From Candidatus Saccharimonadota bacterium (GTDB lineage: Bacteria > Patescibacteriota > Saccharimonadia > Saccharimonadales > Saccharimonadaceae): a DNA stretch of 64,000 nt. The notes beneath the pieces were generated by a model that saw only the letters and a list, made by a program, of their open reading frames with translations, was not told the DNA's origin and did not search any database. The position numbers and the translations under genes are program-made. The stretch lies in contig JAILQE010000012.1 of NCBI GenBank assembly GCA_024699125.1, forward strand, positions 90,263-154,262. The letters run 5' to 3'. This document shows, in pieces, positions 1-64,000 of this stretch (its first letter is position 1; the number at the start of each line of letters is the position of its first letter).

Positions 1-3000
1 CCGTAACGTTAGCTGTGTTAAACGTGGTCAAATCGAGCACCTTAACCCCAGACGTAGAAAACATGCCGCTCATATCTGTTACATTCGTAGTGACAAAGTT
101 TGCGCCAAAGGTTATGGTCTCTGCTTTTGCTTCTTGGAACATCCCGCTCATTGAAACGACATTGGAAGTATTGAATGAGCTAAGGTCTAAACTGGACACT
201 TCGGTTCTGCAGAACATTCTCGCCATATTTTTTGCGCTGGTCGTCACGAACCCGCTTCCGAGATTAAGCGAAGTTAGCTGATGTGCACCTTCAAACATAC
301 TGCTGAAGTCTTCTACTTTAGTAGGCGTGAATGTGCTCAAATCAAGTTCCTCGATCTTACTCCAGAAGAACATGTTCGACATATTTGTCACTTCTTGGGC
401 TTTAAAGTTAGGACCGAACGTGATGCGTTTTACGCCACTGCTCCTAAACATGTTTGCCATATTCTTAGTGTTCGTAGTATCAAACATGCTTAAATCAAGC
501 TCTTCTACTGGAAGCCCACTAAATAGACTCCCCATCGAACCAACCTTACTCGTATCGAAATTTGGCCCAAACGTAATTGATGCAAGAGATGAATCGCCGG
601 CGAACAAGTTAGCCATGTTCGTTAGGCTCGGCGTGCTAAACTTACTAAAGTCTACGACCTCAAGTTTATTGCAATATTCAAACATGCCTTGCATATTTGA
701 CAAGATCGGTAGGTTCGCGCTCGTACCAAAGTCGACGGAAATAAGATTATATGAGCTTCCGAACATCCTCGTAGCTGCCGTGAGTTCAGGAGCATCGAAG
801 TTTGCAAACTTAATATATTTGCTCTTAGAGCCGATAAACATTTGGTATGCGGTTTTTACCTTTGCGAAACTGAAGTTTGTGAGGTCCAGTGTTTCCATTT
901 CTGGATTATCGCCCACGCCACTGAATGTTTCGTAAAAGGTCGTGACGTTTTCGGTATCAAATGAAGCGGTACTAAATTTAGCTACATTAACTCCTTTAAA
1001 CATATAGGACATATCTTGGACTTTACTCGTGTCAAAGCCAGTTAAGTCTAGATATTCAACTTTGCTGTCGCCAGTAAACATGCCACTCATGTTGACCGTG
1101 TCGCCAGTATTAATATTTGCAACATCTATTACGGTAGCATTGGCGAATCCGCTAAACATACTTTTTGCGTTCACGTTCATTGTCGGAACAGAGTCTTCGG
1201 TCCACCAATAAATCGTAGTAGTGTCTTTGTCATACCAAGTATAGATTGGATCTACTGAGTCTGAAACCGAAATAATATTGTCGTCCGTCAAATTGGCTTG
1301 CGCTGGGGTGCCGTTAAAGCGCCTTACGGCCGTTACGTCTTCTAGGGTATGTCCCTCTTCTTCCACTAGCTGGGTGAATTTCGCCTTAACGAAAGAACCA
1401 GTCTCAAATGTTGCGTCGGTTTCGCGCCATTTTCCGTAAAGATGGACTTCGCCGCTGTTTGCGTTTAGGTTTCTAACCGTGGCCTTGTCTTCGTATTCGA
1501 CGCCAGTGCCATCTGCGTTGGTGGTCCAACCGAGTAGCTTGTGTTTCCACCAAGTATAGGCGCTTGGGCTAAGCTGAGTATCCACATCGTAAGTCACCAC
1601 CTGAGGCGACATAACGTTTGGATTATCGACGTTATCGCTATTAGCATGGAATACGATAGTATATTGGGTTGGGTTCCACTTTGCATAGAGCGTTACGGTT
1701 GCATTAGCTTCAGTGGTGAGGTTATTAACTTGCTGTCCATCCGTATAGTCTTGGCCTAGGCCGTCGGCTTGACTGTTCCATCCGCCAAATGTGTAACCAG
1801 CGCGCTCATAGATATTTACAGTAAGATTAGCTGCTGTATCATAGTGCATCTCTAAGTTCGCCATTTCACCAGTAGCTTCGACAGCGTTTTTATCAAATGC
1901 GATTTCGTAGGTATTGGCGCGCCATTCGGCGTAAAGGTTTACGGTGCCGTCGATATCAAGATTAATTACGCGTTGTTGATCGTCGTAATGATCGCCAGTG
2001 CCGTTTGCTTCGGTATTCCAACCCATAAATGTATAGCCAGTACGAGCAAAGCCATTTGCCAGCAAGTTTTCTGGCACGCCGTAGGCAATTTCTTGGCTTG
2101 CCATCGTGCCGGTAGCCTCGTTGCTGTTTTTATCATAAATCACCGTATATGGCGTAACTGCCCATTGCGCATAAAGCGTTACCGTGCCCTGCTCGGCTAA
2201 GTTCGTAACCATCGAACCATTATTATATTTATCACCAGAGCCATCAGCTCTTGTGTTCCAGCTGTCAAACGCAGAGCCAAGCACACCAAACATATTAAGT
2301 GGCAAAGCTTTAGTTTCGCCGTAGACCATTGGGAAGTTGTCCATCGTACCAATGAGATTCGCATGGTTACCATCTAAGATAATTTCATAAGTATTGGCTT
2401 CCCATTGAGCAAAGAGCGTACTTTCACCTTCGGTCCTGAGGTTTTCAACTTCTTCGCCATCCGTATAGGCGCTGCCAGAACCGTCCGCGGCTGTGTTCCA
2501 GCTTACAAAGTGATGACCGGTTTTGGTAAATGCGTTGGCGGTGAGATTTGTGGCTTGGTCGTAGGTGAGGGTTTGGCTATTCATCGTGCCAGCACCAGTA
2601 TTGCCATCAAAGATTACGTTATAAGTATTTGGCGTGTAGTGAGCTTCGAATTCGAGGTTTTGCCTGGTGTGCTGTGCCACGGTAACTGCTAGGTTTTCAT
2701 CGCCAGTAAGGCCAGTGCCAGACCAGCCCTTAAACTGGTAGCCGAGTTTGGTCGGGTTAACAAGCGTGAACGCTTCGGTTTCTTTAGTAAACTCAGTGCG
2801 GTTAGCTGTGGCCGTAGTGCCGCCGTTCAAGTTATAGGTGATTGTATATACGGTAGACGAAACTGGTTCCCATACGGCGACGAAATTTTTGTTGTCCATC
2901 GAACCTGCGTTTGGCAAAGTAACGGTATTAGAGATTGTTCCGCCATCATTCCAACCAACAAAGATTTCGGTAGCGTCACCGTCGCCATCGCGCCTTGTCT

Positions 3001-4309
3001 CAGGATTTCTAAGAGTAAATGATGCCGTCTCGATATTGTAGGAAGTTGGGTTATACATCAATACCAACTCTTCTGGCGTAATGTTGTCATAAGTGATGCG
3101 ATAATTTACTGGCGTGTAGTTTGCAGTATATTCACGATTGCCGGTGCTACCGGTGGCAATCACTATATTTTTGGTTAGCTCAGTTAAATCGGTGCCAGCC
3201 CAGCCAGTAAATTCATAATGCTCTTTGGTTGGCTCGATCAAAGTAATGCTGTCATTAACTGTATAACTTGTAGCGTTGCTAGTTGCCGTAGTGCCACCAT
3301 TTAGATCATAAGAAATCGTGTAATTATCTACGGTGAAAACTGCTTTGATTTTGGCATCGTCTGTGATTGGCGTGGCCGGGTTAAATGGATTGCCGTTTTC
3401 GTCTTGCCAGCCAGCAAAAGTGTAGCCGGCCTTTTGCGGAGTTACAAGGCTCAAGGTGCCGCCATAATTTACGACGGATTTTGTCTCTATGCCATTAACT
3501 TCGCTAGTTACATATAGCAAATCTTTGAGGTTGATTTCGTTTGCAATTTCAAATGTAAAGTTTGCGCTCACAGCGTTTGTGACTGTCATCGTGGCAAGCG
3601 TACCGAGTACGGCAAGCATGATGGCTTTGGTTTTGATATCTAATTTAGTTTTATAAAGACCGCAAATTATCAATACCACACCGATGATAGCAGCCGTAAT
3701 AAATAATGGATTGGCACTGGCACCTGATTTTTCGGCAGTGTTTGCGCCAGTATCCGGGACAACCGTGTCATCATTGGTATTTGGAACCACGATTTCTTCA
3801 TCGTCTTCGACTGGTTCTTCGGCGATCTCTTCATAGTCTAGTAAAAATTTGACATCAAAATTTTGGATGCGAGCTTCTGGATCTGGAATATTATTTACGT
3901 AAGTAACCGTAACGTCGAGTTTTAGATTGCCGCCGGCCACAACTTCTTCACCAGCGTGGCTTGCGTAGCTATAGGCAAGATATGGATTGGAATTATCATC
4001 CGTGATGGCGGAGATTTTGAAGTTTTTGTCTGTGGTGTTTTGCAAAGTGACCGCATAAGTAATGCTGCCGTTCACCTGGTAGAACGTAGCGCTGGAATTA
4101 ATTTTAGTATCCTCAAAGCTGTTAATCGTAGCATCCACACCACCGGTTTTATTGGTGATGGTGGCGTCAGAAATCTTGAACGGACTCGAGGCGGCCGTCA
4201 CATTTAGCGCAATCCAGGCAAACGCAAAAATCACTAAGCCTAACGGCATAGCTATCCGGCTAAATAAGCTTAGCCTGCGTCTACCTCGCATAGCGCACAC
4301 TCCACTCAT
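1..4309 (-). CDS. Giant surface adhesin with InlB-type and BspA/DUF285 repeats (3' end beyond window)
   Basis: This reading frame is absent from the ORF track because its stop codon lies left of base 1; I read it through from 4309. After an N-terminal membrane segment (about residues 17-38) comes a roughly 150-aa domain. An acidic linker leads to VPDTG (about residue 182), a membrane helix and a short basic stretch, then a second hydrophobic segment (about 230-250). Nine InlB/Listeria-Bacteroides-type repeats follow (GYTF.GWN pattern, about 290-955), then DUF285/BspA leucine-rich repeats (LDLSxFxTxNVxxMxxMF) to the window edge. These repeat families are typical of adhesins. The start at 4309 has TAAAAT six nt upstream, matching the leaderless pattern of the window. 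ATG 4291, preceded by GGAG, is the alternative start. Confidence 0.85.
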   Translation of the reverse strand, partial: MSGVCAMRGRRRLSLFSRIAMPLGLVIFAFAWIALNVTAASSPFKISDATITNKTGGVDATINSFEDTKINSSATFYQVNGSITYAVTLQNTTDKNFKISAITDDNSNPYLAYSYASHAGEEVVAGGNLKLDVTVTYVNNIPDPEARIQNFDVKFLLDYEEIAEEPVEDDEEIVVPNTNDDTVVPDTGANTAEKSGASANPLFITAAIIGVVLIICGLYKTKLDIKTKAIMLAVLGTLATMTVTNAVSANFTFEIANEINLKDLLYVTSEVNGIETKSVVNYGGTLSLVTPQKAGYTFAGWQDENGNPFNPATPITDDAKIKAVFTVDNYTISYDLNGGTTATSNATSYTVNDSITLIEPTKEHYEFTGWAGTDLTELTKNIVIATGSTGNREYTANYTPVNYRITYDNITPEELVLMYNPTSYNIETASFTLRNPETRRDGDGDATEIFVGWNDGGTISNTVTLPNAGSMDNKNFVAVWEPVSSTVYTITYNLNGGTTATANRTEFTKETEAFTLVNPTKLGYQFKGWSGTGLTGDENLAVTVAQHTRQNLEFEAHYTPNTYNVIFDGNTGAGTMNSQTLTYDQATNLTANAFTKTGHHFVSWNTAADGSGSAYTDGEEVENLRTEGESTLFAQWEANTYEIILDGNHANLIGTMDNFPMVYGETKALPLNMFGVLGSAFDSWNTRADGSGDKYNNGSMVTNLAEQGTVTLYAQWAVTPYTVIYDKNSNEATGTMASQEIAYGVPENLLANGFARTGYTFMGWNTEANGTGDHYDDQQRVINLDIDGTVNLYAEWRANTYEIAFDKNAVEATGEMANLEMHYDTAANLTVNIYERAGYTFGGWNSQADGLGQDYTDGQQVNNLTTEANATVTLYAKWNPTQYTIVFHANSDNVDNPNVMSPQVVTYDVDTQLSPSAYTWWKHKLLGWTTNADGTGVEYEDKATVRNLNANSGEVHLYGKWRETDATFETGSFVKAKFTQLVEEEGHTLEDVTAVRRFNGTPAQANLTDDNIISVSDSVDPIYTWYDKDTTTIYWWTEDSVPTMNVNAKSMFSGFANATVIDVANINTGDTVNMSGMFTGDSKVEYLDLTGFDTSKVQDMSYMFKGVNVAKFSTASFDTENVTTFYETFSGVGDNPEMETLDLTNFSFAKVKTAYQMFIGSKSKYIKFANFDAPELTAATRMFGSSYNLISVDFGTSANLPILSNMQGMFEYCNKLEVVDFSKFSTPSLTNMANLFAGDSSLASITFGPNFDTSKVGSMGSLFSGLPVEELDLSMFDTTNTKNMANMFRSSGVKRITFGPNFKAQEVTNMSNMFFWSKIEELDLSTFTPTKVEDFSSMFEGAHQLTSLNLGSGFVTTSAKNMARMFCRTEVSSLDLSSFNTSNVVSMSGMFQEAKAETITFGANFVTTNVTDMSGMFSTSGVKVLDLTTFNTANVT

Positions 4310-4345
4310 GCTTTAATTTTAGTACAAGCATAATGAAATGTCTAC

Positions 4346-4467
4346 ATAAAAAATCATAATAATTACTTTTAGAAGACATCTTCTATTACACTATTTTAGT
4401 CAGTTATAATTAGTGGTTATATAAGAGGTTTCTTTTAGTCTTCTAAAAGTAGTTTTATGATTTTTAT
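4346..4467. repeat. Long inverted repeat in a divergent promoter region
   Basis: Two arms of about 30 bp (4346-4377 and 4438-4467) are near-perfect inverted copies of each other, separated by about 60 bp. The inner part contains a TATAAT-like box on the plus strand (GTTATAAT). The element lies between the divergent adhesin (starting at 4309) and the phosphatase gene (starting at 4491). It could be a cruciform regulatory site, a tiny MITE remnant, or an invertible promoter. The sequence alone does not decide between these. Confidence 0.7.
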
Positions 4468-4490
4468 GAATAGCATTTTATAATGTTTAT

Positions 4491-5000
4491 ATGAAAATTA
4501 TTTTGGTGAGACATGGGGAGACGGATTGGAATTTGGAAAGCCGCCTGATGGGGCAGACTGATATTCCACTGAATAAACACGGTATCGAACAGGCTCACAC
4601 TTTAAAAGACAGTCTTGCGGGTGTTGAATTTGACTGTTGTTTTTCTTCGCCACTACTTAGAGCTAAGGAAACTGCTGATATAATTCGCGAAGATCGAAAC
4701 TGCGATGTTGTTTGCGATGATTTATTGATGGAGCGTTTTGGCGGCAAGTTCGAAGGACAGGTTCTTGATAGTTGGGCTGAAGTCACAAAGGACGAAACCG
4801 CTGAGACTTCGGATCAACTCCTGGACCGCGCACGAAATTTTTTCGAAAAACTCAAAAAGACAAAGTGCAACGCCGTTTTAGTCGTTACTCATAATGGTAT
4901 CCTCAAAAATCTACGCCACGTAATCAAAGGCAATACTGGCCCACTCGATTATCATTCTGATAGTTTCAAAAACTGCGAATTCGAAGTCTACGAGATTTAA
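4491..5000 (+). CDS. Histidine phosphatase family protein (phosphoglycerate mutase-like)
   Basis: The 169-aa protein opens with ILVRHGETDWN, the catalytic RHG motif whose histidine is phosphorylated. The second conserved histidine is in VVTHNGIL (about residue 130). The fold family covers cofactor-dependent phosphoglycerate mutases, alpha-ribazole phosphatases and broad phosphatases. The substrate cannot be told from sequence, and the short length fits the phosphatase branch better than glycolytic GpmA. TATAAT lies six nt before the ATG, so the mRNA is probably leaderless. The stop codon shares TTAA with the convergent leuS stop. Confidence 0.9.
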   Translation: MKIILVRHGETDWNLESRLMGQTDIPLNKHGIEQAHTLKDSLAGVEFDCCFSSPLLRAKETADIIREDRNCDVVCDDLLMERFGGKFEGQVLDSWAEVTKDETAETSDQLLDRARNFFEKLKKTKCNAVLVVTHNGILKNLRHVIKGNTGPLDYHSDSFKNCEFEVYEI

Positions 5001-7378
5001 GCAACAATATTTACAAGTTTAGCTTTTTTGACAAAGATTACTTTCTTTGGTTCGCCGGAAACGAATTTCTTTACTTTTTCGTTTTCAAGAGCGAGGGATT
5101 TGATCTTTTCTTCGTCTTCAATGTCTTCGGCTGGCACGCTGAGTTTGGCGCGGAGTTTGCCGTTCACTTGGACAACGATTTCGACGGTGTCAGAAACTAA
5201 GTGTTTATCATCCCAAGTTGGCCATTCGTCGTCGGCGCCAAGTTTTTCGAGCATTTCAGAGGCAAGATGTGGGGCAAATGGCTTCAAGAGTTTGGCGAGG
5301 GCGACAAGGTCGTCGTTTGACACGCCAACTTTGTAAAGCTCGTTCACGTATTCCATCAATGCAGCGACAGCCGTATTGAAGTTGCAGCGATAAATGTCTT
5401 CGGTAACCTTTTTGATCGTCTTGTGGCGAGCTTGTGCGGTCTGCACAGGTTCAGCTTTTTTAGCGTCGGCAAAGCAGAGGCTCCAGCATCGGTTGAGGAA
5501 GCGATAAACGCCACCCACCGAGCGTGGATCCCAAGCAGCATCGAGCTCGACTGGGCCAATAAACATTTCGTAAGTACGAAGCGTATCGGCGCCATAGCCA
5601 TCATTGATCACATCAAGCGGATCGATCACGTTGCCTTTGCTCTTAGACATCTTTTTACCATCCGGTGCGTTGATGTAGCCATGATAAATCAATTTCTTGA
5701 TTGGTTCGCGGAATGGCAAGAAACCTTGGTCGGCAAAGAATTTGCACCAGAAGCGAACGTAGAGCAAGTGAGCCACAGCGTGGTCGGCACCTACGTATAC
5801 ATCAACTGGTTCCCAGTACTTAATTGCTTCTGGATTCCAGGCGTAGTTATCATCATGTGGTGAAGCATAGCGCCACAAGTACCAGCTCGAGCAGGCGTAG
5901 CCATCAAGCGTATCGGTTTCGCGGGTCATTTCTTCGCCATCGATTGTGACTTTGAGCCAGTCTTTGCATTTGGCAAGGGCGGAGCGGCCAGTGTTGTCTG
6001 GTTTGTAATCCTCAACTTCTGGGATCATCACTGGAAGTTGATCTTCTGGAATGGCATGTGGGTTGCCATCTTTGTCGTATGCAATTGGAATTGGACAGCC
6101 CCAGTAGCGCTGGCGAGAAATCAACCAGTCACGCATCTTGTAGGTGGTTTTTGGTGAGCCAATACCGCGTTCGCCGAGCCATGCATTGATTTGTTCGCGG
6201 GCATCTTCGGATGCGGTGCCGCTAAATTGGCCAGAGTTTACCAGTACGCCTTCGCCGTGATAGCAGGCACTATCGTCGTCGGAATTCTCTGGTTTTTCAA
6301 TAACTTTTTTAACTTTGAGATCAAATTTTTGAGCAAAATCGAAGTCGCGTTCATCGTGAGCTGGCACGGCCATCACGGCGCCTTCGCCGTAACCCATCAA
6401 TACATAGTCAGCTACCCAAATTGGCATTTCTTCGCCGGTTAATGGGTTAATCGCATAAGCACCGGTAAATACGCCGGTCTTTTCTTTGTTTTCTTGGCGT
6501 TCGATTTCAGATTTTTTAATCGCGTTCTTGCAGTATTCAGCAACTTTTTCGCGAGTATTATCGTTTACAAGTTCAGAAATCATTGGATGTTCTGGAGCGA
6601 GCACGATAAAGGTCGCGCCAAAAATCGTATCCACGCGAGTGGTGAAAACTTTGATTTCCTGCTGAGTGTCTTTGACGGCAAAATTGACGATTGAGCCTTT
6701 AGAGCGACCAATCCAGTTCTTTTGCATGGTCTTGATTTTTTCTGGCCAATCAAGGGCGTCTACTTCGTCGAGCAATTCATCGGCATATTCAGTGATCTTA
6801 AAGAACCACTGTTTCATTTTCTTTTTCTCGACTTCGTGACCACAGCGCCAGCAGCAACCGTTTTCTACTTGCTCGTTTGCTAGCACGGTTTGATCAACCG
6901 GGCACCACCATTGATAAGATTCTTTTTGATACGCCAAACCCTTTTTGAAGAGTTGCAAGAAGCACCACTGGGTCCATTTGTAGTAGGCTGGATCCGAGGT
7001 GTTGATTTCACGATCCCAATCGATTGCATAGCCAAGACGTTTGGCTTGCTTGCGGAAGTTGTCGATATTAACTTTGGTGGCACTTTGTGGTGAGGTGCCA
7101 GTTTTGATAGCGTAGTTTTCGGCTGGCAGACCAAATGTATCGTAGCCGAATGGGCGCATTACATTTAGTCTTTGCTGCGCATAAAAACGTGACAACACAT
7201 CCACGATGGTGAAGTTGCGCACGTGGCCGACATGAAGGCCTGCACCAGATGGGTATGGGAACATCTCGGCGAGGAACATTTTCGGCGCGTCAGATTTTTC
7301 AGTTGCTTTGAATGGCTTCTCGCTTTCCCAGCGGGCTTGCCACTTTTCTTCAATTTTGATTGGGTCGTATCTTTCCAT
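4997..7378 (-). CDS. leuS: Leucyl-tRNA synthetase
   Basis: At 793 aa this class I synthetase charges tRNA-Leu in the cytoplasm. The HIGH signature appears as GLHVGHVRN (about residues 48-56) and KMSKS as DGKKMSKSKGNV. The CP1 editing domain is present, with TTRVDTIFGA and VMAVPAHDERDF. A CxxC zinc-binding element (CCWRCG) is visible near residue 177. It is somewhat shorter than the roughly 860 aa of E. coli LeuS. TATAAT sits exactly six nt before the ATG and just downstream of a strong terminator, so leuS has its own leaderless promoter and is not a continuation of the upstream RNA unit. Confidence 0.98.
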   Translation of the reverse strand: MERYDPIKIEEKWQARWESEKPFKATEKSDAPKMFLAEMFPYPSGAGLHVGHVRNFTIVDVLSRFYAQQRLNVMRPFGYDTFGLPAENYAIKTGTSPQSATKVNIDNFRKQAKRLGYAIDWDREINTSDPAYYKWTQWCFLQLFKKGLAYQKESYQWWCPVDQTVLANEQVENGCCWRCGHEVEKKKMKQWFFKITEYADELLDEVDALDWPEKIKTMQKNWIGRSKGSIVNFAVKDTQQEIKVFTTRVDTIFGATFIVLAPEHPMISELVNDNTREKVAEYCKNAIKKSEIERQENKEKTGVFTGAYAINPLTGEEMPIWVADYVLMGYGEGAVMAVPAHDERDFDFAQKFDLKVKKVIEKPENSDDDSACYHGEGVLVNSGQFSGTASEDAREQINAWLGERGIGSPKTTYKMRDWLISRQRYWGCPIPIAYDKDGNPHAIPEDQLPVMIPEVEDYKPDNTGRSALAKCKDWLKVTIDGEEMTRETDTLDGYACSSWYLWRYASPHDDNYAWNPEAIKYWEPVDVYVGADHAVAHLLYVRFWCKFFADQGFLPFREPIKKLIYHGYINAPDGKKMSKSKGNVIDPLDVINDGYGADTLRTYEMFIGPVELDAAWDPRSVGGVYRFLNRCWSLCFADAKKAEPVQTAQARHKTIKKVTEDIYRCNFNTAVAALMEYVNELYKVGVSNDDLVALAKLLKPFAPHLASEMLEKLGADDEWPTWDDKHLVSDTVEIVVQVNGKLRAKLSVPAEDIEDEEKIKSLALENEKVKKFVSGEPKKVIFVKKAKLVNIVA

Positions 7379-7394
7379 GAAAATATTATACCAT

Positions 7395-7427
7395 AAAAAT
7401 CACCTTGCTACTAGATGTAGCAAGGTG
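7395..7427 (-). terminator. Rho-independent terminator of the RNA unit upstream of leuS
   Basis: Reading the minus strand, an 11-bp perfect stem (CACCTTGCTAC / GTAGCAAGGTG) with a five-base loop is followed by ATTTTT. It separates the RNA unit from the leuS promoter a few bases downstream. Confidence 0.9.
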
Positions 7428-7752
7428 TATGTAAAAGGGTTTTTAGGCCCTTAATGTACAATGTGCGCCACGCGGTCGCACACTATTCCTCAACCTTTCG
7501 GTAATTTAAGCACAGCGGAGATTTATTAAATCAGTATTCCTATGTTTTTCAACACATATGGTCCTTATTGTGCGTATTACCGCGTTTCCTCCCCGACTCA
7601 CTCCTTGGCGACTCGTAAGCTCGCATTTCAGTCGTCCCTACTTTGCGACGGGATTCGATTTTAACTTTCGACCGCGTGGGTTACATTGTGTTTTACATCT
7701 CCAACTGCTTAGGAGGACATGCCATGGCCATTTTTGAGACTGGAGGCCAGGC
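7395..7752 (-). ncRNA. Unassigned structured RNA, unit 2 of a tandem pair
   Basis: This stretch of about 355 nt has no convincing ORF. It is bounded by a near-consensus promoter (TTGACA at 7782-7787, 17-nt spacer, TAAACT at 7759-7764) and by the strong terminator at 7395-7427. It is rich in short stems. A GAGGAAACGCGGTAATACGC stretch recalls RNase P conserved regions, and GTGCGACCGCG weakly recalls a T-box. Neither assignment holds up: the RNase P 3' core is absent, the UGGN needed by a T-box is absent, and leuS has its own promoter. The size and strong promoter fit a stable housekeeping RNA. The alternative is a regulatory leader of a very short transcript. Confidence 0.5.
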
Positions 7753-7758
7753 TTTAGT

Positions 7759-7787
7759 AGTTTATCGTAAATCTAAATTATTGTCAA
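7759..7787 (-). promoter_or_regulatory. Promoter of RNA unit 2
   Basis: A perfect TTGACA -35 box, 17-nt spacer and TAAACT -10 box on the minus strand directly follow the terminator of RNA unit 1. The predicted start is near 7752. Confidence 0.75.
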
Positions 7788-7791
7788 TACT

Positions 7792-7828
7792 AAAAAAGAG
7801 AGGGGCCCCGCAAAGAACACGGGACCCA
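7792..7828 (-). terminator. Rho-independent terminator of RNA unit 1
   Basis: On the minus strand a GC-rich hairpin (GGGTCCCG / CGGGGCCC) is followed by CTCTCTTTTTT. It lies between RNA unit 1 and the promoter of RNA unit 2. Confidence 0.85.
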
Positions 7829-8164
7829 AAGGAGGTTTCATGATCGTAAGACAGCCCGACCATGAAATAACGAACTGCGCGTGTCGTGAGATAAACTCAC
7901 GAAGCATTTCGGGGTTTTGTATCCCATCCCTATTAGAGCATCCTTAACCGACCACAATACTCGGAAGCCAAACGGCCATCCAGTGCAATCCTTATAGGGA
8001 GTAATACAAAAAGCGGTCTCGCATTACAAGGACGCACCGAGTGACTGCCCAGCCTCTTTTTTCATGGTACCCTACTCTGCTTACGCGCTATGCTAAAGAA
8101 CAACGTCTGGGAATCGAAGACTTAAGAGGAGATTCTTTTGGCCTCACACAATGCACACCAGACG
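7792..8164 (-). ncRNA. Unassigned structured RNA, unit 1 of a tandem pair
   Basis: A perfect promoter (TTGACA, 17 nt, TATAAT) starts a transcript of about 370 nt that ends at the 7792-7828 terminator. The predicted 5' end forms a helix (GCGTCTGG near 8164 pairs with CCAGACGT near 8105), as expected for a structured RNA. No credible protein is encoded on the minus strand; the longest obvious ATG frame is 13 codons. I looked for tmRNA (CCA end, T-loop, tag ORF), SRP RNA (GGTCAGG..GGAAGG loop) and the RNase P cores and could not place them. The unit is real as a transcription unit by its signals, but its identity is unknown. Confidence 0.5.
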
Positions 8165-8169
8165 CTATA

Positions 8170-8198
8170 ATTATACAATCCGATTATGGTGGTGTCAA
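8170..8198 (-). promoter_or_regulatory. Consensus promoter of RNA unit 1
   Basis: TTGACA (8193-8198) and TATAAT (8170-8175) are separated by exactly 17 nt on the minus strand, a perfect sigma-70-type match. It is back to back with the plus-strand extended -10 (TGCTATAAT, 8205-8213) of the methyltransferase gene. Confidence 0.88.
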
Positions 8199-8219
8199 GA
8201 AATGTGCTATAATACCCCC

Positions 8220-8726
8220 ATGGAAATCATTCTAGTATTAGATAATATCCGCTCCACGTACAATGTGGGTGCAATTCTCCGTTCGGCAGAGGGTTTTGGT
8301 GTGTCTAAGGTGGTTTTGTCTGGTTATACCCCTCGTGTGCATGATAAGAATCTACTGCCGCATCTTCGCGCTAAGCTCGATAAAGAGATCCATAAATCTG
8401 CCCTTGGTGCGGAAGATATGCTAGATATTTATTCGTCTGGTGATATAATTTCGGACCTAAAATCATATGCGGCGTCAGGGTACCAAATTGTTGGACTCGA
8501 AAATAACATTCCGGATAAAAAACCGTTTCTTCTCTGTAGTAAAGAGATGAAAAGCCAACTTAAAGATAAAATCGTGCTGGTTTTAGGGGAAGAAGTACAT
8601 GGTATTGATTATTCTCTGTATGATATAATTGATCTTTTTGTTGAAATCCCGATGAAAGGCCAAAAAGAATCATTCAACGTTTCGGTGGCGGCAGGCATCG
8701 CACTGTTTGGTTTATGCTATAATTAG
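8220..8726 (+). CDS. SpoU/TrmH-family RNA 2'-O-methyltransferase
   Basis: The 168-aa protein fits the SPOUT fold. It has the N-terminal DNIRSTYNVGAILRSAEGFG (motif 1 with the N..GAI.R signature), VLVLGEEVHGI (motif 2) and SFNVSVAAGIALF (motif 3, knotted SAM site). Members methylate ribose in tRNA or rRNA; the target here is not evident. The ORF track starts at 8151, but ATG 8220 is six nt after an extended -10 (TGCTATAAT) and begins the family domain directly, so I place the start there, leaderless. The glycosyltransferase gene begins three bases after its stop. Confidence 0.92.
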   Translation: MEIILVLDNIRSTYNVGAILRSAEGFGVSKVVLSGYTPRVHDKNLLPHLRAKLDKEIHKSALGAEDMLDIYSSGDIISDLKSYAASGYQIVGLENNIPDKKPFLLCSKEMKSQLKDKIVLVLGEEVHGIDYSLYDIIDLFVEIPMKGQKESFNVSVAAGIALFGLCYN

Positions 8727-8729
8727 GTT

Positions 8730-9986
8730 ATGAAAATCGTTATTGCTACCGCTGTTTATTATCCAATGGCAAACGGCGTGGCTGTATTTGCTTTCAACCT
8801 CGCTTCCGGCATGGCACGCCGCGGCCACGACGTAATGGTGCTCTGTCCTAGCCAAACCGGTAAAGGTCATGTCGAAATTCAAGACGGCGTCAAAGTAGTT
8901 TATTTGAAGTCTAAAAAGATGCATCTCTATGCCGATCAGCTGCACCCGATCCCACCGAAAAAGAAATTGTTTGGCAAGGAATTGCCACACGTTTATTATA
9001 AAAATGGTTTTTGGATTTCGGCTATGCCAGCTCATCAGGTCAAAAAGGCGCTCGACAAGTTTAAGCCAGACATTATTCATAGCCAAGGCGCCGATCCAGT
9101 TGGTCTTGCCGCTATTAGTTATGCGCGCAAACATTGCATTCCGCTAGTTACTACCGAACACAACATGCCAGACGTCTTTACTGGCCCACTTAAGTTGCCA
9201 AAACCAGTTAAGAAGCCAGTTAATGCCCTACTTGCTACTTATTTTGTGAATCACCAAAAGCACAGCGATTACGTAACTATGCCAACCCAACTTGCAATTG
9301 ATGATTTAATCACTGAAAGACGCGAAAAGAAGTTTAAAGCCCCAGTCGAGGCGGTTTCTAATGGTGTGGATTTATCTGCCTTTAAATCTGGCCCGGCCGA
9401 CCCACGCGTGCTCAAAAAATATCATCTGCCAAACGAATATATGCTTTATGTTGGCCGCGTCGACCCCGAAAAACAGCTAACCTACATCATAAAAGCTTTT
9501 GCTAAGGCTCTAAAGGAATCTCCAAATGCCCGTTTTGTAATTGTGGGTGATGGCGTAGACAAGGCTAATCTCGAAAAACTCGCCAAAAAATTGAAACTTG
9601 GCAATTCAATTATTTTCCTTGGCCGCGTATTACCACCAGATGTTTATGATATTTATCGCGGCGGCATGTTCTTTGCGACGGCCAGCGAAATCGAAACTCA
9701 AGGTATTGTTTTGATTGAGGCTGCTGCTACTGGCCTACCACTACTCGCCGTAGATAAGGGCGCCGTAGCCGATATTTGCCGGAACAACGAAAACGGCTTC
9801 CTTTGTCAGCCAAAAGACGTTGACGCTTTGGCTGCTGGAATGGCGAAATTATTCAACGATAAAGATCTTCGCAAAAAGTTTAGTGCCCGTAGCCTTGAGC
9901 TTGCACAAAAGCACGACATAACTAGAACTTTGACTCGTTTCGAAGAGATTTATACCGAAGTTCTTAGTAACGCCAAGAAGAATTAA
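8730..9986 (+). CDS. GT4-family glycosyltransferase
   Basis: The 418-aa protein has two Rossmann domains of GT-B type. The N-terminal acceptor half carries the ANGVAVF glycine loop and KPDIIHSQG. The C-terminal donor half has LYVGRVDPEKQ (about residue 236) and the EIETQGIVLIEA E-x7-E nucleotide-sugar motif (about residue 316). The layout resembles diacylglycerol glucosyltransferases and mannosyltransferases that build glycolipid or cell-surface glycan, but the acceptor is unproven. An extended -10 (TGCTATAAT) overlaps the end of the upstream gene and lies six nt before the ATG, giving it its own leaderless promoter. Its stop overlaps the convergent redoxin stop. Confidence 0.92.
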   Translation: MKIVIATAVYYPMANGVAVFAFNLASGMARRGHDVMVLCPSQTGKGHVEIQDGVKVVYLKSKKMHLYADQLHPIPPKKKLFGKELPHVYYKNGFWISAMPAHQVKKALDKFKPDIIHSQGADPVGLAAISYARKHCIPLVTTEHNMPDVFTGPLKLPKPVKKPVNALLATYFVNHQKHSDYVTMPTQLAIDDLITERREKKFKAPVEAVSNGVDLSAFKSGPADPRVLKKYHLPNEYMLYVGRVDPEKQLTYIIKAFAKALKESPNARFVIVGDGVDKANLEKLAKKLKLGNSIIFLGRVLPPDVYDIYRGGMFFATASEIETQGIVLIEAAATGLPLLAVDKGAVADICRNNENGFLCQPKDVDALAAGMAKLFNDKDLRKKFSARSLELAQKHDITRTLTRFEEIYTEVLSNAKKN

Positions 9987-10192
9987 ATTAGTTTTTCAGC
10001 TTTTAGGGCTTTTTTGATGGCTGGGCGATCAAAGCCCACGATGCGCTGGCCGGCGATTTCGGTAACTGGCACAGCAATAATCTCTGGATCAGTACTGGCG
10101 TCAACTTCTTCAAAATCAACACCTAGGTCTTCAAGCCAATCCATAAGAGCGTGGCAGTATGGGCAAGTTTCGGTTGAATAGACTTTAACCAT
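9983..10192 (-). CDS. Small glutaredoxin/NrdH-like thiol redox protein
   Basis: This 69-aa single-domain thioredoxin-fold protein has the active site TCPYC near residue 10, the cis-proline VPVT motif and GFDRPAIKK at the glutathione/target groove. That fits the glutaredoxin-like NrdH/mycoredoxin group, which reduces disulfides or mixed thiols in the cytoplasm. Its ATG overlaps the stop of the S41 protease gene by one base, so the two are translationally coupled. The reductant is unknown; the thioredoxin-reductase-like gene at 43.6 kb is a possible partner. Confidence 0.9.
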   Translation of the reverse strand: MVKVYSTETCPYCHALMDWLEDLGVDFEEVDASTDPEIIAVPVTEIAGQRIVGFDRPAIKKALKAEKLI

Positions 10193-11385
10193 TAGAGCTC
10201 CTTCGCCTTATCTAGTTGCGGATCTTTCATCGTATTAATATCTTCGTAGGTGCGCAAAACTTCGATATCTGGCGTAATGCCGCCTTTATTGATTGAGCGA
10301 TCTTTTGGCGTGTACCAGCTGGCAATGGTGACTTTGAGCATCGAGCCACTATCAAGATCAAACATTTGTTGAATTACGCCTTTGCCGTAGGTTTTTTCGC
10401 CGAGGATGGTGGCCTTGCCATAATCTTGTAAAGCACCGGCTACAATTTCGGAAGCTGAAGCAGTAGAACCATTAACGAGTACGATGGTTTTCATGTCTTT
10501 AAGCAAAGCCCTGCCAAAGTATGATGCAACTTTGGTGGTGCCAAAATGCATAGATTTTTGAATTAGGATATCTTGATTTTCAATCCAGAGGCTGAGAAGA
10601 TCTTGTGCAGCTGACACATAACCACCACCATTGTCGCGAAGATCCAAAATCACTTTATTAATTCCCTTGCTGGCAAACTCTTTCGCAAAATCATAAACCA
10701 TCGTACCAGTATCGCTATCAAAGCGCGTAACAGTAACGATTGCAGTGCTACCTTCATAGTTGACGTAGGCCGAAACGTTGTTAATGGTTTCGCGAATCAT
10801 CGTAAAGGAAAGCTCTTTGCCTTCGCGCACAACCGTAAGTTTAACTTCGGTGCCGGTTTCACCACGTACTTTATTGGCAATTTCTTCAGTTGAGAGAGTG
10901 TAGACTTCTTCGTCGTCGACTTTGTAAATAATATCACCTGCCATGATGCCGGCTTTTCTAGCTGGGTTGTCTGGAAGAGTGCGGATTACACGTACGTAAC
11001 CATCACGCAGACCCATTTCGATGCCAACACCAGAACCAACAGCGCCATGCAAATTGTCAAGGAAGGCTGACGTTTCTTCGCTATCCATGTAGGTGGTATA
11101 AATATCGCCAAGTGCAGCAGTGAGGCCTTTTTTGGCACCTTCAATAACATCTTTATCATCAATTACGCCGTCATAATTATCGGCAAGCGTTTCGTAAACT
11201 TCATCGAGTGCAGACCAATCGACTTTGTGAGAATTACTTTTGATACCAAGGTATGGCGCAAAACCACCAAACCAATCTTTACCAAAAATACCAAGCACCA
11301 CACCGGCCACAGCGATAACGCCACCGATGATAATTGCGGTACTTAAATTAACTTTCTTTTGTTGCCAATTAGTCTTGTTGCTCAT
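10192..11385 (-). CDS. S41-family C-terminal processing peptidase with PDZ domain (CtpA-like)
   Basis: The 397-aa protein has an N-terminal membrane anchor (about residues 15-33), a PDZ domain (VGIEMGLRDGYVRV, about 118-200) and an S41 serine protease domain. The catalytic dyad is visible as the serine in NGSTASASEIVAGAL and the lysine in GEKTYGKG. Such proteases act outside the membrane, trimming or degrading cell-envelope proteins and in several bacteria regulating peptidoglycan hydrolases. It follows the CHAP hydrolase and ftsEX genes, which suggests, as an inference, that it controls wall-hydrolase activity. TAAAAT lies six nt upstream of the ATG, giving a leaderless mRNA. Confidence 0.93.
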   Translation of the reverse strand: MSNKTNWQQKKVNLSTAIIIGGVIAVAGVVLGIFGKDWFGGFAPYLGIKSNSHKVDWSALDEVYETLADNYDGVIDDKDVIEGAKKGLTAALGDIYTTYMDSEETSAFLDNLHGAVGSGVGIEMGLRDGYVRVIRTLPDNPARKAGIMAGDIIYKVDDEEVYTLSTEEIANKVRGETGTEVKLTVVREGKELSFTMIRETINNVSAYVNYEGSTAIVTVTRFDSDTGTMVYDFAKEFASKGINKVILDLRDNGGGYVSAAQDLLSLWIENQDILIQKSMHFGTTKVASYFGRALLKDMKTIVLVNGSTASASEIVAGALQDYGKATILGEKTYGKGVIQQMFDLDSGSMLKVTIASWYTPKDRSINKGGITPDIEVLRTYEDINTMKDPQLDKAKEL

Positions 11386-11410
11386 TATTCAATTTTAGCA
11401 CAAAACTATT

Positions 11411-12604
11411 TTATTCTAAATGAATGAATTTGTATTGCCAGAGCTCGTTTGCAGAGATGCGGCGCGAACCAAAGTCGCCATAATGATATTTGCCAGAATA
11501 AAGTTGAGTGGCGTAGGCGTTGTTATACTCGGTGACGTTGATTGAGCCGTCAGCGTTGACGCCTTCAACCCAGAATACGTGGCCCCAAGCGCCACCGTCG
11601 GCTTGGCCAATGGTGTCTGCGGCCGGAGTGCTATCTACGCGATAACCTTGATAGCGAGCGACGTCGTCCCAGCTGTAGGCATTACCCCAAGCAAGACTTA
11701 GGCCAAAGCGTTCATATGCTTTCCAGCCTACGTAACTTACACATTCGCATACGAGACCACCGATTTTGTGCCAACCGTTGAAATCTTCCCAGTAAGTGAC
11801 GTAGTCATCTTGACGATGCGGACAATCGTTTTGCCATGGATAAGTGTTGTCGCCGGTGAACGAGCTACCACGATAAAGCTCTGGGTGAGCTTCTTGTTCA
11901 CGACGTTCAGCTTCGAGTTTGGCGGCCTTAGCCTCTTCGGCAACTTGCGCATATGCCTCTGCATCATTTTGGTATTTATTAACTAATTCTTGTTGCTCAG
12001 CACGAGCGGTGGCCAGATCGTTTCTGGCAGCTTTTTGTTCAGCAAGCAAACGCTTGACACTTTCACGGTCTTCTTCGAGTTTTTCTTTGGCTTCTTTGAT
12101 TGAGGCGGCCGATACGGTGATTTGTTTTTTGGCGGCTTCTTCACGAGCTTGCTTTTCGGCGAGGTCAGAAATTGAGCTAGAGCCCGCTAAAATACGAATT
12201 GGTTCACTATCGCTACTGAAGTGCATCTTGGCAAGTAGTGCAGCAAGGGCACGCTGCTCGGCTAGGAGTTTAGTTTCGGCGTCTTTGATTTGGTGATTTA
12301 ACTCTGCAACTTCGGCCTCAGTAGTGGCGATTTCGGATTCCTTAATAGCAATTTGCACGTTTAATTCTTGAACTTTAATCTGATAAAGGTTGGCCGTTTG
12401 GCTAGCATAGTTTGCGTCTTCAATAGCTTTTTGCTCAGCCTGCGCAGCTTCGACACATTCTTCACTGGCAGCACAAGCGCGCGAAAGAGTATGGGCCTCA
12501 TTGCTCCTAGCCCCGATAAAGATTATAGACAAAGCGAGTACTGCCACTAACGTAGACGTTATGGGAAAAATTTTGGACTTTTTATTTTTGGGCAGTATTA
12601 CCAT
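11411..12604 (-). CDS. PcsB-like peptidoglycan hydrolase: coiled coil plus CHAP domain
   Basis: The 397-aa protein has an N-terminal membrane/signal segment, a long Glu/Ala-rich coiled coil (about residues 30-240) and a C-terminal CHAP amidase domain. The catalytic cysteine is in CECVSYVGWKAY and the histidine in GAWGHVFWVEG. The architecture matches PcsB/CwlO-type hydrolases that are activated by FtsEX through the coiled coil to split septal peptidoglycan, and ftsX-ftsE lie immediately upstream. The ORF track starts at a TTG (12631). I choose ATG 12604 because an extended -10 (TGTTACTAT) ends six nt before it, as in other leaderless genes here, and the hydrophobic segment follows directly. 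Confidence 0.9.
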   Translation of the reverse strand: MVILPKNKKSKIFPITSTLVAVLALSIIFIGARSNEAHTLSRACAASEECVEAAQAEQKAIEDANYASQTANLYQIKVQELNVQIAIKESEIATTEAEVAELNHQIKDAETKLLAEQRALAALLAKMHFSSDSEPIRILAGSSSISDLAEKQAREEAAKKQITVSAASIKEAKEKLEEDRESVKRLLAEQKAARNDLATARAEQQELVNKYQNDAEAYAQVAEEAKAAKLEAERREQEAHPELYRGSSFTGDNTYPWQNDCPHRQDDYVTYWEDFNGWHKIGGLVCECVSYVGWKAYERFGLSLAWGNAYSWDDVARYQGYRVDSTPAADTIGQADGGAWGHVFWVEGVNADGSINVTEYNNAYATQLYSGKYHYGDFGSRRISANELWQYKFIHLE

Positions 12605-12642
12605 AAATCCATAGTAACACAAAAAGCGCAATCTGTAAATAC

Positions 12643-13680
12643 TTACGCTTTGTGCATATAGCGAGAAATAGCTAGGCGAGCCGAAATGCGGCCAATCACC
12701 ACGCCCATGCCAATAAAAATGAATACCACGAATACTAATTTGCTTGATTCTAGCACGCCGACGATATTATCAATGCTAATACCATAGTTCCTGAGATTTG
12801 GTGCAAGCACTTCAAAGATTGCGTAGCTGGCGGCAGCCGAAATGATACCGGCAATCAGGCCACAGATTTCTGCTTCTACGATGAATGGGCCACGGATAAA
12901 GCCTTTGTCGGCACCCACAAGTTTCATCATATAGATTTCTTCACGACGGCTAAAGATCGCCATCCTAACCGTGCTAAAAATTACGAGAATTGATACCGTA
13001 AGGAAGATGACACCAAGAATGATGCCAGCCGCGCGGGCGATGTTGGCCCACGAGGTAATGGTGGCGATTTCAGTTTGGTTAACATCGTAGGTCGGAAGTT
13101 CTTTGGTATCGAGGAATTTTTGGAAAGTTTCATCTTCGTTAACAATCTTTTTGATACTATCGAGGTTTTCAATGTCATGAACCTTGATGCGCATCGTAGA
13201 TTGCAATTGTTCGTTGATAAGGATATTCCTCATTTCGTCGTCGAGAATATCAATAATGCCCTGTTCGCCGGCGTTTTCGGCTACGAGTTTTTCGTATTCT
13301 TCCTCTGAAGTAGAGGTCTCGACGGATTTAATGTTTGGATCAGCAGAAATAATCGTGGTGAGTTTTTCGAGATTACGCTCGGATGTGCCAGGTTTGAGAT
13401 AAATCGTAATATCGATTTTGTCGCGCATTACGTCAGCGGTGTTTGACAAAATCACACTCGCCACCACTGTGATAAACAGAATAATGAGCGTGAGCGACAT
13501 CACGATAGCCGAAGCAGTAGAAAGCCAGAAGTTGCGCGCGAAACCACGAGCACCGTATTTAATAATGCGGCTTTGCTCGCGCACCAAATGGTGGTTCTGC
13601 AATTTGCGCATGGTGCGCAGACTTTTCTTTGCAGATTTTTTGAGCGCTTTTTCGTCGTTAATCGTGTTTTGTTTCTTCAT
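12643..13680 (-). CDS. ftsX: Cell division permease FtsX
   Basis: The 345-aa membrane protein has one TM near residues 55-80, an extracellular domain of about 130 residues and three C-terminal TM segments within an FtsX/MacB permease domain (ILVIFSTVRMAIFSRREEI loop). FtsX pairs with the ATPase FtsE to transmit conformational change across the membrane to wall hydrolases during division. Its ATG overlaps the ftsE stop (TAATG), and the CHAP coiled-coil hydrolase follows, the classic FtsEX-PcsB arrangement. The N-terminal 45 residues are cytosolic and strongly basic. Confidence 0.95.
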   Translation of the reverse strand: MKKQNTINDEKALKKSAKKSLRTMRKLQNHHLVREQSRIIKYGARGFARNFWLSTASAIVMSLTLIILFITVVASVILSNTADVMRDKIDITIYLKPGTSERNLEKLTTIISADPNIKSVETSTSEEEYEKLVAENAGEQGIIDILDDEMRNILINEQLQSTMRIKVHDIENLDSIKKIVNEDETFQKFLDTKELPTYDVNQTEIATITSWANIARAAGIILGVIFLTVSILVIFSTVRMAIFSRREEIYMMKLVGADKGFIRGPFIVEAEICGLIAGIISAAASYAIFEVLAPNLRNYGISIDNIVGVLESSKLVFVVFIFIGMGVVIGRISARLAISRYMHKA

Positions 13681-14444
13681 TAGATTACCTTCGGTTGTTT
13701 CTTAAGTGCATGTCCTGGAGTTTGGAGAGTGCGCTGCGGTGGTTGCGCTGGTGTAGCATCAAGTTTGTAAATACCGTTGATCTTTTGGTCGTTCACGATG
13801 CGACCATCCTTTAGTGTAATCACGCGCTTTTGCAAATTATTGACGATGCTTTCGTTGTGGGTAGTGACTAGAATCGTGGTGCCAAAATCATTAATCTTTT
13901 TAAGCAGATTGATGATTTCTTCGGTAGTGAGCTTATCGAGGTTCGCAGTAGGCTCATCGGCAATTAGAATCTTTGGCTGGCGTGCCACGGAACGCGCGAT
14001 TGACACACGTTGTTGCTGGCCGCCGGCAAGTTGATTCGGGAATTTCTTGGCTTGGTCAAGCAGCCCCACGAGCTCGAGCACCTTTGGCACGGTGTTACGA
14101 ATTTCGCGTCCGCTCATGCCGGCAATTTCAAGGGCCAAAGCCACGTTTTCATAAACAGTACGGCGAGGTAAAAGTTTGAAGTCTTGAAAAACTACACCAA
14201 GGCGGCGACGATAATTTGGAATATTGCGTTTTTTGACGTAGTCGAGGTCGATACCGCCGATGATGATTTTGCCAGAGTCTGGGTTTTCTTCCTTGGTGAT
14301 CATTTTCATCAAGGTAGATTTACCAGCACCAGATTTACCAACGAGAAAGACGAATTCGTTTGGCTCGATATGGAGAGATACGCTGTCGAGCGCTGGATGC
14401 GCATCGCCAGGATACGTTTTGGTCACATTATCAAGCAATATCAT
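13680..14444 (-). CDS. ftsE: Cell division ATP-binding protein FtsE
   Basis: This ABC ATPase has Walker A GKSGAGKST, Q-loop VVFQDFKLL, signature LAGGQQQRVSIARS, Walker B ILIADEPTANLD and the H-switch TTHN. Residues 1-220 form the nucleotide-binding domain. A Pro/Gln-rich tail of about 35 residues is extra. The ORF track begins at 14480, but MILLDNVTKTYPG at 14444 is the normal FtsE start and lies seven nt after the extended -10 TGCTATTAT, so I place the start there. It forms an operon with ftsX. Confidence 0.95.
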   Translation of the reverse strand: MILLDNVTKTYPGDAHPALDSVSLHIEPNEFVFLVGKSGAGKSTLMKMITKEENPDSGKIIIGGIDLDYVKKRNIPNYRRRLGVVFQDFKLLPRRTVYENVALALEIAGMSGREIRNTVPKVLELVGLLDQAKKFPNQLAGGQQQRVSIARSVARQPKILIADEPTANLDKLTTEEIINLLKKINDFGTTILVTTHNESIVNNLQKRVITLKDGRIVNDQKINGIYKLDATPAQPPQRTLQTPGHALKKQPKVI

Positions 14445-14483
14445 ACTATATATAATAGCATAAGCGTGACCGGTATGCAAATT

Positions 14484-16859
14484 TTAGGCAATTTTTTCGA
14501 GCTCATCCATGATGGCTTGAATCTCGGCCGCCTCGAGAGTTTTGGTGCGGTCCGCAAATTCAAGATGGAAGCTAAGGCTTGGGATAGCCTTTTCGTCGGC
14601 TTGGTAAATTGAAGTTGGTTCGATGCTGTATACGAGGTCGCGTTTTATGAGTTTGTCTTCGAGTTTTTTGAACACGGTTTCGTAGCTATCGCTGGTGGTA
14701 ATGGTAATGTCGCGCGAGACGGTTGGGAACTCGCTGATTTCGCCAGCTACTTTTTTCAAGGTTGCAAACTTTACGAGCTGGTCAAGACTGATTTCGAAGG
14801 CGGCCACGCCGCGTGGAAGTTTGAGCTTAGAAAGAGCACTAAATTTGATTTCGCCAATCACACCAATTAAGGTGTCGTCTACGTAAACACCGGCGCTACG
14901 CTTTGATTCATAGTAGGTTTCGTAACCTTCTTTGGCTGGTTTATAAGCTTTGAAGGTGAGTTTAATGCCGAGTTTCTTAGCGAGTTCTTCGAGATATTTT
15001 TTGGCGAGATAATATTTGGTGTTTTCAGTATTATCAACCACGACCATCGCAAGATTGTTGTTGGCGTACGGGACGTTATCTTCGTCGACACCATCAGAAC
15101 GGAGGAACACTTGGTTCATTTCAAACAAAGCAAAGCTAGAATGTTTGGCCTTCAGGTTTTCGTAGGATTTTACGAGTAATGACGGCACGATTTGCTGGCG
15201 GAGATATTGTAGATCCGGAGAAATAGAGTTCACGAGGCGGTAAGAGTTATGAATATCCTGGCCGACTTTTTGCAAAAGATCGCCGTGCACAAAGGTATAG
15301 GTTAGAAGCTCGTTCGCGCCGGCAAGGCTGAAGAAGTTGCGAATTTGAGACTTCAAGGACACGAGTTTGTTTTTCTCGGCCGTGGCATGAAGAGGCAAAA
15401 CTGGCGCGATGTTATCGTAGCCGTTTAGGCGGCCGATTTCTTCGATGATATCTTCCTTAATATGAATGTCGGTACGCCAAGCTGGAGCGGTGACGGTAAG
15501 GTTATTGCCACTGACTTCAACTTTGAATTCGACGTTTTCGAGTGTGCTGACGATTTCGGCCAAAATATAGTTGGTACCAAGCAAATTGTTGATTTCGTCT
15601 GTTGTAATTTTTACAACATTTTCCTCTTTCTTGTAACCAGAATCGATGACTTCGGAGATTTCAAAGCCTTCTTTTAGCATTTCAGCGCATTTCAAAGCCA
15701 CAGCCAAGGTTTGGTAGGCTGGTTGGCCTTTGGTAAAGCGGGTAATGGCTTCAGAGAAAATGCCGTGCGCCATTTGAGTTTTGCGCAAGTTAAACAAGCT
15801 AAATGTAGCGGATTCGATGATGACGTTTTTGGTGTTTTCGTCGATCATAGTGGACTTGCCGCCCATTGCGCCGGCGAGAGCCACTGGCACGTCGTTGCTA
15901 GTAATTACGATATCGGTATCAACCAAGGCGGCTTCGGTGTCGTCGAGCAAAGTGAGTTTTTCACCTTTCTTAGCTAGGCGTACGCCAACTTTTGGCTCGG
16001 TCGTGCCGCCCACGGCGAGAAACTTATCGTAGTCGAACGCGTGAAGTGGTTGGCCGGTTAGAAGCATCAAATAATTAGTGGCGTCTACGATTGGATCAAC
16101 TGGGCGCATGCCAGCTTTGGCTAGCATGGTATCTTGGAGAGTCAAATATTTTTTCTTGAGCTCGCCATGTTTTTTGAGAACCACGGCTGAGTAGCGTGGA
16201 CAGATGGCGGAATCGGCGACATTCACGCCGAGTTTTTTAAAGTCGGCATCTTCAATGGCTGGCTCGGAAACAAATTTTTCACCTAAAACGCCTGCAACTT
16301 CGCGAGCAAAGCCAAGCACGCCGAAGCAGTCTGGGCGATGAGTCAAAGATTTGTTTTCAATATCGAGAATTACGTCGTTTAATTCGAAAATATCAGCGAG
16401 CTTGTCGCCTGGCTTGGCGATTTCTGGGTCGATTTCGACAATCGTAGAATGGTCGGTAGTGAAGTCGAGTTCATCAGCACCAGCAAGCATACCGCATGAA
16501 TCGTATTTATTTAGCATTTTGCGTTTGCCGATCACAAATGGAGCGTCTTCATGAACGCTGGCAGGCACGATAGCGCCTGGAGCAACCCAAGCCGCAAGCA
16601 TGCCGGCATGTACGTTTGGCGCGCCACACACAACTTGCGTTAGTTCTTTGGCGCCAGTGTCGATTTGGCAAAGATGAAGATGAGTTTCTGGGATAGCTTC
16701 ACATTCTACAACCTTTACTACAAAGATGTTGTCGTATTTTTTACTTTCGTCGATGATTTCTTCGATTTCAACCAGGCGCGAGTCAATTAATTTTTCGAGC
16801 GCGGCGTTATCAACGTCAATTTTGACATATTTCTTGAGCCAATTTAACGAGATTTTCAT
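14484..16859 (-). CDS. pheT: Phenylalanyl-tRNA synthetase beta subunit
   Basis: The 791-aa protein has the full domain set. The N-terminal MKISLNWLKKYV and EMAP-like tRNA-binding OB domain (about 40-150, VVCGAPNV) are followed by the B3/B4 editing region, the B5 domain and the C-terminal ferredoxin-fold anticodon-binding domain (FPTVSRDITI onward). It forms the alpha2-beta2 enzyme with PheS. The start codon lies one base after the pheS stop (TAATATG), so the pair is translationally coupled. Confidence 0.97.
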   Translation of the reverse strand: MKISLNWLKKYVKIDVDNAALEKLIDSRLVEIEEIIDESKKYDNIFVVKVVECEAIPETHLHLCQIDTGAKELTQVVCGAPNVHAGMLAAWVAPGAIVPASVHEDAPFVIGKRKMLNKYDSCGMLAGADELDFTTDHSTIVEIDPEIAKPGDKLADIFELNDVILDIENKSLTHRPDCFGVLGFAREVAGVLGEKFVSEPAIEDADFKKLGVNVADSAICPRYSAVVLKKHGELKKKYLTLQDTMLAKAGMRPVDPIVDATNYLMLLTGQPLHAFDYDKFLAVGGTTEPKVGVRLAKKGEKLTLLDDTEAALVDTDIVITSNDVPVALAGAMGGKSTMIDENTKNVIIESATFSLFNLRKTQMAHGIFSEAITRFTKGQPAYQTLAVALKCAEMLKEGFEISEVIDSGYKKEENVVKITTDEINNLLGTNYILAEIVSTLENVEFKVEVSGNNLTVTAPAWRTDIHIKEDIIEEIGRLNGYDNIAPVLPLHATAEKNKLVSLKSQIRNFFSLAGANELLTYTFVHGDLLQKVGQDIHNSYRLVNSISPDLQYLRQQIVPSLLVKSYENLKAKHSSFALFEMNQVFLRSDGVDEDNVPYANNNLAMVVVDNTENTKYYLAKKYLEELAKKLGIKLTFKAYKPAKEGYETYYESKRSAGVYVDDTLIGVIGEIKFSALSKLKLPRGVAAFEISLDQLVKFATLKKVAGEISEFPTVSRDITITTSDSYETVFKKLEDKLIKRDLVYSIEPTSIYQADEKAIPSLSFHLEFADRTKTLEAAEIQAIMDELEKIA

Positions 16860-16860
16860 A

Positions 16861-17817
16861 TTAAAACTCCTTCAAGAAATTAAGTTTGCCAGATTCAAAG
16901 TAGCGGACGTCCTTCAGGCCGTAGCGAAGCATCACTAAGCGGTCGATGCCACCACCCCAGGCAAAGCCGTGGTAGACGGTTGGGTCGATTCCGGCCATTT
17001 TAAGTACATTTGGATGAATCATGCCGCAGCCAAGCATCTCGATAAATTCGCCTTTTTTGCCGCCAAGGGTTTTTGGCTTTTCGATTTTGAATTCGAGCGA
17101 TGGTTCGGTGAATGGGAAGTAACCAGGCTGAGTTGAAATGTCGAGCTTTTGCTCGTAGTATTTTTCGAAGAATTCACGAAGGATGCCGAGCATGTTGCCG
17201 AGGGTACAATCTTTTGAAACATACACGCCTTCGCACTGGTAGAAAGTGTGTTCGTGGGTGGCGTCGACGTCTTCATTGCGGAACACGCGGCCTGGCACCA
17301 CGACGGCGATGTTTTTGCCCTGCTCAAGATTCTTTTTGTAGGCTTTGAGCACGCGGTGTTGCATGGTGGAAGTGTGGGCTGGCGGAATGTAGCCCTCTTC
17401 GGTGCGGAAAGTATCGTAACCATCGCGAGCTGGATGGCCTTTAGAGAAATTCAAACTATCGAACATATGAAATTCATCATCGAGCTGGCGTGGTTCAACC
17501 ACATCAAAGCCCATCATCTGGTAGATTTCAACGACGCGGTCAAGCTCAGTCATGAGCGGGTGCTTTGAGCCATTTTCGGATGGCAAAAACACTGGCAGTG
17601 GCTGATTTGGCGCAGTTGGCGCGGTAATATCGATTGGAGTAACATCTTGCTCTAAAGCGGCCTCTTCAGCGGCTTTGATTTTGTCCAAGATCTCCTGTTT
17701 TTTGAGATTGATTTTGCGACCAAATTCGGCCCGTTCCGCTGGCGGGACGTCTTTGATTTTCGCATATTCAGCGCCAAGCGCTTTGAGCTCGGCTTTTAAT
17801 TGTTCGAGAGTTTGCAT
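16861..17817 (-). CDS. pheS: Phenylalanyl-tRNA synthetase alpha subunit
   Basis: The 318-aa class II synthetase catalytic subunit has motif 2 as GRVFRNEDVDATHEHTFYQ and motif 3 as GGGIDRLVMLRYG. The N-terminal coiled coil that contacts tRNA (about residues 1-75) is short but present. It is slightly shorter than typical PheS (327-350 aa). TATAAT lies six nt before the ATG, so the pheST mRNA should be leaderless. Confidence 0.97.
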   Translation of the reverse strand: MQTLEQLKAELKALGAEYAKIKDVPPAERAEFGRKINLKKQEILDKIKAAEEAALEQDVTPIDITAPTAPNQPLPVFLPSENGSKHPLMTELDRVVEIYQMMGFDVVEPRQLDDEFHMFDSLNFSKGHPARDGYDTFRTEEGYIPPAHTSTMQHRVLKAYKKNLEQGKNIAVVVPGRVFRNEDVDATHEHTFYQCEGVYVSKDCTLGNMLGILREFFEKYYEQKLDISTQPGYFPFTEPSLEFKIEKPKTLGGKKGEFIEMLGCGMIHPNVLKMAGIDPTVYHGFAWGGGIDRLVMLRYGLKDVRYFESGKLNFLKEF

Positions 17818-17866
17818 AAAAATATTATAACACTTTTACAAGATACGCGCGAGAATTTTAAGCGGC

Positions 17867-20800
17867 TTATTGACGTGGCGCAAGTTCGTGCAAGTAAGTA
17901 GTGTAGAGACTTCTGATGTGCTTTTCCTCAACCCTGCTGCTTTCCCACAAATAGAGGCTTGGAGAATAGTTGATAATTTCTGCCGGGACAACCGAATTAA
18001 GGCCGGTTGAAGCGCCAAAGATGCGGTAGAGTTTGAGGGCGTCGGCAATCAGCGTGCCGTTAATTTTGAGTTGCTTATTACAATATAGACCAGTGATTAG
18101 ATTGCTGCCAGCTTTGGAGGCCTCAGTTACGCTATTGCCGCTGAGCTTGGCGCAGGTGTTGATTGTTTTTTCAGCTAAGAGCACCGCATCTACACGGGTG
18201 ACGCTCGGTTCAATGTAAATGTTGCCTTCGGCAATAATGATATATTGTGGAACGTCGTTGAGGTTCTGCAAAGTGCCGTCGTTATAGAGTAGTGAGCTAC
18301 CACGAATCACGATGTTGCCTTTGGCGTAGACCACATGCATAGTGCCAGCCGCTAGTCTGCCGGTTGCTTCGATTGTGAGGTTGGATTCGGCGAAGGTGTA
18401 ACGCACGCCATCTTCTTCTGTATAACTACCCGCATTGCTGAGGTTCAAACTTACATAAGTATACTTATCATCATTGCGACTAGCATCTTTGACTTTTGCC
18501 TTGCTAGCGTATTTTTCCTTGAGCGTAGTCTTGGTGGCAGATTCGCCAGAGATACCAAATCTACCAGTCTTATTGCTTTGGCAGAGAGTATTAGCCAAAC
18601 TTAGTCTACTCATATCACAATACTTACTACTCTTGCTGCCGCCTGGATATTCAGTATTTACCACCAGGCCGACTTTACCATAGCCGGTGGCGGCGCCAGA
18701 AGCAAGGCCGGTTACGACGCCGTTTGCCATAATTGCCTGTTCAGCCCATGAACCAAACGTGATGCTTGGTGCGCCATTCGCGCGGATCATGTTGTAATCG
18801 TAGATACCATTGATGGTGTATTTGGTGGCTAGGTTAGCGGCGATATTGCCCGAGGCATATACGCTGCCGCCCCAAACTTGGAAGCTTGGCTTTTTGGCCA
18901 CGGTACGACAGTAGGCTTTAGATACAAAGGTGTTGCCGTTTGAAGGTTCCGTGTCGGTGGATTCAGCTGGATAAACTGTGACACCCATACAGACTTTCGA
19001 GCCAGCCGGTAGATCTGGTACGTTGTAGTCGGACATAAAGGTGCTTACCGATTCTGGCTTGTCTGGGCTTGGATTGATGTCGCTGTTTGCGTTAAATACC
19101 AAACCACTAGTTGCTGCACCGTCTTTGGCCGGAAGCTCTGCACAGTTCGAGAAGCCAAGTGAGTTACCGTAATAAGCACAGGCGTTTAGATTGCTGCCAG
19201 CACGCTGATGATCGCCGCCCTCATTTGGATTAGTATTCGTGGTATAGAACATGTAAAGTTTTACGGTGGATTCCGCCGTCTTGGTAGCGTATGTATCGTC
19301 TGCCTTCGCATTATAGCGTTGGTTTACGCGAATCTTAACGTTTTGACCAGAAATACCTTCGCCCGCATATACATATTCGCTGTTTGCGTCGATGCTTGCG
19401 GTTGTGCGATAGTTATATGGCACAATAACCTTCGCGCTGGAACTTTCGCTAATTGCACTATCCGAATTGCGCTTAGTGATGTCGTACCATTTATTGTCGT
19501 CTGCGTTTTGATAATAAACCACACAGCCCGAGCCACAGTTGCCGCGGTCGTGACCCGCCACCGAGTTGGTGCCCGGGTGGTCGAGCAAGGATTGCTCGAT
19601 CTCGTGGCCAACGGCGTTAGTAGTAATTGCTGTCCTAGACGAAGTCACTGAAGTAGATGCCGGGTTACCCACAACACCTATAAAGTTGCTTGTTTTTTCT
19701 GGGTGCACCATGATCTGGCCGCCTTGCGTATATGTGTAACTGTTGCTATTACCAACAAAGCTATCCGTGCCTGTTTTGTTGCCAATCGAGAATTGGTTTT
19801 GTTGTTCTACAAATGCGTTACGCAACGGAATGTTGATATATTTGCCATTGTTGCTCGAATTGGCATAATTGCTTTCGATATCGTTAGTATAGCGCGTGGC
19901 TTGTGCGCCTGGATAATAGCAGTGCATGAATTCGATGTTGTCGGTAGGCTTGGCGTAGACTACGCTGGTTTGATCTGGGGTTGGCGAAGTCGCGCTGCTA
20001 CCTAGATACTTTTTGACATAGCTCGTACTAGCGGTGGTGCCAATCGAGCCAAGTTCTGGGCATGGATTATAGTTTTTGAACCTTACACAGGCCGTAGTAT
20101 TGTGCCAAGTGCCATCATATTCAAATGACAAGGTTTCGCAGGCCGCGCCGATATTATACATATTCTTTGCATCTTCATCGGTGATGGCCGGACTACGTTC
20201 GTAGGTATTTGTAATTGTGCCGTCCGAGAGAACCTTGCGGTAGAGCCAAACCACCGTTCTGGCAGTACCAGAATGGCCTTCGTATTGATATAGTGGCCTA
20301 TTACTAGAAGCGTTGTATGTTTTGCTGTAGTTGTTTTCGCAAGAGTTGCTATCAGAGCAGCTGTTTGTAGTTGAAAATGGGATATCAACACTCATCTCGC
20401 CACCAATTGAAAAGCTGTGGTCGAAGACAATGTCGCTACCTTTGATGCTAGCTTCACTACATCCATCAATATCTAGCCAGACAATTGCGCCGTCTGCTTC
20501 ATAACCGGTACTAACACTTGCTCCGCCGCCACAACCATTCACTGTGACTTTGCTGGCACCTTTTGGATCGGCCGAAATACCACGGAAGTTGGCACAGGCC
20601 GTAGTACTACGTGCCACACCATCATAGGTGAAGCTAAGCGTCTGGCAAACTGTAGTGGTTTGGCCGATGCGAACGTTTGCGACCTTGTCGCTAGTAATCG
20701 TATTAACTTTGACTAGTTCATTACCGATAGCAGTTTTCTTGACTTCGATATGGAAATTGTCGTTTTTAGGTTGATTATCTGTAGTGCCGGATGTAGTAAG

Positions 20801-23542
20801 GGTGTATGGCACATAACCAGTGTTTTGAGTATCAATCTCATCCGTAGTCATCGCAGCTTCTATGTCGTGAATGAATGTTACTGGCATATCTATGCCACCA
20901 TTCGTACTCACACTCGGGAGCATCGGGACGAGAATCTCGAAGGATTCGGCAGTTTTGTTTGGCGAGGTTTTGGTGGCCCAACCACTGGATTTCGATGTGT
21001 TTTTATGCTTTGCGGTAGTTTGGCTTTTGACGCTCGGTAAGGAGAGTTCGCCAACAACTGTTGCGCAGGCTTTAGTGCTCCAACCGCTAAATTGGAGAGT
21101 TTCGCAGACGACCTTGGTTTCACCGGGAGCCACATATACATCGGTGGATCCGCTTGAGACCTCGCCGGCGACCGTCATCGAGCCGCTGCCCGGGAAGGTT
21201 TTTGTAAAGTTTCCTTCATAATTTGATGCGTAGCTTTTTACGATAGTAAATGGCATAGTGCCGGTGGATTGATTTTTGGCGTCACCACGGGTAGATGTAG
21301 CCGTAATGTCATGCTTGAAGCTAATTGTTTGCTTTCCTGTGCTGTCGGCAGGAACTTTGATTTTGATCGTGTCGAGATTGGCCGTGTCATTATTTGTAGA
21401 TGTCGAGGTCTTCTTCGAATCGCTGGCAGATACTTCGCTCTTACCTTTGAAGGTTGGGCTCTCGCCAATAATATCGATACAAACTCTTGGCGCGCCGCTA
21501 TATGTGTTATAGGAGAATTCCAGTGTTTGACAGGTGGTGCCAAGCGGCACGTCCACGGAAGAACCATAAACCGCATGCGTGTCTTCGCTCGTGGTGAAGC
21601 TATACGTTTTATTCTGCTGACCCTGAATATAGGTGTCGCCGCGCTTGATTGAGTATGTGATGTTGCCCGTGTAAGCCTCGATACTGTCGCTGTTTTTGGC
21701 TTTGAGGTCGTGCGTAAAGTAGGCCGTTGTGGCGGCGGTACCGTTGTATGGTTTATAGATGGTGCGCGAGGTGCTAGCAGTCTTAGAATCGTTTCGCCAG
21801 TCAGTAGTAGTACTCACATCGCCACTGCTGACCGAGCTGCGACCACTCACGGCGAAGTTATTGCCTTTGATGTGAGCACAAACCTTCGTCTTCATATCCG
21901 TCCCATCGTGAGTTGCGGTCATTTCCTGACAAACCGTAATATCTGTAGATCCAGTAATATTGCTGATAGTAATCGTTGATTCGTCAGCCGTAACCGGAGT
22001 TACCGAACTTGAGCTAGCAACGGTAATTTTCTTTGTGCCAGTTACAGTGTCGTATCGCTCCACGGTCGCGGAGCTGTTGTTAGTAGATTGCTCGATCTTA
22101 TAACTGACGTTTGCCGACGCAGAATTACTCTCTGCTGATCCTATAAGAGTATGGACAAATAGAACATCCACTGATGCGGAGGAGCCGGTAACCGTAACGT
22201 CATAATTAACGGTTTTTGTTTCCCCATTCCCAGCAGCTGAAGCTTCGCTGGTCGCTTGTTGTTTGTCTTCCGTACTGTCCTTTGGGACCTTGACCGTACT
22301 TTGAGTGGTTAAAATAACTTTGTCGTTTTTAACAAGTTCCGCGCAAGCCTTACTCTTGCGTTGTTGCCCACCATCAGAATACGACAGCGTGTCGCACATC
22401 GTGGTAGTACCGGTCGAAAGATCGTCAATATTAAACGTGGCAGGGCGAACAATGGTGGTACAACCGTCACCATCACAACCGTTCGCGCTGAACCCATTAG
22501 AGGTATCTCCATAGATATACATATCATTCAAGTTGCTCTGTTTGGCTTTAAAGCTTAGATTATCGTTCATTACGCTATAGGTAGTATTGCCGCTGCCCTT
22601 AATTTGGTGATAAAAAGTGACAACAACGGTTTCATCCGCGACCGTTTTCGAAGCACTGGCTGGTGGATTCGTGCGGTCCGGATTACTCCTAGTAGTCCAA
22701 TCTGTATAAGTCGTACTACCATAGTCTATACTAACACCGGATCGCCCTTTTATGCTTTCGCCATCACCTGCACAGAACCAGTTAACTCTAGAAAAATCCG
22801 ATACGCCGTTACCAGTATTGCTTTTTACTAGTGCACTATGAGAATAAACGTCGAAAACCTCATATGTTGAGCCGTAGTATTCACCCTTCAACACGGTTTC
22901 GCCCCAGTCACTATTTCGATCGGACATATACGGGTTACTTTTTGGTTTCTGGGTAAATTCTTCGTGCAGTATATCCCATCTTCCGTTATTGCTTTTGTCG
23001 AAATAACCATAATTTTCAACATCACGCCCTTGATTGTCTTTCGACACGAGAACGACCGGATATAGCCCTACACCACTTGTGCCATACGTCTGCATCGGCG
23101 AAACTCTGCCAGCAAACGGACGTAATTGCGCCACTAGTGGCGCCCCAGCTTGAAAACCCCTCACTGCGGTTTCTAGGCCACTACTTAATAGATTTGGTTT
23201 ATAAACCTCAAATCCTAAAAACCAAAAACCGCCACCGTATTTTTCATTAGCACATTCTTTAGCGATAGTTGCACGGCCAGAGTTATTGGTGCCTGGCATT
23301 TTTATGTCTTGTGTCCATCCGGCCGGCCATTCGTAGTGCTGCCAGCTAAATCCAAAACAGGTGTCCCACCAATCTTTTGTTTCGCCTTCTTGTCCGCAGG
23401 TTCCTCCACTAATAAACTGCCCAAATCCTTGTGCACCCTCCGCGAATACCTTATTTCCCCCAAAAATAGTCACCGTTGTCATCATAAATAGCAGAACGAC
23501 GGCAGTTTTTTTCAGGATTATTCTTACACCACCACTGAACAT
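17867..23542 (-). CDS. Giant secreted protein with repeated Cys-pair modules
   Basis: The 1891-aa protein has an N-terminal signal/anchor (LKKTAVVLLFMMTTVTIFGG). Residues 30-330 form a Trp- and Cys-containing head. About six diverged modules of roughly 90-110 residues follow, each carrying a Cys pair of the form VCQTLSFxYDG...TACAxFxG and a VxFxHDIxA strand; the paired cysteines suggest a disulfide per module. The C-terminal 350 residues have short beta-strand turns (IVIRGSSLLYNDGTL, IIIAEGNIYI) suggesting a beta-helix or filament-like end. I recognise no named family. There is no LPxTG motif and no C-terminal membrane helix. A TGGTTATAAT -10 box ends nine nt before the ATG. Confidence 0.85.
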   Translation of the reverse strand: MFSGGVRIILKKTAVVLLFMMTTVTIFGGNKVFAEGAQGFGQFISGGTCGQEGETKDWWDTCFGFSWQHYEWPAGWTQDIKMPGTNNSGRATIAKECANEKYGGGFWFLGFEVYKPNLLSSGLETAVRGFQAGAPLVAQLRPFAGRVSPMQTYGTSGVGLYPVVLVSKDNQGRDVENYGYFDKSNNGRWDILHEEFTQKPKSNPYMSDRNSDWGETVLKGEYYGSTYEVFDVYSHSALVKSNTGNGVSDFSRVNWFCAGDGESIKGRSGVSIDYGSTTYTDWTTRSNPDRTNPPASASKTVADETVVVTFYHQIKGSGNTTYSVMNDNLSFKAKQSNLNDMYIYGDTSNGFSANGCDGDGCTTIVRPATFNIDDLSTGTTTMCDTLSYSDGGQQRKSKACAELVKNDKVILTTQSTVKVPKDSTEDKQQATSEASAAGNGETKTVNYDVTVTGSSASVDVLFVHTLIGSAESNSASANVSYKIEQSTNNSSATVERYDTVTGTKKITVASSSSVTPVTADESTITISNITGSTDITVCQEMTATHDGTDMKTKVCAHIKGNNFAVSGRSSVSSGDVSTTTDWRNDSKTASTSRTIYKPYNGTAATTAYFTHDLKAKNSDSIEAYTGNITYSIKRGDTYIQGQQNKTYSFTTSEDTHAVYGSSVDVPLGTTCQTLEFSYNTYSGAPRVCIDIIGESPTFKGKSEVSASDSKKTSTSTNNDTANLDTIKIKVPADSTGKQTISFKHDITATSTRGDAKNQSTGTMPFTIVKSYASNYEGNFTKTFPGSGSMTVAGEVSSGSTDVYVAPGETKVVCETLQFSGWSTKACATVVGELSLPSVKSQTTAKHKNTSKSSGWATKTSPNKTAESFEILVPMLPSVSTNGGIDMPVTFIHDIEAAMTTDEIDTQNTGYVPYTLTTSGTTDNQPKNDNFHIEVKKTAIGNELVKVNTITSDKVANVRIGQTTTVCQTLSFTYDGVARSTTACANFRGISADPKGASKVTVNGCGGGASVSTGYEADGAIVWLDIDGCSEASIKGSDIVFDHSFSIGGEMSVDIPFSTTNSCSDSNSCENNYSKTYNASSNRPLYQYEGHSGTARTVVWLYRKVLSDGTITNTYERSPAITDEDAKNMYNIGAACETLSFEYDGTWHNTTACVRFKNYNPCPELGSIGTTASTSYVKKYLGSSATSPTPDQTSVVYAKPTDNIEFMHCYYPGAQATRYTNDIESNYANSSNNGKYINIPLRNAFVEQQNQFSIGNKTGTDSFVGNSNSYTYTQGGQIMVHPEKTSNFIGVVGNPASTSVTSSRTAITTNAVGHEIEQSLLDHPGTNSVAGHDRGNCGSGCVVYYQNADDNKWYDITKRNSDSAISESSSAKVIVPYNYRTTASIDANSEYVYAGEGISGQNVKIRVNQRYNAKADDTYATKTAESTVKLYMFYTTNTNPNEGGDHQRAGSNLNACAYYGNSLGFSNCAELPAKDGAATSGLVFNANSDINPSPDKPESVSTFMSDYNVPDLPAGSKVCMGVTVYPAESTDTEPSNGNTFVSKAYCRTVAKKPSFQVWGGSVYASGNIAANLATKYTINGIYDYNMIRANGAPSITFGSWAEQAIMANGVVTGLASGAATGYGKVGLVVNTEYPGGSKSSKYCDMSRLSLANTLCQSNKTGRFGISGESATKTTLKEKYASKAKVKDASRNDDKYTYVSLNLSNAGSYTEEDGVRYTFAESNLTIEATGRLAAGTMHVVYAKGNIVIRGSSLLYNDGTLQNLNDVPQYIIIAEGNIYIEPSVTRVDAVLLAEKTINTCAKLSGNSVTEASKAGSNLITGLYCNKQLKINGTLIADALKLYRIFGASTGLNSVVPAEIINYSPSLYLWESSRVEEKHIRSLYTTYLHELAPRQ

Positions 23543-23581
23543 CTATATATAATTATAACCATAAAAAATTTAAAATACAAC

Positions 23582-23614
23582 AAAAAAACGCCCATTCCTA
23601 GAATGAGCGTTTTT
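23582..23614. terminator. Bidirectional terminator
   Basis: AAAAACGCCCATTC / GAATGAGCGTTTTT forms a 14-bp stem with a three-base loop and flanking T-runs on both strands. It lies downstream of the minus-strand stalk-protein gene (start 24540). Confidence 0.85.
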
Positions 23615-23619
23615 GATTG

Positions 23620-24540
23620 TCATGAAGATGTGAACTGCAGAATACCATACCCTTGATGCGCAGGTGAGTCTGTATAAATTTCGTCACCATTATCATCGTA
23701 GTACGTTATATATACCCAGTCTACATCCATTCCGTCACACTGATAGAAAGTAGTATGTAGATACACTTCCCCGCTACAATAGAAGCCAACCCAGATTATA
23801 GTATTGCCCTTTTGGAGCTTATAGTCAATCACGTATTTACTCCAATTGGCGGACCACGTTCCAACTTTTCTTACCGAAGAACTTACTATTGAGTAACCGT
23901 TAAGATATGGATTTACACAATATTGCGTGATCTTGTTTCTGTAATCCTGCATCATTTCGTCTTCTGAATTAAAACCAAATGGAAGATTGTCTTTACTGTA
24001 TTCTCCATTGGGCTTAACCGGTGTCGGAATCGGCGGCGTTGTCGGTGTCGGCGTGGCCGGCTTTACAGTGGGCGTCGGAGTGGCAGGCGCCTGTGTAGGC
24101 GTCGCCGTGGGTTTCGGTGTTGCCGTAGGCTTCGGGCTAGGTGTAGCCGTCGGCTTAGGCGTAGCAGTGGGCTTAGGTACTGGCGTACTCGTGGGCTTCG
24201 GTGTGTTTGTCACTGTGGGCTTCGGAGTAGACGTCAGTTCAGGCGTCGGCGTATCCGTCGGTTCAGGCGTCGGCGTATCCGTGGGCACCGGGGTGTCCGT
24301 CGGGCTCAGCGTACTCGTCGGAATAATCGTCGGAGTATTCGTCGGCGCAAGTGTTGCTGTGGGGCTAGGCGTGCTCGTTGCCGTCATCGGCACGGTCACG
24401 GTAGCCGTAGGTGTGGGGGTATCCGTAATTTTTGGATCTCCCCCTTTGTGGTTACAGATTGCTATGCAAAGAACTGCAACCAAAATCGCGACGGCCACTG
24501 CTATTCCGCAGAAAACCATCCTCTTCTTTTTAAAGTTCAT
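23620..24540 (-). CDS. Membrane-anchored protein with Thr/Pro stalk and small C-terminal domain
   Basis: The 306-aa protein starts with a basic stretch and one TM helix (about residues 8-30). A stalk of about 145 residues of TPTPT/PKPTATP-type repeats follows, then a globular domain of about 120 residues beginning NLPFGFNSEDEMMQ. The stalk should extend the domain away from the cell surface. The C-terminal domain start resembles that of the neighbouring 24760-25833 protein (NLPDGFTSEEQL), so they are probably paralogues. Function is unknown. Unlike most genes here it has a 5' UTR of about 90 nt and a purine-rich SD (GGGAGGG). It ends with TGA, evidence that UGA is a stop codon. Confidence 0.85.
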   Translation of the reverse strand: MNFKKKRMVFCGIAVAVAILVAVLCIAICNHKGGDPKITDTPTPTATVTVPMTATSTPSPTATLAPTNTPTIIPTSTLSPTDTPVPTDTPTPEPTDTPTPELTSTPKPTVTNTPKPTSTPVPKPTATPKPTATPSPKPTATPKPTATPTQAPATPTPTVKPATPTPTTPPIPTPVKPNGEYSKDNLPFGFNSEDEMMQDYRNKITQYCVNPYLNGYSIVSSSVRKVGTWSANWSKYVIDYKLQKGNTIIWVGFYCSGEVYLHTTFYQCDGMDVDWVYITYYDDNGDEIYTDSPAHQGYGILQFTSS

Positions 24541-24591
24541 TCTTGGATCCCTCCCATCCTTTGAAATTTGGTGTATCGGCCAATTCCGAAT

Positions 24592-24642
24592 ACTAACACT
24601 ATGTTAGCATTTTTGGCCAGATACGGCCATACAAATATTGTA
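24592..24642 (-). promoter_or_regulatory. Promoter plus TAACATAGTGTTA palindrome upstream of stalk gene
   Basis: On the minus strand an extended -10 TGATACAAT is followed by a short hairpin (GGCCGTATCTGGCC) and then the dyad GCTAACATAGTGTTAG (24592-24609). The same order and core (TAACATAG-N-GTTA) recur upstream of the lipoprotein gene at 26607. Confidence 0.6.
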
Positions 24643-24708
24643 TCATGTTTTCGCCGTTTTGGCAAGCCGCACCCCTGTTGCGAGCGGTTTTTGATTGGCG
24701 TTTTGCAG

Positions 24709-24742
24709 CAAAAAAGCGCCCACTACAAGAGCGAGCGCTTTC
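24709..24742 (-). terminator. Rho-independent terminator
   Basis: AAGCGC / GCGCTT with an interior stem is followed on the minus strand by TTTTTT. It ends the 24760-25833 transcript. Confidence 0.75.
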
Positions 24743-24759
24743 GAGAGAACATCACCTCC

Positions 24760-25833
24760 TTAATAAATGTCACCGAAGACTATATCGATCCAGTAATCAA
24801 TATCTGAATCTTTGCTGATAGTTTCGGTCATAGCCTTCTGGCCGTTGTAGTACAACTCAAGCTTCTTGTACGTTATACTAGTCCAGCCGTTAACAACCCT
24901 AACTGCATAGTCTTCACCATACAACATAAAAGTGATAACTACTTTAAAGTTAGAGAGCTCTTCGTGATGTGCCGTAACTTCGCAGTAGTATACTATCCAC
25001 CCATTAATCTTTTTGTCCGTCGCTTTGAGACTGTAACTCTCGTATACAAGCCAGTTTCTCTTTAGCGATGGCCGAACATCCTTGTTGACTTTAACTTCGG
25101 CGATAGCCCTAGCGAGCTGCTCTTCCGACGTAAAACCATCTGGCAAGTTGCTCGGTGACCACTGAAGCTGAGATACTATCTCTGGTCCGTTCGTCGGTTT
25201 CGGTGTAGGGTTAGGTTTCGTGTGGTGCACGATACCTCCCTGGGTCGGAGTCGGTGTCGGGGTATCCGGAACCTGGGTTACCGTGGGTACCGGCGTATTA
25301 GTCGGTGTCGGCGTTGCAGGAACCGGGGTTGGCGTAGCAGGCGCTTTGGTTGGCGTCGGCGTAGCCGGCCTCGGTGTAGGGGTTGCCGTTTTGGGCGTCG
25401 GCGTAGCCGGCTTTGCAGTCGGTGTGGCCGTGGGTGCCTTGGTCGGCGTGTTCGTCGGCACAGGTGAATCCGTGGGCTTCGGTGTACCCGTTGGGGTATT
25501 CGTAGGCTCAGGACTCGGCGTTGCCGTTGCCGTTGGCGTCTCCGTCGGTTCCGGCGTGGGTGAATCGGTCGGCACCGCAGTGTTCGTAGGCTCGGGAGTC
25601 GAGGTCGGCTCGAGAGTCGGCGTACTTATGGGCGCGACAGTATTCGTCGGTGCCGGCGTGTTGCTGAGCGCAACCGTCGTAGTCGGCGTTGCCGTTACTA
25701 TGGTCGGGCTCGGTATAGGATCAGCAGGCGAGCTGTTTCGCCCGAGACCCCACCACACTAATCCTAAGATCAAAAGTGTGGTTACCCCAATTATTGCAAT
25801 CAGGGTGATTCTCTCTTTCTTAGTAAGGTTCAT
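24760..25833 (-). CDS. Membrane-anchored protein with Thr/Pro stalk
   Basis: The 357-aa protein has a short basic start, one TM helix (about residues 8-30) and a long low-complexity stalk (about 40-210) of PTPTNTP/TPEPTE-type units. A C-terminal domain of about 125 residues begins NLPDGFTSEEQLARA. It is a probable paralogue of the adjacent 23620-24540 gene. The surface location is inferred from the topology and the ligand is unknown. Translation is driven by a strong Shine-Dalgarno (AAGGAGGTG), and the leader lacks the palindrome found on its two neighbours. Antisense Val/Gly-rich ORFs in this stretch are artefacts of the repeat. Confidence 0.85.
   Translation of the reverse strand: MNLTKKERITLIAIIGVTTLLILGLVWWGLGRNSSPADPIPSPTIVTATPTTTVALSNTPAPTNTVAPISTPTLEPTSTPEPTNTAVPTDSPTPEPTETPTATATPSPEPTNTPTGTPKPTDSPVPTNTPTKAPTATPTAKPATPTPKTATPTPRPATPTPTKAPATPTPVPATPTPTNTPVPTVTQVPDTPTPTPTQGGIVHHTKPNPTPKPTNGPEIVSQLQWSPSNLPDGFTSEEQLARAIAEVKVNKDVRPSLKRNWLVYESYSLKATDKKINGWIVYYCEVTAHHEELSNFKVVITFMLYGEDYAVRVVNGWTSITYKKLELYYNGQKAMTETISKDSDIDYWIDIVFGDIY
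25235..25700. repeat. Thr/Pro stalk-coding low-complexity repeat
   Basis: Short imperfect repeats of the type GTCGGCGTNGCCGG encode the stalk. A second block of the same kind spans roughly 24010-24425 in the neighbouring gene. Codon-level variation indicates diverged tandem duplication. Such tracts commonly change length. Confidence 0.8.
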
Positions 25834-25949
25834 ACACTCACCTCCTTAAATTTTATTTTTTAGAGAGAAGTATAACTATATCTATATTTTATTACAAAAC
25901 CCCTGTTTTGTCAAGAGTAAGCGTTTTCCTACCCCTGTTTTTTTTCCAA

Positions 25950-25990
25950 CAGAAAACCGCCCCAAAGGGTATTGGAGCGGTTTAGTGTTT
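25950..25990 (-). terminator. Terminator after the 26005-26607 lipoprotein gene
   Basis: A seven-bp AAACCGC / GCGGTTT stem has a second inner stem (CCAATACCCTTTGG) and a partial T-run on the minus strand. Confidence 0.65.
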
Positions 25991-26004
25991 TTTTATAGGA
26001 TTCG

Positions 26005-26607
26005 TTAGTTCATGTGTTCAGCTATGCCTCTGACGTCGCGATACTCGCCGATAATTATCCATTCGTTGTTGACGAGGTATTCTTCAGTAATGAAATCATA
26101 CACGATTTCATCTTTGACCTTATCGGTGATATAGGTCGCTCTTCTCGAGCGAAACTCCAGGGTAAGTCTACGACCACCCTTTTCACAAACATACGTCATC
26201 AGATATTCCTCGATGCCATACACTCGCGAACCCGTACGTTCTATATGCTTTTCCGCAATATAATAGCCGTCCAGGAAAGGAATAATATGGCTCTCTTCCA
26301 GCTCCTTGAGTGCTTTTTCGTCTTCCTCAGGAAAATCGAAATTGCCATCAAAGATGAATTCGGTCGAAGAAATCACAACGCTAGTTGTGGGTGTCGCCGT
26401 AGGAATCGAAACCGTAGGTTCCGCCGTAGGGGTCGCTGTGGGCGTCAAAGTGATTTCTGTTTCAATCTTTTCGAGCTCACTAGTGACCGTCTCTACGGGG
26501 GTAGAAGACGTTGCCGAAACCGGCTTCGTTTTTCCACATCCTACAAGCATAGCAACTACCATAATCATAACTACTACTAATCCTATATTTTTAATGTTCT
26601 TATTCAT
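26005..26607 (-). CDS. Lipoprotein with short Thr-rich linker
   Basis: The 200-aa protein has a lipoprotein signal peptide ending in AMLVGC (lipobox, Cys about residue 25), then a 50-residue Thr/Pro/Glu-rich linker and a domain of about 130 residues (FDFPEEDEKAL onward). The length and position of the domain match those of the two stalk proteins next door, suggesting a small paralogous set. I reject the ORF-track TTG start (26622); ATG 26607 has a strong SD (AGGAGGAAG) seven bases upstream. The function is not recognised. Confidence 0.85.
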   Translation of the reverse strand: MNKNIKNIGLVVVMIMVVAMLVGCGKTKPVSATSSTPVETVTSELEKIETEITLTPTATPTAEPTVSIPTATPTTSVVISSTEFIFDGNFDFPEEDEKALKELEESHIIPFLDGYYIAEKHIERTGSRVYGIEEYLMTYVCEKGGRRLTLEFRSRRATYITDKVKDEIVYDFITEEYLVNNEWIIIGEYRDVRGIAEHMN

Positions 26608-26630
26608 AATCTTCCTCCTCAATCGGGAAA

Positions 26631-26690
26631 GCTTAACCCTATGTTAAGCCTGTAGCTAGATGAATACCTTTCAGCTACACTTATATTGTA
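26631..26690 (-). promoter_or_regulatory. Promoter, hairpin and TAACATAGGGTTA palindrome upstream of lipoprotein gene
   Basis: The minus strand carries the extended -10 TGATACAATAT (26683-26693 region) and a stem GTAGCT...AGCTAC (26652-26678). The palindrome GCTTAACATAGGGTTAAGC (26631-26649) follows, then the SD. It parallels the leader at 24592-24642 and could act as an operator or an RNA element. Confidence 0.6.
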
Positions 26691-26760
26691 TCACATTTTG
26701 CTAAAAAAATCAAGATGCTTATGGTTATTTTTTGGGTTTTCCCTGTTAGATATTACAAAA

Positions 26761-29700
26761 TTAGGCCGTAGTGGCTATGCGGTTACGAACATCTGCGTAT
26801 GTAACCTCTGTTAAGACGTTAGTTGCAAAGATTGTGCCGCTATCTTGGATTTCAAAGTAGATATCTGATGGCAGTTTAATATCCTCTTCGCCAAAGGCAT
26901 AGCGCTCGCCAGCATCGTAATCAGCGACAAAGTTTAGATAATCCATATAATCGAGAGTAGCAATTACCTGGTCTTTAGTGAGTCCAGAGAGACGGGCAAG
27001 TACTCCCTCGGCGGAATTATCGACTGGGTTTTCGGTATAGTATTTATCAAGATAAGCAGTAACCGGAGAAACATAGCCAGTATCACCACCATCGGTGCTG
27101 CCATAAATACTCTCTTTGAGGCGTTCGTCTTCGACGTAGCGTTGGTAATATTTTATATCTGTGTTCCATCCGCTATCATTATTACTATTTGCCACACAGT
27201 TTTCCCCAGTAATCCATCCGACGTTTTCCAACTTTTTTTCTTCCGTTATAACATCCAGCATATCACCATATATCGGTATAAGACCTACCAACGCATCTCC
27301 GTAGGCGTTGCCTGTACTTCCCGTGCTCGAAACCTGATTTGCGATATTCCCATCAATCACACCAAAATTCGAACTACGGCCAGAACAATAGTTTATATAT
27401 TTTTTTAAATCTGAGTTATCTTTTATTTCTCCAGAGTCATCGAAGTTGTCATAGCTAGCTACCGTATTTTTAACTTCATCCGGATCAATGTCTATAGTCG
27501 AAAGGTCGGAGATGACGTATGGGTTACAGAAGATGTCGCCGTAGGCACCGATTGAGGCTAGAGATGGGCAGGTGGCTTCGAATTCTTCCTCTGTCATCAT
27601 AGTGCTAGCGATATCGTTAGCAGCAGCAGCCGTTGGGACCATTGAGATAATGGAATTCTTGGTGAGGGTGCCGATAGTCGATAATACATTGGTTGGGGCA
27701 GAGCTCATGGTGTTCAAAATGGCAAATTGCCTCAACATTGAGCCAGCAAAGGTATATTGAGAGGTGTAGTCAAACGGGCTGCGGTTGGCGCGTTCGTATT
27801 CTGCCTCTTTGGCGAGTTGTTCCTTTTGCTGGGTGGTGAAAGCGATATATTGTTCGCGCGAGCCTGGAGAGCCGCCACCGAATAGGTGGTTGCGCCCAAG
27901 ATAAATTGCTGCGCCGGCGACCAGGGCCGCGCCGTAGTTTTCACCCCTTAATAGGTCTGGCAATTGTCTCATAAACATAGTAGCAAGACGAGGTACGAGT
28001 AATTTGGAAACCAGGCTGGTTACACCTGTTGCGATGAGTGCTTTTCCTACTGATTCAATCGTCTTAAATAGTGCGTTACCGGCCGCAGCACCAAGAGCAG
28101 AGCCGATTCCGCCGCCGGCCAGGAACCCTAATACCGCACCAATCACTGCGCCAGCGTTCATGGCCAACTTGACCATTGAACAGGATTTGAACATTCCGAC
28201 ACTCATACTGAGGTCGGCGGATAGATTTGCTAAATTGCCGAGAAAACCGCCACCATCAACATTTGCCGCCAAATTACCTACATTGAAGCTAGACGTTACG
28301 GTGTCACTTGGATTCATTTTTGTGCCAGACAACAGCGAACTTAGAGCGTTAGATTGTAGGGCATTTTTTTCTGCCGTTGTGGCAGTACCCAAATTGTCGT
28401 CCGTAATGTCGTCGACGTTATCGGTGTAATTGCCTCTTGAGACCAGATAGACGATTGGTACTGCGATAACGAGAGCCGTAGCGATCTCATTAATTGGGGA
28501 GTTGCTATTACCGGATTTTACTTTGTCTACAGCTTCGAGGAATGATGTAACTACTGGTAAAATCTGCGTGATATTATAAGCCGATGCAATCAGCGTTGCA
28601 CTACCGACAAAGTTCAAAAGCATACACGCGCCAGATGTGACTCTTGAGGTTGCAGCCTTCGCGATTTTGCCGACGGAAGATTTCGCCTTATTTACGGCGG
28701 CCGTTTTGCCAACGGCACCATCACTATCATCGCCACCAAAGCCAACCTTTGTTTTGTCGTTTTCGAGACGCTCGGCCTCGGCCTTTTGTCTTTTGCCGCC
28801 GTTTCCGTCGTCTTCTTGATCCTCAAATTTTCGCTCGTCGATATCTACCTCGCCGCCGCTGCGTTTGCGCTGGGCGTCCTGGGATTCTTCGAGAATGTCG
28901 CTGAAAGAGCGGTTCTTGGCGGTGGTGCCGTCGGAGTCGGCGTCGGAATCACTGCCGAGCAGCCGGTTCTTAAACTTTTTGAAGAGGTTACGAGAAATCG
29001 AATAGAGGCTCGAAAACCTTTCGGTCATCTTGTCGTACCACGCCGCGACCGAGCTACCCCAGATCCTGGAGCCTTTTTTAAACTTCATTTCAAAATCCGA
29101 GTCGTTCGACATGCGGTTTTTGTATGTATCGATATTTTCTGTATCAATATCAAAGCCAGATTTGCCGTATTTGGTGCGAAGCTGCTCGCTTAGGTTGGCC
29201 GAGTCGAGTTTGCCTTTGAGTGCCGTGACGCTAGCGTCGTCGCCGCCAACCACCTTGAGCTTGCCGGAGCCATCATCAAAGAGCGCCACGCGTTTACCAT
29301 CTTCACTATCAACAACATAAATGCCGTTTTTGGCGAGATTGTCGCGCTGCCTATTGGAAACATCATAATCGTCGCCAGCATCTGAAGATGGCTTGGCGAG
29401 TTGCTTTAGAAAAATGCGCTGCGCACGTAAATTCACTGGCGAGAGCATTGAATCGTTGCCAGTGCGTAGGAGCTCAGAGATGCTGAATGGTAGGAACGAT
29501 TGCATACCCATCAGGCCAAAGCCAACACCAAGAATAATGCCGATAATGGCGCCAATTGGGCCCATTTGTTTTAGCTTCTTGATCATGCGCTTGCGCGGAT
29601 CAATTTTGTCCTTCATTTCATTAGCTTTGCCGAGAGTGGAGTTTTTGAAGCCGGCCGGGTTGTTTTCTTTGTCTTTGGCATCTTTGTCTGGGTTGCTGGA

Positions 29701-30624
29701 ATTTTTCGGCGCGTCACTTGCGGCCGCTTTTTCGGAATTTCTTAAATCATTTTTGGCCGCGTCGCGGCTTGGATTGGCTTCCTCGTTTAGAGCTGGGTTA
29801 GTACCCGCGGCAGCCATCGTGCCAGAATCACCAAGGTCTTCTTGATTTTGCGGCTGCTGGGTTAGGCCTTCGTCGGCAACTTCAGCACCAACAGCGGCAG
29901 CCCCTCCCACAGCGGCGACTCCTGCGGCAGCTTCCTCGGCAGAATTGTCGCCACCCTCGCCTTCTTTAGCGCCTTCAGGGTTTTCAGCGTCGTCTGAATT
30001 TTCTGAACCGTATGGGTTTTCGGCGTCGTCTGGATTCTCGGCACCATTAGGATTCGCGCCGCCTGGGTTATCTTCACCTTCTTGGTTTTCGTCTTTTTTG
30101 TCACCTTCTTTTTCGGCGTCTTCTTCAGGATTCTCTTCGCCCGTTTGATCGCCGAATTGGCCACCAGCCTGCTCGTCGGTTTGGTTGCCGGTTTGATCAC
30201 CGGCCTGATCGCCGGATTGCTCAGCGGCTTGGTCGGAAGACTTGTCGTCAGCAGCCTGATCATCTTCTGGCGCGTTATCCGAATCATCTTCTGGATGATA
30301 AAAACCACCAGTTGGCTCAGTATCGTCTTTGCTGCCAGCTAAAGAGGCATCACGCGGAGCGGATGGAGCAGAAAAACTCGCATTCTTTGGCGCGCTGGCA
30401 CTTTTGCCGCCGTTCTCTACTTGCAGGTTTGATTGCGAACTGCTAACCTTAGTTACATTGCTACTATCAACTTTAAAACTAGAATTCGATGAGCCGGCTT
30501 CGGTGCTGATGTTTATTCTGATTTTCGAAGGGTCAGAACTAGTGGAGAGAACTTTGCCTCCCTTTGCCTCCACCTTTGGTGCATCGCCTTTAAGGGCATT
30601 AGACCCACTAGTTTTGAATGCCAT
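26761..30624 (-). CDS. Large membrane protein with disordered acidic N-terminus, unknown function
   Basis: The 1287-aa protein begins with about 340 residues of Ser/Asn/Asp/Glu/Gln-rich low-complexity sequence (GDQTG and NPDDAEN-type repeats). One strongly hydrophobic helix (about residues 358-380) follows, then a charged region, several hydrophobic or Gly/Ala-rich segments (about 660-900), and a C-terminal domain of about 250 residues with scattered cysteines. The cluster of helices recalls polytopic type IV secretion channel proteins (VirB6/TrbL), but I see no diagnostic motif, so this is only a suggestion. A TTGTATAAT -10 lies eight nt before the ATG. Confidence 0.8.
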   Translation of the reverse strand: MAFKTSGSNALKGDAPKVEAKGGKVLSTSSDPSKIRINISTEAGSSNSSFKVDSSNVTKVSSSQSNLQVENGGKSASAPKNASFSAPSAPRDASLAGSKDDTEPTGGFYHPEDDSDNAPEDDQAADDKSSDQAAEQSGDQAGDQTGNQTDEQAGGQFGDQTGEENPEEDAEKEGDKKDENQEGEDNPGGANPNGAENPDDAENPYGSENSDDAENPEGAKEGEGGDNSAEEAAAGVAAVGGAAAVGAEVADEGLTQQPQNQEDLGDSGTMAAAGTNPALNEEANPSRDAAKNDLRNSEKAAASDAPKNSSNPDKDAKDKENNPAGFKNSTLGKANEMKDKIDPRKRMIKKLKQMGPIGAIIGIILGVGFGLMGMQSFLPFSISELLRTGNDSMLSPVNLRAQRIFLKQLAKPSSDAGDDYDVSNRQRDNLAKNGIYVVDSEDGKRVALFDDGSGKLKVVGGDDASVTALKGKLDSANLSEQLRTKYGKSGFDIDTENIDTYKNRMSNDSDFEMKFKKGSRIWGSSVAAWYDKMTERFSSLYSISRNLFKKFKNRLLGSDSDADSDGTTAKNRSFSDILEESQDAQRKRSGGEVDIDERKFEDQEDDGNGGKRQKAEAERLENDKTKVGFGGDDSDGAVGKTAAVNKAKSSVGKIAKAATSRVTSGACMLLNFVGSATLIASAYNITQILPVVTSFLEAVDKVKSGNSNSPINEIATALVIAVPIVYLVSRGNYTDNVDDITDDNLGTATTAEKNALQSNALSSLLSGTKMNPSDTVTSSFNVGNLAANVDGGGFLGNLANLSADLSMSVGMFKSCSMVKLAMNAGAVIGAVLGFLAGGGIGSALGAAAGNALFKTIESVGKALIATGVTSLVSKLLVPRLATMFMRQLPDLLRGENYGAALVAGAAIYLGRNHLFGGGSPGSREQYIAFTTQQKEQLAKEAEYERANRSPFDYTSQYTFAGSMLRQFAILNTMSSAPTNVLSTIGTLTKNSIISMVPTAAAANDIASTMMTEEEFEATCPSLASIGAYGDIFCNPYVISDLSTIDIDPDEVKNTVASYDNFDDSGEIKDNSDLKKYINYCSGRSSNFGVIDGNIANQVSSTGSTGNAYGDALVGLIPIYGDMLDVITEEKKLENVGWITGENCVANSNNDSGWNTDIKYYQRYVEDERLKESIYGSTDGGDTGYVSPVTAYLDKYYTENPVDNSAEGVLARLSGLTKDQVIATLDYMDYLNFVADYDAGERYAFGEEDIKLPSDIYFEIQDSGTIFATNVLTEVTYADVRNRIATTA

Positions 30625-30658
30625 ATATATTTATTATACAACAAGCTTGTGCTTTTAT

Positions 30659-30889
30659 TTAGAAAAACACGATAAAAATCAATGACAAAATTGCAAGCGC
30701 AATTAGCACGATCCACACCCAACCAAAGTGGCTGGTTTTTTTGTATTCTTTGACGTAGTCAGTGTCTTCAACAAGATCCGGATCGTCGGTCTGAGCGCTC
30801 GTGGTTTGCATTTTTTCACGTAGGTCAGCATTGATGCGCGCGGTTAATGCGTCGTTTTTATCATCTTCTTTGTTTACAATAATTCCCAT
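30659..30889 (-). CDS. Small tail-anchored membrane protein
   Basis: The 76-aa protein has a charged N-terminal 50 residues and one C-terminal helix (WVWIVLIALAILSLIFIVFF), so it is a tail-anchored or bitopic protein. The ORF track extends it to 31159, but that extension is antisense to the aquaporin gene. ATG 30889 lies seven nt after TGCTATAAT, the leaderless arrangement seen elsewhere. It is divergent from the aquaporin gene. No family is recognised. Confidence 0.75.
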   Translation of the reverse strand: MGIIVNKEDDKNDALTARINADLREKMQTTSAQTDDPDLVEDTDYVKEYKKTSHFGWVWIVLIALAILSLIFIVFF

Positions 30890-30953
30890 GAAAAATATTA
30901 TAGCATGAGAAATATGTGATATAATAAAAACATTATTATTTAAGGAGGTCATA

Positions 30954-31886
30954 ATGGCAACTACAAAGCCAAAAGCAACCGCTAAGCCTGCTTCAAAGGC
31001 CAAAACTGTTGCAAAACCGAAAACTACCGTGAAGACTGCCACTAAACCAGTGACCAAGACTCCGGCAAAAAGGGTGGAAAACACAAAAACCGAATCCTGC
31101 TTCAAAGGATTCTTCGCTAAAAAGTATGAAGAGAACGAGAGCATTCTCACTATCTTCAAGAAACCAAAAACCTACGGTGCGTTAATTGGTGAAATCGTTG
31201 GTACAATGTTCATTTCATTGTTGCTTCTTTCAGCGCTCTTCATCAACGCTCCACTTTCTAGCACTTTGTCCGCCTACATTTTCGGCGTGATTGCAATCTA
31301 CATTGCAGCCCACGCTTTGTCTGGCGCACATCTTAACCCAATCATCACCGCTGGCATGATGGCTACTCGCCGCGTGTCCGTGATTCGTGGCGTGCTTTAC
31401 ATCATCGCCCAAATCATTGGTGCTTGGATTGCTTGGATGATCTTCAACGCTTACCACCTTGCTGGTGGCGACGTTGCTATGACCGTTCCAGTACTTAGCG
31501 AAATCCCAGAGGGCGGATTTGGCGTAGCTGCCGTCGTTGAACTTCTTGGCGCTCTTGCAATTGGTTTCTTCTTTGCTCGCGCAAGAGTTTACAAACGCAG
31601 TGCTTTCACTTTTGCCGCTACGGTTGCGGGTGGTATTTTACTCGCCCTCTTCCTCGGCTACATTGTGACTGGTGCTTTCATTCAAACCCCAGCCAACTTT
31701 GTATTTAACCCAGCAACTGCTTTGATGCTTCAAATCTTCCCAACCGCAGGCGAAAGCTTCGGCGAAGTCTTTGGTGGCATCTGCTCCGCTCTTGCTGTGT
31801 TCGTAATCTTCCCAATGATTGGTGGCGTCCTTGGCGCTTACCTTTCCGAATTCGCCGGCAAACTTTCCGGCGAAAAAGAAGCCTAG
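30954..31886 (+). CDS. Aquaporin/glycerol facilitator (MIP family) with Lys/Pro/Thr-rich N-terminal extension
   Basis: The 310-aa protein has about 55 N-terminal residues that are lysine-, alanine-, proline- and threonine-rich, followed by six TM helices. Two half-helix signatures are present: SGAHLNPIIT (about residue 123) and VFNPATALM (about residue 254), the NPI and NPA variants of the MIP NPA boxes. MIP channels conduct water or small solutes such as glycerol passively. The selectivity cannot be assigned by eye. The basic tail is unusual and resembles those on ribosomal proteins in this window. It has a clear promoter (TGATATAAT) and SD (AAGGAGG), unlike its leaderless neighbours. Confidence 0.93.
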   Translation: MATTKPKATAKPASKAKTVAKPKTTVKTATKPVTKTPAKRVENTKTESCFKGFFAKKYEENESILTIFKKPKTYGALIGEIVGTMFISLLLLSALFINAPLSSTLSAYIFGVIAIYIAAHALSGAHLNPIITAGMMATRRVSVIRGVLYIIAQIIGAWIAWMIFNAYHLAGGDVAMTVPVLSEIPEGGFGVAAVVELLGALAIGFFFARARVYKRSAFTFAATVAGGILLALFLGYIVTGAFIQTPANFVFNPATALMLQIFPTAGESFGEVFGGICSALAVFVIFPMIGGVLGAYLSEFAGKLSGEKEA

Positions 31887-31891
31887 AAATT

Positions 31892-31932
31892 AAAAAATAT
31901 GCGGGCCCTATTAAGTGGCTCGCATATTTTTT
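31892..31932. terminator. Bidirectional terminator between aquaporin and metG
   Basis: AAAAAATATGCGGGCC pairs with GGCTCGCATATTTTTT around a short loop. It serves both convergent genes. Confidence 0.9.
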
Positions 31933-31938
31933 GTTGTT

Positions 31939-33357
31939 TTAATTTTTTGGGAAGAGCGGGGTGGCTGGTGGAACGATATCGCCGCTACCTTTAAATACGG
32001 CCGTGATTTTTTCAGCCGTACCAGGGAGAAATGGCTCGAGCAATTGGTTAGCTTTCAAAAGATCTTCAACAAGTGACGTAAGGCAAGCGTTCAACTTTTC
32101 AGTTTCGCCGGCTTTGGCTAACATCCATGGTTTTTCGTCATCGATACGTTTGTTAATGGCCTGAACTTTTTCCCACGCGTAGTCGAGCGCGTTTGAAAAT
32201 TCAAAATTATCCATCTTCCTACAATATTCTTTGTCGAGTTCTGGCGTAAATTCAATTTGTTTAATGCCGTTTTTAGCAGCCATGGTGGCAAGGCGTTGCA
32301 CCAAGTTACCAAGGTCGTTTGCGAGTTCGTTGTTATAGGAATTTTCGAATTTTTCCCAAGTAAAATCAGAGTCCGCAAAGCTATCAATGTGGCGAAGGAA
32401 GAAGTAACGGAAGGCCTCGACGCCGTGTTTTTCAATCACGTCAACTGGATTTACTACGTTGCCGATTGATTTAGACATCTTTTGACCATCGGCTAAAACG
32501 AAGCCGTGTGAGCACAAAACTTTAGGCAGCGGCAAACCAAGGCCAAGTAGCATTGCTGGCCAAATAATGGCGTGGAAACGCAAAATGTCTTTGCCCACAA
32601 ACTGTGCGGCAGCTGGCCACCATTCACTAATTTCCTGTTCTGGGTAGCCGAGGACTGTGATGTAATTTGAAAGCGCATCGATCCAAACATACATAACTTG
32701 GTTTTTGTCGGTTGGAACTTCGATTCCCCACGTGAGCTGGGATTTTGGACGCGAAATAGAAACGTCTGGCGAATCAGCCAAAAGTTTTAGCATTTCTTTT
32801 TTGCGGAATTCTGGCAAAATCGTGAGCTCGCCGTTTTCGATTTTGTTTTTGATTTCGTCTTTGAAATCGGCGATGCGGAAATAATAATTTTCTTCTGATA
32901 GTTTTTCGTATGGTTTTTGGTGGTCTGGGCAGACACCGTTATTTTCGGCATATTCTTTGTCCGTGACGTAGCCTTCGCAGCCCGAGCAGTACCAGCCGTC
33001 GTATTTGGACGCGTAAATATGTGGAGCAAGCTTTTCCCAAATTGCTTGGCAGCGGCGCTGGTGAGCTTCGTCGGTAGTGCGAATAAAATCGGTGCTTCTT
33101 ACATTCAATTTTTCAATGAAATCTTTAAAAGCGGCGGCGTTTTTATCAACGTAATCTTGCACGTCGAGGTTCAAACTGCCGGCCTTTTGAAAAATTTTGT
33201 TACCATGTTCGTCGGTGCCGGTTTGAAAACGCACTTCGTCGCCAAGCAGGCGGTGATAGCGCGCAAACACGTCCGCGTTCAAAAAATCTAGCGCGTGCCC
33301 AATGTGTGGGTCGCCATTTACATATGGAATTGCAGTGGTAACATAAATTTTTGCCAT
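31939..33357 (-). CDS. metG: Methionyl-tRNA synthetase
   Basis: The 472-aa class I synthetase has HIGH as PHIGHALDF (about residue 20) and KMSKS as DGQKMSKSIGN. A zinc-binding insert is visible with CSGC, while the second knuckle is partial (CPDH). It lacks the C-terminal tRNA-binding domain of the long form. I move the start from 33372 to ATG 33357 (MAKIYVTTAIPYVNG), the normal N-terminus, with TATAAT six nt upstream. Confidence 0.97.
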   Translation of the reverse strand: MAKIYVTTAIPYVNGDPHIGHALDFLNADVFARYHRLLGDEVRFQTGTDEHGNKIFQKAGSLNLDVQDYVDKNAAAFKDFIEKLNVRSTDFIRTTDEAHQRRCQAIWEKLAPHIYASKYDGWYCSGCEGYVTDKEYAENNGVCPDHQKPYEKLSEENYYFRIADFKDEIKNKIENGELTILPEFRKKEMLKLLADSPDVSISRPKSQLTWGIEVPTDKNQVMYVWIDALSNYITVLGYPEQEISEWWPAAAQFVGKDILRFHAIIWPAMLLGLGLPLPKVLCSHGFVLADGQKMSKSIGNVVNPVDVIEKHGVEAFRYFFLRHIDSFADSDFTWEKFENSYNNELANDLGNLVQRLATMAAKNGIKQIEFTPELDKEYCRKMDNFEFSNALDYAWEKVQAINKRIDDEKPWMLAKAGETEKLNACLTSLVEDLLKANQLLEPFLPGTAEKITAVFKGSGDIVPPATPLFPKN

Positions 33358-33393
33358 AAAATAATTATACAATTATCGGCGAATTTTAGCAAC

Positions 33394-34725
33394 TTATTCA
33401 GTGGTTTCAACCGGAGCGGTGCCACAGGTATAGCTGTTAGCTTCGTACAAATCTTGCATATCATCGCTCGTGATTGTGTCGATGACCTGCGTGGTTTCTA
33501 CATCAAAGAATTTAAGAGTATCGTTCGTGAGGTCGAGCGCCGTGGCGTTATAAGTAATCTTGAGATCGCTACCACTACGCTTGTAGAGCGCGGAAACCGG
33601 ATCTTCCGTGAGATTGAGCGCAGCGTAAGCTGCTTCATGCTCGGTACTGAGCTTAGTGAAGGCGGCTTTTGCTGCATCGCTATCGTCGTAGGTAATTACC
33701 TGCTCGGACTTGATTTTTTCGAGGCCGTTCGTATCAAAAGTGAAATAGACTTTTGCGGTGGCGGCCACTGGCGTACCGAATGGTTCAAACTCACTTTCAA
33801 GATAGGTTTTCTCGCAAAGATAATCGCCCGGAGTATTGGTTGAAATTGGCGTGGTTGGCGCTGGCTCGGCTGGAGTTTCCGGTTTCTTGGACGACATCGC
33901 TGCAACAGCTGCAACAACGATCAAAAGCAAAACTACAACAATTAGCCCAAGAATGATGAGGCGTTTTTTGTTACCACCTTTAAGTGGGGCCTGCGCGATT
34001 GGGCGCGAGTCTTGACTACTAAAGGAAACGTTACGAATTTCGCGGTTCTTTTCCATTGCCTCAGCGAATGGATTCGTAAATTGCGGCTGCTCTGGTGGCA
34101 TTGGCGGCATGGCTGGAGCGGCGTTTGGCATTGGTTGTGTATTCGGTTGTACATTTGGCGTTGGAGCCGTGTTTGGCGCTGGCTGCAAAACCGGGTTTTC
34201 ACCACGCATGGCTGCATCAAGTGCTGCGCTCATTGCTGGGTTGATCGGCTGGGTTGGGGCCGATTGTGGAGCTGTTTGCTGAACTGGGCGCGGGATTGGT
34301 TGCGCCGATTGATTAGATTGCAAAACCGCTGGATTGAATCTTGGTACTTGTGGAGCGGCCGAAGCTTGCGGTGCTGGAGTTTGCATCACTGCCGGACTCG
34401 GCATTAGTGCCGGGTTTGGTGTCGCTACTGGAGCTGACATTCTTGCTGGATTTGGCATTGGTGCTGGGTTTTGCACTGGTCTTTGAACTGGGGCTGCGTT
34501 AATTGGAGCCTGAGCAGGGGCCGGAGCTTGGCTAGCACCAAAAACTGGCATTCCCGCCGGCTTAGCCGGAGCAGGTGTAGGCACTGGGGCGGTAACTGGA
34601 ATAGGTGGCATTGTATCGGTAACTACCGGTTTTGGTACCGGTGCCGGCTCGAAGGTTGGGATTTCTGGCATTGCGTCAAAAATCGGATCGTTTGAACTAG
34701 TAGAAGAATTAGTTGGCTCACCCAT
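33394..34725 (-). CDS. Membrane protein with long Pro/Ala/Gln-rich cytoplasmic arm
   Basis: The 443-aa protein starts with about 250 residues of low-complexity Pro/Ala/Gln/Met sequence, presumably cytoplasmic and disordered. A single TM helix (about 263-287, LIVVVLLLIVVAAVAA) follows after a KKR stop-transfer, then an exported domain of about 150 residues with two cysteines (YLCEKT and YTCGT). It resembles the single-pass envelope proteins frequent in Saccharibacteria, but no family is recognised. TATAAT ends nine nt upstream of the ATG. Confidence 0.8.
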   Translation of the reverse strand: MGEPTNSSTSSNDPIFDAMPEIPTFEPAPVPKPVVTDTMPPIPVTAPVPTPAPAKPAGMPVFGASQAPAPAQAPINAAPVQRPVQNPAPMPNPARMSAPVATPNPALMPSPAVMQTPAPQASAAPQVPRFNPAVLQSNQSAQPIPRPVQQTAPQSAPTQPINPAMSAALDAAMRGENPVLQPAPNTAPTPNVQPNTQPMPNAAPAMPPMPPEQPQFTNPFAEAMEKNREIRNVSFSSQDSRPIAQAPLKGGNKKRLIILGLIVVVLLLIVVAAVAAMSSKKPETPAEPAPTTPISTNTPGDYLCEKTYLESEFEPFGTPVAATAKVYFTFDTNGLEKIKSEQVITYDDSDAAKAAFTKLSTEHEAAYAALNLTEDPVSALYKRSGSDLKITYNATALDLTNDTLKFFDVETTQVIDTITSDDMQDLYEANSYTCGTAPVETTE

Positions 34726-34767
34726 AATGCTTTTATTATAGTCCTTATGTTTTTATTTGGCAATACT

Positions 34768-36708
34768 TTAGCGACCGCCGCCACCTCCGCCGCCGCCTCC
34801 GCCGCCGGAGAAACCGCCACCACCGCCACCAGATGACCCGGAGCTACTATATGATGTGGATGAAGTCGAGATTGACGAAACACTATTAATAATGCTGGTA
34901 AAATTACTGATCGATGATACGGCCGCAATGTTAGTAGTGTACCAATTTGGCGTTTCGATTTCGTTGATTTCGGCATAATGCTGGAGCTCTTTCATCCAGC
35001 TTTTTTCGAGGCCAAACAGCGCCGCATACGGCAACAATTTTTCGTAAAGTTTAACAATGCCTTCTGGCGAAGTGTCGGCTCCTTTCACGCTTTGCAAAAA
35101 CTCAATGCGATCTTTTTCGGCCATTTTAATGTAGAGCTTGAGGCCATCCATGTAGCGCGACATTTGAAGGCCCAGCTCAGTGCGTTTTTCGTATTTAGCA
35201 ATCGCATTATTAACAATGCCGCGGATGATGGCGCTCACGATAAAGATTACAATACTAACAAGCACGACTTCTGCAAACGCCACAACAATTTTACCGCTTG
35301 GAGTGAGCACGACCTCATCACTAAAAGTGCCAGTAAGAATACTAAATACCGCGAACATCGTAACCGGTGCCGACGCGAACACAAAGACTAAAAGTAGCAT
35401 CAAGATACCGCCAAAATTCCCGGCTTTTACTTTTTTGGTTGGCTCGAATAGGCCGTCCGTTTTGGCTTTGGTTGAGCCATAGGTGCGCAGAGTTCTGCCG
35501 AGCGACACCAAGGTCGAGGTAGCAGTGCGCCTTTTAAGCTCGATGTCTTTATCTAGGCTTGGATCTGGGCCGCCGTTCAAAATTTTAAGCAAGGTTTTTT
35601 CGTCGGTCTCAAGGTTTGCGAGATATTTTGGATGAATCTTCCAACCGATTTTGCCGGTTAGCCAGTTCTTTTCGCCTTTCACTAATTCGATGCGGCCATC
35701 CACAATCATTTTCAAAAGCAGCGCCGTATTTGCGCTTCTTTGTACGCCGATATAGTTGGCGGACATTTCCATCAAGCCATATTTATTGTGCGGCGCATAT
35801 TCTGGCGCAATAAAGTAGCCTTTGTAGAATTCACGCTTTTTGCCCACGCTGACATATTTTTTGATGGTTCTAAAATTAATAAATAGTGCCAAAAGAATTA
35901 CGCCTGCCAGCACAAAATACATAACGTAAGTTTCTTCTGGTTCCGGCACCACGAACGAACCGGATTTAAATTCCAAATCAAAAGTAAGGTTTTCGTGGGA
36001 ATACAAATTCTTGGTTACAAACTGCACACCATCCTCAATGTTAGTGATTTCACAGCGGCCTTCTCCATGCTTGCCGTAGCTACCCACATAGCACCATTTT
36101 TGGCCGGTCCAAATTGACTGGTCAGAAAGGTGAACCCTGGCTGTCACGTTTTCAAATCTTTGCTGCCAGTCCGTGCCGTTGGTATTCCAATACAACTCGT
36201 CCCAGGCCTTGCCGTCTTTTTCATAATGCGTGATCACATTTTCGTATTTGTATTCAAAGGTGTAGACCTGCTCACCGAGCACATAATCGTCGGTGCCGGT
36301 GCAGATTTCGTAATATTTATCTTCCTTGTCGATGCTATAAATCGGTTCGGTTTGGCCGTTTCTGGTTAGATTAACATCCGAGCGAGTTAGGCCCTTAATG
36401 ATGATAACTGGCTTACCCTGCGCATTTTTCATCGTATACGGAATTTTGCGGCAGATGCCTTTGTTTTGTTTGTAGGTCGGAAATTCGGCAGTGAAAACTT
36501 CTTTGACACGCATGTACGACGTGCCATCTTCGGCTTTTTCTAGATAAAAATCTACCGCGTAATCTTTAAAATAGAAGTTGTTGACGTCTTTTGCTAGAGC
36601 GCTTTTGGCGCCACCAAAAAGGAGCACAACTTGACAAATTAGCATAAGTGTGATACAATAAAAAGATAGGGCTTTTAGGCCTTTTTTTGATGCAAAATTA
36701 TGTTTCAT
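34768..36708 (-). CDS. DUF2207-domain membrane protein
   Basis: The 646-aa protein has a signal peptide, an exported N-terminal beta domain (FYFKDYAVDFYLEKAED..., about 40-250), one TM (about 263-281), a cytoplasmic region, two more TMs (about 430-500) and a C-terminal glycine-rich tail (GGGGGFSGGGGG). This is the typical DUF2207 layout; its function is unknown. It lies 21 nt downstream of the exonuclease gene with an SD (GGTGGAGG) and no promoter of its own visible, so it is probably co-transcribed. Confidence 0.88.
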   Translation of the reverse strand: MKHNFASKKGLKALSFYCITLMLICQVVLLFGGAKSALAKDVNNFYFKDYAVDFYLEKAEDGTSYMRVKEVFTAEFPTYKQNKGICRKIPYTMKNAQGKPVIIIKGLTRSDVNLTRNGQTEPIYSIDKEDKYYEICTGTDDYVLGEQVYTFEYKYENVITHYEKDGKAWDELYWNTNGTDWQQRFENVTARVHLSDQSIWTGQKWCYVGSYGKHGEGRCEITNIEDGVQFVTKNLYSHENLTFDLEFKSGSFVVPEPEETYVMYFVLAGVILLALFINFRTIKKYVSVGKKREFYKGYFIAPEYAPHNKYGLMEMSANYIGVQRSANTALLLKMIVDGRIELVKGEKNWLTGKIGWKIHPKYLANLETDEKTLLKILNGGPDPSLDKDIELKRRTATSTLVSLGRTLRTYGSTKAKTDGLFEPTKKVKAGNFGGILMLLLVFVFASAPVTMFAVFSILTGTFSDEVVLTPSGKIVVAFAEVVLVSIVIFIVSAIIRGIVNNAIAKYEKRTELGLQMSRYMDGLKLYIKMAEKDRIEFLQSVKGADTSPEGIVKLYEKLLPYAALFGLEKSWMKELQHYAEINEIETPNWYTTNIAAVSSISNFTSIINSVSSISTSSTSYSSSGSSGGGGGGFSGGGGGGGGGGGR

Positions 36709-36729
36709 CTTTCCTCCACCTTTTTAATT

Positions 36730-38070
36730 TTAATCCATTAGCGATTCAAAATAAAGTCTTAATTCTTCGGCCACGAACTGGTCTTTGTCTTTAACTGCCT
36801 CGAGCTCGGCCATGAATTTTGGCGCGCGTTTTTCTAGTTTAGCGCGGCGATAATCCTGCCATTTTTTTGCTTCGGCTTCGGTCAAAGATTTTGGGAAGTT
36901 CTTTGCTTTGTAGTGTAGTAATAATTCCGGCAGACGTTCGTCCGTGAAGTCTGGATGAAAATCAACGAGCTGTTCCCCGTTTGCGGCTGCCACGGCCTGG
37001 CAACGCGTGCGATCGCGGTCATCCAAAAATCCGTCATACAGGGCATTTTCAGCATCTTCGGCCGGCGGAAATTCTGGCATGTTCTCGTTTTTCTCACGCA
37101 TTTGCTCGGCAAATTCCGGATGGTCTAACAAACTCTGTATATTCTTCTCTACCGTCGCGCGATCTAAGCCAATTTTTTGCCAGCCATCCGCTTTGTCCAA
37201 AACTGCGAGTGGTGCCACGGCTGGGCATTTATTAAAGCAAAGTTCTTTGACGGTCGGATAAAACGAAACGTTTTCGCCGGCTAGCATTTCGTCTAAGTTT
37301 TTGCGAAGATCAAACACCAAAATGTTGCCGTTTCTTGCCGTAGTCAAAGGGAACGCCACCGTGGTTTTATTAAATTCGGAACTGTATTTGCCGGAAGCAT
37401 ACACAAACGGATGCTTATTCTCGAGATTCACGAGTTTTTTGACATCGTTTTTCTTGCGCAGCTTAAATAAATAATCAAACAAATCCGGTTGTTTAGATTT
37501 AATCAAGTCGGCCACGGCGATTGTGGCATAAACGTCCGCCAAAGCATCATGCGCATGCTCATGTTCGATGCCGTTTAATTTAGTAATTAGCTCTAGGCGG
37601 TTGGTTGGTTTGCCGTCTTCGGTGAATGGCCAGTTAATTCCCTCCGGGCGCAGCGCGCGCGTGAGGCGCACGACGTCGAGAAAATCCCAACGGCTGCGGT
37701 CATCTTTCCATTGCCACTCGTATGGGTCGCGGAAGGTGCGCCAAAAGAGATTGCGCATAAATTCGTCATCAAAACGCACGGTATTGTAGCCCACGGCCAC
37801 CGTGCCGGGCGTAAAAATTTCTTCGGCCACGTATTTAGAAAACTCGGCCTCAGAAATACCGTCACGCATAGTATCTTGCGGCGTGATTTTAGTTACCATG
37901 ATGGCGCCAGGACTTGGCAAAATATCGTCGGATAGTTTCACCAAAATATTTACCGGCTCGCCCATTGGCTTCAAATTCATATCGGTGCGCTGGCCCGCAA
38001 ATTGCATGATGCGGTCTTCGCGCGAGTTCAAGCCCGAAGTCTCAAGATCATAAAAGAAGAAATTTTGCAT
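36730..38070 (-). CDS. sbcB: Exodeoxyribonuclease I (DEDDh 3'-5' ssDNA exonuclease)
   Basis: The 446-aa protein starts FFFYDLETSGLN, which contains the first acidic pair of the DnaQ-like site. Further motifs are GYNTVRFDDEF (the ExoII Asp) and HDALADVYATIAV (ExoIII His/Asp). An SH3-like and helical C-terminal half follows, as in E. coli ExoI (475 aa). The enzyme degrades single-stranded DNA 3'-5' in recombination and repair. TGCTATAAT lies six nt before the ATG, so it is leaderless. Confidence 0.93.
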   Translation of the reverse strand: MQNFFFYDLETSGLNSREDRIMQFAGQRTDMNLKPMGEPVNILVKLSDDILPSPGAIMVTKITPQDTMRDGISEAEFSKYVAEEIFTPGTVAVGYNTVRFDDEFMRNLFWRTFRDPYEWQWKDDRSRWDFLDVVRLTRALRPEGINWPFTEDGKPTNRLELITKLNGIEHEHAHDALADVYATIAVADLIKSKQPDLFDYLFKLRKKNDVKKLVNLENKHPFVYASGKYSSEFNKTTVAFPLTTARNGNILVFDLRKNLDEMLAGENVSFYPTVKELCFNKCPAVAPLAVLDKADGWQKIGLDRATVEKNIQSLLDHPEFAEQMREKNENMPEFPPAEDAENALYDGFLDDRDRTRCQAVAAANGEQLVDFHPDFTDERLPELLLHYKAKNFPKSLTEAEAKKWQDYRRAKLEKRAPKFMAELEAVKDKDQFVAEELRLYFESLMD

Positions 38071-38125
38071 AACACAATTATAGCACGCGGGATTCGCGTG
38101 CTACAACCGCTGCAGTTTTAGGCTT

Positions 38126-41100
38126 TTAGTTCCAGGATGGCTCAACGATATTGTTGGTGCCGTGAGTGTTTGAAACGATGAAGTTGTCGTGATCGGTTAC
38201 TTTTGAAACGTCCCATCCACTAATGTCGCCGATATACCACGTGGTGGCTTCATAACCAGCGCCGGCAAACATGCCAGACATATTCTCTACTTTGCTAGTA
38301 TCCCATCCGCTAAGATCACCCACGTTAAACGCGTCAGCCGCGGCGCCAGTACCATTAAACATGCCGGCCATACTAACAACGTTCTTAGTATCCCATCCAC
38401 TAAGGTTGCCAAGATCAACCGCTGCAGCGTTCATCCCAAACGAAGCAAATGCACCACTCAGGGATGATATGTTACCGATATTAAGCCCGCCCAAACCTAT
38501 AACTCTTACTGTACCGGTAGCGTTATATCCGAAGCCAGAGAACGCAATGCTGCCAGTAAAATTGCTCGTATTCCATCCACTTATATCAAGTGTAATGTTA
38601 ATCTTGGCTCCGTAACCAGAGAATCCAATAGAGCTCGTAATATTGCTTACATCCCAGTTCGAAAGATTACATGTATAACTTTCGACCTTGCTACTATCAA
38701 CATACGGCATGACGCCCCTGTTCGAATCGTTGAGACCTCTCCAGGACGGAAGATTTAAGGTGAATTCACGTGCACTATTTCCGGTTCCACTAAAGATACT
38801 ACTAGTGACGGCTCCGTTGATATTCCAGTTAGGGAGGCTAATGGTACAGGTGTCGGAGTTTAAGCACATAGCGGAGAACATGCTCTTCATACTTGCGCCT
38901 TCGGCTATTGTCCAGCCACTAATGCTAAAGTCAACATTCGTTTTATACATCGAGACGCTACCGAACATACTTTCAAAATCTGCCACGTTACTGACGTCCC
39001 ATCCGCTAATATCACCGATGTTATAGGTATTAGCATATCCGCCTGATCCAGCAAACATACTCTTCATGCTGACTACACCGCTTACATCCCAGCTATCTAG
39101 TCCTACGATTTCGAACTTTTGTACGCCAGACCCGCCAGCTGCACCACTGAATAGATTGTTCATGCTTACGCCACTATCTTTAAGTAGCCAGCCATCCACA
39201 ATAACCTTCCAGTTAGTTGCGTTACTACCGCCACCGCCAAATACGTTGGTTATCGAGGTTGCTTTGCGCAAATCCCAACCCGTGAAGTCGATTGTCCAGT
39301 TGGTCGCAGAGCTGCCAGCCCCACCCACAATACTACCAACGGTAGTAACATTACTCGTGTTCCAACCGCTCATATCGATATAGAAGGTACCAGTGTTGCT
39401 GCTGTTGGTGCCACTAAACAAGCTGGAAATCGTTGTTAGACTTTCTAGATTCCAACCATGGACGTCAAGAGTAAACGGATTCGCGTTCGAGAAGCCTCCA
39501 CCATAGAAATATAATGATTCTACTTTACTTACATCCCAGCTCGACAGATCAAGTTCCCAGCTTTGCACTTTGCTACCAGCCCCACCAAATAGACCTGACA
39601 TATTTGTAACACTTGATGTATCCATGCCATGGAAATCATGTTCCCAGACAGTGGCGTTGTACACGGCGCCACCGAATAAGTTGTAAAGACTCGTATTATT
39701 GCTACTATTAAGATTTCTAAGATTAATTCTGTAGGTTTTTGCCGACGCACCGGAACCAGCAAACATGCTTGCCATACTAGTAACGCCTACAGCATTCCAT
39801 GTGCTTAGGTCGACGGACCATACCGTATTATTGCCGGAGTTGCCACTACCAGAGCCAGCGAACATACTTTCTAGGTCTGCGGCGCCAATAATATCCCAGT
39901 TGCTCACATTTGGCGACCACGTTACTGCGTTACGACCCGTATTACTAAATATGGACCCTATCTTGATTGGGTTATTAATGTCCCATTCGCTCATGTTTAG
40001 TGTCCACGCGGTTGCATTATCGCCAGCGCCATTAAAGAGATACGAACTATTACCTGACATATCTTCTATGCTGTCCGGGCTCCAGCCAACTAGGCTTAAT
40101 GTATAAGTTGTGGCATTCGGGCCAGTATTAGCAAAGAGATTGCGCATATTTATAATGTTTTCAATGTTCCAGTTGTCTAGAATTAGGGTCCAGGTAGTGG
40201 CATTGTTGCCGGCCTGGTTAAACATGTAGGATTCTGAGCCACTCATATCCCGCATATTTGTCAAATTCCATCCATTAAGGTCGAGCGACCATGTGGTAGA
40301 ATTTAGACCCGCCGATTCAAACATGCTCTTCATGGCAACAACATTCGACATATTCCAACCACTGAGATCCATAGACCAGTTTGTCGCCCTCGTCATGAAT
40401 TTATTGAACATATTACTCATATTAGTAACTCTGCCAACATTCAGGTTTTCGAGCCCCTCAATTGTCCATACGGTAGAATAATAAGAATAATAAGAAGTAC
40501 TACCTGCCTCTTCAAACATTCCCGCCATGCTAGACACGCGACTAGTATCCCATCCGCTAATATTCAAGTCCCATGATCTGGCCGGATAATAATAGTAGTT
40601 GTTGCCAGTGTAGGCGAACATATATGCCATATTCACGGCTTTGTCGATATTCCATGAACTGAGATCAAGGCTCCAAACCAAATTGTCACTAGTTTCGGTA
40701 CCTGTATGATAGAACATGTACGACATATCAACTACATTACTCATATCCCAACTACTAAGATCAAGCGTCCATCTTCGTACGTAGGCAGTTCCATTAATCC
40801 ATCTACTGTCTGAGTACCCAGAGATATATTCTGTATATGTATAGTAATAGAACATGTGCGAAGCGTTTATGACTTTGCTCATATTAATATTAGCTAAACC
40901 AGTGATAGCGCTCGAACGATTGGCGAACCAGTATGCCGTGCTAATAGGCTCATAGTCGTGGAATGATTCAGAAATGTTGATTGTACTGCCGGCATAATCC
41001 GTCGTCCATTCAGGTTGGTTGCTTTCCGATGCTAACAGTGGCACATCGTAGACTCTACTAATTATGGTTTCACCAATATTATCGGTGTAAGTGTCACCCA

Positions 41101-43543
41101 CGACATATTCATTAGTATCGTATACAAAATTCAGGTTATCGTTTTCCCCCAAGATTGCCTTTGCGGAAGCAATAGTATTACCGCTTGCGCTGCCCGGTTT
41201 TACGACGCAACGAACATGCTGGAACGATGTGGTTGGTAATTGATAGGTGCTACCACCGGAAGATTCAGCATAACTTTTCCCATAGTTCGAGCTGCTAGTG
41301 CTAGTGTTTTTATATACTGCATCAGTCCAGTTATTATCATAAATGGTAAAGGTCCTGTAACGATAATAATTTGAGTAGCTATCGTTGAGCTCGCGATACG
41401 AATAGTACCCATAGTCATCATAAGAACGCCCACCAGGCATTTGCCAGCCTTTTGGACAAATCGACGAATGCTTAGGGCTATTAGTGCCAACTGATGCGGC
41501 ATAGTAGTTATACGAATTACCCACAAGCCTTTGGCTAGAGTCCGTAGTTTCGTTATCTACGTAATATTGCGCCGTGGTGGTCGATTCGATTGGGTCACTT
41601 ATCGCAGGAAGCACGAAATCTGTCGTCGTGTTTGTATCATTAGGAGTCAAGGTTAATTCAGTAGCACCATCACCAAGTCTTAGGCCTTCTATCATCCAGC
41701 AAGTCGCAGACGAGCCTTCGCTATAGCGTTTAAATTTTGCAACTTTATAGATTTTACCATCGCGCGTATCCATTAAGTCGATTGATGCATTCACGGATAC
41801 TGCTGCGCAGATAGAGCCGGTCATGTCTTGCATAGCATAATGCTCGCCGTCGACTTTCTCTTTACCGGCAGCCTCGAAAGCCTCTTCGAAACTATGCTCG
41901 ACGGAGCCCCAAATCGCATAGAAGTTGTTTGCGGTGCTCGTATTCGTAATCAATGTATCACCAGGCTGATATTCTGGTTCTGAGGCGTTCGGATCTGTGG
42001 CCCAACCGAGGAAACCAACTGTATCGAGCGGGGGCATAACGTCTGTTCCCATAGCCCTTGCACGAATGCTTGCATCGGCACCACCCCAGCTGGCTGGTTC
42101 ATACTGATAGTAGATATCGTTGGTCCCATTATTCATATAATATACGAATGGGTACACACTCGTCCTTAGTGCTACGCATCGAATCGACGCGAAGGCGTTG
42201 GCGTAAATATACCCATCGCTCAACGATGAGATGCCATAGATGATATTGTCTGGGCCGGCAGACAATTCCATTGTTCCGTTAAGAGTAATATATTTAGCGG
42301 AATTATATGTGGATCCGCTTTCGTTCACTGATATATTGGACTCGTAAGGAAGCGCAGAAATATATATCGGAGCAGCCCCCATAATATTGTAGTTCTCAAC
42401 TAGCTTGTCTAGGCTATACTGTTCGTCAACGGAGTCGCCACTAGTATTCCTGTCTGGTAGACGCCAACCCTTTGGACAAACCGCCGCCATGAGAGATGCG
42501 GATCTGGTAGGATATCTACCTCCTATTATATAATGCCAGTTCTCGCTATCGGCATCCAAATCTTCGGTTGATTTTAGGCTTTCTTTCAATCTGAATATCC
42601 CATTTGATGCATACGAGCCTCCTTCGACATATGTATCAGGATCAATATTGCTTGGGTAAACTACCCCGTTAGACCCATTCCATGTCGTGCCGGATTTTTC
42701 TATCTCATCCACCCTTTGAGACGCTACATTTATCGTGACTGGGCTTACGGTGTTGGATGTGTCAGGATAGAGTGTCACGCTTGGCGCCGTAAGCTCAAAG
42801 TTGAGGTTTTGTGTCATCCAGACGTTACCATCTTGGAGTTTGGCTACCCAATATTTTTTGTTATCGCGCTTATCAATAAGCTGATATTGTTCTTCCATCT
42901 CCATACTAGCGTAGACATCATCGTTAATATCCTGCATGTAGCGAGTGGTGGCGATGGTGTCTGGAATTGGGTTTGCGATAGCGGTGAATGTGACCGTGTT
43001 GCGATATTCGCCAGGGGCCTGGAATTGATTAGCGCGAGCACCAATCAAGAATGGAATCTCGTCGTTGGCTGGGTCGGTAGTGGTTTTAATAAGGACTGGT
43101 ACAAGCGAGGTGAAGTTTGGAATACCATTATAGGTCTCACCATGGTCAGTTGAAAAACCCCAGGTACGATCCTGAGTAATTTCGCTAACAATAATACCTG
43201 GCTCGATACTAGAGAAGACGTCTTGCCTACCGTCGCCTTCTTCATCGATACGAATAAGGTCGCTAGTGTTGCTTTCTAGGCTACCGGCAACAGCATTAAC
43301 CGTGTAGCCGGACTCACTGTTAGTAGAAACGAGAACATTAATTTCGTTACTATTATCAGCGGTGCCTGGGAGCAAGTTATCAATTGAAACATCAGAAGAA
43401 GAAATCGAAATTGACAACATCTGCGAGATTGAAAATTCAATATAGGCGTCTTTGCGACTAGAAAGGGCATGCGCCGCGATGCCGGCAAAAATCACCACCA
43501 TAGTTACTATAGGGAGTAACAGCTTAGCATAACCCTTTTTCAT
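38126..43543 (-). CDS. Giant BspA/DUF285-type adhesin with Trp-containing repeats
   Basis: The 1805-aa protein has an N-terminal signal anchor, a beta domain of about 200 residues and two Fibrobacter-type paralogous domains (marked by WMTQNLNFE...CPKGWRLP and CWMIEGLRLG...CPKGWQMP). About 30 leucine-rich units of 26-30 residues of the form WxLDLSGWNxSNVxxMxxMFxxxGxNA fill the rest. DUF285/BspA repeats mediate binding to host cells or other bacteria in other organisms. It has no sorting motif at the C-terminus. I place the start at ATG 43543, seven nt after TGCTATAAT, which lies inside the longer ORF-track version (43576). Confidence 0.9.
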   Translation of the reverse strand: MKKGYAKLLLPIVTMVVIFAGIAAHALSSRKDAYIEFSISQMLSISISSSDVSIDNLLPGTADNSNEINVLVSTNSESGYTVNAVAGSLESNTSDLIRIDEEGDGRQDVFSSIEPGIIVSEITQDRTWGFSTDHGETYNGIPNFTSLVPVLIKTTTDPANDEIPFLIGARANQFQAPGEYRNTVTFTAIANPIPDTIATTRYMQDINDDVYASMEMEEQYQLIDKRDNKKYWVAKLQDGNVWMTQNLNFELTAPSVTLYPDTSNTVSPVTINVASQRVDEIEKSGTTWNGSNGVVYPSNIDPDTYVEGGSYASNGIFRLKESLKSTEDLDADSENWHYIIGGRYPTRSASLMAAVCPKGWRLPDRNTSGDSVDEQYSLDKLVENYNIMGAAPIYISALPYESNISVNESGSTYNSAKYITLNGTMELSAGPDNIIYGISSLSDGYIYANAFASIRCVALRTSVYPFVYYMNNGTNDIYYQYEPASWGGADASIRARAMGTDVMPPLDTVGFLGWATDPNASEPEYQPGDTLITNTSTANNFYAIWGSVEHSFEEAFEAAGKEKVDGEHYAMQDMTGSICAAVSVNASIDLMDTRDGKIYKVAKFKRYSEGSSATCWMIEGLRLGDGATELTLTPNDTNTTTDFVLPAISDPIESTTTAQYYVDNETTDSSQRLVGNSYNYYAASVGTNSPKHSSICPKGWQMPGGRSYDDYGYYSYRELNDSYSNYYRYRTFTIYDNNWTDAVYKNTSTSSSNYGKSYAESSGGSTYQLPTTSFQHVRCVVKPGSASGNTIASAKAILGENDNLNFVYDTNEYVVGDTYTDNIGETIISRVYDVPLLASESNQPEWTTDYAGSTINISESFHDYEPISTAYWFANRSSAITGLANINMSKVINASHMFYYYTYTEYISGYSDSRWINGTAYVRRWTLDLSSWDMSNVVDMSYMFYHTGTETSDNLVWSLDLSSWNIDKAVNMAYMFAYTGNNYYYYPARSWDLNISGWDTSRVSSMAGMFEEAGSTSYYSYYSTVWTIEGLENLNVGRVTNMSNMFNKFMTRATNWSMDLSGWNMSNVVAMKSMFESAGLNSTTWSLDLNGWNLTNMRDMSGSESYMFNQAGNNATTWTLILDNWNIENIINMRNLFANTGPNATTYTLSLVGWSPDSIEDMSGNSSYLFNGAGDNATAWTLNMSEWDINNPIKIGSIFSNTGRNAVTWSPNVSNWDIIGAADLESMFAGSGSGNSGNNTVWSVDLSTWNAVGVTSMASMFAGSGASAKTYRINLRNLNSSNNTSLYNLFGGAVYNATVWEHDFHGMDTSSVTNMSGLFGGAGSKVQSWELDLSSWDVSKVESLYFYGGGFSNANPFTLDVHGWNLESLTTISSLFSGTNSSNTGTFYIDMSGWNTSNVTTVGSIVGGAGSSATNWTIDFTGWDLRKATSITNVFGGGGSNATNWKVIVDGWLLKDSGVSMNNLFSGAAGGSGVQKFEIVGLDSWDVSGVVSMKSMFAGSGGYANTYNIGDISGWDVSNVADFESMFGSVSMYKTNVDFSISGWTIAEGASMKSMFSAMCLNSDTCTISLPNWNINGAVTSSIFSGTGNSAREFTLNLPSWRGLNDSNRGVMPYVDSSKVESYTCNLSNWDVSNITSSIGFSGYGAKINITLDISGWNTSNFTGSIAFSGFGYNATGTVRVIGLGGLNIGNISSLSGAFASFGMNAAAVDLGNLSGWDTKNVVSMAGMFNGTGAAADAFNVGDLSGWDTSKVENMSGMFAGAGYEATTWYIGDISGWDVSKVTDHDNFIVSNTHGTNNIVEPSWN

Positions 43544-43612
43544 ACTTTTTATTATAGCATAAGTTTTAAGTCGCAATGACTTTTTTGCAGATTTTGCCGA
43601 AAAACTTGGTAA

Positions 43613-44428
43613 TTATTTCTTCAAATATTCGACTGCGGCGAGAGCGGCAGCGGCGCCATCGGCGGCAGCGGTGATGGCTTGCTTAGTAGAACCCGAGCGT
43701 ACGTCGCCGGCGGCAAAGATGCCTGGCGCAGCAGCATAGTCGCGAGTTTTAATGTAGCCTTTTTCATCCAACAAATCAGACGGCAAAAATGTAGTAGCTG
43801 GGCGCTTGCCAATAAACACAAACACGCCATCAAGTGCGTCTAGCTCGGCCTTGGTTGGCATGGCATTTTCGTGAATTTCGATGTTCCCTGCGGCTTTGAT
43901 TTTATCCACCAAAACGGCGTCGGCTTTGAGCCCGCTGTGACTATATAAAACTATATGATTAACAATCTCAGACAAATACAAAGCTTCCTGCACGGCCGAA
44001 TTACCACCGCCAATCACGGCGATGTTTTTGCCTTTATAAAGTGGTGCGTCACAAATTGCGCAATAAGAAATCGGCGAAGTAGTGTCAAGTTCCAAGGTTT
44101 TTGGCTCGGAGCCAGTGGCCACCAACACAGCGCGTGTAGCAACCGGCTCGCCGTCAATTATTATTTCTAAACCCGTCTCACCGGCCGCAATTTTTTCACA
44201 AGTGCCATAGGAGATTTTGGCGCCCGCCTCATTGGCTTGTTTTTTCAAATTCTCGGCTAGATCTGCACCAGCACCCACGAAACCAGGATAATTTTCAATG
44301 CGATCAATTTCGGTTAAAGCCCCGCCGATTTTGGCTTTTTCGAAAACTTCAGTTTTTACGCCAGCACGCGCAGCATAAATTGCTGCCGTCAAAGCTGCCG
44401 GGCCCGAACCGATAATCGCAAGATCCAT
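43613..44428 (-). CDS. trxB: Thioredoxin reductase-like FAD/NAD(P)-dependent oxidoreductase
   Basis: The 271-aa protein has the FAD dinucleotide motif GSGPAALTAAIYAARAG, a redox CxxC (SYCAICDAPLYKG) and a second nucleotide motif IGGGNSAVQEAL. The C-terminal FAD signature is GIFAAGDVRSGSTKQ. It is about 40 residues shorter than usual TrxB, and the NADPH-selective HRR...R motif is not evident (YSHSGLKAD in its place), so the electron donor could differ. Its ATG overlaps the FKBP stop (TAATG-type coupling). Confidence 0.9.
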   Translation of the reverse strand: MDLAIIGSGPAALTAAIYAARAGVKTEVFEKAKIGGALTEIDRIENYPGFVGAGADLAENLKKQANEAGAKISYGTCEKIAAGETGLEIIIDGEPVATRAVLVATGSEPKTLELDTTSPISYCAICDAPLYKGKNIAVIGGGNSAVQEALYLSEIVNHIVLYSHSGLKADAVLVDKIKAAGNIEIHENAMPTKAELDALDGVFVFIGKRPATTFLPSDLLDEKGYIKTRDYAAAPGIFAAGDVRSGSTKQAITAAADGAAAALAAVEYLKK

Positions 44429-45180
44429 TATTCAGCCTCCTCCGGAGTTGGTTCGGCGTCGTCGCCACTCATCATTGCATCATAATCAATTCCATAATAG
44501 GCATATTGGATTTTGGTACGAGCAAGATCAGCCTCGTCGGCAATGCGCTTCAACTCTTCGGTTTTATCTACGGCCATCACAATAAATTTCAATGGCTTAT
44601 TGTAACCACCACAAATTTCGCGTGAGCTACCGTAGGCCAATTCGCCCGGAATAGTAATTTCGCGGATGCCGCCGGTTTTCATACCAGCAACACCAAGCGA
44701 CCAGCCTTCGATCAAGCCCATTTCCGGATCAATGATTTTATCAAAGCGGCTAGAGTATTGGAAACTATCAAAAGTTGAATCAAACACAGTTTCGTCTGGA
44801 CACCAACCCACATAGTAAGCGAGATAATTTGTATCATCATCGCCAATTACATGGCCGTAACCTTCTTTAAGATCGCGAGTAACGATGCCGCCTTCATTAG
44901 CTGAGGCCTCGTTAAAGGCTTTGACTTCAGACTTATAGTTCACGAATTCATGATAAAAATCGCGCGAAGCTTCTACAAGCGCATCGGTTTTGGTGCGGTA
45001 TTCTTCTTCGTATTTTGCTACTAAGGCCTGAGTTTCGGCGTCGAGATCGCTGCCCTCCGAATTCCCGCGCGACAAAACAATCGCAGCATAAGAAGCAATC
45101 ATTGAGCCGAGCATCAAAATAGCAATTGCGCCAATAATAATTCTCTGTTTGGTACTGGTTTTCAGTAAATCTTGGTCCAT
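44428..45180 (-). CDS. Membrane-anchored FKBP-type peptidyl-prolyl isomerase
   Basis: The 250-aa protein has an N-terminal TM (about residues 14-37) and a helical linker. The FKBP domain (about 105-205) contains VFDSTF, GWSLGVAGMKTGGIREITIPGELAYG and LKFIVMAVD, so it probably folds exported proteins at the outer face of the membrane. A short acidic tail ends it. A promoter (GGTATAAT) and an SD (GTGGAG) precede the ATG, just after the ribosomal operon terminator, and it pairs with the reductase gene. Confidence 0.9.
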   Translation of the reverse strand: MDQDLLKTSTKQRIIIGAIAILMLGSMIASYAAIVLSRGNSEGSDLDAETQALVAKYEEEYRTKTDALVEASRDFYHEFVNYKSEVKAFNEASANEGGIVTRDLKEGYGHVIGDDDTNYLAYYVGWCPDETVFDSTFDSFQYSSRFDKIIDPEMGLIEGWSLGVAGMKTGGIREITIPGELAYGSSREICGGYNKPLKFIVMAVDKTEELKRIADEADLARTKIQYAYYGIDYDAMMSGDDAEPTPEEAE

Positions 45181-45212
45181 TTCGTCTCCACTTTATTTTG
45201 TCTTATTATACC

Positions 45213-45243
45213 AAAAAAATAACCCCTTGCGGGGTTATTTTCT
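45213..45243 (-). terminator. Terminator of the ribosomal protein operon
   Basis: AAATAACCCC GCAA GGGGTTATTT is followed by TTTT on the minus strand, directly after rplO. secY does not follow rplO as it does in most bacteria. Confidence 0.9.
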
Positions 45244-45254
45244 TTAGCTTACAG

Positions 45255-45722
45255 TTATTTTTCAGCTTTCCTAGCAGGCTTCATTGGCACAGCAACTTTC
45301 TTGAAAGAGCCGCCAGCTTTTTCGATAGCTTCGATTGCGGTCTTTGAAGCAAATTGAGTTTCGAGTGCAATTTTTGCAGTGAGTTCGCCGCGAGTAATAA
45401 CCTTGACCTTTACGTATGGAGTAGAGATAAGGTTTTTGTCGGCGAGCACAAAGTTGTCAATGTTGCCAGTAAGCTCGTTCAAGCGATCGGTGTAGACAAC
45501 TTCAGCTTTGTCGTGCATGCTCTTGAAACCTTTGAGTTTTGGAATAGCTTGCATGATAGCGCGTTGACCACCCATGAAACCGGCAGCCATTTTGTGGTGA
45601 CCAGTACGGGATTTTTGACCCTTGGTACCACGACCAGCGGTTTTACCGAGGCCAGCGGAGATACCGCGGCCGCGGCGAGTTGGACGAGTGTTTTTCTCAA
45701 CTTGTAAATCGTTATACTTCAT
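45255..45722 (-). CDS. rplO: 50S ribosomal protein L15
   Basis: The 155-aa protein has the L15 glycine/arginine-rich N-terminus (RRGRGISAGLGKTAGRGTKGQ) and the C-terminal SKTAIEAIEKAGGS region. It binds 23S rRNA late in assembly. Its ATG overlaps the rpsE stop (TAATG). L30 (rpmD), normally between S5 and L15, is missing, as is known for CPR genomes. Confidence 0.96.
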   Translation of the reverse strand: MKYNDLQVEKNTRPTRRGRGISAGLGKTAGRGTKGQKSRTGHHKMAAGFMGGQRAIMQAIPKLKGFKSMHDKAEVVYTDRLNELTGNIDNFVLADKNLISTPYVKVKVITRGELTAKIALETQFASKTAIEAIEKAGGSFKKVAVPMKPARKAEK

Positions 45723-46455
45723 TATTTAGCCTCCTTTTTAGCGGCAGCTTTTACAGCTTTCGCTTTTTTAGCGGCTGGTTTTTTAGCTTCGGCTTTTTCG
45801 GCTGGTTTAGCTTCTTTTACAGCTGGTTTTGCAGCGGCTTTAGGAGCTTCAACCTTAGCGCCTTTGTTCCATTCAGAACGTGGAACTTGGGCACGCAAAC
45901 CTTCGATTACAGCGTAAGCAATGTTAACTTTGTTGGTAGAACCGAGTGATTTAGAAATCAAGTTCTTAACACCGGTAAGGCCCATGATCGAACGGACGGT
46001 GCCACCAGCGATAATACCAGTACCAGGAGCAGCTGGCTTCATAAGCACATCAGCGCCGGTGACTTTGGTTTCAACTTCGTGGCAGATGGTTTCGCCATCC
46101 ATTGCAAAGGTCACCATGGTTTTCTTGGCTTTGGTGGTAGCTTTAGCGACAGCGGCGGTAACATCGTTACCTTTGGCTACGCCGATACCAACTTTGTTTT
46201 TGTGGTTACCCACAGCAACGAGAGCTTTGAAACGCATGCGGCGGCCACCAGCAACGGTGCGGGAAACGCGGTCAACAGCTATGGTGATTTCATCAAATTC
46301 TTTGGTGCAACATCGGCTTTGACGCGATCGCGGCGGTTGCGGCGATCCATTTTCTTGCCAGCAATGTCTTTAACTTCTTTTTTGGCAGCGACCTCGTCGG
46401 TCATTTTAAGGGTGCCGGATTTATTGATAACTTTTGGGGCTTTATCTTCAGACAT
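45722..46455 (-). CDS. rpsE: 30S ribosomal protein S5, interrupted by an apparent -1 frameshift
   Basis: The gene is split over two frames. ATG 46455 opens MSEDKAPKV... and reads to DVAPK, where the frame runs into a TAG a few codons later. From the same point the other frame continues (FDEITIAVDRVSRTVAGGRRMRFKAL...), the normal S5 core. The sequence CCAAAGAATTTG lacks one base compared with an expected CCAAAGGAATTTG (PKEFDE), placing the deletion near 46299-46302. S5 is essential, so an assembly or sequencing error is most likely; true frameshifting cannot be excluded. The C-terminus carries a Lys/Ala/Glu tail of about 45 residues. Confidence 0.9.
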
Positions 46456-46456
46456 A

Positions 46457-46786
46457 TTAAAACTCCAATCCTTCCTTGCGGGCAGCATCAGCTAAGGCAG
46501 CCATGCGACCAGCATATAGTTTTGAACCGCGGTCAAAGACAACTTTTTTGATCTTAACTGCTTTGGCAGCCTTGGCGATTAATTCACCAATTTTGGCAGC
46601 TTTTTCAGTTTTAGAACCGGTCATTTTGGCGCCGATAGTAGTGGCGTAGGCCAAAGTGACTTTTTTGTCATCGTCAATGATTTGAGCGGTGATGTGAAGA
46701 TTTGAAAAATGGACAGTAAGGCGTGGGCGTTCTGCAGTACCGTGAATCTTCGCACGGGTGCGGTTAGCTCTAAATTCAGCTTTCAT
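46457..46786 (-). CDS. rplR: 50S ribosomal protein L18
   Basis: The 109-aa protein has [20 protein letters not shown] and the C-terminal [26 protein letters not shown] signature that binds 5S rRNA. It is coupled to rplF by a one-base overlap and to rpsE through TAATATG. Confidence 0.97.
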
Positions 46787-47322
46787 TATTTCTTACCTGC
46801 CTTTCCAGCCTTACGGATGATAACTTCATCAACATATTTAATACCTTTGCCTTTGTATGGTTCAGGTTTCTTAAGGCTACGGATTTCAGCCGCGGCTTGG
46901 CCGACTTTTTGTTTGTCGATGCCAGAGACGGTGATCTCCATTTTATCGGTCTTCAGTTCGACGCCTTCTGGAGCAGTGTATTTAACAGGATGTGAAAAGC
47001 CAAGGGCCATTTCAATCTGTTTGCCACCGCCGGATAGACGGAAACCGACACCGTTAACTTCTAGTTTTTTCTCGAAGCCTTTGGTAACACCTTGAACGGC
47101 ATTGTTGATCAATGCGCGTTGCAAACCGTGCCAGGCACGAGATTTTGGTTCGTCATCTTTGCGGGTGACGACAATTTGAGTACCTTCGACCTTAGTTTCG
47201 GTCTGAGGTTGAACCGGGACAACGAGTGAACCTTTTGGTCCTGCGACAGTAATCTCTTTGTCGCCGACCGTGATTGTCACTCCCGCCGGAATCTCGATGG
47301 GTTGTTTTCCGATACGACTCAT
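46786..47322 (-). CDS. rplF: 50S ribosomal protein L6
   Basis: The 178-aa L6 has two alpha-beta repeats and the C-terminal [14 protein letters not shown] signature. It now begins a transcription unit: its own promoter (TTGATA, 17 nt, TATAAT) and SD (AAGGG) lie between it and the inserted surface-protein gene. Confidence 0.97.
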
Positions 47323-47351
47323 AATTTTCCCTTAATGTTAATATCTTGTCC

Positions 47352-47380
47352 ATTATATCACGAAAATGCTTTTATATCAA
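47352..47380 (-). promoter_or_regulatory. Promoter driving rplF-rplR-rpsE-rplO
   Basis: TTGATA (47375-47380), a 17-nt spacer and TATAAT (47352-47357, extended TGA) lie on the minus strand right after the terminator of the inserted gene. Confidence 0.82.
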
Positions 47381-47382
47381 GA

Positions 47383-47410
47383 GAAAATCCCCTATTTTTA
47401 GGGGATTTTC
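47383..47410 (-). terminator. Terminator of the inserted surface-protein gene
   Basis: A ten-bp GAAAATCCCC / GGGGATTTTC stem has a loop of eight A/T. The T-run is short. Confidence 0.75.
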
Positions 47411-47436
47411 AATTTCGCTATATATAATATATATGC

Positions 47437-49776
47437 TTATTTATTTTGTTTGATTTTTCTTTTGGCTACAATACCGCAAATTGCTGCAACGAGGGCACCA
47501 GCAATGGCAAGAATTGCGTTGTTGCTGCTTGCTGAGCTCTCTTTTTCGTATGTTACAAAACCAGTATCTGGGGCATCAAGAGCACCAATTAGATCACTTG
47601 CGCCAGCGCCAGTTTCTGTATCTTTAGATTCAGTAGAATCGGTTGATTCGGCTGGTTCAGTTGGAGTGGTTGGTTCAGTTGGTTCGGTTGGCTCAGTAGG
47701 CTCGGTTGGTTCAGTTGGCTCGGTTGGTTCAGTTGGTTCGGTTGGCTCAGTAGGCTCCGTTGGTTCAGTAGGTTCGGTTGGCTCAGTTGGCTCGGTTGGC
47801 TCGGCTTCGGTATCTGAATAGACGACCATGAAGCTTGAGTAGAGATTGCTTTTAATTTTCAAGTTCTCACCATCAAATTCAAAGACGACTCTTTTAGCTG
47901 TTTTGTTGCCCTCATAATCTTCGTGACCACGAATCACGCCGTAAGCTCTAGTGTAGCCTTCGGCTGGCTCGAGTTCTTTGCCGCTCATATCGATAACGAA
48001 TTCTAGGTCAGAATCGAGGCCATAGAGCATACCAAGATATTCGTCGTTGCCGGAGTAAAACTCTGCATAGATATCATACATGGCGAGGATTTCTTCGCCC
48101 TCTTCCATCAATGCCATCATTTCTTCGCAGGCTTCGGTAAACTCTTGGCATTCAAACACAGAATATTCGAAGTCTACATAGACAGAGGCGACGATGGTCT
48201 GGTTGTCGAGCAAGGCGGATTTAAGGCCATCGATGCTCCAGACACTAGCGTAGTCGTTCACGTCTGTATTGTTTTTGAGAAGGTCCTTAATTTGGGCTTT
48301 CACAAATGCAACGAGCGTTTCCCTAGATGCAGGGGTGAGATTATCGTTTTCGTCTGCAACAACGTCGTATACGACAACATCAATATCTCTGCTCACCGGG
48401 TTAATAGTGTTGTTCAGGCTAAAGGTGAGCGTTCCGGTGCCGGCTGCAGTGCCAGTAACAGAGTTGCCGCTGATAGTTAGGATATCAGAAGCTCCGCCGA
48501 AAGTGCCATATTCTTTGGCAAGGTCAGGCAAGTTGATTTCTTGAGTTTCGCCTGCAGCGAGGAAGATAATCTCAGGCAAGTCGATATCTTCAAGAGCGGC
48601 GTCTACATAGTATGGGCCGTCGGCGCTTTTGGCATATTCATCGTAACCTTCAGTAATATAGTCGGTGTCAATTTCGTGAGAATATTCACCACCAGTGATG
48701 AATCCATCAACATCGGCAGCACTTACTGCTTCTCCGGTGGTTGAGGTAAATTTACCGCCAGAAATTGCAAAGTTAATCTTGCTAAGGCTGGTTTCATCAT
48801 TATTTTGTGGGTTAGCTTCAGAGAAGGCTACTGGGCCAGTAAATTGGCCGCCAGAAACCGTAACGTTAATTGCTTTTTTGGTGTTGTGCTGAGATACAGC
48901 AATAGCTGCACCCTTTGTGGTGTGGCCATTACCATTTGGGGCAACGCTATAAGCGGTTGCCGTTGAGGTAATGGTGCCGCCAGTAACATTCAAAGTGCCG
49001 GCACGGATTTCAATACCAGAGTCGCCACCAGTAATCGTACCGCCGCTCACATTAGTGGTGCCACCAGGTTGAGAAGCAAAGATACCAAGTTCGGTAGCAT
49101 TGATTGTACCGCCTTTTACATTAACAGTAATAGCACCAGTATTTGAACCATTGCTTGCAATACCGTAACCACCAGAGGTGATCGTACCGCCACTGATTGT
49201 GACTTTAGAATTATCAAAGGCAGCAATACCAAAGTCGCCCGCGTTAATTTCACCGGCATTAAGGGTTACTTCACTGTTTCCACCGATATTAAACCCGTAT
49301 TCGCCGACAATCTTGCCGCCATTTACGGTCACTTTAGCATCTTCGTATGCGCTAACTGCGATCGGTGAGCCTTCGATAGTACCGCTTTCGATAACCGTAT
49401 CGGCATACGCATAGATTGGCGCAAAGTCGGTATTCCCTTTAATTTTACCGTTTTCGCCACCATAAACAGTAAAAGTACCGGCGTCCGGAATAATCGAATA
49501 GCCATTTAGTGCATTTAGGGTGTAATTACCGAGGTAAAAACTTACACTATCGTATATCCAGGCGTCCTCATCTAGGTCGAAACTGGCCCCCATAATAACA
49601 GTTGTTTTTGCTGCGTCGAAGGCGTCCAATAGCTCAGTAGCACTAGTGACTACGGCACAGTTTTCGATCCCACTACAATCCGTTGGCATGGTTTCAGCTT
49701 GCGCGTTTAATGCACCGAATGCACTAATGCTAAAAGCAGCCGCTGGTATAATATAGGCTAATTTTTTTCTAGCCAT
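47437..49776 (-). CDS. Cell-surface beta-helix protein with (Glu-Pro-Thr)n stalk and PDTG anchor, inserted in the ribosomal cluster
   Basis: The 779-aa protein has a signal peptide, then about 300 residues of right-handed beta-helix-like repeats (TISGGTITSGGYGI, NVSGGTITGGDSG). A mixed domain of about 250 residues follows, then a stalk of about 18 Glu-Pro-Thr units, then APDTG, a TM helix and a KRKIKQNK tail: a sortase-type sorting signal with PDTG in place of LPxTG. The gene sits on the same strand between rplF and rpsH, which are neighbours in nearly all bacteria. Two promoters, an SD (AAAGGAG) and its own terminator make it autonomous. It was probably acquired by insertion. Confidence 0.9.
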   Translation of the reverse strand: MARKKLAYIIPAAAFSISAFGALNAQAETMPTDCSGIENCAVVTSATELLDAFDAAKTTVIMGASFDLDEDAWIYDSVSFYLGNYTLNALNGYSIIPDAGTFTVYGGENGKIKGNTDFAPIYAYADTVIESGTIEGSPIAVSAYEDAKVTVNGGKIVGEYGFNIGGNSEVTLNAGEINAGDFGIAAFDNSKVTISGGTITSGGYGIASNGSNTGAITVNVKGGTINATELGIFASQPGGTTNVSGGTITGGDSGIEIRAGTLNVTGGTITSTATAYSVAPNGNGHTTKGAAIAVSQHNTKKAINVTVSGGQFTGPVAFSEANPQNNDETSLSKINFAISGGKFTSTTGEAVSAADVDGFITGGEYSHEIDTDYITEGYDEYAKSADGPYYVDAALEDIDLPEIIFLAAGETQEINLPDLAKEYGTFGGASDILTISGNSVTGTAAGTGTLTFSLNNTINPVSRDIDVVVYDVVADENDNLTPASRETLVAFVKAQIKDLLKNNTDVNDYASVWSIDGLKSALLDNQTIVASVYVDFEYSVFECQEFTEACEEMMALMEEGEEILAMYDIYAEFYSGNDEYLGMLYGLDSDLEFVIDMSGKELEPAEGYTRAYGVIRGHEDYEGNKTAKRVVFEFDGENLKIKSNLYSSFMVVYSDTEAEPTEPTEPTEPTEPTEPTEPTEPTEPTEPTEPTEPTEPTEPTEPTTPTEPAESTDSTESKDTETGAGASDLIGALDAPDTGFVTYEKESSASSNNAILAIAGALVAAICGIVAKRKIKQNK
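47655..47810. repeat. (Glu-Pro-Thr)n coding tandem repeat
   Basis: About 18 nine-base units vary only at third positions (GGTTCAGTT, GGTTCGGTT, GGCTCAGTA), and pairs or triplets of variants recur. Copies were therefore duplicated in blocks. The tract encodes the wall-spanning stalk and is likely length-variable. Confidence 0.85.
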
Positions 49777-49800
49777 ACTCCATCTCCTTTAATTACTTGC

Positions 49801-49861
49801 ATTGTAACATTTAGGGCGTAAATAGTCAACTATTATAATACCGTTTATGCTTATTTGTCAA
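49801..49861 (-). promoter_or_regulatory. Tandem promoters of the inserted surface-protein gene
   Basis: P1 is TTGACA (49856-49861), 18 nt, TATAAT (49832-49837). P2 is TTGACT (49824-49829), 17 nt, TACAAT (49801-49806). Both face the surface gene. Two near-consensus promoters imply strong expression. Confidence 0.8.
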
Positions 49862-49868
49862 AAGCATA

Positions 49869-49902
49869 AAAAATAACCCTGGTTTCCCAGGGTTATTTTT
49901 CT
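49869..49902 (-). terminator. Terminator after rpsH
   Basis: AAAAATAACCCTGG / CCAGGGTTATTTTT is a 14-bp stem with a four-base loop and a T-run on the minus strand. It ends the upstream half of the ribosomal cluster. Confidence 0.92.
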
Positions 49903-49912
49903 AGTAATTAGA

Positions 49913-50314
49913 TTACCAAACGCGTACTAAGATTTCGCCACCAAGGCAGTTTTTCTTAGCTTCACGGCCGGTCATCAAACCTTTAGAGGTTGAGATGATG
50001 ACGGCACCACGACCGGATTTAACGGTTGGGATGTCTTCAACGGCGGTGTAGACACGGCGGCCAGGTTTGCTTACTTTCTCGATCTCGTTGATGCGAGCAG
50101 CTTCGCCTGGGTTTGCAATCACGATGTGAAGGATACCGCGTGGTTTGCCTTCTTCGACGTCGTAGCTAGCCAAGTAACCATTTTTAACGAGCACGTCAAC
50201 AACGGCAACTTTGAGCTTAGAGGTTGGAACGCGAATTTCAGTCTTGCCAACCTTGTCGGCGTTACGAATACGAGTGATTAAATCCGCGATTTGATCTGTA
50301 GATTGTAATGACAT
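49913..50314 (-). CDS. rpsH: 30S ribosomal protein S8
   Basis: The 133-aa protein has DLITRIRNAD at the N-terminus and the conserved GVVIISTSKGLMTGREA-type C-terminus (here GAVIISTSKGLMT...). It binds the central 16S rRNA domain. It is the last gene before the terminator that splits the cluster. Confidence 0.97.
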   Translation of the reverse strand: MSLQSTDQIADLITRIRNADKVGKTEIRVPTSKLKVAVVDVLVKNGYLASYDVEEGKPRGILHIVIANPGEAARINEIEKVSKPGRRVYTAVEDIPTVKSGRGAVIISTSKGLMTGREAKKNCLGGEILVRVW

Positions 50315-50330
50315 ATCTTCTCCTTTCTCC

Positions 50331-50600
50331 TTACCAGCTACTCTTAGTTACACCAGGGATTTCACCCTTGCTTGCTTTTTCACGGAAGGTAATACGGCTC
50401 ATACCAAAGCGGCGCATGTAGCCACGTGGACGACCGTCGAGCATGTCGCGGTTTTTGAGGCGCGTAACGGAACTGTTTCTAGGAAGCTTTTGGAGACCTT
50501 CGAGGTCGCCAGCGGCCTTAAGCTCAGCACGTTTTGCGCTGTATTTTTCATACATTTTGCGGCGTTTTTCGTCACGGAGGACAGCAGATTTCTTAGCCAT
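50331..50600 (-). CDS. rpsN: 30S ribosomal protein S14 (zinc-independent form)
   Basis: The 89-aa long-form S14 lacks CxxC zinc knuckles and ends [25 protein letters not shown]. The ORF-track start (50624) lies in the rplE 3' end; ATG 50600 ([15 protein letters not shown]) has an SD and is the usual start. Confidence 0.96.
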
Positions 50601-50601
50601 C

Positions 50602-51171
50602 TTACTTGTCTCCTTTCTTCTCAAACGGCATACCGAAGAGTTCTAACAATTTAGTACTTCCTTCCTTTGAACCATTTTTAATGATAAAAGTCATCTCAAG
50701 GCCATGAAGAACAGAGGCATCTTCGAAGGTAATTTCTGGGAAGACGGTTTGTTCTTTAAGACCGAGGTTGTAGTTACCTTGTTTGTCAAATGCATCGCGG
50801 GACACACCGTGGAAGTCACGTACGTGTGGCAAAGCAATGTTGATCAAGCGATCGACAAATTCGTACATCTTGTCGTTACGAAGGGTAACGAGGTAGCCAA
50901 CTGGGGCACCCATGCCTTTGCGGATTTTGAAGGTCGCAATGGATTTTTTAGCAAGACGTGAGGTTGGAACTTGGCCGGTGATTTTGGTGAGGGTAAGTTC
51001 AACGGTTTCGGTGAACTTTTTGTCTTCACGTTTTTTACCGACACCACAAGAAACAACGAGTTTCTTGAGTTCTGGAACTTGGTTGATGTTTTTAAGGCCA
51101 AGTTCTTTCATTAATTTAGCCTTCAGCTCTTTTTCGTAGAGCTCTTTAAGGCGTGGAGTAGTTTCAGCCAT
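50602..51171 (-). CDS. rplE: 50S ribosomal protein L5
   Basis: The 189-aa protein has the L5 signatures [23 protein letters not shown] and [19 protein letters not shown]. It contacts 5S rRNA and the P-site tRNA. Its ATG overlaps the rplX stop by one base. Confidence 0.97.
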
Positions 51172-51434
51172 TATTTAGCTCCTTTCTTTGCTGTGGCTTT
51201 CTTTTCTGGCTTGGCAGCCTCAACGAGTTTGAGATTCGAGAGGTCAATACCAACATGAATGGTTTTCTTGCCACCTTTTGGATTCATGTAAGATTTCTTC
51301 ATGTGGCGTTCGCGTACTTCGATACCTTCGAGGTAAGCTTTGCCATCTTTAACTTTCACAACTTTGGCGCTTTGACCTTTGTTATCGCCAGCAATGACCA
51401 TAACTTTGTCGCCAGTTTTAATATTCTGTGCCAT
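51171..51434 (-). CDS. rplX: 50S ribosomal protein L24
   Basis: The 87-aa protein has an N-terminal KOW motif (KTGDKVMVIAGDNKGQSAKVVKV). It is an assembly initiator on 23S rRNA, shorter than most L24 and ending in a Lys/Ala tail. Confidence 0.96.
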   Translation of the reverse strand: MAQNIKTGDKVMVIAGDNKGQSAKVVKVKDGKAYLEGIEVRERHMKKSYMNPKGGKKTIHVGIDLSNLKLVEAAKPEKKATAKKGAK

Positions 51435-51435
51435 A

Positions 51436-51804
51436 TTAGAGTACCTCCGGAGCTAAGCTAATAATTTTAGTAAAGCCAAGGTCACGAAGTTCGCGTGGGA
51501 TTGGACCAAACACACGAGTACCCTTTGGAGTTTTGTCATCGTTAACAAGCACAGCTGCGTTTTCGTCGAAACGGATGGTGGAACCATCAGCGCGGCGGAT
51601 TGGAGCGGTGGTGCGAACGATAACAGCTTTTACTACGGCCTTTTTCTTGGTGTTGCCATGTGGATCGGCGTCTTTAACGCTGCAGGTTACGATATCACCA
51701 ACGTGAGCGTAACGAGCGCGAGTACCACCGAGGACACGGATTACACCAAGTTCTTTGGCGCCGCTGTTATCAGCGACTTTTAATCTAGTTTCCTGTTGGA
51801 TCAT
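51436..51804 (-). CDS. rplN: 50S ribosomal protein L14
   Basis: At 122 aa, the family's standard length, it has [27 protein letters not shown] and the C-terminal [19 protein letters not shown]. Confidence 0.98.
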
Positions 51805-51806
51805 AT

Positions 51807-52103
51807 TTATTCCTCAACTTCCTTGGTTTCACCAAGTACTTCTTCTTTTAGTTCGACCGTGCCGTGTGAACGTTCAAGGACCTTAACTAAAGTGTAAGCT
51901 TTGGTCTTTGAAAGTGGGCGGCAGGCGGCGATTTCGACCTTATCACCTAATTTTGCTTCATTTTTCTCATCGTGAGCGGTATATTTACGAGTTTTCGTAA
52001 ATTGCTTGCGATAGAGTGGGTGAGTTTCACGATTCGTGATGGAGACGGTAATGGTCTTATCACGCTTATCGGAGGTTACGATACCTTGCAATGTGTGGGC
52101 CAT
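51807..52103 (-). CDS. rpsQ: 30S ribosomal protein S17
   Basis: The 98-aa protein has [17 protein letters not shown] and the [27 protein letters not shown]-fold signature, with a short acidic tail. It follows rplP with one base between them, so rpmC (L29), usually found here, is absent from this place. Confidence 0.97.
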
Positions 52104-52104
52104 A

Positions 52105-52524
52105 TTAGAACTCCTCTTTCTTAATAATTTTACATTTGACTGGAAGCTTGTGAGAAGCTAAGCGAAGAGCTTCTTTAGCTTGTTCGTCGGTAACATCAGC
52201 GATTTCAAACATCACGGTACCAGCTTTAACCTTAGCGACGAAGAATTGTGGTTCACCTTTACCGGAACCCATTTTCACGTCTAGAGGTTTTTTGGTAACT
52301 GGAGTGTGTGGGAAGATACGAATCCAGATCTTACCACCACGCTTGATGTAACGGGTAATAGCTTGACGGCCAGCCTCGATTTGGCGGCTGGTGATGCGCT
52401 CGTTGTCGAGAGACATCAAACCGTAATCACCAAAGGCGACGGTGTTGCAGCGGGTTGCTACACCTTCGTTTTTGCCTTTGCGGACTTTGCGGTGTGCAGT
52501 TTTCTTTGGAAGTAAAATAGCCAT
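52105..52524 (-). CDS. rplP: 50S ribosomal protein L16
   Basis: The 139-aa protein has LLPKKTAHRKVRKGKNEG, QIEAGRQAITRYIKRGG and WIRIFPHTPVTKKPLDVKMGSGKG, all family hallmarks. It organises the A-site region of the 50S subunit. Confidence 0.98.
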   Translation of the reverse strand: MAILLPKKTAHRKVRKGKNEGVATRCNTVAFGDYGLMSLDNERITSRQIEAGRQAITRYIKRGGKIWIRIFPHTPVTKKPLDVKMGSGKGEPQFFVAKVKAGTVMFEIADVTDEQAKEALRLASHKLPVKCKIIKKEEF

Positions 52525-52525
52525 A

Positions 52526-53152
52526 TTACTTTTCCCCCTTGTAGATCCAGACCTTTACGCCAACGATACCAGCGATGGTTGGAGCGTGGTGACAGTGGAA
52601 ATCAATGTCAGCACGAAGCGTGTGTAGAGGCACGGAACCTTCAATAAATTTTTCACGACGGCTCATTTCAGCACCGTTCAAACGGCCAGAAACTTCGATA
52701 CGAACACCTTTAGCACCTGCGTTCATGGTAGATTGGAGAGCCATTTTAACGGCGCGGCGGAAGTTCATACGTTTGCCAAGTTGGAAACCGATGTTTTCGG
52801 CAACCAATTTAGCGTTAAGTTCTGGTTTTTTAACTTCTTCAACGTTGATGCGGATTGGGCCTTCAACGATTTTTTCGAGGTCTTTTTTGAGCTCGTTGAT
52901 GCCAGCACCTTGCTTGCCGATCACTGCACCAGCTTTAGCGGTGAGGATAGTGATGGTGGTAAGGTTGGCGGAGCGCTCAACATTGACTTTAGCAATGGTT
53001 GGGCGGCTCTTGAAACGATCTTCGATCATTTCACGGATTTTGACGTCTTCAATCAACCAATGACGGAAGTCGGCTTTCTTAGTAAACCACTTAGAAGACC
53101 AGTCTTTGCTGATTTGGAGACGGTAAGAGATGGGATTAACCTTCTGACCCAT
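52526..53152 (-). CDS. rpsC: 30S ribosomal protein S3
   Basis: The 208-aa protein has MGQKVNPISYRLQ at the start, the KH domain GKQGAGINELKKDLEK and the C-terminal VEVSGRLNGAEMSRREKF-like motif. It lies at the mRNA entry channel and has helicase activity in other bacteria. Confidence 0.98.
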   Translation of the reverse strand: MGQKVNPISYRLQISKDWSSKWFTKKADFRHWLIEDVKIREMIEDRFKSRPTIAKVNVERSANLTTITILTAKAGAVIGKQGAGINELKKDLEKIVEGPIRINVEEVKKPELNAKLVAENIGFQLGKRMNFRRAVKMALQSTMNAGAKGVRIEVSGRLNGAEMSRREKFIEGSVPLHTLRADIDFHCHHAPTIAGIVGVKVWIYKGEK

Positions 53153-53153
53153 A

Positions 53154-53567
53154 TTACTTTTTCTCCTTTTCTTCTTTAGCCGGTTCGGCTTTCTTAGCTT
53201 CGGCGGCCTTCTTTACTTTTTCTTCGCCGGCGACCTCGACAAAGATGTTGCTTGAAATCTTCTCATATGGAAGAGCGCGACCACGGGAGGCTGGAACATA
53301 GCGGCGCATGCGGGTACCAGCGGTAACCGAGATGCGGGCGATACGGATAGTTTTTGGATCGATGCTAACCTTTGAGTTGTTCAAAAGGTTGGCATTGGCT
53401 GATTCAATAGCTTTGCGTACGGCTCTAGCAGCACGACGTGGGGTGTTTTCTAGGATAACGATAGCATCGGCAACGTAGCGATCGCGTACAAGTGAAGCGA
53501 CAACGCTAGTTTTGCGTGGTTGGCTATCGATGCCTTTTTCATAGGCATGTGCGAAGTAAGTAGCCAT
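53154..53567 (-). CDS. rplV: 50S ribosomal protein L22
   Basis: The 137-aa protein has the L22 beta-hairpin motif RISVTAGTRMRRYVPASRGRA that lines the exit tunnel, plus a Lys/Glu/Ala-rich C-terminal extension of about 25 residues. Confidence 0.96.
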   Translation of the reverse strand: MATYFAHAYEKGIDSQPRKTSVVASLVRDRYVADAIVILENTPRRAARAVRKAIESANANLLNNSKVSIDPKTIRIARISVTAGTRMRRYVPASRGRALPYEKISSNIFVEVAGEEKVKKAAEAKKAEPAKEEKEKK

Positions 53568-53860
53568 TAGTTAGCTCCTTTCGCAGCAGCAGCCTCAGCA
53601 GCTTTTTTGCCGCCATGGCGCTTAAATTTACGGGTTGGCGCGAATTCGCCGAGCTTGTGACCGACCATGTTTTCAGATACAAACACTGGCACGTGCACGC
53701 GGCCGTTGTGAACGGCGATGGTGCGGCCAACCATTTCTGGAGAAATGGTAGACTGGCGAGCCCAGGTTTTGATCACTGTACGGTCTTCGGCGGAGAGAGC
53801 ACCAATCTTTTTGGCGAGTTTGTAGTCCACGAATGGACCTTTCTTAAGACTCCTCGACAT
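53567..53860 (-). CDS. rpsS: 30S ribosomal protein S19
   Basis: The 97-aa protein begins [15 protein letters not shown] and has the [19 protein letters not shown] signature; the tail is alanine-rich. It overlaps rplV and rplB by one base on either side. Confidence 0.98.
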
Positions 53861-54696
53861 TATTTCCTCTTTCCTTCGTGGCGACTGCGCACGATCATTT
53901 TATTAGTTTTCTTATTGTGACGGGTACGGTAACCAAGAGTAAGTTGACCCCATGGAGTGCGTGGAGCTTTACCAGAACCGTGACGGCCACCATCACCACC
54001 ACCATGAGGGTGATCGGTTGCGTTCATCACGACACCACGTACCGTTGGGCGAATGCCTTTGCGGCGGCGACGACCAGCAGCACCGATTTTAACGTTTTGG
54101 TGCTGAAGGTTGGAAACTACACCAATAGAAGCTTCGCAGGTTTCGAGAACTTTGCGAACTTCGCCTGATGGCATTTTGAGGGTGGCATAGCCATCTTCTT
54201 TTGCCATAAGTTGGGCGGAGCTACCAGCAGCGCGGACCATTTGAGCACCGCGGCCTGGGGTAAGTTCAATAGCGTAGACAAAGGTACCGACAGGGATATT
54301 AGCGAGTGGCATGCGGTTTGAATCTTCAACTGCAGCTTCGTCACCAGTAGCAAAAGTGGTGCCTTTGGTCATCTTGGTATCAGCGATTACATAGTAGTAA
54401 ACACCGTTTTGATCTTTCACACGAGCGATACGAGCGCTACGGTTTGGATCGTACTCAATTTCCTCAACCGTAAGGGTAAGACCCTTTGGAAGGTTGTGGG
54501 TAAGGATGCGGTAATGGCGCTTGACACCGCCACCACGATGGCGAACGGTAATGCGGCCTTGGTTGTTTTTACCAGCATTCTGTTTCTTAGCTTTTAATAG
54601 TGATTTTAGAGGCCTTCTCGTCGTAATTTGATCGTAATCTTCGGTCGTTTTTTGACGTTGAGCCGGAGTAATTGGGCGATAAGCTTTAATACTCAT
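53860..54696 (-). CDS. rplB: 50S ribosomal protein L2
   Basis: The 278-aa protein has [11 protein letters not shown] at the N-terminus and the catalytic-centre region [18 protein letters not shown] with the conserved histidine. It binds 23S rRNA domains II and IV near the peptidyl transferase centre. Confidence 0.98.
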
Positions 54697-55127
54697 TACT
54701 TGTTCTCCTTAGCTGCTTTCTTGTCGGCCTTCGCTGCGCTACGGCCGTTCTTCGAATCGGCCTTGGCTTCTGCTTTGGCTTCCTTTGCGCTGCTTTTCTT
54801 TGGCTCTTCTTTTTCTGGTTCATCGAAAACCTTGATAGAATTGCCTTCCTTTAATGTTACATATGCATACTTCTTATCCTGGCGGAAAGTTGTACCTGGA
54901 TAAGCGTGTTTGCCTTTGCTGAATTTGGTTTTCTTACCATCGCGGATAAGCGTGCGGACGTCGGTAACAGTTACGTTGAATTCATCTTCAACGAGTTTAG
55001 CGATGGCTTGTTTGCTCATAGCTGGTTTAACTGCGAAAACGTAGGTACGTTTGGTTTGTTCGCGGTAAGTTTTTTCAGTTGCACGTGGCTCCAAGAGGTG
55101 GAGTTTGATATTTGCTTCTTTTGCCAT
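54696..55127 (-). CDS. rplW: 50S ribosomal protein L23
   Basis: The 143-aa protein has an L23 core (KLHLLEPRATEKTYREQTKRTYVF...KKYAYVTLKEG) of about 95 residues. A Lys/Ala/Glu-rich tail of about 45 residues is not part of the standard protein. L23 sits at the tunnel exit, where chaperones dock. Confidence 0.95.
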   Translation of the reverse strand: MAKEANIKLHLLEPRATEKTYREQTKRTYVFAVKPAMSKQAIAKLVEDEFNVTVTDVRTLIRDGKKTKFSKGKHAYPGTTFRQDKKYAYVTLKEGNSIKVFDEPEKEEPKKSSAKEAKAEAKADSKNGRSAAKADKKAAKENK

Positions 55128-55128
55128 A

Positions 55129-55731
55129 TTACTTCTCCTCTCCCATTAGCCAGTCTTTAATCATTGGCATAGCTTTGTCAGTGATAACGATTTTGTCAGC
55201 GTTCATAATATCGAAAACGTTGAGGTAGGTTGGGCGAACTACTTTGAGGTTGGCAACGTTTCTGGTTGCGCGGATAACGAGTTCGTCTTTCTCAGAAACT
55301 ACTAGAAGGACATTTTCTTTGTCGCTAATTTTGTTAGCTTTAAGCATGTCGATAGTTTCTTTGGTTTTGCCTTTAGGGCAAGCGAAAGTTTCGATAGTAA
55401 CGATTGCTTTGGCGGCGTTTTTCAAGCTAAGAGCTTGGCGAACGGCGACCTTCTTAGCGGTTTTGCTAAGTTTCTTGGTGAAGTTCTCTTCACCGGTGCG
55501 ACCGAAGGCCACACCACCATGGCGCCAGATAGGGTTGCGGGTGCTGCCGAAGCGGGCACGACCAGTACCTTTTTGTTTCCATGGTTTTTTACCACCACCG
55601 CTTACTTCACCACGCTTCAAAGTTTTGGCGTGAGAGCTGCGGGAGTTGGCGAGATATGCGTCGTAAGCGAGTTTTACGAGTTCGTGATTTTCTACGGTCA
55701 AACCGAAGATGTCTTTATTCAAAGTAGCCAT
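55129..55731 (-). CDS. rplD: 50S ribosomal protein L4
   Basis: The 200-aa protein has the L4 core GGGKKPWKQKGTGRARFGSTRNPIWRHGGVAFG loop that enters the exit tunnel. It can autoregulate ribosomal operons in enterobacteria; this is unknown here. Confidence 0.97.
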   Translation of the reverse strand: MATLNKDIFGLTVENHELVKLAYDAYLANSRSSHAKTLKRGEVSGGGKKPWKQKGTGRARFGSTRNPIWRHGGVAFGRTGEENFTKKLSKTAKKVAVRQALSLKNAAKAIVTIETFACPKGKTKETIDMLKANKISDKENVLLVVSEKDELVIRATRNVANLKVVRPTYLNVFDIMNADKIVITDKAMPMIKDWLMGEEK

Positions 55732-55732
55732 A

Positions 55733-56353
55733 TTAGTTCTTTCCCTCCACGCTTACAATGCCTTTGTTTGGACCAGGGACTGCGCCTTTGAGGCCAAGGA
55801 TATTGTTTTCTTTATCGATATAAGCAACGACGAGGTTTTTAACGGTAACGGTGTCGTGGCCCATGCGGCCTGGCATGCGTTTACCCTTGAAAACTTTTTG
55901 AGGATACATCGAGCCGATAGAACCGACTTTTCTGATGTCGCCCTTAAAACCGTGGGTGTTGCGTGATTCTTGGAAGTTCCAGCGTTTGACGGTACCGGCA
56001 AAGCCTTTACCTTTTGAAGTACCAGTAACAGCAACTTTGTCGCCGAGGTTGAAGCTTTCGACGGTGATAGTATCACCAAGTTTCAAACCTTCTGGGAGTT
56101 CTTCAACGCGAAATTCCCTCAGAACCTTAGGGTTAATATTTTCTCCAGCCTTTTTGACGTGACCGGAAACCGACTTGCTCAGATTCTTACCCTGACCAAA
56201 ACCAACTTGCACAGCGTTATAACCATCGGTTTCGACGGTTTTAATCTGAGTCACTGTGGCTGGGCCGGCTTGAAGGATTGTAACTGGAGTTACAACGCCA
56301 TCTTGGCCGATGATCTGGGTCATACCAATTTTGGTGCCGAGAATGACTTGCAT
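55733..56353 (-). CDS. rplC: 50S ribosomal protein L3
   Basis: The protein of about 206 aa starts MQVILGTKIGMTQ and contains VTGTSKGKGFAGTVKRWNF and the MGHDTVTVKNL C-terminus. The ORF-track start (56470) lies upstream of the leader. I use ATG 56353, which has a purine-rich SD (AAAGGAAAA). rpsJ (S10) does not precede it, so the cluster starts here. Confidence 0.96.
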   Translation of the reverse strand: MQVILGTKIGMTQIIGQDGVVTPVTILQAGPATVTQIKTVETDGYNAVQVGFGQGKNLSKSVSGHVKKAGENINPKVLREFRVEELPEGLKLGDTITVESFNLGDKVAVTGTSKGKGFAGTVKRWNFQESRNTHGFKGDIRKVGSIGSMYPQKVFKGKRMPGRMGHDTVTVKNLVVAYIDKENNILGLKGAVPGPNKGIVSVEGKN

Positions 56354-56451
56354 TCTATTTTCCTTTCCCTTAATTTTTTTAACACTATTAAAACTAGACC
56401 TACGAGCGGTTTCCTCTGTTGGACCTACTCCTTCGTCTAGATAACGTACTA

Positions 56452-56480
56452 ATTTTAGCACGTTTTGCAACAGATTACAA
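56452..56480 (-). promoter_or_regulatory. Promoter of the ribosomal protein cluster
   Basis: TTGTAA, 17 nt, then extended TGCTAAAAT (-10 box at 56452-56457) on the minus strand. Transcription should start near 56445, giving a leader of about 92 nt before rplC, one of the few long leaders here. Confidence 0.65.
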
Positions 56481-56517
56481 GGGTTTTTCAGGGATTTTTA
56501 GAGAAAATTCCGATTTT

Positions 56518-57591
56518 TTAGGAATTTTCGAGAAATGCGTCAATAAATGGCATAATTTCGCCGTCCAAAACGGCATCGGTGTCGGTTTCTTCGTGCTCGG
56601 TGCGGGTGTCTTTGACCAGGCGATACGGCTGGAGGACGTAGTTTCGAATCTGCTGGCCCCACTTGGCGGACTCACCGGCACGGAGCTTATCGATGGATTC
56701 GGCGTGTTGTTCGAGCTGCATTTGCACCAACTTGCCGCGGAGGATTTCCATGGCTTTTTCCTTGTTTTGGAGCTGGCTACGTTCGTTTTGGATGGCCACC
56801 ACGGTGTTGGTCGGGAGGTGCGTGATGCGCACGGCCGAATTGGTGGTGTTCACGGACTGGCCGCCGTGGCCGCCGGAATGGTAGACGTCAATACGGAGGT
56901 CTTTTTCGTCGATTTTGACGTCGGTATCGGCCTTGATAACAGGGAGAATTTCAACTAGCGAGAACGAGGTTTGACGCAAATTGTTGGCGTTGAATGGCGA
57001 CAAGCGCACCAGGCGGTGCACGCCGTGTTCGGATTTGAGCGTGCCGTAAGTGTGTGGGCCAGTGATTTCGTAGACGGCGGTTTTAATACCGGCTTCTTCA
57101 CCGGCGGTGCGCTCCACGAGGCTAGCTTTAAAGCCGTTTCGCTCGCAAAATCTGAGGTACATGCGTTCGAGCATGCCAGACCAGTCCATAGCTTCGGTGC
57201 CACCCACGCCGGCGGTAATACGCAAAATTGCATCTTTGTCGTCGTATGGGCCATTAAAACGCAGGGCTTTTTTCAGGTTTTCGTATTCGGTCTCTAAGGC
57301 CTCTACCTGGGTTTCGATTTCCTCGGCAAGGTCAGTATCGCCCAAGGTCATCAGTTCTCTAATGTCTTCGACTTGGGTTTTTAGTAGTTTCCATGGGTTT
57401 ATTTCATCGTTTAGTTTGGCGAGCTCTTGGTTTTTGGCGGTAGCCTCAGACGGGTTATTCCAGATTTCTGGCTCGGCCACTTCGGCTTCTAGTTTAGCCG
57501 CGTCCGCGATTTTAGCATCAAGATCAAGCCGGCCCCAAGCGGCAGCCAGGTTTTCACTCAAAATATCTAGGCGTTTTTCGAGCTCTTGCAT
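56518..57591 (-). CDS. prfB: Peptide chain release factor 2
   Basis: The 357-aa protein has GGQ in GHGGQSVNTTNSAVRI and the RF2-type recognition context VRLSPFNANN (SPF). It reads UAA/UGA, which fits UGA being a stop here. The gene is a single uninterrupted frame, so the common programmed frameshift of prfB is absent. TATAAT six nt before the ATG indicates leaderless translation. Confidence 0.96.
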   Translation of the reverse strand: MQELEKRLDILSENLAAAWGRLDLDAKIADAAKLEAEVAEPEIWNNPSEATAKNQELAKLNDEINPWKLLKTQVEDIRELMTLGDTDLAEEIETQVEALETEYENLKKALRFNGPYDDKDAILRITAGVGGTEAMDWSGMLERMYLRFCERNGFKASLVERTAGEEAGIKTAVYEITGPHTYGTLKSEHGVHRLVRLSPFNANNLRQTSFSLVEILPVIKADTDVKIDEKDLRIDVYHSGGHGGQSVNTTNSAVRITHLPTNTVVAIQNERSQLQNKEKAMEILRGKLVQMQLEQHAESIDKLRAGESAKWGQQIRNYVLQPYRLVKDTRTEHEETDTDAVLDGEIMPFIDAFLENS

Positions 57592-57603
57592 GGTGCAATT
57601 ATA

Positions 57604-58206
57604 CTATGAATTTAAGGGTTTTTCTAACTTCGAATAGTCCACCCAATCTGGCGGGGTCATGTCGAAAAGAATGCGCGGGGTGCGCAGGTTGACGACATCT
57701 TCGTCGACACCATAGTAGTGATTGTAAGCGCCATCCACTGCGCCGAATTTGGACTTTGTGCGGTCTAGGCCGAGCTTCTCAGCAGTATCCCAAACGAATT
57801 CCTCGCTTGGGCCCTCGATTTCGATAAAAGTTGGGATCCATGGCCAAGTATCGATGCAAATTTCGACGTCTTTATAGGCCCAGGTTTCGCGGTAGGTTTC
57901 CTGCTGGGCTTTTTCCTTTAAGCCGCAGCCTTTCAAAAAGAGGATGCCGTTTTCGTAGCTATCGATCACCACGTTCACCTCTTTGGTGCCCAGGATAGAG
58001 TGATCATCACTGATATTTTTGTAGGTCATAACGATTTTGCCGGCGCCTTCGTCGCGCACGCGCGCGTAGGAATGCTCGCCAGTGTAAAACACCGTGCGGC
58101 GCATCAAAACTTCCGGCTTCACACACTCCGCGCCGATGGCTTTGAGCTTGGCACGAATCTCATCTTTGTTGATGTCTAAGAATTGGGCTTCGATTTCGTT
58201 ATGCAT
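57604..58206 (-). CDS. CYTH-domain protein (class IV adenylate cyclase/triphosphatase-like)
   Basis: The 200-aa protein starts with EIEAQFLDI, a variant of the ExExK metal/triphosphate site. YARVRDEG and the C-terminal IEIEGPSEE strand complete the triphosphate tunnel. Family members hydrolyse inorganic or thiamine triphosphate or cyclise ATP, and the reaction cannot be chosen by eye. TGCTATAAT ends six nt before the ATG. The prfB -10 box overlaps its stop codon. Confidence 0.88.
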   Translation of the reverse strand: MHNEIEAQFLDINKDEIRAKLKAIGAECVKPEVLMRRTVFYTGEHSYARVRDEGAGKIVMTYKNISDDHSILGTKEVNVVIDSYENGILFLKGCGLKEKAQQETYRETWAYKDVEICIDTWPWIPTFIEIEGPSEEFVWDTAEKLGLDRTKSKFGAVDGAYNHYYGVDEDVVNLRTPRILFDMTPPDWVDYSKLEKPLNS

Positions 58207-58226
58207 GGTTTAATTATAGCATGCAC

Positions 58227-58255
58227 TTGACTTTTTATTGCGGTTGTGCTATAAT
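58227..58255 (+). promoter_or_regulatory. Promoter of a tiny transcript
   Basis: TTGACT (58227-58232), 17 nt, then TATAAT (58250-58255) with TGTGC upstream, on the plus strand. It faces the terminator only about 20 nt downstream of its -10. Confidence 0.72.
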
Positions 58256-58261
58256 TAGAAA

Positions 58262-58299
58262 ATAGGATAAAAAATGGCGTCGAGAGGCGTCATTTTTTA
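58262..58299 (+). ncRNA. Possible very short RNA: promoter followed at once by a terminator
   Basis: From the predicted start near 58262 only about 38 nt are read before the hairpin AAAAAATGGCG / CGTCATTTTTT. No ORF fits. It may be a decoy or regulatory small RNA, or an insulator or transcription attenuator for the membrane-protein gene at 58344, which has its own TGTTATAAT box. Confidence 0.35.
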
Positions 58300-58343
58300 T
58301 TATTTACAAAACGCTAATGTTATAATTTAGAAAAAGGAGGTAT

Positions 58344-58571
58344 ATGTATTCAGTAGCTAACTCAGCGACTCAAGTGAATAGTATTTTATTTATAGCAGTA
58401 ATTGTGCTTAGTGTATTTCTATTCTTTCTTGGTATTGCAGTCTGTTTTGCAATAATTCAAATCAACAGTACTCTAAAAGATATTCGTGATATATATTTCC
58501 AAAACAGCAAAGCCAATAAGAATAATCAACAGTCACAAGTCAACGTTCAAGACGTTTCCAACGAATCTTAA
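58344..58571 (+). CDS. Small single-pass membrane protein
   Basis: The 75-aa protein has a short polar start, one long hydrophobic helix (about residues 13-38) and a polar, Asn/Gln-rich tail. It has a clear promoter (TGTTATAAT) and SD (AAAGGAGG), so it is a credible gene. Its stop overlaps the zinc-ribbon gene's stop by TTAA. No function is recognised. Confidence 0.75.
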   Translation: MYSVANSATQVNSILFIAVIVLSVFLFFLGIAVCFAIIQINSTLKDIRDIYFQNSKANKNNQQSQVNVQDVSNES

Positions 58572-58993
58572 TCAATAAAGCATGTGATTTCCGTCTTGTA
58601 ATTTTCGCCACATCTTGGACACTTCATTTCAGGAAGGTCCTCGTCGCTTTCAAGTTTCATCATTAAGGAATGACATTCTGGGCATTTGTGTGCGCACTTC
58701 CAGATTAAAACTGGGTCATCTTCGTCTTCGAGCGACACCTCTTTCCCATTTTTCGGTCTATACAAATCGTATGGTTTGCGCGCCACCACATTTCCACATT
58801 TCTCACAAATATAAGGCACCGGATCACAATCGATGGTCACGGATTCATCATTTTGCACAAGTTTTTGTGCTTCTGAGCCAAAATAGCCATGCCTTACGCT
58901 GTTTAAGGTTCTATCTTCTGAATCCAAAAAGCCGCCGCCAATCCGGACATCGTTTTCGCGACATTTGCAGCTAACCCTGAGTACATATCCCAT
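58568..58993 (-). CDS. Zinc-ribbon protein of unknown function
   Basis: The 141-aa protein carries CKC near the N-terminus, CEKCG (about 64), CAHKCPECH (about 107) and CPRCG (about 129), which gives two or more zinc ribbons. The C-terminal part resembles rubredoxin-like or RPA-type ribbons. No enzyme motif is present. A TATAAT box lies 11 nt upstream of the ATG. Confidence 0.85.
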   Translation of the reverse strand: MGYVLRVSCKCRENDVRIGGGFLDSEDRTLNSVRHGYFGSEAQKLVQNDESVTIDCDPVPYICEKCGNVVARKPYDLYRPKNGKEVSLEDEDDPVLIWKCAHKCPECHSLMMKLESDEDLPEMKCPRCGENYKTEITCFID

Positions 58994-59102
58994 ATCTAAC
59001 TAGTATTATATCATTGCGACATGAATAGCGGAGTTAAGCTTGCGCTTATCTGGGGTGGTGGGGGTTGTAAAAGTATGCACTTCATGCAAATATCGGCTTA
59101 AG

Positions 59103-59324
59103 ATGAGCATATTGCAGGAATACGAACAGCATCGCAAAATTCTTGGTGACGAGAAGATTGATGCTATTCCCCTCTATATCGCAGAGCTAGAGAAGCTTAG
59201 TATTCACCTTTCGTACCCAGATATTATATATAGCCGCAAAGAGTGGCAAAAATTCGAAGAATGGTTCGAAAACGTATATAATATTAAGTATGGAAAAGGT
59301 GCAAAAGGAAATAAAACTCTTTAA
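59103..59324 (+). CDS. Small helical protein, first gene of the MazG/DUF2075 cassette
   Basis: The 73-aa protein is rich in charged and aromatic residues (EYEQHRKIL, RKEWQKFEEWFE). I prefer ATG 59103 over the ORF-track 59040 because upstream residues look like non-coding sequence. It overlaps the MazG-like gene by 35 nt in another frame, which suggests coupled expression and a shared role. No family is recognised; a small partner or antitoxin-like role is possible but unproven. Confidence 0.7.
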   Translation: MSILQEYEQHRKILGDEKIDAIPLYIAELEKLSIHLSYPDIIYSRKEWQKFEEWFENVYNIKYGKGAKGNKTL

Positions 59325-59604
59325 TGAAGAGCGCGACTGGGACCAGTTTCATAGCCCAGAAAATCTTGCAAAATCTATCGCCATTGAGGCTGGCGAATTA
59401 CTAGAATGCTTCCAGTGGAATAATAATTACGACAAATCCGAAGTTTGTGATGAGCTAGCGGATGTTTTTTCTTATTGTTTTCAGATGGCCGACAAGCTCG
59501 GTGTTGACCCAGAAGAAATTATTTTGAATAAACTCGAGAAAACTCGCAAAAAATATCCGGTAGAGAAATCTAAGGGCGTAAGCACTAAATACGATAGGTT
59601 ATAA
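59290..59604 (+). CDS. MazG-like nucleotide pyrophosphohydrolase
   Basis: The 104-aa protein has the all-alpha NTP-PPase pattern: AIEAGELLECFQW (ExxE) and CDELADVFSYCFQMA (ExxD). These bind Mg2+ and cleave NTPs or dNTPs to NMP and pyrophosphate. MazG-like enzymes sanitise nucleotide pools and occur in phage-defence and toxin-related contexts. It overlaps the upstream small gene and lies one base from the DUF2075 gene. Confidence 0.92.
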   Translation: MEKVQKEIKLFNEERDWDQFHSPENLAKSIAIEAGELLECFQWNNNYDKSEVCDELADVFSYCFQMADKLGVDPEEIILNKLEKTRKKYPVEKSKGVSTKYDRL

Positions 59605-59605
59605 A

Positions 59606-61486
59606 ATGATTGTATATGATGGCATTAAAACAGATTTCATGAACGATGTTCGTGATAATTTAATCTGCAATAAAATCTACGAACAATATCAAAAATACTT
59701 CGGTCGCACCAACGAGGCACAAATGCGCGCATGGCAGAACTCAATGCAATACATGCGCAATGTACTTGATTCTTCCGATATCCCAGATAATGCCGGCGTA
59801 GCAATTGAATATAATATTCCTACCACCTCTAAACGCATCGATTTTATTATCACTGGCGCGGGTGGAGACAGCAAAAAGAATGTCGTAATTATTGAGCTCA
59901 AGCAGTGGAGTGATTGCGAGGCGGTTGAAGCCGAAAACGGCGTAGTGGTAGAAACTTATGTTGGTCACGGCATTCACCGTACCCCGCATCCGTCCTACCA
60001 AGCCTGGAGCTATGCAGTCTATATCGATAACTATGTAGAGGTCGTGCAAGACGATAAGATTGGTTTGTTCCCTTGCGCTTTCTTGCATAATTATCACTTT
60101 AAAGAAAACGATCCTATTCTTGCCGAACAGTATAAGGATTATATCGAAGCCGCCCCAATGTTTGGCGCAGAGGATTTTCCGAAGCTTCGTGAGTTTATTT
60201 CAAAACATATCAAAAAAGGCGATGACGGCAAAACGATTTATGAAATCGACCACGGCCGTTTCCGCCCATCCAAGAGTTTGCAAGATTGCCTATCTTCGAT
60301 GTTGGCTGGCAACAAAGAGTTTGTTTTGATTGATGACCAAAAAGTCGCGTTCGAAACCGCTATGCGCATGGCAAAAAAGGCCATCGCATTCAACGAAAAA
60401 CAAGTTTTAATCGTTGAAGGCGGCCCGGGCACCGGTAAAACCGTGCTCGCAATTAACCTACTTGTCGAACTAACGAAAATCAATGCTACGGCTTTTTATG
60501 TCACCCGTAACGGTACACCGCGCGCAGTGTTTAGAAAGAAATTACAAGGCGATTTCAAGAAGGATTTCATCGAGTCATGTTTCCAGAACTCTGGTAACTT
60601 TTATGATGTTGCACCAAATGCGATCGACGCATTAATTGTCGACGAGGCTCATCGTTTAACTGAAAAATCTGGCTTCATGAATAATCTTGGCGAAAACCAA
60701 ATCAAGGAGATTATTAACGCTTCCAAGTTTTCGATTTTCTTTATCGATGAGGACCAAAAGGTTACGCTCAAAGATATCGGCGCAATCGACTCGATTCAAG
60801 TGTTTGCCGAAGAACTTGGCGCTAAATGCGAAAAGATCGAGCTCGAAAGCCAGTTTAGATGCAATGGCTCCGACGGATACCTTGCTTGGCTAAATAATTT
60901 ATTAGAGATTAAAAAGACCGCAAACTTCAACGACATGGATTTCAACTACGACTTTAAAGTATTCGACGATCCAAACGAGATGCGCGATGCAATAATTGAG
61001 AAAAATAAGATAAACAATAAGTCCAGAATTGTAGCTGGCTATTGTTGGGACTGGGATAAAGATGGCAAAAACGATGTGAATTTTTACGATATTACGATCC
61101 CGAAATACCAATTTGGTATGAGCTGGAACCTTGGTGATACCTCGCAGACCTGGGCCATTGAAGAAGGTTCCGTAAACGAAGCTGGCTGCATTCATACCTG
61201 CCAAGGTCTTGAACTTGACTATGTTGGTGTAATTATCGGCGATGACTTAGTCTATCGCGACGGACAAATTGTTACCGATATTACGAAACGCGCCAAAACT
61301 GACCAATCCATCAAAGGCTACAAACGTTTACTCGAAGAAAGCCCAGAAGAGGGTGCAAAAATACTAGACAGAATTATCAAAAATACTTACAAGGTTTTGA
61401 TGACTCGTGGCATGAAGGGTTGCTATGTATTTTGCACGGATGACGAGTTACGTGAGTATATCAAAACGCATCTCTCTTATACCTAG
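59606..61486 (+). CDS. DUF2075-type nuclease-helicase (PD-(D/E)xK plus SF1-like ATPase)
   Basis: The 626-aa protein has an N-terminal nuclease-like region with IDFIITG...NVVIIELKQW, matching D..ExK of PD-(D/E)xK enzymes (about residues 70-100). The DUF2075 ATPase follows, with Walker A EGGPGTGKT (about 275), Walker B ALIVDEAHR (about 350), a SQFRCNGSDGY motif and a C-terminal TRGMKGCYVFC arginine motif. It is thought to unwind and cut DNA. With MazG and the small protein directly in front, it forms a compact three-gene unit consistent with a defence or stress cassette. Confidence 0.9.
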   Translation: MIVYDGIKTDFMNDVRDNLICNKIYEQYQKYFGRTNEAQMRAWQNSMQYMRNVLDSSDIPDNAGVAIEYNIPTTSKRIDFIITGAGGDSKKNVVIIELKQWSDCEAVEAENGVVVETYVGHGIHRTPHPSYQAWSYAVYIDNYVEVVQDDKIGLFPCAFLHNYHFKENDPILAEQYKDYIEAAPMFGAEDFPKLREFISKHIKKGDDGKTIYEIDHGRFRPSKSLQDCLSSMLAGNKEFVLIDDQKVAFETAMRMAKKAIAFNEKQVLIVEGGPGTGKTVLAINLLVELTKINATAFYVTRNGTPRAVFRKKLQGDFKKDFIESCFQNSGNFYDVAPNAIDALIVDEAHRLTEKSGFMNNLGENQIKEIINASKFSIFFIDEDQKVTLKDIGAIDSIQVFAEELGAKCEKIELESQFRCNGSDGYLAWLNNLLEIKKTANFNDMDFNYDFKVFDDPNEMRDAIIEKNKINNKSRIVAGYCWDWDKDGKNDVNFYDITIPKYQFGMSWNLGDTSQTWAIEEGSVNEAGCIHTCQGLELDYVGVIIGDDLVYRDGQIVTDITKRAKTDQSIKGYKRLLEESPEEGAKILDRIIKNTYKVLMTRGMKGCYVFCTDDELREYIKTHLSYT

Positions 61487-61507
61487 TTTGGGCGCCTATA
61501 TACTAGG

Positions 61508-62131
61508 CTAATATAGCCAATAACTTACGCCACCGTGATGGGAACAAGCACCTCTACCGGTAGCTGAGCTCCTCCATCCATCACGACAGATAGCACCGGT
61601 TCTGCCGCCCGTCTTAGTATTAGTATATGTATAGTAACTCCAATGGAGCGTTGCACCGGGATATTCATCAAACCAACAATTAAACCTACTGCTGTCAGCA
61701 TAGCATTCTTGAAGCATAGAGTTTTTAGTTTTTTCCCAAGAAATGCGGTTCTCGCATTCGTTTTTGGCGGCCAGATTGTCGTATTCAATACCATTGCTGC
61801 ACGTATAGTATTTTTTGGTGCCTTTTGTAATTTTTCTATTTTGTACTTTCTCGACAATGTCTACGGATTCCGTCTTTCTACTTACTTCCTTACCGTACTT
61901 ATATGTAACGGCATATTTAACGGTCTTCTTTCCGTCCTTGCCTTCTTGATCGACTCTAGTATTTCCTTCTCTAAGCGTATTATCATAGTAGGTTTCTGTA
62001 GTATATTTAATCGGCTCGTCAACCTCTTCATATTCAACAGTGGCAGCATTCGCATCAATGACACCAAAAACAATCATCGAAACTGCGCCGATGCCAAGAA
62101 TTCCTGCAGTGACATGACCCGATTTACTCAT
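61508..62131 (-). CDS. Secreted G5-domain protein with C-terminal DUF3761
   Basis: The 207-aa protein has a signal peptide (about residues 1-30), a G5-type domain (TYYDNTLREGNTRVDQEGKDG...) of about 80 residues and a DUF3761-like C-terminus, GAICRDGWRSSATGRGACSHHGGV, with paired cysteines and histidines. G5 domains occur in wall-associated proteins and bind glycans or zinc. The combination suggests an extracellular peptidoglycan-associated protein. GGTATAAT ends eight nt before the ATG. Confidence 0.85.
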   Translation of the reverse strand: MSKSGHVTAGILGIGAVSMIVFGVIDANAATVEYEEVDEPIKYTTETYYDNTLREGNTRVDQEGKDGKKTVKYAVTYKYGKEVSRKTESVDIVEKVQNRKITKGTKKYYTCSNGIEYDNLAAKNECENRISWEKTKNSMLQECYADSSRFNCWFDEYPGATLHWSYYTYTNTKTGGRTGAICRDGWRSSATGRGACSHHGGVSYWLY

Positions 62132-62177
62132 CTATTCTAATTATACCATATAATAAGAAAAAGGTCAAGCTTAAGTG

Positions 62178-62762
62178 CTAGTCTACGAATTCAATGCTCA
62201 AAATTGCTTTTTTGTTTGTCGGATAAACAACTTCATTTTCAGTTTTCTGTTGAACTAAGTCAAAATAATCAAGATCTATCCCGTAGTCTTCTAGAATCTC
62301 TGCTGACAGTAATGTCTTTACCCCTCTATATTTTGATTTTGCATAACTCGTTAGCTCTTTCCGTTTACTCCACGACACGTATACGCTGTTATACATTGGC
62401 ATAATTGGTTTTCTTATTTTTATATCCTTTCTCCCCAAATATCTATATACTTTACCCCGATACAGCAACGCTTCCGTAAATGTCTTTTCCGCATCCGTTA
62501 GACTATTAGTATTATTTTTCAACATTAGCAACAGAGCCATAAGCTCGGTATAAAATGATTGGAATACTTGTTCAACTGGCGCAGTTTTTGGCACGCCAAT
62601 ATTCGTTTCTCCAACCCACAAACTAACTACGTCTCTTATGTATTCCTTCAATTCATCGAAGAACTCAATTATTTTTTCGCCTTCTTGAATTCTATGAGCC
62701 CTATAATATGCCACTGCCTTCGTTGCAAATTCAACTTTTTCCATCATTTTATCATTAAGCAT
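62178..62762 (-). CDS. Hypothetical protein, unrecognised
   Basis: The 194-aa soluble protein is mostly helical, charged and without membrane segments, Cys pairs or known catalytic motifs. It ends 18 nt from the MBL gene's 3' side and is on the same strand. ATG 62762 or the next Met (62744) could start it. I cannot assign a role. Confidence 0.6.
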   Translation of the reverse strand: MLNDKMMEKVEFATKAVAYYRAHRIQEGEKIIEFFDELKEYIRDVVSLWVGETNIGVPKTAPVEQVFQSFYTELMALLLMLKNNTNSLTDAEKTFTEALLYRGKVYRYLGRKDIKIRKPIMPMYNSVYVSWSKRKELTSYAKSKYRGVKTLLSAEILEDYGIDLDYFDLVQQKTENEVVYPTNKKAILSIEFVD

Positions 62763-62780
62763 TCTACTAGTTCTCCATAC

Positions 62781-63335
62781 CTATCTAAGTAACGCGATAT
62801 CACCGAGGCCCAGGACATCACATAGCCCCACAAACCTCTCCACCGTATCCAGCTGCGGGTAGCCGGAGGTGGCGGTGCGGTAATGCATCGGGATGATGTG
62901 CTTTGGGTGGGCGGCCTGGCAGATCTTGACAGCGGTCTCGGCGTCGATCGTATAGTAGCCGCCAACCGGGATCAGCAGGTAATCCGCGCCAGAAATCTTC
63001 ATAAGTTGCTCGTCGGTTGGGAAATGACCTAGATCCCCGAGGTGTACCAGCTTTTCGCCGTCTTTTTTGATCACAAAAATCGTGTTCGGGCCGCGAAGAG
63101 CGCCTTCTTTGTCATCATGCCAGCTCGGCACTTCTTCAATCTCAAAATCACACTCGCCCGGTTGCAAATTTACGCATTCTACCCCGCTGTGGTCTGCATG
63201 GCCGTGCGAACAAATCACCTTCACGGCGCTAGTTCTAAGCGGCGCGAGGCCCGGCACGCTGCCGTCTTTATATGGGTCTATCACGAGCGCATCGCCCAGC
63301 TTAAAACAGGCGTGGCCAAGGTATTCTATCTTCAT
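62781..63335 (-). CDS. MBL-fold metal-dependent hydrolase (UlaG/UPF0173-like)
   Basis: The 184-aa protein begins MKIEYLGHACFKLGD and has the metal site SHGHADHSG (HxHxDH), HLGDLGHF and a terminal IPMHY histidine. These are the five metal ligands of the UlaG-like lactonase/hydrolase branch. The substrate is unknown. An SD (GGAGG) precedes the ATG with a GGTATAAT box about 20 nt upstream. Confidence 0.92.
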   Translation of the reverse strand: MKIEYLGHACFKLGDALVIDPYKDGSVPGLAPLRTSAVKVICSHGHADHSGVECVNLQPGECDFEIEEVPSWHDDKEGALRGPNTIFVIKKDGEKLVHLGDLGHFPTDEQLMKISGADYLLIPVGGYYTIDAETAVKICQAAHPKHIIPMHYRTATSGYPQLDTVERFVGLCDVLGLGDIALLR

Positions 63336-63387
63336 TTTTCCTCCATTTACATATATTATACCGCACCAAATAATTTCGTGAAAAGCG

Positions 63388-63409
63388 GCCCTAGGAACCG
63401 CTGCCTAAG
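63388..63409 (-). terminator. Terminator-like hairpin after the RNase P RNA candidate
   Basis: AGCGGTTCC and GGGCCGCT pair imperfectly on the minus strand and are followed by TTTTC, about 20 nt past the predicted 3' end. Confidence 0.5.
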
Positions 63410-63420
63410 TAAAGAAAAGT

Positions 63421-63638
63421 AAGGGCTTAAGAAGGAGTTCAAGCTTCAGCCGAGTTTTGTTACCAATTCATTAACCAAAATCTCGCAAGTTTGCTTACGC
63501 CCCGGCACCTAGAATGCCCGAGTGGATTGTGTAATGTGCGCCAACCTGCCCCATTGATATATTGCCGCCCAGCTTTTTACAACCCCCTTCACTTTGCTTA
63601 AGCCTAGGCGTTTTTAATGGGTTGACTTTTTAAGCCTA
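63421..63638 (-). ncRNA. rnpB: Probable compact RNase P RNA
   Basis: On the minus strand the 3' part reads AACAAAACTCGGCTGAAGC, close to conserved region V (ACAGAACCCGGCTTA), preceded by GTTAATGAATTG like region IV. Upstream, TAAAAAGCTGGGC resembles region I and pairs with CTCGGCT to form a P4-like helix, and TCAATGGGGCAGG follows as in E. coli. The ends (GGCTTAAAAAG / CTTCTTAAGCC) form a P1 helix. A TGCGATACT -10 box fits a start near 63638. At about 218 nt it would be very short for RNase P RNA, and the usual bulged U of P4 is not seen. The call is therefore moderate. Confidence 0.55.
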
Positions 63639-63667
63639 GACAGTATCGCATGCCCGGCCATTTTCAC

Positions 63668-64000
63668 ACAAAAAAATTGCGCAATTTAGCGCAAGTGTGA
63701 TATATTTACATTAATGGTAGGCTCTAGGGACCTACCGAGTTGTAGTATGACAAACGTTAGTCTTCTAGGCTAACGTTTATCTTTTTATGTTTAGGTTTGA
63801 TTCTGAAGATAAAGTAAAACTCTATTTCCATCCTCCGACTCCTTTCTTTTTGTTTTAGCAAAAGTACTGGGGGTCTTAAGCCCGGCTACCTAGAATTGCC
63901 ACGAATGTACCCCCCTGACGTCCGGGGGTCCATTGGCTCGCAAACATAAAGTTCCTCCAACCCAAGCCAAAGTTATCATGCGTCAAAAGGTTTTACAACC
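63668..64000 (-). ncRNA. Possible unassigned structured RNA entering from the right edge
   Basis: No credible ORF spans this stretch. On the minus strand it ends at a terminator-like hairpin (TTGCGC / GCGCAA plus seven T, 63668-63690). It contains a GC-rich hairpin (ACCCCCGGACGTCAGGGGGGT) and a 25-nt motif, GGCAATTCTAGGTAGCCGGG..TTAAG, very similar to one inside the neighbouring RNase P candidate (63494-63518). The 5' end lies outside the window. The identity is unknown. Confidence 0.35.
63713..63787 (+). ncRNA. Possible small RNA with intrinsic terminator
   Basis: On the plus strand TGATATATT (extended -10) precedes a hairpin GGTAGG...CCTACC and then AAACGTTAG / CTAACGTTT followed by ATCTTTTT. 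The unit of about 75 nt looks like a small RNA. It is antisense to the minus-strand RNA candidate, so only one of the two may be real. Confidence 0.35.

Follow-up and report, generated by a model that had tools for sequence, protein, structure and literature searches.

The 64-kb stretch of Saccharibacteria DNA analyzed here (hereafter the window) contains, between leuS and a TrmH-like methyltransferase gene, two adjacent promoter-terminator units, A and B, which are very probably real, lineage-restricted non-coding RNA genes. In its fullest form this reading, to which we give a probability of roughly 0.6, holds that they are two independent, structured and fast-evolving RNA genes without detectable relationship to each other, restricted to a small clade within the gut Saccharibacteria, and most likely acting in trans. 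Each RNA (about 370 nt for A and 360 nt for B) would be transcribed from a strong promoter of the sigma-70 type up to an intrinsic terminator, and both would most likely act as a ribonucleoprotein scaffold or a regulator through conserved islands, not as leuS leaders. We infer transcription and abundance from the strength of these signals, while action in trans is suggested by independence from leuS, size, structure and the conserved islands.

Locus and architecture of the two units

At about 840 bp, the gap between the two genes is larger than any other coding-free gap in the window and, as the sequence-only reading had proposed, two back-to-back promoter/terminator units are present in it upstream of leuS, both on the minus strand and each in the order promoter, RNA, terminator (Table 1). 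The name of the TrmH-like gene was given from its sequence alone, without a family scan. The G+C content of the units (49 and 45%) is close to that of the window (46%) and the locus lies inside a 154-kb contig, which makes contamination look unlikely.

Table 1. Positions in the window of the features of units A and B and of the neighbouring genes; RNAs, folds and terminators are predicted
Feature	Position	Strand	Basis or remark
leuS (neighbour)	4997..7378	-	own TATAAT 6 nt before its ATG
Unit B RNA, ~361 nt, strongly structured, non-coding	7392..7752	-	fold versus shuffles
Unit B intrinsic terminator	7401..7427	-	11-bp perfect stem and T run; pairing probability 1.0
Unit B long-range helix enclosing branched domain	7458..7689	-	arms 7669-7689 / 7458-7478
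Unit B promoter, TTGACA-17-TAAACT	7759..7787	-	hexamers 12/12 identical in L051
Unit A RNA, ~369 nt, structured, non-coding	7795..8163	-	fold and L051 homologue of 366 nt
Unit A intrinsic terminator	7803..7827	-	10-bp GC-rich stem and T run
Unit A core, conserved islands TTGTTCTTT; GCGYAAGCARAGTARGGTACCAT; GTCGGTTAAGRA; CAAAACCCYGAAAYGCTYCGT	7893..8105	-	alignment with L051
Unit A promoter, TTGACA-17-TATAAT	8170..8198	-	12/12 consensus; hexamers identical in L051
TrmH-like RNA methyltransferase (neighbour, divergent from unit A)	8220..8726	+	94% identical protein in L051

The promoter of unit A is one of only two perfect consensus matches on both strands of the window. The predicted fold of its RNA is more stable than those of dinucleotide shuffles (z=-2.6), the strongest hairpin being that at 8056-7964. 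For unit B the difference is larger (z=-5.4, with 0 of 100 shuffles equally stable), and its predicted fold includes a long-range inverted repeat of 21 nt with a perfect 11-bp core, which closes about 190 nt and is paired with a probability of 0.97-1.0.

The suggestion that the units are tandem copies was not borne out, since local alignment, pair-profile and covariance-model tests of A against B all gave similarities at shuffle level; despite their near-equal size and same orientation they are therefore best treated as two different RNAs. Both contain TGWAATGCGAG at an equal offset and similar GCARAGTARGG stretches, yet given these tests we did not retain them as paralogues. An RNA duplex between A and B was also considered and found not convincing (-181.7 versus -156.6 +/- 8.8 for mononucleotide shuffles, one of which reached -190.9).

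The neighbourhood of leuS and the TrmH-like gene is itself variable within the genus (L009-L037), where some genomes have tiny gaps and others a glycosyltransferase gene, a Sua5-like gene or further genes between or adjoining the two.

Comparison with a sister species and distribution among relatives

Scanning GTDB genomes with the TrmH-like protein identified a sister species, uncultured Saccharibacteria SRR10912535_bin.71 (L051), in which the 494 bp upstream of TrmH, up to the end of the contig, cover all of unit A and run into the beginning of unit B. A search for leuS in this MAG was negative, which prevented the completion of unit B, and for that unit the comparison takes in the promoter and the first ~45 nt of the RNA, where the contig ends. 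Within this extent the layout is conserved in the second species, each unit having its own promoter and unit A also its own terminator, as would be expected of non-coding RNA genes.

All 24 positions of the promoter hexamers are identical between the window and L051, as opposed to 15 of the 34 spacer positions (44%; 7/17 in the promoter of unit A and 8/17 in that of unit B; Fisher p=2e-6) and to 68% of the fourfold sites of neighbouring genes (p=2e-4). The terminator of unit A retains its ten pairs through four one-sided changes. RNA A is also of near-equal length in the two species (369-371 nt in the window and 366 nt in L051), and the L051 RNA is likewise predicted to fold better than its shuffles (z=-3.2). 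The 5' hairpin of unit A, GUCUGG/CCAGAC in the window, reads GUCUAG/CUAGAC in L051, and a second helix, UGGCC/GGUCG, reads UGACG/CGUCG; in each, both sides carry one change. With two sequences only to compare, possible covariation in unit A amounts to one double change in each of these helices, beside the retained terminator pairing. The hairpin at 8056-7964 is not conserved in L051, which has a 28-nt deletion there.

The RNA itself is far less conserved than these signals: 152 of 301 aligned positions of RNA A (~50%) are identical versus 173 of 254 fourfold sites (68%; p=3e-5), which means that most of RNA A is under no visible sequence constraint. Its best stretch has 30 of 40 positions identical, whereas pairs in which one partner was shuffled reached at most 25. 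Judged from this alignment, constraint acts on the transcription signals and on some islands, such as GCGYAAGCARAGTARGGTACCAT and CAAAACCCYGAAAYGCTYCGT, and the rest of RNA A changes very fast: the hexamers are identical, the terminator pairing is kept and RNA A is about 50% identical overall.

The distribution of both units is narrow. DNA and covariance-model searches of 174 congeners recovered unit A in the genome of the window and in G204 (taken to be the genome of L051, because it has the same 208-bit score), while the covariance model of unit B recovered the genome of the window alone. Beyond L051/G204, DNA searches of the 174 congeners, 380 genomes sampled from the phylum, phages and plasmids gave promoter-like pieces only, with no other carrier among the 380, and pattern searches of viral contigs gave either no matches or matches inside a phage protein gene. 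In the searches of the congeners with covariance models of unit B and of the hairpin of unit A, two weak matches to the model of unit B were rejected, both being located in regions with long ORFs, and the other weak matches to the pair model of unit A were within chance for 174 genomes. The idea of an RNA class found throughout the CPR is therefore not upheld, with one other species carrying unit A among 174 congeners, though more distant relatives could be hidden by the fast divergence. The relatives identified through the TrmH-like protein are Saccharibacteria, many of them from the ruminant gut, including Candidatus Nanosyncoccus alces, which bears out the lineage guessed in the sequence-only reading.

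Alternative explanations

Unit B has the same orientation as leuS and its terminator precedes the leuS start by 23 bp, an arrangement that would suit a T-box-like leader or attenuator (perhaps including unit A) whose terminator responds to leucyl-tRNA charging by opening. We consider this improbable. As in T-box leaders (RF00230), unit B is structured and its terminator is just upstream of leuS, but Rfam searches up to E<=10 yielded no genuine match to this family or any other, and the terminator of unit A is far upstream of leuS. In addition, a TATAAT-like box is located 6-13 nt before the start in 23 of the 28 leuS upstream regions examined (chance ~3% each), including many without units A and B, and leuS thus probably has a promoter of its own and is leaderless (window positions 7379-7391), which would make unit B a separate unit and not a leuS leader. 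The TrmH-like gene has the same leaderless-type arrangement (TATAAT, 6 nt, ATG).

That the units are instead mRNAs for short peptides is scarcely credible: small ORFs do exist, such as ATGAAAAAAGAG... (13 aa) in unit A, but in L051 the ATG and frame are lost, and the indels between the two species are not multiples of three. ORFs within the region amount to 40-66 aa, and the earlier statement that the units carry no protein is in this respect confirmed. Hardly more probable is that one of the known families (tmRNA, RNase P, SRP or 6S) is represented here in a very diverged form. The length of the units does fit tmRNA and RNase P RNA, and no small SRP RNA was found in the whole genome with RF00169 at E<=0.001; the SRP models, however, matched neither unit, and Rfam searches gave nothing at gathering thresholds in the region and chance matches only at E<=10, both here and in the L051 sequence, in agreement with the sequence-only reading that no known RNA family is represented. 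Its proposal that one unit could be a highly diverged tmRNA fails, because the genome has its own tmRNA (83 bits) and RNase P RNA (226 bits, RF00010) on another contig, C8. Furthermore, ARAGORN recognized no tRNA-like domain in the units, and they have no conserved frame of the tmRNA tag-peptide type, the 13-aa ORF of unit A being lost in L051. The units resemble tmRNA (RF00023) in being independent promoter-terminator RNA genes of ~370 nt, and class A RNase P RNA in size and branched fold, differing from both in the lack of a model match. They may also be compared with OLE, ROOL and GOLLD (PMC12286853), being likewise orphan, strongly structured non-coding RNAs, with a long base helix and a branched head in unit B; at ~360 nt and without an Rfam match, they show a likeness in kind only and no sign of homology.

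A decaying or selfish piece of non-coding DNA, the remnant of an old insertion or gene that has kept promoters and terminators by chance, would account for the restriction of the units to one clade, for RNA A being less conserved than fourfold sites and for the variability of the leuS-TrmH gap among congeners, many of which have Sua5-like or other genes there. We nevertheless regard it as unlikely, given that the promoter hexamers are perfectly kept while their spacers diverge, that the terminator pairing is retained, and that RNA A has near-equal length and an above-chance fold in both species. The genome is also gene-dense, and tblastn with the products of the ORFs neighbouring this site in congeners revealed no remnants of Sua5 or other neighbouring proteins in the gap. 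Real, lineage-restricted non-coding RNA genes remain our preferred reading of units A and B.

Another candidate RNA unit beside the TrmH-like gene

Upstream of the TrmH-like gene and divergent from it, two congeners whose TrmH proteins are 77 and 76% identical to that of the window (L054 and L064, respectively) have a different non-coding promoter-terminator unit (L054:3602-3950 and L064:3490-3949, both on the minus strand). It is 75% identical between the two, as compared with 19 of 49 TrmH fourfold sites (39%; p=1e-6), folds well in both (z of -4.5 and -3.0), matches no Rfam family and has no detectable relation to unit A or B. Beyond its promoter, it was found among the 174 congeners only in G196 and in G184, where the match to the L064 query is 100% identical. 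This looks like a new RNA family, better conserved than units A and B.

It is conceivable, though doubtful, that the slot beside the TrmH-like gene is a nursery of structured RNA genes with a fast turnover, in which at least three types without detectable kinship (A, B and that of L054/L064) occur. If so, these types would have arisen there or diverged past recognition, and would constitute new families of RNA whose roles are specific to their clade and may be linked to host interaction or RNA modification.

The non-coding RNAs of Saccharibacteria and other CPR bacteria are hardly described: our literature search found no papers devoted to them, and just two non-coding RNAs are listed in one report of a complete genome (PMC8830319). 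That a small genome of the parasite type holds two large orphan RNA genes with clear signals, and that relatives have a further type at this site, indicates that RNA genes of these bacteria escape standard annotation, and the units offer concrete targets for RNA work. Three other short promoter-terminator units beside genes in congeners, L091:3500-4000 (minus strand), L091:7400-7860 (plus strand) and L052:4480-4960 (plus strand), were considered as non-coding RNAs and set aside, as they have Shine-Dalgarno-like sites and the appearance of small protein genes.
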